Source: a virus
DNA: 35,967 nucleotides
Virus record (IMG/VR): IMGVR_UViG_3300043436_001157
Span: 1-35,967 of that record
Strand: one strand, 5' to 3'
Positions 1-35,967 of this stretch are shown here, piece by piece. Under the pieces are notes generated by a model that saw only the letters and a list, made by a program, of their open reading frames with translations, was not told the origin of the DNA and searched no databases. Numbering within the stretch: position 1 is the first letter of the stretch; each line of letters opens with the position of its first letter. The translations under genes and the position numbers were made by a program.

Positions 1-1
1 A

Positions 2-511
2 TTTGTTTATGAATCGCTTTACGACACCACCAAGATGATTCCTAAGAAGGGTCACTGCTTCGATTGCTCTGGCAATGTAAGAGGTGCGCACATCTGCCCA
101 TTCGTGGATGCTGTCGGGATTGAGTTAACGGTGAGCGGCGATGATGTGATTTCTTCCAAGTCGAAGAAGTACACGCAGGGCATGTCGTTGGTTTATAATG
201 TGAACTGCGATCGTGAAGCTTGGCTGTGCAGCATTGGTGGATTGATGGCAATGCCACTTGCTTATGCAACGGCGGTGGAGATTTATAACTATGGCTTGAC
301 AATCAGCCCAAACCAACGAGTTAACACAACAATAAGCGTGAACACTGGCATCATGAATGATGCACAGGATGGTATGATCGCAGGGCGAGACATTGCAGCG
401 ACAAGATACAGCGAAGAGCTCACAGCGATGTTGCAGAACATGCGACTGCCAAGCGACAATACGTGCTTTGATTGCCGCAGAAATATGAAGTACGTCACAG
501 CTCTTCCATAA
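2..511 (+). CDS. Head-tail adaptor-like structural protein, 5'-truncated
   Basis: This is the C-terminal half of a protein whose full version is at 34032-35078. The frame is open from base 2 and begins FVYESLYDTTKMIPKKGHC, so the gene is cut by the window edge and the methionine at 35 is internal. It contains several Cys pairs (CFDCSGN, CFDCRRN). The function is not recognised. Because the full copy directly follows the major capsid gene and precedes a tail-completion-like gene, a role in head completion or head-tail joining is inferred. Compared with the other copy it lacks four residues near the QRVNTT segment. Its TAA overlaps the next ATG (TAATG). Confidence 0.8.
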   Translation, partial: FVYESLYDTTKMIPKKGHCFDCSGNVRGAHICPFVDAVGIELTVSGDDVISSKSKKYTQGMSLVYNVNCDREAWLCSIGGLMAMPLAYATAVEIYNYGLTISPNQRVNTTISVNTGIMNDAQDGMIAGRDIAATRYSEELTAMLQNMRLPSDNTCFDCRRNMKYVTALP

Positions 512-972
512 TGGCTACACCCAAGGAGATCAGCGGAAGGATTGATGGGCTATTTGCAGAATGGAGCGGAGGGTTCACTCCACTATCTTTTGCTGTTCTC
601 GATATGCGCCGCGAGATGTTTATAAGAATCTTTGGAACTGGCACAAGCGGAGGAACTAACACAGCAGGGCAGAAGCTACCTACTAAGCCATACACTCCTG
701 CATACGCGAAGATAAAAGCTGCAAACGGCAGACCACCATTGGAGCTCACAGGCTTTCTTAAGCGATCATTTGCAACAGACCAAAGCTCAGTATTTGCTCA
801 AGGATTTGGAGTTGTAATCTATATTCAAGCAGATGAGTCTGGCAAGGTAGAAGGATTGCAAAAACTTTATGGACCAATATTTCAACCAACAGACGAGGAG
901 CAAGCAAGGATGTTGCAGCTACATGCAGAACTATTAGTTGAGCAAATCTCAAATCAGATAAGCAAACCATGA
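511..972 (+). CDS. Tail-completion / head-tail joining-like protein
   Basis: A 153-residue protein. The ATG at 511 is chosen because it forms a TAATG junction with the preceding gene and opens with MATPKEISGRID, shared with the second copy at 35078. The central pattern, PTKPYTPAYAKIKAANG followed by PPLELTGFLKRSF, resembles the 'plant a tyrosine/lysine-rich linker, then L-T/D-G-x-L-x-x-S' layout of phage virion morphogenesis (tail completion) proteins. This is a family-level guess, supported by position between head and tail genes. The C-terminus ends at an ATGA overlap with the tail fibre gene. The sequence differs markedly from its allele at the right end. Confidence 0.55.
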   Translation: MATPKEISGRIDGLFAEWSGGFTPLSFAVLDMRREMFIRIFGTGTSGGTNTAGQKLPTKPYTPAYAKIKAANGRPPLELTGFLKRSFATDQSSVFAQGFGVVIYIQADESGKVEGLQKLYGPIFQPTDEEQARMLQLHAELLVEQISNQISKP

Positions 973-3761
973 ACTTACTAAGGACCATAATTGAGCGTTT
1001 AAATCAACGCATTGAAGTTGCGAATATCTTCGACAAGCAGTTTGGCTTATGCGAGCTTAACGCTAACGGCAACGATAAAGCTTGGGTCCATTACATTGGC
1101 AATGGGCAAGCGGAGGTTGTAACCAACTTCGATGCTAAGCAAGGCACATTGTTCTGGGCAAAGCGTGGCAAGGTAACAGTTGCCAAGACCGATGCATACA
1201 AGATGAGCGGCTGCAAGCAGTTGTATGTTACAAGCTTTCCGCTGACAGCTTATGCAGTGGTCCGCAAGAGCCATCTGCCATGCGATGGGGATGATGCTCA
1301 GGACTGGCTTGCTTCAAGAATCTACAAGATTACAAGTGGCACTGATCCACTCTTCAAGCAGAGCATCGGAGTGATTAACTACGAGGTAATTCCGAGCGGT
1401 TACATCAACGAGATTAAGACCTTAACAGCGAACTATGAATGGGCATGTGTCACTGTCGACTTCGACATCCAAGTGATCACAAGCACTGAAGATGGCTGCT
1501 ACGATATTTGCGCAACAGGAGACATTCCACTCCCCGATCTTCCTGCTTGCGTTCCTTGCTTGACGGAGGTTGCTGTTGATGGGGTGACCATTACCGGCAA
1601 CGGAACAGAAGCCGATCCATTGGTGGCAGTTGGAGGCGGTGGAGGCACTCCGCTGATCACCAAAGAAGAAGGCACAAACGTAAGCACTAACACAACTACC
1701 TTAAACTTTACCGGCGCAGGAGTGACGGCTTCGCTGACATCGCCTGGAGTGGTTGAGGTTAATGTGCCAGGCGGAGGCGGAGCAGTGGGAACATTGCAAG
1801 AGGTGACTGATCTCGGCAACAGCACAACCAATAACATTGACTTCATTGCAAATGCAGGGCTTTCATTTGACAACGGCGCATTCTTCCGAAAAGGTACTAC
1901 CGATGCAGGCAATGGCGGCGCAAAGGGCACAGCGCAAATATGCTCCATAAGTTATGAGCTAAAGTGGGAAGCAGGGCGATTATACTACATGCAGCAAGAC
2001 GGCTTCACCATTCGCGATGTGACGCACAACTTTACCTTTGTGCCTCAAGTAACTGATGACAGCACTAAGGGCTTTGTGGTCGGTTCACGTTGGAGCTTGG
2101 ATGATGGCACTGTATACCTATGCTCTGATGCAACAATCGGCGCAGCTGTTTGGGCAGTTGTGACCGTTGGAGGAGTTACATCGGTGACAGGCACAGCACC
2201 AATCGCATCAAGCGGAGGAGCAACTCCAGACATTAGCATCAGCCAAGCTGATGGTAGCACTGACGGATATCTAAGCAGCACAGATTGGAACACGTTCGAT
2301 GGCAAGTTCAATGTGCCAACAGGATTGAGCACCGACTACCTTGATGGCACTGGAACACCGACTGCATTCCCTGCAATTCCAAGCGGCACTGTTACATCGG
2401 TTGACCTTACGATGCCTCCTGCATTCTCTGTCACTGGCAATCCAGTAACATCGAGCGGAACATTAGCGGTTGCAGCGGCAGGGCTAAGCAGCCAATACAT
2501 AAGAGGCGATGGGCAACTTGCAAACTTCCCGACTTCAAGCGGAGGAGGATCAAGTGTAAGCTACTACCTCAACGGATCAGTTGCTCAAGGTACACTTGGA
2601 GGTGTCGCATTTAAGCAGATGAGCGGCACTCCAGTCATTGGAACAGGAACAGACTTCACTATCAATGCTGATGGTTATATTCAATCATTCATCACTGATG
2701 CGAGTGTACCTAATCTGTTGGCAATTCCAGCAGGGAATTGGAACTTTGAGATGTACTTTAGTGCAAATAGCAGCGGAGGTACTCCAAGATTCTACATTGA
2801 GCTCTACAAGCTTAGCGCAGGAACATTGACATTGCTTGCATCAAACTCTGCAACTCCTGAGTTCATCACCAATGGCACTCAGATTGACCTATACACAACG
2901 GCGGTTGCAGTACCAAGCACAGTACTTCTTGCAGCTGATAGGCTTGCAATAAGAGTCTACGTGATCCATAGCAGCAAGACAATCACACTGCACACAGAAG
3001 ACAATCACCTTTGTCAAGTTATTACGACTTTCTCCACTGGCATAAATGCTCTAAACGGCTTAACGGCTCAAGTGCAAAACTTAGCAGTTGGAACATCTGG
3101 AACTGACTTCGCAATATCATCTGCAACAAATACGCACACGTTTAACCTGCCAACGGCGAGCGCATCCAACAGAGGTGCATTGAGTAGTGCTGACTTCACA
3201 ACCTTTGCAGCCAAGCAAGATGCACTGGTTAGCGGCACAAACATCAAGACAATCAACTCGACTTCATTGCTTGGAAGTGGTAATATTTCCATCGCTGCGA
3301 TGGGAGTCTACAAGATATTAACTGATGGAGCTGCATCGAGTGGAACAGCAAACACGTTCAGTCAGTCAGTACTTGTTCCAGGTAATTCAGTTGTGCTTGG
3401 CAATGTTGTTGAGTTTAAAATGAGAGCCCGAAAGACTGGCGCAGCCGGATTGTACACCATTCGATTGTATGCCAACACAACCAACAACTTAAGCGGAAGT
3501 CCTATCTTGTTGGCAACCTTCGTTGCGACATCAGCCAACGCAATTGGGATGCAAATGATAAGAACGGCAGCAATTAAAAATGCGACTACCAATACTGAGA
3601 TGGCACTATCAACTGCAACCAATGCCGCTGATTATGGGAACACTTCCTTCGTATCAAACTCGGTTGATTGGACAACAGATAAGTACATTATCGGAGCAGT
3701 TCAAAATGTAAGCGCAGGCGATTCTTCTTTAATTTCTTATATCTCAATGACAATAGTATGA
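969..3761 (+). CDS. Tail fibre / receptor-binding structural protein
   Basis: A 930-residue modular protein. Residues 1 to about 190 form a conserved N-terminal domain that is duplicated at the right end of the window and probably anchors it to the virion. Gly-rich linkers follow (GGGGGT near residue 222, GGGG near 267). Then come low-complexity fibre modules: GTAPIASSGG near 405, DGYLSSTDWNTFDGKF near 433, and LSSADFTTFAAKQDALVSG followed by NIKTINSTSLLGSGNISI near 738-775. The last two motifs recur in many phage tail fibres. The C-terminal 150 residues look like a globular tip. It starts at an ATGA overlap with the preceding gene and ends overlapping the next ATG. Receptor specificity cannot be read from sequence. 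Confidence 0.8.
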   Translation: MNLLRTIIERLNQRIEVANIFDKQFGLCELNANGNDKAWVHYIGNGQAEVVTNFDAKQGTLFWAKRGKVTVAKTDAYKMSGCKQLYVTSFPLTAYAVVRKSHLPCDGDDAQDWLASRIYKITSGTDPLFKQSIGVINYEVIPSGYINEIKTLTANYEWACVTVDFDIQVITSTEDGCYDICATGDIPLPDLPACVPCLTEVAVDGVTITGNGTEADPLVAVGGGGGTPLITKEEGTNVSTNTTTLNFTGAGVTASLTSPGVVEVNVPGGGGAVGTLQEVTDLGNSTTNNIDFIANAGLSFDNGAFFRKGTTDAGNGGAKGTAQICSISYELKWEAGRLYYMQQDGFTIRDVTHNFTFVPQVTDDSTKGFVVGSRWSLDDGTVYLCSDATIGAAVWAVVTVGGVTSVTGTAPIASSGGATPDISISQADGSTDGYLSSTDWNTFDGKFNVPTGLSTDYLDGTGTPTAFPAIPSGTVTSVDLTMPPAFSVTGNPVTSSGTLAVAAAGLSSQYIRGDGQLANFPTSSGGGSSVSYYLNGSVAQGTLGGVAFKQMSGTPVIGTGTDFTINADGYIQSFITDASVPNLLAIPAGNWNFEMYFSANSSGGTPRFYIELYKLSAGTLTLLASNSATPEFITNGTQIDLYTTAVAVPSTVLLAADRLAIRVYVIHSSKTITLHTEDNHLCQVITTFSTGINALNGLTAQVQNLAVGTSGTDFAISSATNTHTFNLPTASASNRGALSSADFTTFAAKQDALVSGTNIKTINSTSLLGSGNISIAAMGVYKILTDGAASSGTANTFSQSVLVPGNSVVLGNVVEFKMRARKTGAAGLYTIRLYANTTNNLSGSPILLATFVATSANAIGMQMIRTAAIKNATTNTEMALSTATNAADYGNTSFVSNSVDWTTDKYIIGAVQNVSAGDSSLISYISMTIV

Positions 3762-3976
3762 TAGACATAACTCTCGAAGGTGGCTACGTTACCTTTACAA
3801 CATCGGTGATTGGTGCGATTGCATCCAATGTTGAATCTGTCGAAGTGGTTGATGACAACTGCTTGCACTTGGGCACGAATGTCGGAGTGTTCCTAATCAA
3901 TGTGAATCAGTTCACAATTAACGGCATAAAATTCTCGACCTCAGCTGAGGCGGTTAACTACATCATAAACAACTAA
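3758..3976 (+). CDS. Small hypothetical protein downstream of tail fibre
   Basis: A 72-residue protein starting at an ATGA overlap with the tail fibre stop. It is beta-rich and slightly acidic, with no Cys-pair motif, membrane segment or recognisable domain. Its position between the fibre and another tail-associated protein suggests a small virion or fibre-accessory role, but nothing in the sequence proves it. Confidence 0.65.
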   Translation: MIDITLEGGYVTFTTSVIGAIASNVESVEVVDDNCLHLGTNVGVFLINVNQFTINGIKFSTSAEAVNYIINN

Positions 3977-3980
3977 ACAA

Positions 3981-4481
3981 ATGGCAGGCGTAAAAATTAC
4001 AGACTTAGGCACATTGACCACAGCAGTTGATGCAGACTTACTATACATTGTAGATGTTAGCGACACATCGCAATCCCCTCAAGGAACATCCAAGCAGATT
4101 GAGGTGGGCAACATGTTTAGCAGTGGCACTTATACACCGACTGCAAGTGCAGAAACGAATGGCATAATTGTAACACCTAATGCTGCAACATTCATCAAAG
4201 TAGGGAGCATAGTAAGTTGCTCAATTCAATTGGAAGTTATTGTAGATGCAGGAGAGACAACTGGCTCTTTTGAATTGTCGCTTCCAGTGGCATCGAACTT
4301 CACAAATTCCAAGCAGCTATTTGGATTGATGCAGTTCTCTGTTACTGGAACACTGTCTGATATTGTTGGACTTTCAATTGAAGCCGAAACAACAAACAAC
4401 ACTTGCTTCGTTGACCTTGTCACAACAACGGCAGCAAATATGCCTTACTGCGTAATACAATTGCAATATGAAGTCATCTAA
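3981..4481 (+). CDS. Tail-associated structural protein
   Basis: A 166-residue protein whose N-terminus reads KITDLGTLTTAVDADLLYIV, then DVSDTSQSPQGTSKQI. This 'ITDL...D.LYIVDVSDTS' opening recurs at the N-terminus of fibre or appendage proteins in phages of this type. The rest (about residues 50-166) is a beta-rich region rich in Thr, Ser and Val. It probably contributes a short appendage or fibre accessory. It starts 4 nt after the preceding stop and overlaps the lysozyme gene by 14 nt, so virion and lysis genes are on one transcript. Confidence 0.6.
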   Translation: MAGVKITDLGTLTTAVDADLLYIVDVSDTSQSPQGTSKQIEVGNMFSSGTYTPTASAETNGIIVTPNAATFIKVGSIVSCSIQLEVIVDAGETTGSFELSLPVASNFTNSKQLFGLMQFSVTGTLSDIVGLSIEAETTNNTCFVDLVTTTAANMPYCVIQLQYEVI

Positions 4482-4923
4482 CAATGGCATCCGACTCATT
4501 CAGGAGTTTGAAGGCTTGCGTTTAACTTCCTACCTATGCAGCGCAGGAGTGCCGACCATTGGATACGGCGCAACATATTACGCAGACGGCAGCAAGGTAA
4601 AGCTCGGGCAGACAATCACCAATGCGCAGGCGGCGCAACTTCTCAAGGATCACCTTAAGGAGTTCGAGGGCAGCGTGATTGGATTGCTTAACACTACTAA
4701 GGTTAATCAGAATCAGTTCGATGCGCTTGTAAGTTTCTGCTTCAACCTGGGTCCAGCTAACCTTGCTAAATCGCAGCTGTTGAGGTTCATCAAAGCAAAT
4801 CCAAACGACCCGAAGATTGCAGCTGAGTTCCTTAAGTGGAACAGGGCAGGCGGCGAGGTTTCAACCGGACTTGTAAGAAGGAGAAAGAAAGAGGCGCAAC
4901 TATATTTCACACCAATCGTTTAA
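4468..4923 (+). CDS. Phage lysozyme, GH24 (endolysin)
   Basis: A 151-residue T4-type muramidase that hydrolyses the MurNAc-GlcNAc bond of peptidoglycan at lysis. The catalytic pattern is E-8-C-5-T: Glu15 in FEGLRL, Cys24 in YLCSAG, Thr30 in VPTIGYG. The position usually held by Asp is Cys, a variant known in this family. Further family signatures are NQNQFDALVSFCFNLG near residues 75-90 and a C-terminal GLVRRRKKEAQLY typical of GH24 enzymes. No signal peptide or SAR helix is visible, so it should depend on a holin. The next gene encodes a holin-like protein. Confidence 0.95.
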   Translation: MKSSNNGIRLIQEFEGLRLTSYLCSAGVPTIGYGATYYADGSKVKLGQTITNAQAAQLLKDHLKEFEGSVIGLLNTTKVNQNQFDALVSFCFNLGPANLAKSQLLRFIKANPNDPKIAAEFLKWNRAGGEVSTGLVRRRKKEAQLYFTPIV

Positions 4924-4929
4924 GTCAGT

Positions 4930-5130
4930 ATGGCGGCAAGAAGAGTCAGCAAGTTTCGGCAAGTGCTTGATATTATAGTTAAGCACTGGAGGCCGACAAT
5001 TGGCTCTTTGGTGATTCTCTCAAGCGTGTTTGCTTTAATCTTCAAGCAGATATCAACAGAGACACTTGCAGCCATCGTTGCAGCTATGGTGGCCGCAGGA
5101 TACATACCTAAAGCAAATGACAATGGATGA
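4930..5130 (+). CDS. Small holin-like membrane protein
   Basis: A 66-residue protein with a basic N-terminus (MAARRVSKFRQ), one clear hydrophobic stretch at about residues 22-39 (PTIGSLVILSSVFALIF) and a second, Ala-rich one at about 43-58 (ETLAAIVAAMVAAGYI). Its size, two short membrane segments and position 6 nt after the lysozyme gene fit a holin, the protein that forms the inner-membrane lesion releasing the endolysin. There is no sequence family I recognise, so the call rests on topology and context. Confidence 0.6.
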   Translation: MAARRVSKFRQVLDIIVKHWRPTIGSLVILSSVFALIFKQISTETLAAIVAAMVAAGYIPKANDNG

Positions 5131-5599
5131 AGGCAGAGACTCAACGTATACTACAATCGATGAGGGTTGCGTGGTGGGTATTGGCTGCAAGGTCCATACG
5201 CATCACCACACAATTCACATCGAGCCGCAGATAGTATACCAATCGATGGAGAAATTCACTATCTTTGGCAAGAACTATTGCACTAACCAATGGGGGCAAA
5301 CTTTCGAGATTGCTGCCGATGAGCCAATGCCACTGCGACCTACGATGCAACATACCTACGCAAGCGATACAATCACTCCAACGCAATCTGCATTCTTGGT
5401 TAAGCCCAAGGCAGAGCAGAAGATTATCATCAAGCCTCGCACTGAGTTCCGCGAATATCAGCCGACAATGGATGGGCCAGTGATGGGCATGCTGTTGACT
5501 TTTACCATTTACCTCACAGCACAATGGGCATGGAGCTCGATTGATGCCTGGTCTAACCTTTGTAGCGAACTCAAGCAATGTCTTCGCTATTCATCTTAG
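5117..5599 (+). CDS. Lysis-region protein with C-terminal membrane segment
   Basis: A 160-residue protein if started at the ATG at 5117 (a second ATG at 5123 gives 158). Both lie inside the end of the holin-like gene, and the longer open frame further upstream only shadows that gene. A soluble N-terminal part has a His cluster (KVHTHHHTIH near residues 25-34). One probable membrane helix lies at about 121-139 (PVMGMLLTFTIYLTAQWAW), followed by a short tail. It overlaps the PAS-HisKA gene by 22 nt. I do not recognise the family. An accessory lysis or membrane role is possible from context. Confidence 0.6.
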   Translation: MTMDEGRDSTYTTIDEGCVVGIGCKVHTHHHTIHIEPQIVYQSMEKFTIFGKNYCTNQWGQTFEIAADEPMPLRPTMQHTYASDTITPTQSAFLVKPKAEQKIIIKPRTEFREYQPTMDGPVMGMLLTFTIYLTAQWAWSSIDAWSNLCSELKQCLRYSS

Positions 5600-6144
5600 A
5601 AAACTCCATCGACCTCTTCTATGTGGTGACGAATCAAGACGGCAAGATTGTGACCAACAATGAGCTGTTTAAGAATTACGTTAGCCATTTACAGCCCACA
5701 AAAATCACCGACATCATAAGCATCGAAGGTGATAAAGAGGACTTCATAAAAGCAATTGAGACAGCTCGCAAACATGCCCCTGAGCCATCGCGTGTCTATG
5801 CTCGCACTCGGCAGAAAAACGCAAGCGACAGATATAATGTGTGGAACTGCTTCGCCATTGGCGAGACACTTCACTTTGTCGGCATTCAGATTGTCGATGT
5901 GACATCCATCAGCTCGCACGATTACGAGCGGCAAAGATTACTCCTTGAAGAGTTTCGATTTATGTTAAGCCATGAGATCCGGCAACCACTGACCAACATC
6001 GCAGGGCTTGTTCAGATGCTCATGCAGCACCAAGGTGCAAGCGATCTCGACAAGAAGGATGTGCTCTCAATGATTAACACATCAGTCAACAAGCTTGATG
6101 CTGCAATCAAGATACTTGTCAAGAAAGCAGCTCGAGAGTTATGA
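5578..6144 (+). CDS. PAS plus HisKA (histidine phosphoacceptor) protein, no ATPase domain
   Basis: A 188-residue protein. Residues about 1-110 resemble a PAS sensor fold (ENSIDLFYVVTNQDGKIV, then a middle of alternating strands ending in VGIQIVDVTS). Residues about 115-188 are a histidine kinase dimerisation/phosphoacceptor domain: helix 1 carries the H-box FMLSHEIRQPLTNIAGL with His132, and helix 2 runs through DKKDVLSMINTSVNKLDAAI. The protein then stops, so the HATPase_c domain (N, G1 and G2 boxes) of sensor kinases is missing. It cannot phosphorylate itself alone. Possible roles are dimerising with a host kinase, accepting phosphate, or acting as a decoy. It lies inside the lysis region, linked by overlaps to both neighbours. 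Domain assignment is firm for HisKA and fair for PAS. The role is unknown. Confidence 0.85.
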   Translation: MSSLFILENSIDLFYVVTNQDGKIVTNNELFKNYVSHLQPTKITDIISIEGDKEDFIKAIETARKHAPEPSRVYARTRQKNASDRYNVWNCFAIGETLHFVGIQIVDVTSISSHDYERQRLLLEEFRFMLSHEIRQPLTNIAGLVQMLMQHQGASDLDKKDVLSMINTSVNKLDAAIKILVKKAAREL

Positions 6145-6323
6145 CAGAGCAAGAAGCGGATAAGAGACTGGTTAATGTTGCCGCTTGGTATGTGATTGAA
6201 CGTGGAATGCCTGTTTGCGTGGCACTGCAAATACTGCAAGCGGAGCTTAAGGATAAGCGATTATTTTGGGAATCCTCCAAACAACTTATAAAACTGATTC
6301 AAGATGGCATCTGTACGAACTGA
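6141..6323 (+). CDS. Small hypothetical protein
   Basis: A 60-residue, mainly helical protein starting at an ATGA overlap with the PAS-HisKA gene and overlapping the next gene by 20 nt. No membrane segment or known motif is visible. The tight coupling to the HisKA gene makes it a candidate partner, but this is context only. Confidence 0.6.
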   Translation: MTEQEADKRLVNVAAWYVIERGMPVCVALQILQAELKDKRLFWESSKQLIKLIQDGICTN

Positions 6324-6951
6324 AACAATTTATCTCATTGCAATCATTGTACTTGTATTTTTGCTGCTTAAATCTTGCGGCGAAAACGTGTCTAACGATT
6401 ATCGCCTTAAGCACACGATATATGAGGACAGCGTACTTATAGCCTCGCAGAAGAAGATAATCGCACAGAGTGGCTCAGATGCAGCCAAACAAGCGCAGCA
6501 AATTGCAGAGCTCGAAGTGAAAGTCAAGAACGCATCGGAGGTGGTAAAGATTGAAACGAGGACGGTCATCAAGACGCAGATCAAATTAGGTGACACTGTG
6601 ATGGTGAACAACTATCCAATGATTAGAACAGGCAAGCCATTCCTTAAAACAACCGAGTGGTACACAATCGGCGGCATGATCAATCGCCTCGGGTGGTTGC
6701 AGATTGATTCCCTTGTAATCCCTGCCAAGTTCACCTATGCCGTTGGTGATACCATGCGCACTGGCTTCGTTAACCGACTACTTAAGAAGAAGGACACAGT
6801 GGTCCGCATGAGAGTCGATAATCCTAATGTCACAATCACCGGCATGCAGAATATCTACATCAAGGAAGAGAAAAAGTGGCATCAAACAACTGCCTTTAAG
6901 TTGGGAATTGGGATGCTTATTGGTGTGGCCGTAGGTGTGACTGCAAAATAA
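6304..6951 (+). CDS. Spanin-like protein: N-terminal lipobox-like signal, coiled coil, C-terminal membrane segment
   Basis: A 215-residue protein. Residues about 9-24 are strongly hydrophobic (IYLIAIIVLVFLLLKSCG) and end in LLKSC-G, a loose lipobox. Residues about 50-85 form a polar, Gln/Lys/Glu-rich coiled coil (SDAAKQAQQIAELEVKVKNA). The last 17 residues (KLGIGMLIGVAVGVTAK) are a second hydrophobic segment. An N-terminal lipid anchor plus a C-terminal membrane helix is the topology of unimolecular spanins, which fuse inner and outer membranes at lysis. The gene ends the lysis operon, which fits. The Lys at lipobox position -2 is atypical, so a plain N-terminal membrane anchor is the alternative. 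Confidence 0.55.
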   Translation: MASVRTETIYLIAIIVLVFLLLKSCGENVSNDYRLKHTIYEDSVLIASQKKIIAQSGSDAAKQAQQIAELEVKVKNASEVVKIETRTVIKTQIKLGDTVMVNNYPMIRTGKPFLKTTEWYTIGGMINRLGWLQIDSLVIPAKFTYAVGDTMRTGFVNRLLKKKDTVVRMRVDNPNVTITGMQNIYIKEEKKWHQTTAFKLGIGMLIGVAVGVTAK

Positions 6952-7028
6952 TAACAATTTTATTTGGTTAATTATCAAGCACTTGCAAAGCGAGGTAAAA
7001 AATAATTGCATTTATTAATAGTTAAGTC

Positions 7029-7058
7029 TTGCACAATCAAAATAAAGCTATACATTTG
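7029..7058 (+). promoter_or_regulatory. Bacteroidota-type promoter for the early/replication block
   Basis: A -33 TTG at 7029-7031 and a -7 box TACATTTG at 7051-7058 are separated by 19 nt, matching the TTG-N(17-23)-TAnnTTTG promoter pattern of Bacteroidota. It lies in a 148-nt AT-rich gap (6952-7099) that separates the lysis genes from the replication genes. Transcription would start near 7064, giving a leader of about 35 nt before the ATG at 7100. I see nothing else definable in this gap. Confidence 0.75.
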
Positions 7059-7099
7059 TCAAACAATCATTCACTCATAAATCATTTACTCTTTTAATC

Positions 7100-7387
7100 A
7101 TGAACACTTTTTTTAAATCACACGACTCAACGCAGTTCTTCAACTACGATCATTTATCAGGCATCATGTTAACAATCGTGCAAGACGGTTGTCACCAAGG
7201 GCTCTTCCAAAGATGCGACAAGACATCACTTGTACTTGTTCGCCAGTACTCCAAGGAGATGACTCAAGGATTACATGAATCGGTTCGCACTTATCATCCT
7301 TCCGATGTTAACGAGTTCTTCAGAATGTATCAGAAGACATTGCACAATACTCAAGTATCTTTTAAACAATTAATAAATCAATTCTAA
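7100..7387 (+). CDS. Hypothetical early protein
   Basis: A 95-residue protein, the first gene after the promoter at 7029-7058. No domain is recognised. It is rich in His, Gln and aromatic residues, with no membrane segment. The leader position in the early block suggests a host-takeover or regulatory product, but this is only positional. Confidence 0.65.
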   Translation: MNTFFKSHDSTQFFNYDHLSGIMLTIVQDGCHQGLFQRCDKTSLVLVRQYSKEMTQGLHESVRTYHPSDVNEFFRMYQKTLHNTQVSFKQLINQF

Positions 7388-7398
7388 TCAATTTAACT

Positions 7399-8037
7399 AT
7401 GGGCCTAAAAGCACCAAGCGGGAATAACACCTCCCGAGCAATCGCACCGGAAGGAGCGTTTGTTGCAAGATGTTACCAAATTGTTGACCTCGGAACAACG
7501 ATGCAAACAGGACAGTTCCCTGGCAAAAAAAGAAAAGTGCAGTTTATCTTTGAACTGCCAACAGAGCTCCACGAATTTGAACGTGGTGATGGACTTAAGC
7601 CGTTCTATGCTCGCAGCATTTACAACCTTAGCATGAACGAGAAGGCAGTGCTCCGCCGCGACATCGAATCATGGGCAGGAAAAAAGATGAGCAATGAGAT
7701 CGCGGAGAACTTCGACATCTTCACGCTACTTGGAAAGCCTTGCATGGTTAACATCACGCATGTGACCAAAGGAGATGCAACCTATGCCAACATCATCGGC
7801 ATGTCTCCAGTGCCGAAAGGATTAGTTTGCCCTCCTGCATTCAACAGCGCACTATGTTACAACACCGAGGAGCATGATGAGGATGTATTCAATCAGCTGC
7901 CCGAGTTCATCCAGGATAAGATCAAGATGAGCGATGAGTGGATTGCGAGAATCAGCAAGCCAATTCCAGTGGAGCGAGCGGCGGCATTTGTTGCTGAGTC
8001 TGAAGCAGAAGCAGAAGATGACGGTTTTCCGTTTTAA
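7399..8037 (+). CDS. Single-stranded DNA-binding-like protein
   Basis: A 212-residue protein. The N-terminal 150 residues look like a beta-rich nucleic-acid-binding domain (KRKVQFIFELPTEL, then KPCMVNITHVTKGDATYANI). The C-terminus is an acidic tail, EAEAEDDGFPF, almost the same form as the DDDIPF tip with which bacterial SSB recruits partner proteins. It most likely coats single-stranded DNA during phage replication and recombination and docks partners through this tail. It heads a block that includes an exonuclease and a helicase. A GC-rich hairpin follows at once. The OB fold itself cannot be confirmed by eye. Confidence 0.7.
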   Translation: MGLKAPSGNNTSRAIAPEGAFVARCYQIVDLGTTMQTGQFPGKKRKVQFIFELPTELHEFERGDGLKPFYARSIYNLSMNEKAVLRRDIESWAGKKMSNEIAENFDIFTLLGKPCMVNITHVTKGDATYANIIGMSPVPKGLVCPPAFNSALCYNTEEHDEDVFNQLPEFIQDKIKMSDEWIARISKPIPVERAAAFVAESEAEAEDDGFPF

Positions 8038-8046
8038 TAAATAACA

Positions 8047-8071
8047 AAGGGCCGTTAATCAGACGGCCCTT
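8047..8071 (+). terminator. Hairpin after the SSB-like gene
   Basis: A perfect 9-bp stem, AAGGGCCGT (8047-8055) pairing with ACGGCCCTT (8063-8071), around a 7-nt loop. It lies 9 nt after the SSB-like stop. The U-tract is weak (cattaaaaa), so it may attenuate or protect the 3' end of the SSB mRNA rather than fully terminate. Confidence 0.7.
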
Positions 8072-8100
8072 CATTAAAAACATACATAAATCAATACACT

Positions 8101-8757
8101 ATGAACAACGCGAATATAGAAAACATTTCGGAGTTCTACAAGGCTTTAAACTCAGCCGAAGTACTCAAGGCGCAGAGCATGATCCAATCAGCTCCACAGC
8201 GAATCGAAGACAAGCTCACCTATGACATGAGCGCAGCTTCCATCAAGGCCGCAAACGATGCCATAAAGCACATCGAAACAAATCGCAAGATGGTGACTTC
8301 TCCGCTCGATGCTTACAAGAAGTCAATCATGGATGTTGAGCGCGATGCCATCGCTCCGCTGAAGCAATACATCGAAGACCGCAAGCTTATGATGCTTGCC
8401 TACTCGCAATGGATTGACCTACAAAAAGCTATTGCCGATGCGAAGATTGCGCAGGATGCAGTCGATGCACTTCAATCTGCAAGCACAAGCGATGTGTCGG
8501 ATATCTTCGCCAATTTCACCGATGCCACCACAACAACAACGCTCGAGCTCGACCACACCAAGAACATCCGTATCAGCAAGAAAGCGGAGATAGTTGGCGA
8601 AGTTGATTGGGCAACACTGCTCTGGACACTGATGCAAGCTGAGATGTTTGATGTGGCAGAGTTACTCCGCAAGCTTCCGAAGGCAATGGAGATCACAAAG
8701 ATGGAAAGCATCCAAGGTATTCAACTAACAGAAGTTAAAACTCAAGTAATCCGATGA
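8101..8757 (+). CDS. Recombination-block coiled-coil protein (DUF1351-like layout)
   Basis: A 218-residue protein. The N-terminal half is a long helical region (IKAANDAIKHIETNRKMVTS, then PLDAYKKSIMDVERDAI) and the C-terminal part carries a compact domain around VDWATLLWTLMQAEMFDVAE. This arrangement resembles helical proteins found next to SSB and exonuclease genes in phages, such as DUF1351 members. That is a layout resemblance only. An accessory recombination role is inferred from neighbours. It overlaps the next gene by ATGA. Confidence 0.5.
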   Translation: MNNANIENISEFYKALNSAEVLKAQSMIQSAPQRIEDKLTYDMSAASIKAANDAIKHIETNRKMVTSPLDAYKKSIMDVERDAIAPLKQYIEDRKLMMLAYSQWIDLQKAIADAKIAQDAVDALQSASTSDVSDIFANFTDATTTTTLELDHTKNIRISKKAEIVGEVDWATLLWTLMQAEMFDVAELLRKLPKAMEITKMESIQGIQLTEVKTQVIR

Positions 8758-8969
8758 ACGAGATAGAGCAATTACATCGCTACATGGACACCATAATTGA
8801 TCCACGCGAAGCAGACAACGACACGCTACAAGCGAAGGTTAAGGAAGCAATCATCCAAGCATACTCAAACGGATATCATGACGGTCAGCAAGCCATGGCC
8901 GACAGACTTCCGAAGCCATTGCCAACAGGAGCGGAGATAGGAGGCCTCAAGTATTATGAAGCGTTGTAA
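8754..8969 (+). CDS. Small hypothetical protein
   Basis: A 71-residue acidic protein beginning at an ATGA overlap and overlapping the HNH gene by 14 nt. It contains NGYHDGQQAMADRLP, a 'YxxGxxDG/Q'-type motif common in small phage replication-block proteins of unknown function. No enzymatic signature. Confidence 0.6.
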   Translation: MNEIEQLHRYMDTIIDPREADNDTLQAKVKEAIIQAYSNGYHDGQQAMADRLPKPLPTGAEIGGLKYYEAL

Positions 8970-9561
8970 CTGGACCATGGAAGAGACCGAGTTGCTGATT
9001 GAGCACTATCCGCATCGGTCCACAAAAGAGGTCTCCGAAATAATCGGCAAGTCAGTTCCTCAATGTTATGCCAAAGCCTTCGCACTGCAACTGCATAAGA
9101 CTCCAGAATACTTGGCAACCGATTTTAGCGGCAGACTTAAGAAGGGCAATGTTGGAACGCAGTTCCCAAAGGGCAACACACCTTGGAACAAAGGCATGAA
9201 AGGGGTTGCATTCGGTGGCATCGAGACAAGATTTAAGAAGGGCACTGTGCCACCAAACCACCGAGAAGTTGGCTCCGAGCGCATCGATGAAGATGGATAC
9301 ACCTACATCAAGATTGCTGAGCACACACGATGGGTCCTTAAACATCGGCACATCTACGAACAGCACTATGGCAAGCTTGAGCCGCACATGATAGTGACAT
9401 TTCGAGATAAAAATATATCGAATTTCGATATAGAAAACCTCGAAGCAATCACTAAAGTGGAGAACATGCAGCGCAACACCATCACCAAATATCCTAAACC
9501 AATTAGAGACACAATAAAAACACTAAACAAGTTATGGCAAGAAATAAAATTGAAGATCTAA
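8956..9561 (+). CDS. HNH endonuclease with N-terminal DNA-binding helices
   Basis: A 201-residue protein. Residues 5-47 (WTMEETELLIEHYPHRSTKE onward) form a SANT/HTH-like DNA-binding unit. Residues 65-95 have the basic repeats FPKGNTPWNKGMKG and FKKGTVPPNHRE typical of free-standing phage HNH nucleases. The nuclease core has WVLKHRHIYEQHYG (first His) and IVTFRDKNISNFDIENLEAI (Asn helix). The second catalytic position reads MIVTF, without the usual GHxV, so activity is uncertain. Such genes are often mobile. It overlaps genes on both sides. Confidence 0.8.
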   Translation: MKRCNWTMEETELLIEHYPHRSTKEVSEIIGKSVPQCYAKAFALQLHKTPEYLATDFSGRLKKGNVGTQFPKGNTPWNKGMKGVAFGGIETRFKKGTVPPNHREVGSERIDEDGYTYIKIAEHTRWVLKHRHIYEQHYGKLEPHMIVTFRDKNISNFDIENLEAITKVENMQRNTITKYPKPIRDTIKTLNKLWQEIKLKI

Positions 9562-9749
9562 GAGATCACTTATTTGAGATAATCGAGATGCTCAAAGAAA
9601 ACGACATGGAGCTCGACAAAGCAAAAGCAATCGCAGACATTGCCCAGGTCATTGTCAACTCAGCAAAGGTTGAGGTTGACTTCATCAAGGTAGTACATGG
9701 CAACGGCAGTGGATTTATTCCATTGGACAAGAGAGCAATCGAGCAATGA
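9534..9749 (+). CDS. Small conserved phage protein of unknown function
   Basis: A 71-residue helical protein: NKIEDLRDHLFEIIEMLKEN, then DKAKAIADIAQVIVNSAKVEVD. This 'I.DLR.HLFE.IE.L' plus 'AKAIADIAQVIVNSAKVE' pattern is a small family I recognise from many phage replication modules without a known job. It starts inside the HNH gene and ends at an ATGA with the exonuclease gene. Confidence 0.7.
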   Translation: MARNKIEDLRDHLFEIIEMLKENDMELDKAKAIADIAQVIVNSAKVEVDFIKVVHGNGSGFIPLDKRAIEQ

Positions 9750-10309
9750 GCCGCGACATCTACAACAGCATCGAAGCCATCAACGCATCAAGCATAAAGA
9801 GGCACTTCACTGGCAGCATCCAATACGCTGCCGGTGCTCTCGAGCGAGGCGCGGAGTTTCATCGCAATCTGCTTGAGACCAATCCCAAAGAGATGCCACC
9901 CAATGCTCGCCTGATATACGACACCATCATGAAGCATCCAATGCTCCGCTTGATATTCGAGAAGTCCGCGAAGGAGATCACCTTCATCAAGGAGGTTGAG
10001 ATTGATGGGCGCAAGGTGGCAGCAAAAGGAATCCTCGACTTGCACTGCCCGATGTACTCCATTAATGCAGATATCAAGACGACTTCCTGCACAACGCTTC
10101 GAGCATTCGCCTCCGACATGACAAAGCACTACAACCACATCCAAGCTGTTTGGTACTCGTACCTCACTGGATACTCGCCAACAAACTTCTACTACATAGG
10201 AGTGCCCAATAAGTTCAAAGGTGAACTATTTATCCACCGACATACAGCAGAGGAGATTGACACAGCAGAAAACCTCATCAGAGAATACTTGGAGCACAGA
10301 GGGCTTTGA
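9746..10309 (+). CDS. RecE-like PD-(D/E)XK exonuclease
   Basis: A 187-residue protein of the RecE/exodeoxyribonuclease VIII-like class (DUF3799 type). Visible signatures are GAEFH at 35-39, a conserved acidic strand EVEIDGRKVAAKG with Glu83, GILDLH with Asp98, the core DIK at 109-111 followed by TTS, and HIQAVWYSYLTG with Gln133. These correspond to the metal-binding and catalytic positions of the fold. It probably resects double-stranded DNA ends to feed recombination with the SSB-like protein. No RecT or Erf homologue is recognised beside it. The N-terminal part is short for the family. Confidence 0.85.
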   Translation: MSRDIYNSIEAINASSIKRHFTGSIQYAAGALERGAEFHRNLLETNPKEMPPNARLIYDTIMKHPMLRLIFEKSAKEITFIKEVEIDGRKVAAKGILDLHCPMYSINADIKTTSCTTLRAFASDMTKHYNHIQAVWYSYLTGYSPTNFYYIGVPNKFKGELFIHRHTAEEIDTAENLIREYLEHRGL

Positions 10310-10331
10310 GAATTACAGCTTTACCAATGTG

Positions 10332-10649
10332 ATGTATTACTTCCTGCATCGCGACTTCATATATATCGAGACAAATTTCAAGCATCTTAAGATGATGTAT
10401 AATCACTTCGATGATGCAACAGTATTCATCAGCCTTGCTGAAGATACCAAGTATGTTGAAATTGTTTGGAGCACACCTGGAAGAATTAAAAGCAATTATA
10501 AATCCCCTAATATTTATGACATCGACTTCCTTGAAAAAAGTCCAGCAGCTCTGCAAAGATGGAGCGAAAGAGTACCGACAATCTCAAGAGCCATACGCAT
10601 TGGCAATGGCACTGGTCTACGAGCACATCGCACTATTCTGCGAGAATGA
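10332..10649 (+). CDS. Hypothetical protein overlapping the next gene
   Basis: A 105-residue frame starting at the ATG at 10332, 22 nt after the exonuclease gene (a GTG at 10329 is also possible). The first 65 residues (MYYFLHRDFIYIETNFKHL, then a VFISLAEDTKYVEIVW strand pair) look like a real aromatic-rich protein. The last 45 lie over the 10516-10779 gene in another frame and look less protein-like. No family is recognised. Confidence 0.45.
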   Translation: MYYFLHRDFIYIETNFKHLKMMYNHFDDATVFISLAEDTKYVEIVWSTPGRIKSNYKSPNIYDIDFLEKSPAALQRWSERVPTISRAIRIGNGTGLRAHRTILRE

Positions 10650-10779
10650 AATCCCTAACGAAAGACAGATGCTTATCGACATCTGCAACGAGTGCGCCAA
10701 GGATTTAATGCTTGGCAACATCGCAATCGGAAAGTCCGCAGGCGAGCAGTTATATAAAAAGAAATATCAATCAGCATGA
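10516..10779 (+). CDS. Small helical hypothetical protein
   Basis: An 87-residue helical protein (QSQEPYALAMALVYEHIALF, then CENEIPNERQMLIDICNECA) from the ATG at 10516. The frame is open upstream to 10411, but the upstream part runs against the preceding gene. It ends at an ATGA with the next gene. The function is unknown. Confidence 0.6.
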   Translation: MTSTSLKKVQQLCKDGAKEYRQSQEPYALAMALVYEHIALFCENEIPNERQMLIDICNECAKDLMLGNIAIGKSAGEQLYKKKYQSA

Positions 10780-11003
10780 AAAAGCAGACAGCAGTTGAGT
10801 GGTTGGTTGACGAACTAAGAAAGCACATCCAGGAACATGGCAGATTGAATGCAATAACTATTTATCAGTTGAAAATGAAAGCCAAAGCAATGGAAAAGGA
10901 GCAGATAGTGGAAGCATTAAAAGATAGTTGGAATTTAGCTAAACATAGCAATTATGACAATCCTCATGCAGAACAATACTACAACCAAACCTACGGCTCA
11001 TGA
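10776..11003 (+). CDS. Small conserved phage protein of unknown function
   Basis: A 75-residue protein with the pattern QTAVEWLVDELRK ... AKAMEKEQIVEALKDSWN ... AEQYYNQTYG. I recognise this as a very common small protein of phages and prophages of Bacteroidota, with no assigned function. It overlaps the helicase start by 4 nt (ATGA). Confidence 0.75.
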   Translation: MKKQTAVEWLVDELRKHIQEHGRLNAITIYQLKMKAKAMEKEQIVEALKDSWNLAKHSNYDNPHAEQYYNQTYGS

Positions 11004-12505
11004 TCCTGCGACCCTACCAAGAGCGATTCATCAACAACATCAGTGCGAAGCTGCGCATCCATCGCAAGGTGGTTGCACAGCTCGCAACAGGCGGAGGCAA
11101 GACAGTATGCTTCGCTGCAATATGTGACCGCTACTGCGCTCGCAGCTCTCAGGACATCTTGATACTCGTTCATCGCGAAGAACTGCTCACACAGGCATGC
11201 AAAGCAATCAACCTTCCAGTGCAGAAAGTAGTAGCAGGAATGAAGACCATCCCGAAAGCTCGCGTGTATGTCGCAATGGTGGAGTCAGCACATAAGCGGC
11301 TGCACCTATTCGAGAACATCGGCATGGTCATAGTTGACGAGTGCCACATCGGAAACTTCACCAAGGTGATTGAGCACTTCCAAGAGCCCTTAATCATCGG
11401 CTTCACTGCCACACCACTTGCAGCCAAGAAGACCAACCCACTGCGTAACTACTTCACCGACATCGTGTGCGGCATCGACATCCCCGAGCTGATTGAGGAA
11501 GGATTCCTGTGCCCTGAACAGACTTACTCCGCAAGAGATATTGTTGATAGAAAATATCTTAAAATGAAAGGCGGAGATTTCGACCAGGGACAGATGGCAA
11601 ACATGTACAAGGATCCCAAGTATGTTGAAACAACTTTGAAAGTTTATAAAGAGCACGCAATTGATTCAAAAACATTAATATTCAATTGCAATGTAGAGCA
11701 CTCAAAAGCAGTCAATGAAGCTTTCATCGCCGCAGGATTCAACTCTCGCCATCTCGATGCTGACTCAAGCGACAGAGCAGAGATTCTCGAGTGGTTTGCC
11801 AACACTCCGAATGCTGTACTTAACAACATCGGCATCGCAACAACAGGCTTCGATCAGCCCGACATCGAGACCGTCATAATTAACAAAGCAACAGCATCAA
11901 TGCCGCTTTGGCTTCAGATGTGCGGAAGAGGAGCAAGGCCGCATCAAGTTAAGATTGCATTTACCATCATAGATCTTGGAGGCAATTGTGATACACATGG
12001 GCTTTGGTCATCGCCTCGAGATTGGGATCGTATCTTCCACCATCCCGATAAAGTAAAAACAGGAGGAGTGGCTCCGGTAAAAGAATGCCCGAAGTGCGGA
12101 GCAATACATCACACAGCAAAGAAGATTTGCGATGCCATTCCACATTTGCAACTGTTTCCCTGCGACTACAAATTCCCTGAAATCATAGTTCAAGAAAGCG
12201 GATTGCAAGAGTTTGTTGAGATGGGGAATTCAATCGATATCAAGAAGCTCATCGAGATGAATCAGCACCACAAAGAATATAGATCGCTATTCGTACTCAT
12301 TGAACACGTTGCTATGATTGCGAAAAAGAACATTAAACAAATTAATGATGTGAACTATATCGAAATTGAAAAAAAGAATCACGAAATTGCCAGGCTCTGG
12401 TGCAAGCAAAAAAACAGGAGATTTAATCACTTCCATCGTAAGCTTGCAGATGAGAAATTAAAAACAATGCTAAATCAATTATACAATGCTCATCTCACAC
12501 TATAA
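11000..12505 (+). CDS. Superfamily 2 DEAD/DEAH-type helicase with zinc ribbon
   Basis: A 501-residue ATP-dependent helicase. RecA-like domain 1 has Walker A ATGGGKT at 29-35, motif Ia ILVHREELLTQ near 54-65, the Walker B box DECH at 113-116, and motif III FTATP at 135-139. Domain 2 has LIFNCNVEHS near 226, GIATTGFDQPD near 278-288 and motif VI QMCGRGARP at 306-314. A four-Cys zinc-ribbon follows (C363, C366, C377, C388). The C-terminal 100 residues are basic. This resembles the restriction-type/RAD25-like helicases used by phages for replication or recombination. It overlaps the primase gene by 20 nt. Confidence 0.92.
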   Translation: MILRPYQERFINNISAKLRIHRKVVAQLATGGGKTVCFAAICDRYCARSSQDILILVHREELLTQACKAINLPVQKVVAGMKTIPKARVYVAMVESAHKRLHLFENIGMVIVDECHIGNFTKVIEHFQEPLIIGFTATPLAAKKTNPLRNYFTDIVCGIDIPELIEEGFLCPEQTYSARDIVDRKYLKMKGGDFDQGQMANMYKDPKYVETTLKVYKEHAIDSKTLIFNCNVEHSKAVNEAFIAAGFNSRHLDADSSDRAEILEWFANTPNAVLNNIGIATTGFDQPDIETVIINKATASMPLWLQMCGRGARPHQVKIAFTIIDLGGNCDTHGLWSSPRDWDRIFHHPDKVKTGGVAPVKECPKCGAIHHTAKKICDAIPHLQLFPCDYKFPEIIVQESGLQEFVEMGNSIDIKKLIEMNQHHKEYRSLFVLIEHVAMIAKKNIKQINDVNYIEIEKKNHEIARLWCKQKNRRFNHFHRKLADEKLKTMLNQLYNAHLTL

Positions 12506-14615
12506 GAACATCCATGACTCCCAAGACACTGACATCGAACTTGCAAGCTTCCTCGAAGGAGTGCAAACTGGCAAGTGGCAAGACATTGTCTTCGATGTGC
12601 GCAACGCACCAACCAAAGAAATAAAAGACCTTAAGAAGAAGTCCGCACCACTGGTAACCGTCAGCGGATCCTTCTCATCTCGAAAGGATGATGCACTCAG
12701 AAAGCATTCCAACTTCATAGCAATTGACATCGACAACCTCGATGATGCCGCAGAAACAAAAAAGCGAATAAGTCAAGATCCATTTATCTATGCAGCCTTC
12801 CTATCCATCGGAGGCAATGGCTTATGTTTAATCGTAAAGATTGACGGCACTCGGCACTTGGATGCATTCAATGGTATTGCTGCATACCTATACAACGAGT
12901 ATCAGCTTATAGTGGATCAGTCCGGTAAGAATGTTTCTCGAGCTCGATTCGTTTCCTACGATCCATTTATGCTGCTTAACATGAAGTCAGCAACATTCAA
13001 GAAGTATCTTCCAAAAAAGAAAGAGCAGAAGCATCCAAAGGTGATGGTAATCAAAACCGACTTTGATGCAATGATCAAGCAGATGGATGAGAAAGGCATT
13101 AACCTTTGTGAAGATTACTCCGAGTGGATTCGCATCTGCTATGCACTCGTTTCCGAGTTCCAAGAGCAAGGTCGTGAATACTTCCACACCTTATCTTCAC
13201 ATTCATCCAAGTACAATTCACTCGACTGCGATGCTCAGTTCGATGCATGCCTTAAGAACCACAGCGAATCGAAAGGCAAGAAGTCTACAATCGGAACGAT
13301 TTACTTTCATGCCAAACAGAACGGCATCGATATTTACTCAGAGCATACCAAGGCAATTGCTCGATTCACAACATCGCAGAAGGCGGCAGGGCTGTCAGCT
13401 GATAGTATTGTAAAATCTCTCGAGGTATCTGGATATACTCCTGAAGAATCAAAAGAAATAGTTGAGCAGATTGTTAGCAAGGACATAAAATTTAAATCGG
13501 ATTCTGTTAGCACTGACATTGCAGCATTTATAAATACCTACGATCTAAGAAGAAATCTAATAACTCGCAACATCGAATTCAACGGCAAGCCGATTGATGA
13601 TAACGACATTAACTCCATCTTCCTTGATTCGAAAGCTGTGTTCAAAGAGTCAACAAAAGACCTGGTCACATCAATTCTATTTTCAAACAGGATTCATACT
13701 TATAATCCATTGCACGAATTCTTTGAGCAGGATTTGTTTCAACCGATAAACTTTAAATATCCTAACCTCGATCTCCTAATTCGAAGTGTAAAGTCTGACA
13801 CTCCAAACTATGATATGTACATCACTCGATGGCTGCTTTCGGCTGTCGCTTCCGCTTACGGCATCCATTCACCCTTGGTCTTAATATTCTGCGGAGAAAA
13901 GCAAGGAACCGGAAAGACACATTGGTTCCGGTATCTGCTTCCAAAAGAACTGCGCTACCTATTTGCTGAATCCAAAATGGATGCCGGCAAAGATGACGAA
14001 ATCCTAATGTGCAAGAAGTGGTTTATTCTTGATGACGAGTACGGCGGAAAGTCTAAGAAGGAAGACAAGCGACTTAAGGAGCTGACCTCAAAAGAGTTCA
14101 TCAACGTGCGCGAGCCATACGGCAGAGTATCACTTGACATCAGAAGGCTTGCAGTTTTCTGCGGCACATCAAATGAAACGCAATTGCTAAACGATCCAAC
14201 TGGAAACCGCAGACAGATACCATTGCACATCAATGACATCGACCATGACCTTTATAACCAGTGCGACAAAGCAGCACTATGGCGAGAGCTTTATCAAATG
14301 TTCCAAGCAGGGTGCGAGTACACGATCCTTAAAGAAGATATCATAAAGCTTAACCAAGCAACAGAGATGTTCAAGCTATCGACTCCAGAAGACGATTTAA
14401 TTAATAAGAAGCTTTCACCTTCATCTGAAACATCAATTGGCGAGTGGATGTCACTCACCGACATACAACAGTACCTCATGCTTGAAACAAAATTTAACTA
14501 CCTCAACACGCAGCGTATTGGCTCAATTCTGACCACACTTGGATTCAGAAAAGAGCGCAGAGGTCCTCGTGGTCAAAAGGTTATGATGTACAACATCTTC
14601 AGAAACTATGATTAA
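12486..14615 (+). CDS. Primase-helicase, BT4734/VirE type
   Basis: A 709-residue replication protein. Residues about 50-180 form a BT4734-type primase-like domain, with the metal-binding motif FIAIDIDNLDD near 77-87 and the conserved LSIGGNGLCLIVKI near 106-119. Residues about 195-265 match a PriCT-2-like linker (EWIRICYALVSEFQEQGREY). Residues about 440-640 are a VirE/DUF5906-type helicase with a P-loop GEKQGTGKT at 470-478, a Walker B FILDDEYGG near 514-521 and a sensor-like FCGTSNE near 558. The C-terminus has a winged-helix look. It most likely primes and unwinds at the adjacent iteron region. The combination is typical of Bacteroidota elements. Confidence 0.9.
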   Translation: MLISHYKNIHDSQDTDIELASFLEGVQTGKWQDIVFDVRNAPTKEIKDLKKKSAPLVTVSGSFSSRKDDALRKHSNFIAIDIDNLDDAAETKKRISQDPFIYAAFLSIGGNGLCLIVKIDGTRHLDAFNGIAAYLYNEYQLIVDQSGKNVSRARFVSYDPFMLLNMKSATFKKYLPKKKEQKHPKVMVIKTDFDAMIKQMDEKGINLCEDYSEWIRICYALVSEFQEQGREYFHTLSSHSSKYNSLDCDAQFDACLKNHSESKGKKSTIGTIYFHAKQNGIDIYSEHTKAIARFTTSQKAAGLSADSIVKSLEVSGYTPEESKEIVEQIVSKDIKFKSDSVSTDIAAFINTYDLRRNLITRNIEFNGKPIDDNDINSIFLDSKAVFKESTKDLVTSILFSNRIHTYNPLHEFFEQDLFQPINFKYPNLDLLIRSVKSDTPNYDMYITRWLLSAVASAYGIHSPLVLIFCGEKQGTGKTHWFRYLLPKELRYLFAESKMDAGKDDEILMCKKWFILDDEYGGKSKKEDKRLKELTSKEFINVREPYGRVSLDIRRLAVFCGTSNETQLLNDPTGNRRQIPLHINDIDHDLYNQCDKAALWRELYQMFQAGCEYTILKEDIIKLNQATEMFKLSTPEDDLINKKLSPSSETSIGEWMSLTDIQQYLMLETKFNYLNTQRIGSILTTLGFRKERRGPRGQKVMMYNIFRNYD

Positions 14616-14616
14616 C

Positions 14617-14659
14617 TGCACCACCTTGCACCACCTTTGAAAAAAAACAGGGTGGTGCA
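14617..14659. repeat. Left iteron cluster (TGCACCACCT)
   Basis: Two perfect tandem 10-mers TGCACCACCT lie at 14617-14626 and 14627-14636. An inverted copy GGTGGTGCA lies at 14651-14659, so the second direct copy can pair with it across a 15-nt spacer containing an A-tract. A further TGCACCA is at 14694-14700, followed directly by TGCACA. The repeat may also serve as a transcription stop for the primase transcript, although no U-tract follows. Confidence 0.8.
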
Positions 14660-14747
14660 CTATCTCGCTACAGCTGTAAAGCTTTCAGAGCATTGCACCA
14701 TGCACATCCTAATTTATTAATAATTAACATAAATATATATACACATG

Positions 14748-14771
14748 CACACACACACACACACACACACA
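14748..14771. repeat. (CA)12 dinucleotide repeat
   Basis: An uninterrupted run of twelve CA units, preceded by ATG and followed by TG. Alternating purine-pyrimidine DNA of this kind can adopt Z-DNA and is prone to slippage. It lies at the 3' side of the AT-rich stretch of the putative origin. Confidence 0.95.
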
Positions 14772-14805
14772 TGTTATAGGAACCTCCAAACTGCGAAAAG
14801 CAGGG

Positions 14806-14830
14806 TGGTGCAGCTGGTGCAGATGGTGCA
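14806..14830 (+). repeat. Right iteron cluster (TGGTGCA, period 9)
   Basis: Three copies of TGGTGCA start at 14806, 14815 and 14824 with an exact 9-nt period and end directly at the ATG at 14831. They are opposite in orientation to the two left-hand tandem copies. A protein bound here would cover the start region of the VRR-NUC gene, so the sites could also act as an operator. Confidence 0.85.
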
Positions 14831-15166
14831 ATGAGCGAAGTACAAACCCAAGCGAAAGCATTCCAAAACCTTTGGAACGCACGCCCAGACTTAAGAGGAC
14901 GCATATTTGCGATTAATAACAACTCCATTAACGGCATCAAGGGAGCAATGAACAAAGCCATGGGAGTCATCGCCGGTGTTGCTGACATGTGCTACTTGAA
15001 GCCGGAAGGCAAGACATGTTGGATTGAATGGAAGACAGACATCGGCAGACAGTCACCTCAGCAAGTGACCTTCGAGAAGCTTTGCCGATCACTGGGCCAT
15101 GAGTACCACATTGTAAGAAGTGAGGAGGAATTTTTAAAAATCATTAACGATGGAATTGACAATTGA
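14831..15166 (+). CDS. VRR-NUC domain nuclease
   Basis: A 111-residue stand-alone VRR-NUC protein of the PD-(D/E)XK superfamily. The signatures are GVIAGVADM with Asp52, WIEWK with Glu66 and Lys68, and SPQQVTFEKL with Gln77, which together form the metal-binding catalytic site. Such phage nucleases act on branched or structured DNA during replication or recombination. The start codon follows the iteron cluster immediately and lacks a Shine-Dalgarno sequence. It overlaps the next gene by 17 nt. Confidence 0.9.
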   Translation: MSEVQTQAKAFQNLWNARPDLRGRIFAINNNSINGIKGAMNKAMGVIAGVADMCYLKPEGKTCWIEWKTDIGRQSPQQVTFEKLCRSLGHEYHIVRSEEEFLKIINDGIDN

Positions 15167-15410
15167 GGAAAAGATAATTAAGACGATGAACGAGTGGTAT
15201 CCAATCGAGGGAAAGATTGTCGATGGCTGCGTGACATATCATTCCACTCAGCGAACGCATGAGAGCTTCAGGCAGCACTTGATGAATGCCAACCCCGAGA
15301 GCATCGTGTACCAGTACTACTTGAAACGATGCGCTCGATGGATTAAAGTTTTAAAATTGCATAATCAAAAGTTAATTCCTATATTTGCAGGCAATGGAAC
15401 AGATAGTTAA
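15150..15410 (+). CDS. Small hypothetical protein
   Basis: An 86-residue protein starting within the end of the VRR-NUC gene. It has an acidic helical N-terminus (LTIEEKIIKTMNEWY) and a basic C-terminal half (YYLKRCARWIKVLKLHNQKL). No family is recognised. Its 3' part contains a promoter for the next gene. Confidence 0.6.
   Translation: MELTIEEKIIKTMNEWYPIEGKIVDGCVTYHSTQRTHESFRQHLMNANPESIVYQYYLKRCARWIKVLKLHNQKLIPIFAGNGTDS
15357..15387 (+). promoter_or_regulatory. Promoter for the small basic protein gene, nearly leaderless
   Basis: A -33 TTG at 15357-15359, a spacer of 20 nt, and a -7 box TATATTTG at 15380-15387. Transcription would start near 15393, practically at the ATG at 15394, so the transcript would be leaderless or nearly so. 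Confidence 0.65.
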
Positions 15411-15579
15411 CACTCACGGCGGCAAAAGGAAAGGAGCAGGTCCTCCGTTTAAATACGGCGAGGACACATGCAACATAACATTGCGAGTGCCAAAGAGCAA
15501 GAAGGAAGAGATCAAGCGACTTATTTATGAACACCTTGAGCAATACAAATCTAAACGCACAGACGATTATGGCTGCTAA
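15394..15579 (+). CDS. Small basic ribbon-helix-helix-like protein
   Basis: A 61-residue basic protein: NTHGGKRKGAGPPFKYGEDT, then a strand CNITLRVPKSKKEEI and a helix KRLIYEHLEQYKS. The GGKRKGAG-P opening plus a strand-helix unit is common in small phage proteins resembling ribbon-helix-helix DNA binders. The ATG at 15394 is chosen because a good promoter ends 6 nt upstream. A TTG further upstream lies within the promoter box. Separate expression suggests a regulator, possibly of the early/late switch. Confidence 0.6.
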   Translation: MEQIVNTHGGKRKGAGPPFKYGEDTCNITLRVPKSKKEEIKRLIYEHLEQYKSKRTDDYGC

Positions 15580-15868
15580 CAGATGGCGAAGTGGATACAT
15601 GAGGCAACAAGATGACACCTTCACAGGGCACTTGACTCCAATCGGATCAGTGCAAGATGTTGAGGTGACATTCAAGCTTAAGGCTATGCAAAAGATTATG
15701 GAAGCATCTGAGGACTTGCAAGTGGATGCGCCAAACGAATATTTGATTGGAGCATTAAGAGACAATGATGCAGGCTATAAGACTGCCGATGTTATTATCT
15801 ATAACAAGGTTGTAAGATTGAAATTGACTGAGGAGGATATCAAACGCAGCAAAACACTATCTTTCTAA
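15569..15868 (+). CDS. Hypothetical protein
   Basis: A 99-residue protein from the ATG at 15569 (an ATG at 15599 is an alternative). The longer open frame upstream shadows the preceding gene. It is beta-rich in the middle (GSVQDVEVTFKLKAMQKIME) with a charged C-terminus. No recognised domain. Confidence 0.55.
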   Translation: MAANRWRSGYMRQQDDTFTGHLTPIGSVQDVEVTFKLKAMQKIMEASEDLQVDAPNEYLIGALRDNDAGYKTADVIIYNKVVRLKLTEEDIKRSKTLSF

Positions 15869-15870
15869 CC

Positions 15871-16005
15871 ATGCCACTATTCCAAGGCGACTCGCCACAA
15901 GTCATCCAGATGAACATTAGAAAGCTAATCGATGAAGGATACTCACCACAGCAAGCGGTGGCAATTGCTAACGCAGAAGCGGCTAAGTTTAAGAAGCGAA
16001 ACTGA
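15871..16005 (+). CDS. 44-residue small phage protein
   Basis: A short gene starting 2 nt after the preceding stop. It encodes a 44-residue protein with the helix pair VIQMNIRKLIDEGYSPQQAV then AIANAEAAKFKKRN. The 'QAVAIA..EA.K' ending is a motif found in many very small phage proteins of unknown function. Codon use and tight spacing support it as real. Confidence 0.65.
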   Translation: MPLFQGDSPQVIQMNIRKLIDEGYSPQQAVAIANAEAAKFKKRN

Positions 16006-16025
16006 AACAGCATAAAAACAGCACA

Positions 16026-16334
16026 ATGGCAGCTAAGGACATTGAGAAGCATAAGTTCAAGAAGGGGCAGACAGGCAACCCGAATGGGAGACCTCGTAAG
16101 CTTCCCGAATTGGGTAAGCTCATGGCTGACATCTTGGGCGATGAGAAGAACGGACTGAGCACAGCTGAACGCATCCTCAAGGCGATTGAAGCCAAGGCAT
16201 TGCGCGGAGACATCAAGGCGGCAGAGATGCTGCTTGATCGTGGCTACGGCAAGCCCAAGCAAACGACCGACACCAACATCACAAGCACTGAGCCGTTGGT
16301 GATTATAAGAACAATTGAATCAGATGGAAAATGA
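16026..16334 (+). CDS. DUF5681-like protein, possible small terminase subunit
   Basis: A 102-residue protein opening with HKFKKGQTGNPNGRPRKLP, the signature of DUF5681 proteins, followed by helices ending in GDIKAAEMLLDRGYGKPKQT. Members are found beside terminase genes, and this gene is separated from the large terminase only by the HNH gene. A DNA-recognition role in packaging is inferred. It has no ATPase motif. It overlaps the HNH gene by 11 nt. Confidence 0.65.
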   Translation: MAAKDIEKHKFKKGQTGNPNGRPRKLPELGKLMADILGDEKNGLSTAERILKAIEAKALRGDIKAAEMLLDRGYGKPKQTTDTNITSTEPLVIIRTIESDGK

Positions 16335-16851
16335 AACATGGATAGCGTTTGCACCTGGATACGAAGTATCTAATATTGGGAACGTACGAAGCATTGACAG
16401 AGTTGTTCAAACAGCTAAGCAGCCATTGAAACTAAAAGGCAAAGTGCTTAAGCCTGCCATTGACAAGAAAGGCTATAAGCGTGTTGCAATTATGCTTGAT
16501 GGCAAACTTACCACACTTAAGGTGCATAGGATAGTTGCTAAGGCATTTATTGACAATGTCAATGATAAGCCTCAAGTGAATCACATTGATGGCATTAAGA
16601 CTAACAATCATGTCAGCAACTTAGAGTGGGTGAACAATTCAGAAAATGTTCAGCACGCATTTGACAATGGACTTATCAAAGCTAAGCGATTGCATGAAAG
16701 TCCAAGATGCAAGCAAACTAAGGAAGGCATTGAAGAAATTGTAAGATTAAAATCTCTTAAAGTAAAAAATAAAATAATTGCAGAAATGTTTAATTGTTCT
16801 ATTACATCGATTAAAAGATTAAATAGAGACTATGCAATTTACACTAACTAA
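16324..16851 (+). CDS. NUMOD4/HNH homing-type endonuclease
   Basis: A 175-residue protein from the ATG at 16324. Residues 4-50 are a NUMOD4 motif (ETWIAFAPGYEVSNIGNVRS). Residues 65-112 are an HNH core: KVHRIVAKAFI with His68, PQVNHIDG with His87, KTNNHVSNLEWVNNSEN. Residues about 145-167 form a helix-turn-helix-like tail (NKIIAEMFNCSITSIKRL), as in homing nucleases that use it to pick their site. The gene lies between the DUF5681-like gene and terL and overlaps both. Its last 100 nt are notably AT-rich. The downstream terL gene carries an insert in its P-loop codons, the sort of conserved site homing nucleases target. Confidence 0.88.
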   Translation: MENETWIAFAPGYEVSNIGNVRSIDRVVQTAKQPLKLKGKVLKPAIDKKGYKRVAIMLDGKLTTLKVHRIVAKAFIDNVNDKPQVNHIDGIKTNNHVSNLEWVNNSENVQHAFDNGLIKAKRLHESPRCKQTKEGIEEIVRLKSLKVKNKIIAEMFNCSITSIKRLNRDYAIYTN

Positions 16852-18150
16852 GACACAGACAATTGCCTTTGATATGGCGACCAGCGGAGACAAGCGAGTC
16901 ATTGTTTTCGGGGGTGCCATACGATGGTCGCCCCTTGCAGAAATGTAAGGGGGAAAGATTATCGTGGAGGAAAAACTTACTGGCTGCTGCTTACCATCAG
17001 CCATCTGGCACTGCACTATGGCGGATCGCGATGGGTGATCATTCGCAAGAGCTTGCCCGACCTTAAGCGCACAACCTTCCCAAGCTTCACCGGACTGCTA
17101 ACCGATGGGCTAAATGCTCACATCAGAAGTTGGAACAGAGACACCAATGTTGTGACCTTCAACAACGGCAGTGAGCTTATCTTCATGGCGGAATCATTCG
17201 ATGAGGATAAGGACCTTAATAGATTCAGAGGGCTCGAGGTGAACGGCGCAGGGCTCGATGAGGTGAACGAGCTGCAAGAGCCGACCTTCTACAAGGTGCA
17301 GGAGCGTATCGGCAGTTGGAACAAGGCGCATGGCAAGCCTCCTATCGTTTGCCTTGCCACTTGCAACCCTGCCAACAACTGGGTGAAGAGCATCATCTAC
17401 GACCGCTATCGAGACAACAGCCTGCCTGAGAAGTGGAGCTACATCCCGAGTAAGATTACCGACAACCCACACATCCCTGCCGAATACCTCGAGAGCTTGA
17501 AGGAGTTGCCTCCGGTCCAGTATCAGCGTTTCGTGGAAGGCGATTGGGACATCTTGGATGACGTTGCTAATCCATTCCTTTACGAGTGGCAAGACGATAG
17601 GCACATCGATGACAGTGTTGCACTTAATCGCAACATCCCGATCTTCATCTCTGTCGATTTCAACATCAACCCATTGTGCGCACTTGTCATCCAACAGCTG
17701 CCGAGGGGTTGCGTGGTGGTGGACGAGATAAAGATTGACAAGGGCAGCGTTGATGCGTTCTGCGATCACATCGAGCGCATGGGCATCCCAATGGGCTTAT
17801 TACGCATCACAGGCGATGCAATGGGCAAAGGTGGCACTGTGCAACAGCGTGATAACTCGAGTGCCTACACGCAGATAAAACGGCGGCTGCATCTATCCGA
17901 TTCGCAGATCATCATCCCTGCCAATCCGACCCATTACAACAGCCGCATCGATTGCAATGCAGCACTCCGCAAGCTTGACATCAGAGCGAACTCGGTCAAG
18001 TGCAAGGGCTTCGTGTTTGATGCGAAGCAAGTGCAGTGCGATGCGAACGGCAGCATCATAAAGAGCAACAGAAGAATCTTATCAGAGCGTGCAGATTTCT
18101 TGGATTGTTTTCGTTACTTTGTAAACGCAATACTTAAGAGATACCTATGA
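16832..18150 (+). CDS. terL: Terminase large subunit, interrupted by a 41-nt insert in the Walker A codons
   Basis: The packaging ATPase-nuclease is encoded in two pieces: 16832-16924 (31 codons, ending VIVFGGAIR) and 16966-18150 (394 codons, starting GGKTYWLLL). Together they give 425 residues with a perfect Walker A, GGAIRGGKT. Later motifs are Walker B GAGLDEVNE, the coupling motif CLATCNPANNW, and nuclease acidic residues in ISVDFNINPL, ITGDAMGKGG and RADFLDCFRYF. Read plainly, the first piece hits TAA at 16946 after 38 codons. The downstream frame is reached only by skipping 41 nt. A start at the ATG at 16924 gives a 408-residue protein lacking the first half of the P-loop. The gene overlaps the HNH gene by 20 nt. 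Identity as terL is sure. How it is expressed is not. Confidence 0.9.
16921..16965 (+). other. Hairpin insert: candidate translational bypass element
   Basis: The insert lies between Arg codon CGA (16922-16924) and Arg codon CGT (16963-16965). The whole segment folds: ACGATGGTC (16921-16929) pairs with GATTATCGT (16957-16965), including two G-U pairs; then CCCCTT (16931-16936) pairs with AAGGGG (16947-16952) around a 10-nt loop. The zero-frame stop TAA (16946-16948) lies at the loop-stem edge. A purine run AAGGGGGAAAG stands about 8 nt before the CGT. CGA and CGT are read by the same inosine-bearing tRNA-Arg in bacteria, so a peptidyl-tRNA could leave one and land on the other. G-runs make it look unlike the flanking DNA. 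Confidence 0.6.
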
Positions 18151-18473
18151 GCGTATGTTCACCATGTTATGATGCAGGCAGTTATGTGAACGCTTGCCTA
18201 ACAGAGTTCAGCTTCGGCATAGTTGAAGCTGACACACTATTCACCGTATGGCTTCAACACAATGCCACGCAGAAGATAATGCAGTTCGAAGCAACGAGTG
18301 ATGGCGATGGCTACATCACCATCGAAGGCATTCAATTAGATCCACTTCAAGGCTATACGATATGGGTTACAATAGACGGAGTGCAGCAAGACATCACAGT
18401 AGATGGCGATACTTACAAGTGCTTATCATTCTCGGCTGCTTCGGTTGGTCAAAGTCCTGTGGTTATACCATGA
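18147..18473 (+). CDS. Hypothetical virion-region protein
   Basis: A 108-residue protein starting at an ATGA overlap with terL. The N-terminus has Cys residues (SVCSPCYDAGSYVNACLTEF) and the rest is beta-rich and acidic (FEATSDGDGYITIEGIQLDP). It resembles a small beta-sandwich structural protein. No family is recognised. It ends at ATGA with the next gene. Confidence 0.6.
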   Translation: MSVCSPCYDAGSYVNACLTEFSFGIVEADTLFTVWLQHNATQKIMQFEATSDGDGYITIEGIQLDPLQGYTIWVTIDGVQQDITVDGDTYKCLSFSAASVGQSPVVIP

Positions 18474-18670
18474 ACAAGTTGAGCGCGATAATAAAAGGTT
18501 GGTGGTTCATGATCAGAGGCAAGAACAATGAGCTGAGCAAACCACGCACTGCCATCTGCAAGCTGTGTCAGCATAGGGACAAGGTACTGAACTCATGCAA
18601 TGCATGCGGCTGCTTCCTTCCGGCGAAGACCAGAGTCGAAGATGCTGAGTGCCCATTCGGATACTGGTGA
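18470..18670 (+). CDS. Small zinc-ribbon protein (DUF6171-like)
   Basis: A 66-residue protein from the ATG at 18470, which overlaps the previous stop. The Cys pattern is CKLCQHRD, then CNACGCFLPAKTRV and CPFGYW: two CxxC knuckles plus later Cys residues, a likely zinc site. The 'R...CxxCGC.L..K.......CP.GxW' layout is a small family seen in phages and bacteria with no known function. Confidence 0.7.
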   Translation: MNKLSAIIKGWWFMIRGKNNELSKPRTAICKLCQHRDKVLNSCNACGCFLPAKTRVEDAECPFGYW

Positions 18671-18671
18671 C

Positions 18672-18929
18672 ATGGCAGGCTTTATCCATGTGCGCACAAA
18701 GTTAATCCAGGTCATGGACACAGAGGATGAACAGCTGCAAGAGCTCACAGCGGAAGAAATGGGATACACCGATATCCTTGTCAATGTAAACGAGATCATG
18801 TACGTGTTTGATGATGGAAGAAACACGATCATCAAGATGTCCAATGCAAATGAATTAGTAGTAAAAGAAACAATACATGAAGTTCATCAAAGAATTAAAA
18901 GGACGACTGCGCTCTTTATCGGGCAGTAA
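18672..18929 (+). CDS. Small FlbD-like protein of unknown function
   Basis: An 85-residue protein from the ATG at 18672. The C-terminal part reads ILVNVNEIMYVFDDG, then IIKMSNANELVVKETIHEVH. This 'I.VN...I........TII.LSNG..L.VKE...EV' pattern is like the FlbD family of small beta proteins. Upstream open sequence shadows the zinc-ribbon gene. It overlaps the next gene by 53 nt. The role in the phage is unknown. Confidence 0.55.
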   Translation: MAGFIHVRTKLIQVMDTEDEQLQELTAEEMGYTDILVNVNEIMYVFDDGRNTIIKMSNANELVVKETIHEVHQRIKRTTALFIGQ

Positions 18930-19503
18930 GAAAACAACCCACAACCTCGTTGAGGTATTCACCCACGAGGGGCACACCTACTACCGATTTCCAAAGGAGG
19001 TGAATCTTCCACTTGAAAGGTTCTCCATGTCCATGTCATTGCTTGAGCGGTTGAGCTCGGGAGTCAGCGGTGCGGAGATGGAGCTGATACTAACCGAGAT
19101 GGAGAAGGCATTAGGCGCAGGGTTAAGCAATCCAAAGAACGCAGCACTGATTGGCGCATACATCCACGTTATTCGCGAGCGGCAGGATACGGTTATACAT
19201 CGCGACATCTTGCTGAACATTGCAGCCACTTGGTTGGTCCGCGATGACGAAGACCCTAACATCGTGAACAGCGACATCCACAATTATAAGCTTGAGTTAT
19301 TCGAGCAGCTGAGCAAGGGAGGGGCGAAAGATTTTTTCTCCGGCTTGGGTATCGATCCGCTGATGCCCTTGTTAACTATGTCAGCAGAAGACTTTCAGAC
19401 TTTATGGGAGTACAACCTGGTACAGCAAAGAAATCTCAAAGAGTCCTTGTTCCGTCTGAATTCTCACCGAGAGCAAGGGCGCAGAAAGCAGGCGACTACA
19501 TGA
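18877..19503 (+). CDS. Putative tail assembly chaperone
   Basis: A 208-residue, mostly helical acidic protein located just before the tape measure gene, where long-tailed phages place tail assembly chaperones. No sequence motif proves this. The central region (SGAEMELILTEMEKALGAGL, then NAALIGAYIHVIRERQD) is helical, with a charged C-terminus. A small second gene overlaps its end (ATGA at 19500), similar to the two-part chaperone arrangement. Confidence 0.5.
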   Translation: MKFIKELKGRLRSLSGSKKTTHNLVEVFTHEGHTYYRFPKEVNLPLERFSMSMSLLERLSSGVSGAEMELILTEMEKALGAGLSNPKNAALIGAYIHVIRERQDTVIHRDILLNIAATWLVRDDEDPNIVNSDIHNYKLELFEQLSKGGAKDFFSGLGIDPLMPLLTMSAEDFQTLWEYNLVQQRNLKESLFRLNSHREQGRRKQATT

Positions 19504-19619
19504 GGGAGCAAGTCATGATTCTCAGCGGTGGCAGCGTTGTTGAATATAACGAGATGATGCATGGTGATGTTGACTTTTATTTGCGTAAATTTGAGGCCAA
19601 CATCAAAGCTCAGAAGTAA
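19500..19619 (+). CDS. 39-residue second tail chaperone-like protein
   Basis: Encodes MREQVMILSGGSVVEYNEMM followed by HGDVDFYLRKFEANIKAQK. The ATG at 19500 overlaps the preceding TGA, the common junction in this genome, and its TAA overlaps the tape measure ATG. The same frame is open back to 19384 or beyond, in the -1 register relative to the upstream gene, so production by -1 frameshifting is possible, as in lambda G/GT. However, I find no classical X-XXY-YYZ slippery heptamer in the overlap. Confidence 0.55.
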   Translation: MREQVMILSGGSVVEYNEMMHGDVDFYLRKFEANIKAQK

Positions 19620-22375
19620 TGGCAACAGCTACTATTCAAGTCGCTTATGAAGCGGAAACATCCAGTCTCAAGGCAACGGTCAATGAGATCAATCAGATTA
19701 ACGATACGGTAGTAAAGGGAGCACAGGAGTCAGCGAGCAAGGTAAAGAAGTCATTCGATGGGATTGCGAATTCCTTCACTGCGGCATTCAGCGGCGGCGA
19801 GGCGAAGAAGGCAATCGACAACCAGGCGAAGGCACTTGATAAACTAACCGGAAGCGGCAAAAGCTTAACAGGACAGCTAAGAGGATTGAAGGCTGAGCTT
19901 GCTCAGTTGGAGATCGCAGGGCAAGACGGAACGCAGGCATTCAATGAATTGCTAATTGCAGCGGCAAGGCTTGAGGATCAGATAGGCGATACAAGAGACC
20001 GAGTGCGAATCCTTGCATCGGACACGTTTAAGTTCGATGCGGCGGTAGGTGCGACACAGGCACTGGCTTCAGGCTTCGAGCTTGCGCAAGGTGCAGCTGC
20101 ATTGTTTGGCAGTGAGTCGGAAGATTTGCAGAAGGTTATTGCAAAGGTGACAGCGGCAACAGCTGTTGCCAATGGAGTGCAACAGTTAGCAACATTAATC
20201 AAGGAAGAGAGCGCAATTAAGACGGTTGTGCTAACGGCTGCAACCACTGCGTACAATCTTGCTGTCGGCACATCGACAGGCGCATTGAAAGCATTCCGCT
20301 TGGCATTGGCAGCGACAGGAGTCGGCTTGCTTGTGGTTGGATTGATTGCACTGATTGAGAACTTTGATAAGATTAAGGATGCGCTAAGTGGTACATCAGA
20401 AGCGACCAGAGCATTCGAGGCAGCGCAGAAGTCAGCCAATGCTGAGCTCGCCAAGACCAAAGGATTCTTAAGCGATGCGGCACTTGCACAGGCAGACTTG
20501 AATGATAAGCTTGCAGTTTCACAGGGTAAGCTAAGCACTCAGCAAGCGCAGATTAATAAATTGAATCGTGATGCTGTTCAGAATAATATTAAGGACACCA
20601 AGGGATTAATCCTTGAAAGAATAAAGTTGCAGCAACTTGAAGAAAAACAAAGGCAACAAATAGTTCTTGCGCAAAAAGATGTCGATAAATTAGCCAACAT
20701 TGAAGACAAAAATGTTAAAAAAAGATTTGAAGATAAACTACAATCTGCGAAGGATGAATTAGCAATTACTCAAAATTTAACTGCTAAAGTAATTGCAGAC
20801 ATTGAAGCAAGAAAAAATGCTAACTTACAAGCAGCCAAAACTGAAGTAGCCATCATCAACTCAGATGAGAAAAAAGCGGCAGAGGAAAAGAGATTAGAAG
20901 CACAAAAGGCTGCCAATGCAAAAGCATTGGAGGCGCAAAAGAAGGCGGCAGAGGACCAAGCCAATGCTCGTGCGCAGTTGCTGAAGCTTGAAGAGGAAGC
21001 ACTCATTGCTTCATTGGATGAGCAGAGCAAGATATTAAACGACAACAACAACAAGGTCATCGAGCTTGAGAAGACATTCGCAGCGGCAAGATTCAAGGAA
21101 GGCAGCGCGGAAGCGATAGCAGCGCAGCAACAACTTGCAACAGCCATTGCGGAGATTAGAACGCAGGAGCTTGCGCAGTTGGCAGCACTTGACAAAGCAG
21201 CAAACGAGAAGTTACTGAAGGACAAGCTTGATGTTGCCAAGGCGGCAGAGGGCGCAACATTGCAACAGCAACTTGCAGCACTGGAAGCACAGCAAGCAAT
21301 CGAGCTTTCATTCGCGAAAAGCTTAGGACTAAGTGAGCTCGAGATTGCAACACGCTATGCCGGATTGATTAGCAAGGTGAAGACCGACATCGCAGCGGCA
21401 ACAGTGCAAACTCAAATCAATGAGCTTAAGACATTGGAGATTGAGGAGGGCAGTAGCTTAGAGCGCAGAGTGGCATTGATTAACATCGAAGCTGAGAAGC
21501 GCAGGGAAGCTGCTAAGAATGGCACTAAGGATCAAGCGGAGTTAGCAAGCCAGCTTGAGTTGATTAATGCGGAGACACAGCAAGCCATCACAGCGGAGAA
21601 TGAAACAGAGATAAAAAAACGAATCGCACTTGCTGAAGAATATGCGGCAGCTGTTACATCAACTTTCAAAGCTGTTAATGAATTAAGCAAGATAGCATCT
21701 GAGAACAGGATCACTGATATAAACACATCAAGCGAAGCGGAGCTACAAGCCATCAACAACTCGGACCAACTTGAGCGCGATAAGGCAAAGCAAAGAGTTG
21801 CACTGGAAAGAAGAACAGCATTAGCCATTGCATCTGAAAAACGCAAACAAGCAATTGCTGACAAAGCACTTGCAATATTCGACATCGCCATCAATACTGC
21901 AACGGCAATCTCCAAATCTGTTGCTGCATCGCCAACAACATTCGGGCTTCCATTCTCGGCATTTGCTGCATTAACAGGAGCATTGCAATTAGCGGCAGTA
22001 ATCGCCAAGCCGATTCCTAAGTTCGAAAAGGGAGGATTGATTGGAGGCAAGCTGCACAGCCAAGGAGGAACGATGATTGAAGCGGAGCAAGGCGAGTACA
22101 TGGTGAACAGACGGCAGACTTCCAAGCATCGCCGCGAGCTTGATGCGATGAACACATCAACTGAAGCGTTCCGCAAGATGATTGATGAGAAGTATGTGCG
22201 CCCTGCATTGATGGGCTACTCGGCAGGGAAAAAGAACAAGGAAGGTGTGACGGTTAACGCATCGCTAAACAGCAAGAGCATGGAGAAGAAACTGGACACC
22301 ATCAACAAAAGTCTTAAGGGGCGCAATGTGATAGTGAACATCAACCAACAAGATTCAAGATACACATGGCAGTAG
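19619..22375 (+). CDS. Tail tape measure protein
   Basis: A 918-residue, Ala/Lys/Glu-rich protein, by far the longest helical protein here. Long coiled coils run from about 260 to 700. A hydrophobic patch (LAATGVGLLVVGLIALIENF) lies near 235-250. The C-terminal region FEKGGLIGGKLHSQGGTMIE then AEQGEYMVNRRQT near 801-835 is a typical ending of tape measure proteins. It sets tail length and may act in DNA ejection. Length would predict a medium-long tail. An AT-rich patch at about 20550-20850 stands out from its surroundings. It overlaps the next gene by 10 nt. Confidence 0.9.
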   Translation: MATATIQVAYEAETSSLKATVNEINQINDTVVKGAQESASKVKKSFDGIANSFTAAFSGGEAKKAIDNQAKALDKLTGSGKSLTGQLRGLKAELAQLEIAGQDGTQAFNELLIAAARLEDQIGDTRDRVRILASDTFKFDAAVGATQALASGFELAQGAAALFGSESEDLQKVIAKVTAATAVANGVQQLATLIKEESAIKTVVLTAATTAYNLAVGTSTGALKAFRLALAATGVGLLVVGLIALIENFDKIKDALSGTSEATRAFEAAQKSANAELAKTKGFLSDAALAQADLNDKLAVSQGKLSTQQAQINKLNRDAVQNNIKDTKGLILERIKLQQLEEKQRQQIVLAQKDVDKLANIEDKNVKKRFEDKLQSAKDELAITQNLTAKVIADIEARKNANLQAAKTEVAIINSDEKKAAEEKRLEAQKAANAKALEAQKKAAEDQANARAQLLKLEEEALIASLDEQSKILNDNNNKVIELEKTFAAARFKEGSAEAIAAQQQLATAIAEIRTQELAQLAALDKAANEKLLKDKLDVAKAAEGATLQQQLAALEAQQAIELSFAKSLGLSELEIATRYAGLISKVKTDIAAATVQTQINELKTLEIEEGSSLERRVALINIEAEKRREAAKNGTKDQAELASQLELINAETQQAITAENETEIKKRIALAEEYAAAVTSTFKAVNELSKIASENRITDINTSSEAELQAINNSDQLERDKAKQRVALERRTALAIASEKRKQAIADKALAIFDIAINTATAISKSVAASPTTFGLPFSAFAALTGALQLAAVIAKPIPKFEKGGLIGGKLHSQGGTMIEAEQGEYMVNRRQTSKHRRELDAMNTSTEAFRKMIDEKYVRPALMGYSAGKKNKEGVTVNASLNSKSMEKKLDTINKSLKGRNVIVNINQQDSRYTWQ

Positions 22376-24369
22376 AGATAAAGTTCCTAATCGATGGAGC
22401 TGACAGAGGGCAGCCGACCAATGCAGATGAGTTTGGGGTGACCATTACTGAGGATGATAAGATTAACATGCGCATTGTCTCATTCGACAATAACCTTGTC
22501 TTCAATGGTGGTACATACGAATACATCTACAACAACCTCATCGACACCGGAGGCTGTTCATTAATAACTGTTGAGGTCCAGTATTTATGCGCAGGCATTT
22601 GGAAGCGATTGACCAATGGATACATTATCGTAAGTGAGTGCATCTTTGATTTGGATAAGTGCAGCGTTAGCACCAAGCTTTATGATGACAGCTTCAGTAC
22701 CAAGATAAACAACAACAAGAGCATTCCCTTCTTCAGCGATTCTAACATCACCAAGAACTTGCAGCCCATTGATCCTCCAACAGTTTACTATGTGAACTTA
22801 TTCAATCCGGCTAACAACGAATATCAGACAAGCAGTGACACTGGATTCATTAAAATCTATGATGCGCTTAAGCATCTTGTTGGATGCATGAGCGATAACT
22901 TGGTCGGATTTGAAAGCGACTTCTTCCGCAATCAGATTGATGAGTTTGGATATGGCACAACCTTAATGGTGACCAATGGCCGTTCGATAAGGACAGATAG
23001 TGCGGTGCATACCAACTTGATATTCGAGAAGCTTTACAATGCACTAAACAGAAAGATAAGATTGGGCATGGTGGTAGAGCGACAAGCTAATGGATTGCCA
23101 TTGCTGCGCATTGAGAACTACGACTATTTCCAACAGCTCAATGCTCAAGTTAATTTCTACGATCAGCCGAATATCAAATTCAATTATGATACGACTCAGC
23201 TTTATGCATCAGTCGACTTTGGCTCCAATCCTTTTTTAAATGACTTTGAGTGCGGCGATGATACTGAGCGTTGCTCGTTTCCACAGACTACTTTCAGAGG
23301 ATTCCGAGAGGAGACATTCGGTGTGCTTGGTGAATGCAATACATCCAATACATTAGACCTATCATCGAGCGACATTATCTTCGATAGCAATGTGATTGAG
23401 AATGTTTACAGATTCGCTTCAGAGGATTACGACAACGATGTGATCTTAGTGGATAGCAATTGGTTCGGTTTTGCGAATCCAATCTTCGCCAATCAAGGTG
23501 ATCCGTTGGGAGTAGGTGGACATGTTTACAATGCCGACTATATCAATGAGCAAGTGGCAGAGAATTGGCTTGGCGGTTATCCTAACAGCTTATATCAATA
23601 CTTGCAAGGATTCGACCCAGACTCAACTCGCTTCAGAGCGGAGTTAGATATTAGTGATAGCAATGATCCACAGAATTGGGATATCAACAGCACCACTGGA
23701 GAATACTTTGAAACATTCAATGGGATGCCCATCAAGTATCCTCGAGAGCTGTATGATAACGGCAACAACTATAATGACGGCAAGTATGTTGTGCCATTTG
23801 ATGGAGTGTATACATTCAGCATGAAGGTGCAAAAGGGATACACTTTTTTGCCTGACAATATTCAAGCGGTATACTTCGCAAGAATCGAAAGATATGCAAC
23901 CGATGACACTACACTTATTCAAAGTCAGCAAGGTGTTCCAACTCCATTGGTAGCTATTAACTCATTGACTTCATTTACTGCAAGTGCAACATTTGTATGC
24001 GTTGCCGGAGACATCATAAGAACAAACTGCTTCGGTATATCTACCATCGGTGACAGCATCACCATTCCATTGGTGTGGGATTTCTTCGGAAGCAGAACAC
24101 ACTTCCAAGGCGAGGGCAGACCATTCGGAAGAAGCGAGCTTGTGCCTGTTGATCCTAACGACATAAGAAGATTAATCTATAAGTTCGACCGACCACTCCG
24201 CATGGAGGAGATAGAGAAGATACTTGACAACAGCTCAAGGCCGATTAAGTTCGGGCAGTTTGATGATCCGCTGCGAGTGATTGAGGGATACATCAACAAG
24301 GTAGACATTAAGAGCATCATCAAGCAAGATGCTTCCATTACACTTAAATCAAATAAGATACTTCGATGA
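22366..24369 (+). CDS. Tail tip / baseplate-like protein
   Basis: A 667-residue protein placed right after the tape measure gene, where distal tail and hub proteins lie. It is beta-rich with many Asn, Asp and aromatic residues and no enzymatic motif I can identify. The N-terminus (AVEIKFLIDGADRGQPTNAD) and the C-terminus (RPLRMEEIEKILDNSSRPIK) are typical of structural tail proteins of phages in Bacteroidota. It has an ATGA junction with the next gene. Function is inferred from position. Confidence 0.6.
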   Translation: MAVEIKFLIDGADRGQPTNADEFGVTITEDDKINMRIVSFDNNLVFNGGTYEYIYNNLIDTGGCSLITVEVQYLCAGIWKRLTNGYIIVSECIFDLDKCSVSTKLYDDSFSTKINNNKSIPFFSDSNITKNLQPIDPPTVYYVNLFNPANNEYQTSSDTGFIKIYDALKHLVGCMSDNLVGFESDFFRNQIDEFGYGTTLMVTNGRSIRTDSAVHTNLIFEKLYNALNRKIRLGMVVERQANGLPLLRIENYDYFQQLNAQVNFYDQPNIKFNYDTTQLYASVDFGSNPFLNDFECGDDTERCSFPQTTFRGFREETFGVLGECNTSNTLDLSSSDIIFDSNVIENVYRFASEDYDNDVILVDSNWFGFANPIFANQGDPLGVGGHVYNADYINEQVAENWLGGYPNSLYQYLQGFDPDSTRFRAELDISDSNDPQNWDINSTTGEYFETFNGMPIKYPRELYDNGNNYNDGKYVVPFDGVYTFSMKVQKGYTFLPDNIQAVYFARIERYATDDTTLIQSQQGVPTPLVAINSLTSFTASATFVCVAGDIIRTNCFGISTIGDSITIPLVWDFFGSRTHFQGEGRPFGRSELVPVDPNDIRRLIYKFDRPLRMEEIEKILDNSSRPIKFGQFDDPLRVIEGYINKVDIKSIIKQDASITLKSNKILR

Positions 24370-26009
24370 GCTTTACTTCCATACCGAATCAGCCAATTAT
24401 CTTTACGAGCAACACGGCTGTTGACTGCCCAGGATGCGGCGGCGATTACAAGCAACTGCTTGACTTCAACGACCAAGTGTTCTTCCAAGTGCAGTCGACT
24501 CCTTGCGATTTGTCGGTGCTGTTTAAGTACGACACTGTCGAATCTGGTTGGGGCACTCCTGTGGACAATCAAGTATGCTCGACTGAATTAGATGTGAGTG
24601 GATTGTATTGCCAACTTCTTCGCACTAATTTCATCTATCAGCTTTACCAAGTGGAGTTCACTATCTTGACATTGGAACAAGGTAGCTTGACGGTTGGGCT
24701 TAATGGCTCAAGCACTTATGAGTTGACATTGCCTGGCACTTACACGCTTTACTTCGCCAATCCAACGATGACCAATGACAGCGTGACACTTTGCTTTGCG
24801 AGTGAAAGCTGGATTGGATGCTTAAGCACTAACGGCATTAAAGTCTATGGCCTTGCATCGGAGAATCAGATGAAGGTGGGGATAGTTGATGCGGTGACAC
24901 TGGAGACGGTTGACATTGTTGCGCCGCTTTATACGGTTAAGGACAACAAGATTACAGCTGCATTCGACTTGACCGATGTCGCACTGGGAGAAGGCTGCTA
25001 CCGATTAGCCATCACTGACTTTTGCACCAACACTTGCGGTCAGAGTTATGTGTACAACGGCATCTTTAGAGATGCAGGCGGCGTGGCAGGATGGGCAACA
25101 GAAGGCACAGGCACTATCACCTTGAGCGAAGGGCAAGCGGAATTTAATCTCAACATTGTTGGAGATACAGCAACATTAAGGCAAGACATAAGCAATGACT
25201 TATGTGATGGCTTGCAGTACTATGTGAGCGTGTTCATCGAAAGCAGAACCAACGTGCGCATCTACGCCAAGATTGGAACTAACCAAGTGCAGATTACTGG
25301 CACTGGATATCAGACGGTCTTAATCACTGCCGATGGCAACAACCCACTTGAGATACTTGTTCAAGAATTCGGTGGAGCTCCTGCCGCTGCCGTCATCAAC
25401 CTTGTTGAGATAAGCATCGAAAACGATTCCATCCAGTGGGATCAGTTCAGCGACATTATCAACATCGGTGACTTCAATGACGAGTGCAAGTTCTTCAAGA
25501 TTGAAGGCTGTAATGCAGAGGACCAGTTCAATCTTGCATTCGGCGCATCATCCTTCTTGCCTGCCATCCGATTGGAGGGGCGCAAGTTCAGAGCGCAGTA
25601 TGTGACAGAGGTCAACAACTTCCGATTTGCTTCGGGCAGATATGAGACCACTTATGTGGACCGCGAGAAGAAGTGGACATTCGCCTTTGGCAGATTGCCT
25701 GAGTATGTGCTCGACTTCTTGAGCACCATCTTCTACTATGACAACTGCTATGTGAACGGCGATTTGTATTATGCAATCGATGGCGAGTTTCCCGATATCG
25801 AATACAACGATGCAGATGAACTTGGAGCATTGAGCATAGACCTTGCATTGAAGTCTTCTAAGGTGCGCAAAACGATTTGCAGCAACACTGATGCTGACTG
25901 CTTGCCGAGTATCTTAGACAGCGCAGATGAGCCGTTCTTGTTGGCGCAGGATTTACAAAGATTGACAACTGAAAATTCTGTTAACTTATATCAAGAATTT
26001 ATTTTGTAA
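24366..26009 (+). CDS. Tail structural protein
   Basis: A 547-residue beta-rich protein with a Cys-bearing N-terminus (AVDCPGCGGDYKQLLDFNDQ) and repeated strand-rich modules, some resembling carbohydrate-binding sandwich folds (GGVAGWATEGTGTITLSEGQ, residues about 238-258). The C-terminal 150 residues (TTYVDREKKWTFAFGRLPEY onward) look like a separate domain. It pairs with the previous gene and probably belongs to the tail tip. No precise function can be assigned. A candidate promoter overlaps its last codon. Confidence 0.55.
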   Translation: MSFTSIPNQPIIFTSNTAVDCPGCGGDYKQLLDFNDQVFFQVQSTPCDLSVLFKYDTVESGWGTPVDNQVCSTELDVSGLYCQLLRTNFIYQLYQVEFTILTLEQGSLTVGLNGSSTYELTLPGTYTLYFANPTMTNDSVTLCFASESWIGCLSTNGIKVYGLASENQMKVGIVDAVTLETVDIVAPLYTVKDNKITAAFDLTDVALGEGCYRLAITDFCTNTCGQSYVYNGIFRDAGGVAGWATEGTGTITLSEGQAEFNLNIVGDTATLRQDISNDLCDGLQYYVSVFIESRTNVRIYAKIGTNQVQITGTGYQTVLITADGNNPLEILVQEFGGAPAAAVINLVEISIENDSIQWDQFSDIINIGDFNDECKFFKIEGCNAEDQFNLAFGASSFLPAIRLEGRKFRAQYVTEVNNFRFASGRYETTYVDREKKWTFAFGRLPEYVLDFLSTIFYYDNCYVNGDLYYAIDGEFPDIEYNDADELGALSIDLALKSSKVRKTICSNTDADCLPSILDSADEPFLLAQDLQRLTTENSVNLYQEFIL

Positions 26010-26014
26010 CTTTG
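26007..26014 (+). promoter_or_regulatory. Candidate -7 box before the tail tube-like gene
   Basis: TAACTTTG matches the TAnnTTTG box and lies at the end of the previous gene, 78 nt before the ATG at 26093. No TTG stands at the proper -33 distance, so this is a weak call, supported mainly by position before a probably abundant virion protein. Confidence 0.35.
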
Positions 26015-26092
26015 CAATTACATAGAGACCAAGTAGGTGACAATGCAGCGACCTATCGAACAGCGCAAACATTTTACAAACACTTTACTACA

Positions 26093-26632
26093 ATGGCCTG
26101 TGTATCATATTGCGACACATCCTTGCTTGACCACAACTTGGTCAATTGCAACGAATATAAACTTGGCGGAGTTTCCGCTATTATCGTAGGTGCGTGCGGA
26201 ACAGAATTAGTTGATCCATCGGATTCAGTTGAGGTTGATGCTTTGCTTTCAGCAGGCACTGCCAAGCTGATCAGCGACATCAGATTCGCGCTTCCTGCTG
26301 GCTCACCTATTACTGTCGATTCACCAATCGGATGCGGAACTTCAATCCGCATCAACGAAGATCGTACTGCAACATTGTACGATGCAAACGTGACAGACGA
26401 AAACAACACGTTCTGGAACGATGTAAACAATCGCCGTATCTCTTGGATACTTGCGTACATGTGCGACAGCGGGAAGGTGATTTATGTCACTGCTCCAGTT
26501 GGAATCACAACATCTGCAAACTTCATCTTGCCTGAGCAGAACAACGAGCTTCAGCGTTATGAGGTGACCTTCTCTTGGAGAAACAAAGATATTCCTGCAC
26601 AATACGATGCTCCTGCCGGAGTCTTCGCTTAA
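26093..26632 (+). CDS. Probable major tail (tube) protein
   Basis: A 179-residue protein from the ATG at 26093; the upstream open part (from 26012) is less protein-like and lies in the leader. It is balanced alpha/beta, ending VTFSWRNKDIPAQYDAPAGV, as do several tail tube proteins that finish with a beta strand and flexible tail. Size, context and a possible dedicated promoter fit a tail tube subunit, but the family is not recognised with certainty. It joins the glycosyltransferase gene by TAATG. Confidence 0.5.
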   Translation: MACVSYCDTSLLDHNLVNCNEYKLGGVSAIIVGACGTELVDPSDSVEVDALLSAGTAKLISDIRFALPAGSPITVDSPIGCGTSIRINEDRTATLYDANVTDENNTFWNDVNNRRISWILAYMCDSGKVIYVTAPVGITTSANFILPEQNNELQRYEVTFSWRNKDIPAQYDAPAGVFA

Positions 26633-27585
26633 TGACTGAGGAATTAACACAAACCACTCAGAGCATCACTCCTTCCACAGGGGTGGTGCTTCTTGCATTC
26701 GGCAAGCCTCAATATTATTGGGCTGCTTACAACCTCGCTTTCAGCATAAGGAAGCACAATCCGAATATCAACATCACTGTGCTGTTCGATGATCCAATAA
26801 AGGCATTGTCGCACTGCCAAGATTTAATGCAGTACATCAATCACATTGGGCACATTGCACTTGAGGACATCTACACAAACAAGAAGCTTGATCCCGGCAA
26901 GGTGAAAGTGAATCTTTATAACTACTTGCCATACGATCGCAACCTCTACCTCGATGTAGATGCTGTTGCGCTCAAAGACATTCAGCCGATGATTGACGAG
27001 CTCGCTCAATCCGGCAAAGATTACATAAGCCATTGCGTTGGTTATCACACCATCGACAAGGGGCGCGATTTCAAAGAGATGCAATGGGCATACGCAGATA
27101 AGATATGGGCGCACTTCAACTTGCTTGAGTCGTATGTGATGCCTGCCATCAACAGCTCGATGCAGTGGATAGTAAAGGGCTCACAGGCAGAAGCAATTTA
27201 TCGCACTGCAAAAGATTTATACTTCAACAATCCGCTTCCAATCAAAGACCTTCGCATGAAGTGGGGAGGTGGTCAGCCTGATGAATTGTACATGAACATT
27301 GCTCTTGCGATTCATGGCATTGATCCTGCGCTTAAGCAATATGAAAAGATTGGCATGAGCGAGGGTGGGATGATACACTTCTCGATGACCCGAGGCTTAA
27401 GCTTCCAAGAGATTACTGAAAACTATTACTTGCAAAGCTACTATGGCGGCGCAGGATTCACTCCGATATTTTATATCAACTGGCTTGATAGGATGCTCAA
27501 TGCTGACTTCAAGGCTGTTGGTAAAAGACACATATATTTAATAAGCAGAATCACGCAAAACAAATACGCAGATGGCAAACGATAA
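26632..27585 (+). CDS. Glycosyltransferase, GT-A fold (DxD)
   Basis: A 317-residue protein from the ATG at 26632 (TAATG junction). An N-terminal Rossmann-like strand-helix (GVVLLAFGKPQYYWAAYNLA) is followed by NINITVLFDD and the key PYDRNLYLDVDAVAL with the DVD metal/nucleotide-sugar motif at 108-110. Later regions (MKWGGGQPDELYMNIALA near 220-237) match the acceptor side of GT8-like enzymes. It would transfer a sugar from a nucleotide sugar to an unknown acceptor. It is embedded in the virion gene cluster and overlaps a methyltransferase gene, so modification of a virion protein or of surface glycan is likely. Confidence 0.8.
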   Translation: MTEELTQTTQSITPSTGVVLLAFGKPQYYWAAYNLAFSIRKHNPNINITVLFDDPIKALSHCQDLMQYINHIGHIALEDIYTNKKLDPGKVKVNLYNYLPYDRNLYLDVDAVALKDIQPMIDELAQSGKDYISHCVGYHTIDKGRDFKEMQWAYADKIWAHFNLLESYVMPAINSSMQWIVKGSQAEAIYRTAKDLYFNNPLPIKDLRMKWGGGQPDELYMNIALAIHGIDPALKQYEKIGMSEGGMIHFSMTRGLSFQEITENYYLQSYYGGAGFTPIFYINWLDRMLNADFKAVGKRHIYLISRITQNKYADGKR

Positions 27586-28144
27586 ACCAAAGAAAGGCAG
27601 ACCTAAGAAAGAGATTGTGACCACTGAGACATTCACAGAGGTTGCTCGCCACGATTGGAATTCAGAGGATGAGTGCGGAGCATTCATGGCAAGCATCATC
27701 AAGATGTCTAAGTACAAGACGGTCCTCGAGATTGGTGTCTTCGAAGGTGAGACAACGCAGCATCTTATTAAGGCATTGCCAAAGGGTGGGCAGTATGTCG
27801 GCATCGACATCAATGATTATCGCACGCCTGCAACAAAGCTATACATGGCAGAAGGTGGCAAGTCGATTGATTTTATCCTGGGCAATTCACTTGATGAATT
27901 AGGTCAGTTGCCTAAGAATCATTTTGACCTTATCTTTGTGGACGGCGATCATAGCTTCGAGCATGTGCTTCCAGAGTTTAAGCTTGTGGAGAAGTTGGTG
28001 GCAAGAGGGGGAGTGATTGTTTACCATGATACCATCCACTTGGATGGACCAAGAAAGCTTGTTGAATACGCAGCTCATTTTAACTATAACAATGTCACGC
28101 TTAACACTACCGAAGGGCGAGGCATCTCAATCTTACACCGATGA
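27572..28144 (+). CDS. Class I SAM-dependent methyltransferase (Methyltransf_24-like)
   Basis: A 190-residue protein with a basic N-terminus (DKPKKGRPKKE). Motif I VLEIGVFEGET at 51-61 binds SAM. Asp79 in YVGIDIND is the ribose-binding acid. FDLIFVDGDHSFEH at 118-131 and HDT at 152-154 are the metal/acceptor signatures of sugar or small-molecule O-methyltransferases. No DNA methyltransferase motif (DPPY or PCQ) is present, so the substrate is probably a glycan. It overlaps the glycosyltransferase gene by 14 nt, which suggests they act in turn. Confidence 0.8.
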   Translation: MANDKPKKGRPKKEIVTTETFTEVARHDWNSEDECGAFMASIIKMSKYKTVLEIGVFEGETTQHLIKALPKGGQYVGIDINDYRTPATKLYMAEGGKSIDFILGNSLDELGQLPKNHFDLIFVDGDHSFEHVLPEFKLVEKLVARGGVIVYHDTIHLDGPRKLVEYAAHFNYNNVTLNTTEGRGISILHR

Positions 28145-28215
28145 AACTAAACTACTGTAGATCAAAATCTTGTGGTTCTAACATAATGGAAAGACCAAAT
28201 GGCACTAAGCTCTGA
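28141..28215 (+). CDS. Possible 24-residue Cys-containing microprotein
   Basis: A frame starting at an ATGA junction with the methyltransferase stop. It encodes a peptide with NYCRSKSCGSNIMERPNG, ends at TGA 28213-28215 and overlaps the portal start. The two Cys residues and the RPNG turn resemble half of a zinc ribbon. The ATGA start is the rule in this genome, and the frame fills an otherwise empty 54-nt gap. It could be a chance frame. Confidence 0.3.
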   Translation: MKLNYCRSKSCGSNIMERPNGTKL

Positions 28216-30106
28216 GGACATTCAAAAGATAGTAAACCGATTCGCGGCAAAGCGAAAGGGTTGGGAGCAGATGACACAATCGACTCCCCTTAACCCGATC
28301 ACTAAGCAGCGAGCATCGAGCCAGTATCCAGAATATTGGAGCGGTTACAATTATGCCGCGAAGATGTATGATTCCATCTTGCCGCATAGCCGCTCCGATG
28401 TTTATCCTGAGCACTTACTATCGGTGCGTGCTCCGAATCAAACGGATGCGCAGGCGTTGTATATCAAAGCAAACTACAAGGCAACAACCTTGAGCGTGTT
28501 TGAGGACTTCCGTTCAACGATAAGCAGAGCATTCGCCGATCAGAACTGGAGCATCAGATACAACGAGGAACTTGATGAGCGTTTCGGCGATGAGACTTTT
28601 CAGCGATTCGTCAACAACGAGATTGAGAAGTTCGGCAGCTTGGAGATGTTCATCAAGAACATGCTTCCAACATTGAAGCTTGTAGATGCCAATGGTATCA
28701 TTGCCATCTATCCCGATGACATTCCTTATCTTGATGACGAAGAATTTGAGGAGCCGGTAATTGGCAACGAGCTTCTTCGCCCAATGCCGACCTATTACAA
28801 CTGCAAGAACATTGTCGGGCAGAAGTTCGGGGAGTATTACTTGGTGATCAGCGATGACCACAGCTATGTGAAGAACGGCAGCAAGACTGAGGAGACTGGA
28901 ATTGTTCTCTACCTATACGACTCGATGGCAATCTATAAGATTGAGCAGACAGGCAAGAAGAGTGACATGACATTCAGCGAGCCTATACTTTACTTTCAGC
29001 ACAACCTTGGCTATGTGCCATGCATCAAGCTGATGGGCTCACCTCAACTTATCAATGATGAGATAGCATTCCAATCGCCATTTATTACGGCAGTTCCATT
29101 GCTTGACCAGGTTGTACTCGATGAGAGTTACTTGCAGATGAGCAAAGCAACAAGTGCATTCCCTTTCATGGTTGCACTTGGTGAGATATGTGAATTCGTA
29201 GATCGCGAAGGCAACCGTTGTAATGATGGGCAGATATTTGATGGGGTAAACGGAGGCTATCGCACTTGCGGCAGCTGTTCAGGCAGCGGAGTAAAGAGCC
29301 GATTTAGTCCAACCGGAATGCTACTTATTAAGCCAAAGACATCGGTTAGCGAAGGCGACAGCGGACTGAGCGGCGAGTACTTGAAATTTGTATCGCCTCC
29401 AATGGACACGTTAACATTCCTGCGCACAGAGATTGAGCAGCAGATGGCTAAATCAAGACGCATACTGCACTTACCTTCAAGCGATGAAAGTGGAACTATT
29501 GGCGAGGCATCGACTGCAACAGGAAGCTTGAATAAGCTTCGCAGCCTTTATGCATTCATCAAGCCTATTAGCGATCAGCTATTCACCATCTATGAATTCT
29601 GCTTAGTGACAATGGGCAAGATGCGCTATGGCGATTTATTTGGAGGAGTAAACTTGGTTTATCCAACAAGCTTCGACATCAGCACACCAAGCGATTACCT
29701 TGCAGTAATCAGCGAAGGAGTGAAGGCAGGAGTGCCGCCATCTATTACGTTCTCCAATGTTTACAACTACATCAGAGCAATCCACTACACCGATGAGGAG
29801 ACCAGTGCAGTATACGATCTTATCATCAACGCAGATGAGTTGCTTCTTATGAGCAATGCCGACATCCTTGCAAGACTTGCAAACGGCAGCGTTGAGAAGT
29901 GGCAAGATGTTCTCCACAACTCTGGGCCGCAGTTAATCATGGAGCTCATCAGAGACTTCATTCCAACAGAGGGCGCAGAGAGATTTCTTGACCAACCGAT
30001 GTCCGATCAGATTACACAGCTAAGAGCGAAGGCAGCAGAGAAGATTGCGGTGACGCTTGATCCTATTCAACAGGCACAACAAACTCTATTGAATGGCATC
30101 GTTTGA
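28199..30106 (+). CDS. Portal protein
   Basis: A 635-residue protein that would form the dodecameric portal at the head vertex for DNA entry and tail attachment. The call rests on size, position immediately before a MuF-like gene, and the region LRTEIEQQMAKSRRILHLPS then ATGSLNKLRSLYAFIKPISD near 420-465, typical of the long helices of portal proteins. An inserted Cys cluster (C331, C341, then CGSC at 357-360 followed by SGSG) looks like a DnaJ-type zinc knuckle and is unusual. It overlaps the next gene by 14 nt. Confidence 0.8.
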   Translation: MALSSEDIQKIVNRFAAKRKGWEQMTQSTPLNPITKQRASSQYPEYWSGYNYAAKMYDSILPHSRSDVYPEHLLSVRAPNQTDAQALYIKANYKATTLSVFEDFRSTISRAFADQNWSIRYNEELDERFGDETFQRFVNNEIEKFGSLEMFIKNMLPTLKLVDANGIIAIYPDDIPYLDDEEFEEPVIGNELLRPMPTYYNCKNIVGQKFGEYYLVISDDHSYVKNGSKTEETGIVLYLYDSMAIYKIEQTGKKSDMTFSEPILYFQHNLGYVPCIKLMGSPQLINDEIAFQSPFITAVPLLDQVVLDESYLQMSKATSAFPFMVALGEICEFVDREGNRCNDGQIFDGVNGGYRTCGSCSGSGVKSRFSPTGMLLIKPKTSVSEGDSGLSGEYLKFVSPPMDTLTFLRTEIEQQMAKSRRILHLPSSDESGTIGEASTATGSLNKLRSLYAFIKPISDQLFTIYEFCLVTMGKMRYGDLFGGVNLVYPTSFDISTPSDYLAVISEGVKAGVPPSITFSNVYNYIRAIHYTDEETSAVYDLIINADELLLMSNADILARLANGSVEKWQDVLHNSGPQLIMELIRDFIPTEGAERFLDQPMSDQITQLRAKAAEKIAVTLDPIQQAQQTLLNGIV

Positions 30107-31043
30107 TGAACTTGTTAAGCAAAAAATTAAGCTGCTCGAAACTGTTCCGGAGAGTATTGTTACGGCGGCAGAGAAGACACAGCGAGAAGCATGGCGCAAA
30201 CTCGGTCCGCTACTTGCAGAGATGGATGTCGATGCAACAGGCAACATCCGACAGACCGAGGATAACATTCGAAGAATTGGATTAATAACAGAGGAGCTCA
30301 ACAAGGTGCTTGCAGGCGGTGAATACCGAGATGCTGTGCAATCCTTCTTGAGCTCCATCGATGAAGGTGTTCAGCTTACTGATGACATTGCAAAGAAAAT
30401 CGATAGCACCTTCGAGCCCGACAATGTACAGCGGCAACTCCTTGCCATTTCCAAGCAGAATGCAATCAATGCCTTCTTTGGCTCTGGGCTTCGCGAGAAT
30501 GTAACACAGCCATTCCTTGAGCAGCTGACTGCAAACGTAGCGGCAAGAGCACCACTTCGCGAGGCGGTGAAAGCATTGCAAGGAGTGATCGAGGGAACTG
30601 ATGCCAACGATGGAAGGCTGCTTGCCAATGTGCGGACCACTGCCAACACAGCGCAAGCCATTGCCGACAGAAGCTATGCAGCCGCTGTAAACGAAGAGCT
30701 CGGCATTGAGTACTTCCAATACCTGGGCGGTGAGATACCGACAACAAGACCGTTCTGCGAACATCGAGAAGGCGAGATATATCACAGAGGCGAAATTGAA
30801 GCATGGGGCAATGGAGAGAACAGCGCAGGCATCAACGACATTCGCAATGGTACATGGGCAGGTCGCATCGAGGGCACTGACTCGCGCAGCATCTTTACCT
30901 TTGTTGGTGGTTGGAACTGCCGCCACTTCCTTGTGCCGGTGATAAAGCAGAGAGTTCCTGCAAGTGTAATTGCGAGAGCGGAGGCTGAGGGGTTTGCAAC
31001 ACCACCAAGACCAAGAGGAGGAGCTCAAGCACTTACAGCTTAA
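30093..31043 (+). CDS. MuF-like minor head protein
   Basis: A 316-residue protein. The N-terminal two thirds are helical. The C-terminal module contains TTRPFCEHREGEIYHRGEIE near 219-236 and VGGWNCRHFLVPV near 271-283, matching the SPP1 gp7/Mu F head morphogenesis domain (RxxCxxxxGxxY ... GGxNCRHxLxPV). Such proteins bind the portal and enter the head early in assembly. The start at 30093 lies inside the portal gene. The 3' end converges with the minus-strand gene, with an 11-nt overlap. Confidence 0.85.
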   Translation: MASFDELVKQKIKLLETVPESIVTAAEKTQREAWRKLGPLLAEMDVDATGNIRQTEDNIRRIGLITEELNKVLAGGEYRDAVQSFLSSIDEGVQLTDDIAKKIDSTFEPDNVQRQLLAISKQNAINAFFGSGLRENVTQPFLEQLTANVAARAPLREAVKALQGVIEGTDANDGRLLANVRTTANTAQAIADRSYAAAVNEELGIEYFQYLGGEIPTTRPFCEHREGEIYHRGEIEAWGNGENSAGINDIRNGTWAGRIEGTDSRSIFTFVGGWNCRHFLVPVIKQRVPASVIARAEAEGFATPPRPRGGAQALTA

Positions 31044-31683
31044 TCTTTTCCAATAGTTGTGTTTCAATAGATTCAAGTTCTGAGTTCATAAGTTTAAACA
31101 TTTTAGACATTTCATTGCAAAGTTTAATTGAACTTTTACTTTGATGGATTGCAAAATCTTTTTCACCATGCAGCTCATAAACTCTTTGTGAGTATTTCTT
31201 TTTTGTCTTCTCTAATTCAATTATTTGAGAATCTCTTAATTTTATTATAGCTTCTTTTTCATCAATGCAATTTTGCAAATGATTTACTTCATTATCTAAT
31301 CCTATATAGGCTTTATTTATATGTTTTTCATCCGATATTAATGACTCTATTTTAATATCTTTATCTCTAATTTTTTCATCTCTTTCAACTATTTTTTTAA
31401 GTGCTGATTGATATTTTGTTAATAATTCATTTGTTTTTGATTCACCATAATCAAAAGTTTTTTTTAAATGTTTATTAAATCTCGCCTCTTGTTCATCAAT
31501 TGCGATTTTAAGATTTTCATTTTTAGATCTTAGATATTTATTTTGGTTATTTGATTTATCAAGTGCTGAGGCATAAGATTTATTTTTAATATTTAAGGCT
31601 TTATTTTTATTTGTAACATCTATTAAGATTATCAAAAATATTATTGCAATTATTAAAAGCACTATAATCATGATTGTTTCCAT
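31033..31683 (-). CDS. Membrane-anchored coiled-coil protein; minus-strand moron
   Basis: A 216-residue protein and the only convincing minus-strand gene. From METIMIIVLLIIAIIFLIIL the first 22 or so residues are a membrane anchor. The rest is a long charged coiled coil (NEVNHLQNCIDEKEAIIKLR, then DSQIIELEKTKKKYSQRV). The DNA is strikingly AT-rich compared with its neighbours, and it has its own strong promoter at 31707-31735. The start at 31683 is chosen because it follows that promoter; an upstream in-frame ATG (31788) would run through it. These traits mark a moron: a cargo gene inserted between structural genes. Superinfection exclusion or host-envelope interference is possible, but unproven. 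Confidence 0.8.
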   Translation of the reverse strand: METIMIIVLLIIAIIFLIILIDVTNKNKALNIKNKSYASALDKSNNQNKYLRSKNENLKIAIDEQEARFNKHLKKTFDYGESKTNELLTKYQSALKKIVERDEKIRDKDIKIESLISDEKHINKAYIGLDNEVNHLQNCIDEKEAIIKLRDSQIIELEKTKKKYSQRVYELHGEKDFAIHQSKSSIKLCNEMSKMFKLMNSELESIETQLLEKIKL

Positions 31684-31706
31684 TTGTTTAGGGGTTAAAG
31701 TTTCCG

Positions 31707-31735
31707 CAAATATAAATCTTATTTTGATTAAGCAA
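31707..31735 (-). promoter_or_regulatory. Promoter of the minus-strand moron
   Basis: On the minus strand a -33 TTG (CAA at 31733-31735) and a -7 box TATATTTG (31714 down to 31707) are separated by 18 nt, a full match to the Bacteroidota pattern. Transcription would begin near 31701, about 18 nt before the ATG at 31683. Confidence 0.8.
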
Positions 31736-31774
31736 CACGCAATATAATAATATTTTACGCAATCAAACTTTTTG

Positions 31775-31782
31775 TATCTTTG
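31775..31782 (+). promoter_or_regulatory. Candidate -7 box, divergent from the moron promoter
   Basis: TATCTTTG lies 4 nt before the ATG at 31787, so a transcript from it would be leaderless. No TTG is visible at the -33 position. It faces away from the moron promoter in the same 103-nt gap and would restart + strand transcription into the scaffold and capsid genes. Confidence 0.5.
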
Positions 31783-31786
31783 CTTC

Positions 31787-32008
31787 ATGACTTACTACAT
31801 CATGAGAGATGGCAGCATCAAGCAAGCCTCTGATGTACTCGCAGCTGAACTTATCAAGCGAGGTGCAAGGGAATTGAAATTAAAACCAATAACAATAGAC
31901 TATGGCAATCAAACAGGAGGAAGCACTGGAGCTGATCAAGTTCCTAAACCTCGACGAAGCAGCCGATCTCGAAGCGGCAAAGGAAAAGTTCCAAGAAAAT
32001 TGGATTAA
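31787..32008 (+). CDS. Small protein overlapping the scaffold gene
   Basis: A 73-residue frame from the ATG at 31787. The first 38 residues (MTYYIMRDGSIKQASDVLAA, then ELIKRGARELKLKPI) look protein-like. The last 35 or so (rich in Ser, Arg and Lys) lie over the start of the scaffold gene in another frame. A -7 box directly precedes it. It may be a short virion protein, or a leader whose translation sets scaffold expression. Confidence 0.45.
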   Translation: MTYYIMRDGSIKQASDVLAAELIKRGARELKLKPITIDYGNQTGGSTGADQVPKPRRSSRSRSGKGKVPRKLD

Positions 32009-32723
32009 ACAAGAAGAAGTTTCCGGCAAGATTGGAAAGCTTACAGGCACCATTGCCAACGTAACTCGCAAAGCATTCGAGCCGTTTGGCATTGTGCTAA
32101 CTGATGAGGACTTCAAAGGGCAGAAGGTTGAGGAAGTTATTCGCAGCGCATCAGAGAAAGCAAAGAGCGCATTTGAAACACAGCGTGAAGAGTGGGAGAA
32201 GCGTGCATCAGGCAACGGCAATGAAGCACTGATTCAAGAGTGGGAGAAGAAGTACAAGTCACTTGAGCGCAAGAGCAATGAGCTCGACTCAGCTCGCCAA
32301 GATGTGATGAATCAGTTCGAGCAGTACAAGGTGCAAGTTGCAACCGACATCAAGACGAGCAAGATCAACAGCTCATTTGAGAAAGAACTAAGTGCATTGA
32401 AGCTTGATCCAAGTGTTAACGAGTACACCATTCGTGGCTTCAAGTCGGCAGTCACTGATAAGTATTCAATCGACCTTGAGGATGATGGCGCATTCGTTGT
32501 TAAGGATAAGGCAACAGGCGAGCGATTGAAGAGCAAGGAGAAGGCAGGCTCGTTCTTAAGTATGTCCGATGTGCTAATAAAAGAAGCAACAGAGGCAGGC
32601 ATCATTCAGAAGAATCCGCATGCAGGAACAAAGATTCCAATGCGCAGCCCATTGATTCCACAGATGGAAAGTGCAGGGGAGAAAAAATTAAAAGGAATCA
32701 ATCCGAGATTTTACACAAAATAA
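31902..32723 (+). CDS. Capsid scaffolding-like protein
   Basis: A 273-residue, highly charged helical protein (WEKKYKSLERKSNELDSARQ, near 113-132), placed directly before the major capsid gene. Charge, predicted coiled coil, size and position match phage scaffolding proteins, which shape the procapsid and then leave. The C-terminus is basic (GEKKLKGINPRFYTK), as in scaffolds that bind the capsid protein. No protease domain or motif is visible. Confidence 0.75.
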   Translation: MAIKQEEALELIKFLNLDEAADLEAAKEKFQENWIKQEEVSGKIGKLTGTIANVTRKAFEPFGIVLTDEDFKGQKVEEVIRSASEKAKSAFETQREEWEKRASGNGNEALIQEWEKKYKSLERKSNELDSARQDVMNQFEQYKVQVATDIKTSKINSSFEKELSALKLDPSVNEYTIRGFKSAVTDKYSIDLEDDGAFVVKDKATGERLKSKEKAGSFLSMSDVLIKEATEAGIIQKNPHAGTKIPMRSPLIPQMESAGEKKLKGINPRFYTK

Positions 32724-32725
32724 TC

Positions 32726-32733
32726 TATCTTTG
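32726..32733 (+). promoter_or_regulatory. Candidate -7 box before the capsid terminator
   Basis: TATCTTTG begins 3 nt after the scaffold stop. No TTG at the expected -33 distance. It stands upstream of the terminator at 32761-32791, so transcripts from it would be largely stopped unless the terminator is leaky. It may be fortuitous. Confidence 0.3.
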
Positions 32734-32760
32734 CAAAGGGTTGAATTTTTTATTTGAAGG

Positions 32761-32791
32761 GCCATGCTGTTAGGAGCATGGCTTTTTTTTT
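32761..32791 (+). terminator. Intrinsic terminator between scaffold and capsid genes
   Basis: An 8-bp stem GCCATGCT (32761-32768) and AGCATGGC (32775-32782) around a 6-nt loop, followed by an uninterrupted run of nine T. A textbook intrinsic terminator. Confidence 0.93.
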
Positions 32792-32792
32792 A

Positions 32793-32800
32793 TACCTTTG
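32793..32800 (+). promoter_or_regulatory. Candidate capsid gene promoter (-7 box)
   Basis: TACCTTTG begins right after the T-run of the terminator. A transcript would start near 32806 and carry a leader of about 100 nt ending in an A-rich stretch before the ATG, a trait of strongly translated genes in Bacteroidota. No TTG at -33. The 183-nt gap 32724-32906 holds only this, the terminator and the leader. Confidence 0.5.
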
Positions 32801-32906
32801 TGATTCTCTATGGTAGTCGGCAGGACTTTCAGCTGCAAAATGTAGGCATCAACGCAACAGCCTTCAGAATACGTTGCAAAAAATTCTACAATAAAAAACG
32901 ACTATC

Positions 32907-33950
32907 ATGTCTATTTCAAGAATACTTTCAGAATGCCCTAATGTGCAAATGTCACTGGGCGAATTATTTTTAGAGGTTGGTCAGCGTGAACAACTTCCTT
33001 TCCTTGAATTCTTATTATCTCCAGAGAACGCGAAATTGATCCGCACTGAGGTTGCACCTGGTAATGGAAAACTTAAGACAGTTCAAGCTCGTTGGATTCA
33101 GAGATTACCTGAGACGGAAGTTGAAGAAGGTGGAGACATCCTTACTTGTACTTCAACAAACACTTACGGAGATTCAACAGCAACTTACACCGTTGAAACA
33201 ACCGACACTTACACTGCTTCTCAATTGATCAATGCAGCAGACATCGCTCGCCATTGCCAAGAGAACAGCCGTTATGTGCTTGAGTCAATCATGCGCTTAA
33301 TGGATGTAATTGATCGCAAGGTGGCATCTGCCGCAGCTGTTCAAGCTGTTGCTGCAATCGGTAACTGGGGAACTGAAGTAGAAGGATTCTACACAGTGTC
33401 TTCTGATTGCTTAGTTGTTCCAACTATGATCACTGACAATGAGCCAAACGCATTCGCTATCGCTGATATTCAGCAAGCAACTCGCATGGCTAACTACCCA
33501 GGTGCACCAATTGCATTCGGTGGAGCTGCGATGCAACGTTATGCTAACGCGATGGCAGCAGGATGCTGCACTCAGTATGGTATCGACTTACTTGCAATCA
33601 CTCAGCAAAACGGTTTTGGTTTCGCTTATGATTCACGTTTGGCTACTGCTCAAGGTTCTCAGTCTAAGGCGTTGGTTACAACAGCAGGAGCAATCCAGTG
33701 GTTGTCATTTAACTTGGCAGAGTGGAACACAGGCATCACTCCAACAGCGGGCAGCAACTACTCTAAGACGTTGGTGTTCACACCGGCAGGAGTTCCAGTT
33801 GACTTGACTATGAAGGATGACTGTGGTAACTTATCAATTGTATTAACTACAACTGGTATCATCGCAACATTGCCAACTGACATCTACGAGGCAAGCGATA
33901 AGTATGCAGGAGTTAACTATGTTAACTGCGTATCAATCGTAAACGCTTAA
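32907..33950 (+). CDS. Major capsid protein
   Basis: A 347-residue protein between the scaffold-like gene and the adaptor-like gene, with its own terminator-promoter unit upstream and a terminator just downstream, as expected for the most abundant virion protein. N-terminal helix MSISRILSECPNVQMSLGEL; a loop with acidic residues near 68-80; and a core AADIARHCQENSRYVLESIM typical of HK97-fold spine helices. Codon use shifts visibly (for example CGT for Arg, GCT for Ala, TCT for Ser), suggesting high expression. The family match is by context rather than a specific motif. Confidence 0.8.
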   Translation: MSISRILSECPNVQMSLGELFLEVGQREQLPFLEFLLSPENAKLIRTEVAPGNGKLKTVQARWIQRLPETEVEEGGDILTCTSTNTYGDSTATYTVETTDTYTASQLINAADIARHCQENSRYVLESIMRLMDVIDRKVASAAAVQAVAAIGNWGTEVEGFYTVSSDCLVVPTMITDNEPNAFAIADIQQATRMANYPGAPIAFGGAAMQRYANAMAAGCCTQYGIDLLAITQQNGFGFAYDSRLATAQGSQSKALVTTAGAIQWLSFNLAEWNTGITPTAGSNYSKTLVFTPAGVPVDLTMKDDCGNLSIVLTTTGIIATLPTDIYEASDKYAGVNYVNCVSIVNA

Positions 33951-33976
33951 TCTTTTAAGTGCAACAATGAAAATGG

Positions 33977-34002
33977 GGAGAGGTGAAAGCCTCTCCTTTT
34001 TT
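33977..34002 (+). terminator. Intrinsic terminator after the capsid gene
   Basis: A 7-bp stem GGAGAGG (33977-33983) and CCTCTCC (33990-33996) with a 6-nt loop and a T6 run. It lies 26 nt after the capsid stop and should confine the capsid transcript. Confidence 0.92.
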
Positions 34003-34005
34003 ATT

Positions 34006-34013
34006 TATCTTTG
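34006..34013 (+). promoter_or_regulatory. Candidate -7 box after the capsid terminator
   Basis: TATCTTTG begins 3 nt after the terminator T-run and 18 nt before the ATG at 34032. No TTG at -33. It would restart transcription for the adaptor, tail-completion and fibre genes. Confidence 0.5.
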
Positions 34014-34031
34014 TGAAAAATAAGACAGCCA

Positions 34032-35078
34032 ATGTGCTACGAATCTCTACTCGGCTTACAAGGTTGCGACAGACCAGAGCCAACGACTGGACTCTATATC
34101 GATGACTTAGGCATCAATCAGACATTACTCGGTCAGCTAATCACAGACCAATACAACAGCGGAGTTGAATTGTTTGAAGCAAAGCGAGCATTCGCATGGC
34201 GCAAGATGTCAACCGATATCTTAAGCAGACTAACACCAATGATGAAAGCGGACACCGTTGTGGAGTCAAAGCGCATCGGTCAAGTGGTAAGCAATGCTGC
34301 GAACATCGATGTTGCACTTGGTGCAAATAAGTATGCAGGCATCAGAGTCACAATTGATCCGAATACTGAAAGCTTCTTAAACTTTTATCTGTCTAATTTC
34401 AAGATTGACATCTACACGATGGCAACTCCTGTCGAGATTTTTGTTTACGACATGAGCACCTTGAAGCTGATTGATTCATTCTTCTACCAATCGGAAGCAG
34501 TTGAGCAGTTTATCGGCAAGACCTTCAAGGCAAATCGCAGAAAGTTAGATCTGGCATTTGTTTATGAATCGCTTTACGACACCACCAAGATGATTCCTAA
34601 GAAGGGTCACTGCTTCGATTGCTCAGGCAATGTAAGAGGTGCTCACATCTGCCCATTCGTGGATGCTGTCGGGATTGAGTTAACGGTGAGCGGAGATGAT
34701 GTGATTAGTTCCAAGTCGAAGAAGTACACGCAAGGCATGTCCTTAGTTTATAATGTGAACTGCGATCGTGAAGCTTGGCTGTGCTCGATTGGTGGATTGA
34801 TGGCGATGCCGCTTGCTTATGCAACGGCTGTCGAGATTTATAACTACGGCTTGAGCGTGTCACCAAATCAGCGTGTCAACACAACTGTTAGCATCAACAT
34901 AGGAAGCAAGCCATTTGCAACTGCCGATGCCAACGATGGAATGATTGCAGGGCGAGACATTGCAGCGACAAGATACAGCGAAGAGCTCACAGCGATGTTG
35001 CAGAACATGCGACTACCAAGCGACAATACGTGCTTTGATTGCCGCAGAAATATGAAGTATGTAACTGCTCTCCCATAA
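34032..35078 (+). CDS. Head-tail adaptor-like structural protein, complete copy
   Basis: A 348-residue protein directly after the major capsid gene. The N-terminal region (LLGQLITDQYNSGVELFEAK onward) is helical and the C-terminal half has paired Cys (CFDCSGN, CFDCRRN), as in the truncated left copy. Compared with that copy it carries SKPFATADA-type extra residues near 290, a net gain of four. The function is not recognised; position suggests a head completion or connector protein. TAATG joins it to the next gene. Confidence 0.75.
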   Translation: MCYESLLGLQGCDRPEPTTGLYIDDLGINQTLLGQLITDQYNSGVELFEAKRAFAWRKMSTDILSRLTPMMKADTVVESKRIGQVVSNAANIDVALGANKYAGIRVTIDPNTESFLNFYLSNFKIDIYTMATPVEIFVYDMSTLKLIDSFFYQSEAVEQFIGKTFKANRRKLDLAFVYESLYDTTKMIPKKGHCFDCSGNVRGAHICPFVDAVGIELTVSGDDVISSKSKKYTQGMSLVYNVNCDREAWLCSIGGLMAMPLAYATAVEIYNYGLSVSPNQRVNTTVSINIGSKPFATADANDGMIAGRDIAATRYSEELTAMLQNMRLPSDNTCFDCRRNMKYVTALP

Positions 35079-35539
35079 TGGCTACACCCAAGGAGATCAG
35101 CGGAAGGATTGATGCTTTATTCTCTGAGTGGAGTGGAGGCTTTACTCCATTGAGATTTGCTGTGCAGGATATGCGGAGAGAGATGTACATTCGCATCTTT
35201 GGAATTGATACTGGCAGAGGCCAAAACCAAGCAGGCAATTTCCTTCCAACTAAACCTTATACTAAAGCATACGCAAAGATAAAAGCTGCAAACGGCAAAC
35301 CACCATTAGAGCTCACAGGATTCTTAAAGCGATCATTTGCAACAGATCAAACCACAGTTATAACTGAAGGCTTTGATACTGCAATCTACACTGTTGCAGA
35401 TGAAGCAGGCAAGGTGGCAGGGCTTGAGAAACTTTACGGCACAATATTCAAACCAACAGCGGAGGAGCAAGCAAGGATGTTGCAGCTACATGCTGACTTA
35501 CTTGTTGAGCAAATCTCAAATCAGATAAGCAAACCATGA
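35078..35539 (+). CDS. Tail-completion-like protein, second allele
   Basis: 153 residues, the same length as the copy at 511-972. Shared blocks are MATPKEISGRID, KAYAKIKAANGKPPLELTGF and the C-terminal EEQARMLQLHADLLVEQISN. Two variable stretches differ: residues about 12-62, and about 84-110 (TTVITEGFDTAIYTVADEAG here). The same TAATG start and ATGA end are used. Function as for the first copy. Confidence 0.55.
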   Translation: MATPKEISGRIDALFSEWSGGFTPLRFAVQDMRREMYIRIFGIDTGRGQNQAGNFLPTKPYTKAYAKIKAANGKPPLELTGFLKRSFATDQTTVITEGFDTAIYTVADEAGKVAGLEKLYGTIFKPTAEEQARMLQLHADLLVEQISNQISKP

Positions 35540-35967
35540 ACTTATTAAGGACCATCATCGAGCGGCTCAATCAACGTGTTGAGGTAGCAAATATCTTCGA
35601 CAAGCAGTTTGGACTTTGCGAGCTTAACGCTAACGGCAACGAAAAGGCTTGGGTGCATTACATCGGCAATGGGCAAGCGGAGGTTGTTACCAACTTCGAT
35701 GCGAAGCAAGGCACATTGTTCTGGGCAAAGCGTGGCAAGGTAACAGTTGCCAAGACCGATGCATACAAGATGAGCGGTTGCAAGCAGTTGTATGTTACAA
35801 GCTTTCCGCTAACTGCTTATGCTGTTGTGCGCAAGAGCCATCTGCCATGCGATGGAGATGATGCTCAGGACTGGCTTGCTTCAAGAATCTACAAGATTAC
35901 AAGTGGCACTGATCCACTCTTCAAGCAGAGCATCGGAGTGATTAACTACGAGGTAATTCCGAGCGGT
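35536..35967 (+). CDS. Tail fibre N-terminal domain, 3'-truncated
   Basis: The first 144 codons of a second copy of the tail fibre gene (compare 969-3761), cut by the window end. The start is an ATGA overlap. The protein is nearly identical to the other copy over this stretch, as expected for the virion-attachment domain. The host-specific part lies outside the window. Confidence 0.85.
   Translation, partial: MNLLRTIIERLNQRVEVANIFDKQFGLCELNANGNEKAWVHYIGNGQAEVVTNFDAKQGTLFWAKRGKVTVAKTDAYKMSGCKQLYVTSFPLTAYAVVRKSHLPCDGDDAQDWLASRIYKITSGTDPLFKQSIGVINYEVIPSG

Follow-up and report, generated by a model that had tools for sequence, protein, structure and literature searches.

A 41-nt insert that interrupts the large terminase gene (terL) of a metagenomic virus is very likely a mobile programmed translational bypass element, with the bypass itself inferred in the absence of RNA or protein data. 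The interrupted gene lies in the window, which here denotes the whole stretch of DNA analysed (IMG/VR record IMGVR_UViG_3300043436_001157, 35,967 nt). Bypass is the best-fitting explanation because the insert recurs in 49 copies whose hairpin covaries, whose gaps take three lengths and many of which have a closed landing frame, because the divided gene is under purifying selection, and because the insert is linked to a homing endonuclease and shares its architecture with six further sites that use other synonymous codon pairs. The preliminary description, which was made from the sequence alone, had proposed a bypass between matched Arg codons, and this proposal is supported as the best fit to the comparative evidence.

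The anatomy of the interrupted gene was confirmed by re-reading the sequence (Table 1). The 5′ ORF opens at ATG 16832-16834 and encodes MQFTLTKTQTIAFDMATSGDKRVIVFGGAIR (31 aa), and the frame from 16966 encodes GGKTYW and the remainder of the protein (394 aa). Together, these amount to 425 residues, which is the length of the uninterrupted terL of a relative (L003) that carries Terminase_6N and Terminase_3. When the window record was queried with the L003 protein, two adjoining pieces were returned (16832-16927 and 16951-18147) and no second terL was found in the record; a second intact copy had been named in advance as a result that would refute bypass. The reading frame from 16832, the TAA at 16946-16948, the resumption at GGA 16966 and the total of 425 residues had all been given in the preliminary description and held to the base, as did the purine run noted ahead of CGT, which is conserved among copies. 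By analogy with T4, this run could possibly serve as a Shine-Dalgarno-like landing aid (PMC5009743). The region folds at -29.6 kcal/mol (z = -2.9), with no shuffle equally good.

Table 1. Features of the interrupted terL region in the window and the basis on which each was assigned.
Feature	Position	Strand	Basis
Small gene (DUF5681) at the terminase-small-subunit position, upstream neighbour	16026..16334	+	Pfam PF18932, E 1e-15
Free-standing homing endonuclease gene, NUMOD4 + HNH_3	16315..16851	+	Pfam NUMOD4 4e-10, HNH_3 1.3e-8
terL 5′ part, 31 codons, MQFTLTK...VFGGAIR	16832..16924	+	Aligns with residues 1-32 of L003 terL
Take-off codon CGA (Arg)	16922..16924	+	ATACGA in 49/49 copies
Proposed bypassed element, 41 nt, with the landing codon as its end	16925..16965	+	Missing from 70 uninterrupted relatives; 39/40/41 nt in 49 copies
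Conserved 9-bp hairpin, 16931-16939 with 16944-16952; GNRA tetraloop GAAA 16940-16943	16931..16952	+	Covariation, RNAalifold
Frame-0 stop TAA within the gap	16946..16948	+	Sequence
Purine-rich GGGGGAAAGA ahead of the landing codon	16949..16958	+	Conserved among copies
Landing codon CGT (Arg)	16963..16965	+	CGA, CGC or CGT in every copy
terL 3′ part, 394 codons + stop, Walker A continues GGKTYW	16966..18150	+	Terminase_6N / Terminase_3; dN/dS 0.040 among insert-bearing copies

The DUF5681 gene upstream is likely terS, as inferred from its position. The homing endonuclease (HNH) gene that follows encodes 178 aa from TTG 16315, although ATG 16324 is probably the better start, and its 3′ end overlaps the start of terL by 20 nt. 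Elsewhere in the window, a second HNH_3 gene is present at 8956-9561, while no tRNA genes and, by a scan for the same geometry, no other bypass-like element were found; the portal protein gave no match. The two ends of the window (1-1400 and 34555-35967) form a mutual repeat of 87% identity with indels, which may reflect either the assembly of a circular genome out of strain variants or a genuine tandem copy.

With the terL sequence 3′ of the insert as query, 80 IMG/VR loci of 81-99% identity were recovered. Comparison with related genes lacking the insert had been suggested as a check, and 70 of these loci indeed carry an uninterrupted GG-x-IRGGKT, with the remaining 10 bearing an insert at exactly the same codon. 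IMG/VR was also scanned at the DNA level for (a) ATACGA plus the hairpin, (b) the hairpin plus the landing region, with the take-off codon left free, and (c) both flanks around a free gap of 26-56 nt, with any Arg-type codons and the hairpin unconstrained. The three scans agree on 48 contigs beyond the window, giving 49 copies in all and 26 distinct inserts; scan (c) contributes a divergent copy (L138) along with one false positive (L139). The gap measures 39 nt in 22 copies, 40 nt in one (L091) and 41 nt in 26. The codon pair ahead of it is ATA-CGA in all 49, including those matched by scan (b), and the landing codon is always CGA, CGC or CGT, never CGG, AGA or AGG. Among the intact alleles, the same Ile is encoded by ATT (35), ATA (32) or ATC (3), and the Arg by CGA (28), CGT (28), CGC (7), AGA (4) or AGG (3). 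Given this variation in intact alleles, the lack of AGR codons at the landing site counts only as weak evidence, but the invariance of ATACGA is strong evidence.

Across gaps of 39, 40 and 41 nt only the spacing from CGA to CGH is kept. The three lengths place landing in each of the three frames relative to take-off, and the frame in which the insert would be read therefore does not matter. The frame-0 stop falls at +3, +6 or +24 after the take-off codon among the relatives. The statement that the stop does not directly follow take-off, which had been made for the window, is true there (+24), yet TAA or TAG immediately follows CGA in 18 copies, with +6 in others, and TGA immediately follows ATT at another site. 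In about 20 of the 41-nt copies, a TAA in the landing frame stands immediately 5′ of the landing codon, and no ATG, GTG or TTG occurs between this TAA and the P-loop; three additional copies (L101, L103 and L120) likewise lack a start codon ahead of the P-loop.

Despite its interruption, terL is a live gene under strong purifying selection, with dN/dS at 0.040 in the 3′ part and at 0.10 in 25 codons of the 5′ part, as computed from 163 pairs of copies that bear the insert. The 5′ peptides vary between copies except near VVFGGAIR. In two copies, the 3′ part is cut short by an additional early stop (after 239 codons in L110 and 200 in L135), possibly owing to sequencing error or to decay of the gene. 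Every locus of the Arg element is a metagenome contig, and the element is absent from isolates in the collections searched. Relatives of this terL in named phages all fall below 60% identity, and none was seen with the element. The landing pattern was matched three times in GTDB genomes, all unrelated and judged chance, and no prophage copy was found there. The hosts appear to be largely Bacteroidota, an inference from named phages of Flavobacterium and Cellulophaga to which two of the loci are distantly related.

The feature that unites the inserts is a hairpin of the form CCCC-N5-GNRA-N5-GGGG, which is present in all 26 distinct Arg inserts (N6 in L138), starting 5-6 nt past the take-off codon and ending 7-10 nt short of the landing codon. 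Over 25 distinct inserts, 97.8% of cells in this hairpin are paired, 37 cells show two-sided changes that preserve pairing, and covariation scores 0.497 as compared with 0.213 for shuffled sequences and at most 0.070 for slid partners. RNAalifold, run independently, recovered the same single hairpin and nothing else. The earlier suggestion that the whole gap folds into one hairpin that brings the two codons together failed in part. The outer stem, 9 bp between 16921-16929 and 16957-16965, is paired in 65% of cells against 68.1% in shuffles over the 25 inserts, with neither conservation nor covariation, and was rejected as incidental, whereas the inner 9-bp GAAA hairpin is conserved. An alternative stem between an upstream G-run and the CCCC of the insert was judged by eye to be good in L119 only, and is not conserved.

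The insert is linked to a homing endonuclease. In 23 insert-bearing loci, an HNH homologue separates terS from terL, and about 22 other copies have the insert without an adjacent HNH gene; none of the uninterrupted loci examined has HNH upstream of terL. Every close HNH homologue in the collection adjoins an insert-bearing terL, except that of L158, a contig which stops short of terL. Purifying selection acts on the HNH gene as well (dN/dS 0.14-0.24). When the presence of the insert is mapped on a tree built from the terL 3′ part, 12 changes are required, at least 10 of which are forced by well supported branches. The insert has thus been repeatedly gained or lost, as a mobile cassette would be, although the uninterrupted set was picked for nearness to the window and the count of gains and losses is not a census. 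Within the window class, mean identity is 0.89 in the 5′ exon, 0.96 in the insert and 0.77 in the opening 90 nt of the 3′ exon, and the transferred block appears to reach only as far as the landing codon. The step is weak or absent in the other classes. Just upstream of terL, L047 and L119, which have the insert and no HNH, carry a duplicated terL start, MAFSLTK*KRHMAFSLTKRQTK, which is likely the scar of a lost endonuclease. Of the properties that define a homing cassette of the T4 mobA/60 type, linkage and spread to insert-free alleles are met, and cleavage is inferred only.

When the hairpin alone was scanned for, with no gene as anchor and with stems built on C4/G4 only, the Arg class was returned along with six further sites of the same geometry: four in terL genes, one in a glycosyltransferase and one in a family-B DNA polymerase, with gene identities backed by Pfam. 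The terL sites comprise L187 (Ile ATT to ATC, 39 nt), L172 from another terL family (Ser TCT to TCA, 38 nt), L229 in a terL near that of Flavobacterium phage 11b (Ala GCT to GCA, 42 nt), and L181, L223 and L225, which are identical over the 1,300 nt compared (Gly GGT to GGA, 41 nt). The glycosyltransferase site is seen in L176 (Ile ATT to ATC, 41 nt) and L199 (Ile ATT to ATT, 40 nt), whose proteins are 63% identical, and the polymerase site in L196 (Ala GCT to GCT, 40 nt). Each gap is bounded by synonymous, in-phase codons, which are thereby shown at seven sites in total, and the residue concerned is encoded once in intact relatives (11b YGGAAGGGKSALG, YGGAAGGGKS; immuto CDDIRMHSG; L167 QGGTSAGKT). 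TAA lies directly 5′ of the landing codon in L176, L199 and L196, and TGA directly follows the take-off ATT in L176. L229 is adjoined by a homing endonuclease gene (HNH, NUMOD4) and L176 by a NUMOD3 gene assigned to a homing endonuclease phrog; a GIY-YIG-looking ORF at the corresponding place in L199 was recognized by eye, without Pfam or PHROGs support. No adjacent homing endonuclease was found at L172, L187 or the L181-type loci.

TAA just ahead of the landing codon thus recurs at unrelated sites, in most 41-nt Arg copies as well as in L176, L199 and L196, and this triplet may act in landing beyond closing the frame. In L196, the polymerase region (1429-4763, minus strand) contains an intein after YGDTDS in addition to the bypass-like element, with only a 33-aa ORF upstream of the element; the gene seems to be split several times.

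The specificity of this geometry was assessed with a uniform test of 80 hairpins, which called for a stem, correctly spaced synonymous codons, open flanks and a broken frame. It was passed by 31 of the 80, 10 of them outside the Arg class; nine of these 10 are the further-site loci, and the remaining one (L179) looks like chance. Shifted geometries passed the same test 6, 6, 1 and 4 times, partly with the same repeats. In a wider scan of 2.16 Mb, the true geometry with synonymous codons was met by 27 distinct sequences, one of which (L179) was judged chance, as against 0 for the shifted geometry. Most other hairpins (e.g. L173, the L174 type, L179, L189 and L230) accompany no interrupted gene, or a continuous ORF, and were judged terminators or chance. 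The split glycosyltransferase of Mel-JY01 was also rejected, as it is split at another place and has no such element.

With regard to mechanism, it is only inferred that bypass occurs, how efficient it is, which tRNA takes part and what the endonuclease targets. The element and the adjacent HNH gene would constitute a homing cassette, in which the endonuclease presumably cuts insert-free terL alleles, the insert marks the invaded allele, and bypass renders the insert harmless. With CGA in the P site, the base of the stem would be situated about 6 nt downstream, and hairpins at about this spacing stall ribosomes and stimulate recoding. In most bacteria, CGA is decoded by inosine at position 34, a weak pair, and the same inosine tRNA decodes CGU and CGC. 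The weak pairing should ease the release of the peptidyl-tRNA, which may then re-pair at the synonymous landing codon. The earlier proposal that one inosine-bearing tRNA-Arg reads both CGA and CGT agrees with this background, the tRNA being inferred. In-phase synonymous codons at seven sites fit such re-pairing of a single peptidyl-tRNA, and excision of RNA would not require them.

Among the rival explanations, the least improbable, albeit an unlikely one, is that the insert is cut from the mRNA as a mini-intron by an unknown ribonuclease and ligase or by a ribozyme. The resulting protein would be identical, the hairpin could be the recognition element, and the DNA data do not exclude it. Against this, no Rfam intron or ribozyme matches the window at gathering scores, and there are no fixed splice-site letters across the seven sites, which have CGA, ATT, TCT, GCT or GGT before the gap and CGN, ATY, TCA, GCW or GGA after it. 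Moreover, the flanks always form an in-phase synonymous codon pair, which is needed by bypass and not by splicing. Group I and II introns are far longer than 38-42 nt; such introns and inteins were rejected for the lack of an Rfam match in the window and for an insert of 41 nt with an in-frame stop.

It is very unlikely that TerL is instead made as two pieces, with the 5′ ORF stopping and the 3′ ORF restarting within the gap. In its favour, an in-frame ATG at 16924 opens a 408-aa ORF in the window, and phages are known to have genes whose two halves are separated by a homing endonuclease (T4 39/60; Aeh1 nrdA, PMC2988022). However, this ATG is confined to the window class, for which reason it was rejected as an internal start; the closed landing frames and missing start codons of the 41-nt copies described above, those of L101, L103 and L120, and the TAA before landing in L176, L199 and L196 all argue against a restart, which would also divide the P-loop itself. 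Programmed -1/+1 frameshifting was likewise discarded. Given three gap lengths and a TAA before the landing codon with no usable start, both frameshifting and internal restart are excluded as general mechanisms. An assembly artefact or terL pseudogene is all but excluded. The family is known only from metagenome contigs, and L110 and L135 have their further stops, but this reading, of which the assembly error had been named beforehand as a possible refutation, is countered by distinct, covarying inserts on 49 contigs drawn from many metagenomes, by the dN/dS of 0.04 and by the lack of any other terL in the window record.

Bypass thus remains the preferred reading, and several points weigh against it. 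In the absence of RNA or protein data, removal of the insert from the mRNA is possible in principle. In the window, the stop lies 7 codons past take-off, and a nonstop slide past TGG would therefore have to compete with decoding. Neither a T4-like nascent-peptide signal nor a 5′ stem-loop has been shown, and the 5′ coding sequences differ between copies. For a single tRNA to serve the Ser, Ala and Gly pairs, U34 wobble or two-out-of-three pairing would be necessary. As for the homing cassette, HNH is absent beside approximately half of the copies.

The best known precedent, T4 gene 60, has been described as apparently unique (PMC3014915), and a later review noted the paucity of bypass cases, listing inserts of yeast mitochondria and, as a likely further case, a short one in the terminase of a Streptomyces phage (PMC5009743). 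Bypass in T4 requires a nascent-peptide signal, an A-site stem-loop and sliding driven by EF-G, and about half of ribosomes finish the hop (PMC11194080). The T4 record (NC_000866.4) shows a 50-nt bypass region from GGA to GGA, with a stop after take-off and a hairpin from take-off with a UUCG loop, as well as a defective mobA between 60.1 and 39; the gene 60/mobA cassette was reportedly treated by Bonocora et al. 2011. Like gene 60, the Arg family has two ORFs of one protein across a defined gap (39-41 nt in 49 copies), matched codons (CGA to CGH in 49/49, and synonymous in-phase pairs at the six further sites) and a stable tetraloop hairpin in the gap, here a covarying 9-bp GNRA hairpin. The two differ in gap length (50 nt in T4, 39-41 nt in the Arg family and 38-42 nt over all sites), in the loop (UUCG versus GNRA in Arg-type elements), in where the stem begins (at the take-off codon versus 5-6 nt after it), in the take-off codon (GGA versus CGA, TCT, GCT, GGT or ATT) and in the 5′ ORF (46 aa versus about 30 aa). 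T4 is also a single case, whereas the new family spans many copies, genes and phages and often keeps the element after loss of the endonuclease. The element was rejected as a sequence homologue of that in gene 60, given that hairpin type, position and codons all differ and no sequence similarity was seen. The family very likely works like T4 gene 60 without sequence kinship, as an instance of programmed bypassing with many members, bypass again being inferred.

The byp elements of Magnusiomyces capitatus mitochondria (81 sites) are similarly numerous short inserts that are skipped between matched or nearly matched triplets, but they are read by yeast mitochondrial ribosomes with relaxed decoding and are reportedly largely context-independent (PMC5009743). 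In contrast, the new family occurs in phages of bacterial hosts, with one conserved hairpin type tied to homing endonucleases. The Streptomyces phage case also concerns a terminase gene for which bypass was proposed, with a much shorter gap tied to a UUA codon and no such hairpin cassette in the review (PMC5009743). In the tape-measure gene of mycobacteriophage Corndog, HNH lies beside an interrupted gene, no RNA splicing was seen and bypass was considered; there, bypass was one of two options, the other being an ACG start, and no matched-codon hairpin element was reported (PMC4351075). The present family was not found in the literature searched, which largely left out subscription journals and preprints.

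A bolder reading, which as a joint claim is likely and rests on inferred bypass, is that of a widespread family of portable bypass elements in phages, apparently largely those of Bacteroidota. Each would use a GNRA hairpin of fixed geometry for a hop of about 40 nt from one codon to a synonymous one, for any of several amino acids, and would need no nascent-peptide signal of the T4 kind. Homing endonucleases would place these elements in essential genes at their most conserved codons (the terminase P-loop, a DNA polymerase motif and a glycosyltransferase), as the translational counterpart of self-splicing introns and inteins. With T4 gene 60 described in reviews as the lone well-established phage bypass, hops over tens of nucleotides could have been either a curiosity or something that bacterial ribosomes can do in general. 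The family offers dozens of natural variants in hairpin, gap length, codons, upstream peptide and gene, from which the minimal requirements could be read. It would also represent a third route, beside introns and inteins, by which homing endonucleases live inside essential genes, and, as regards annotation, terL, polymerase and glycosyltransferase genes that appear broken in this manner are probably intact.

A different kind of interruption was observed in L161 (3672-3800) and in L162, which is alike. Here, a Vequintavirus-type terL immediately follows an HNH gene, and its Walker A motif is broken as FIGG-[TGAGT]-ACGGGKS in comparison to GGAAGSGKS in the Alma relative. The gap is only 5 nt and has no hairpin, and may represent a short hop or a frameshift.
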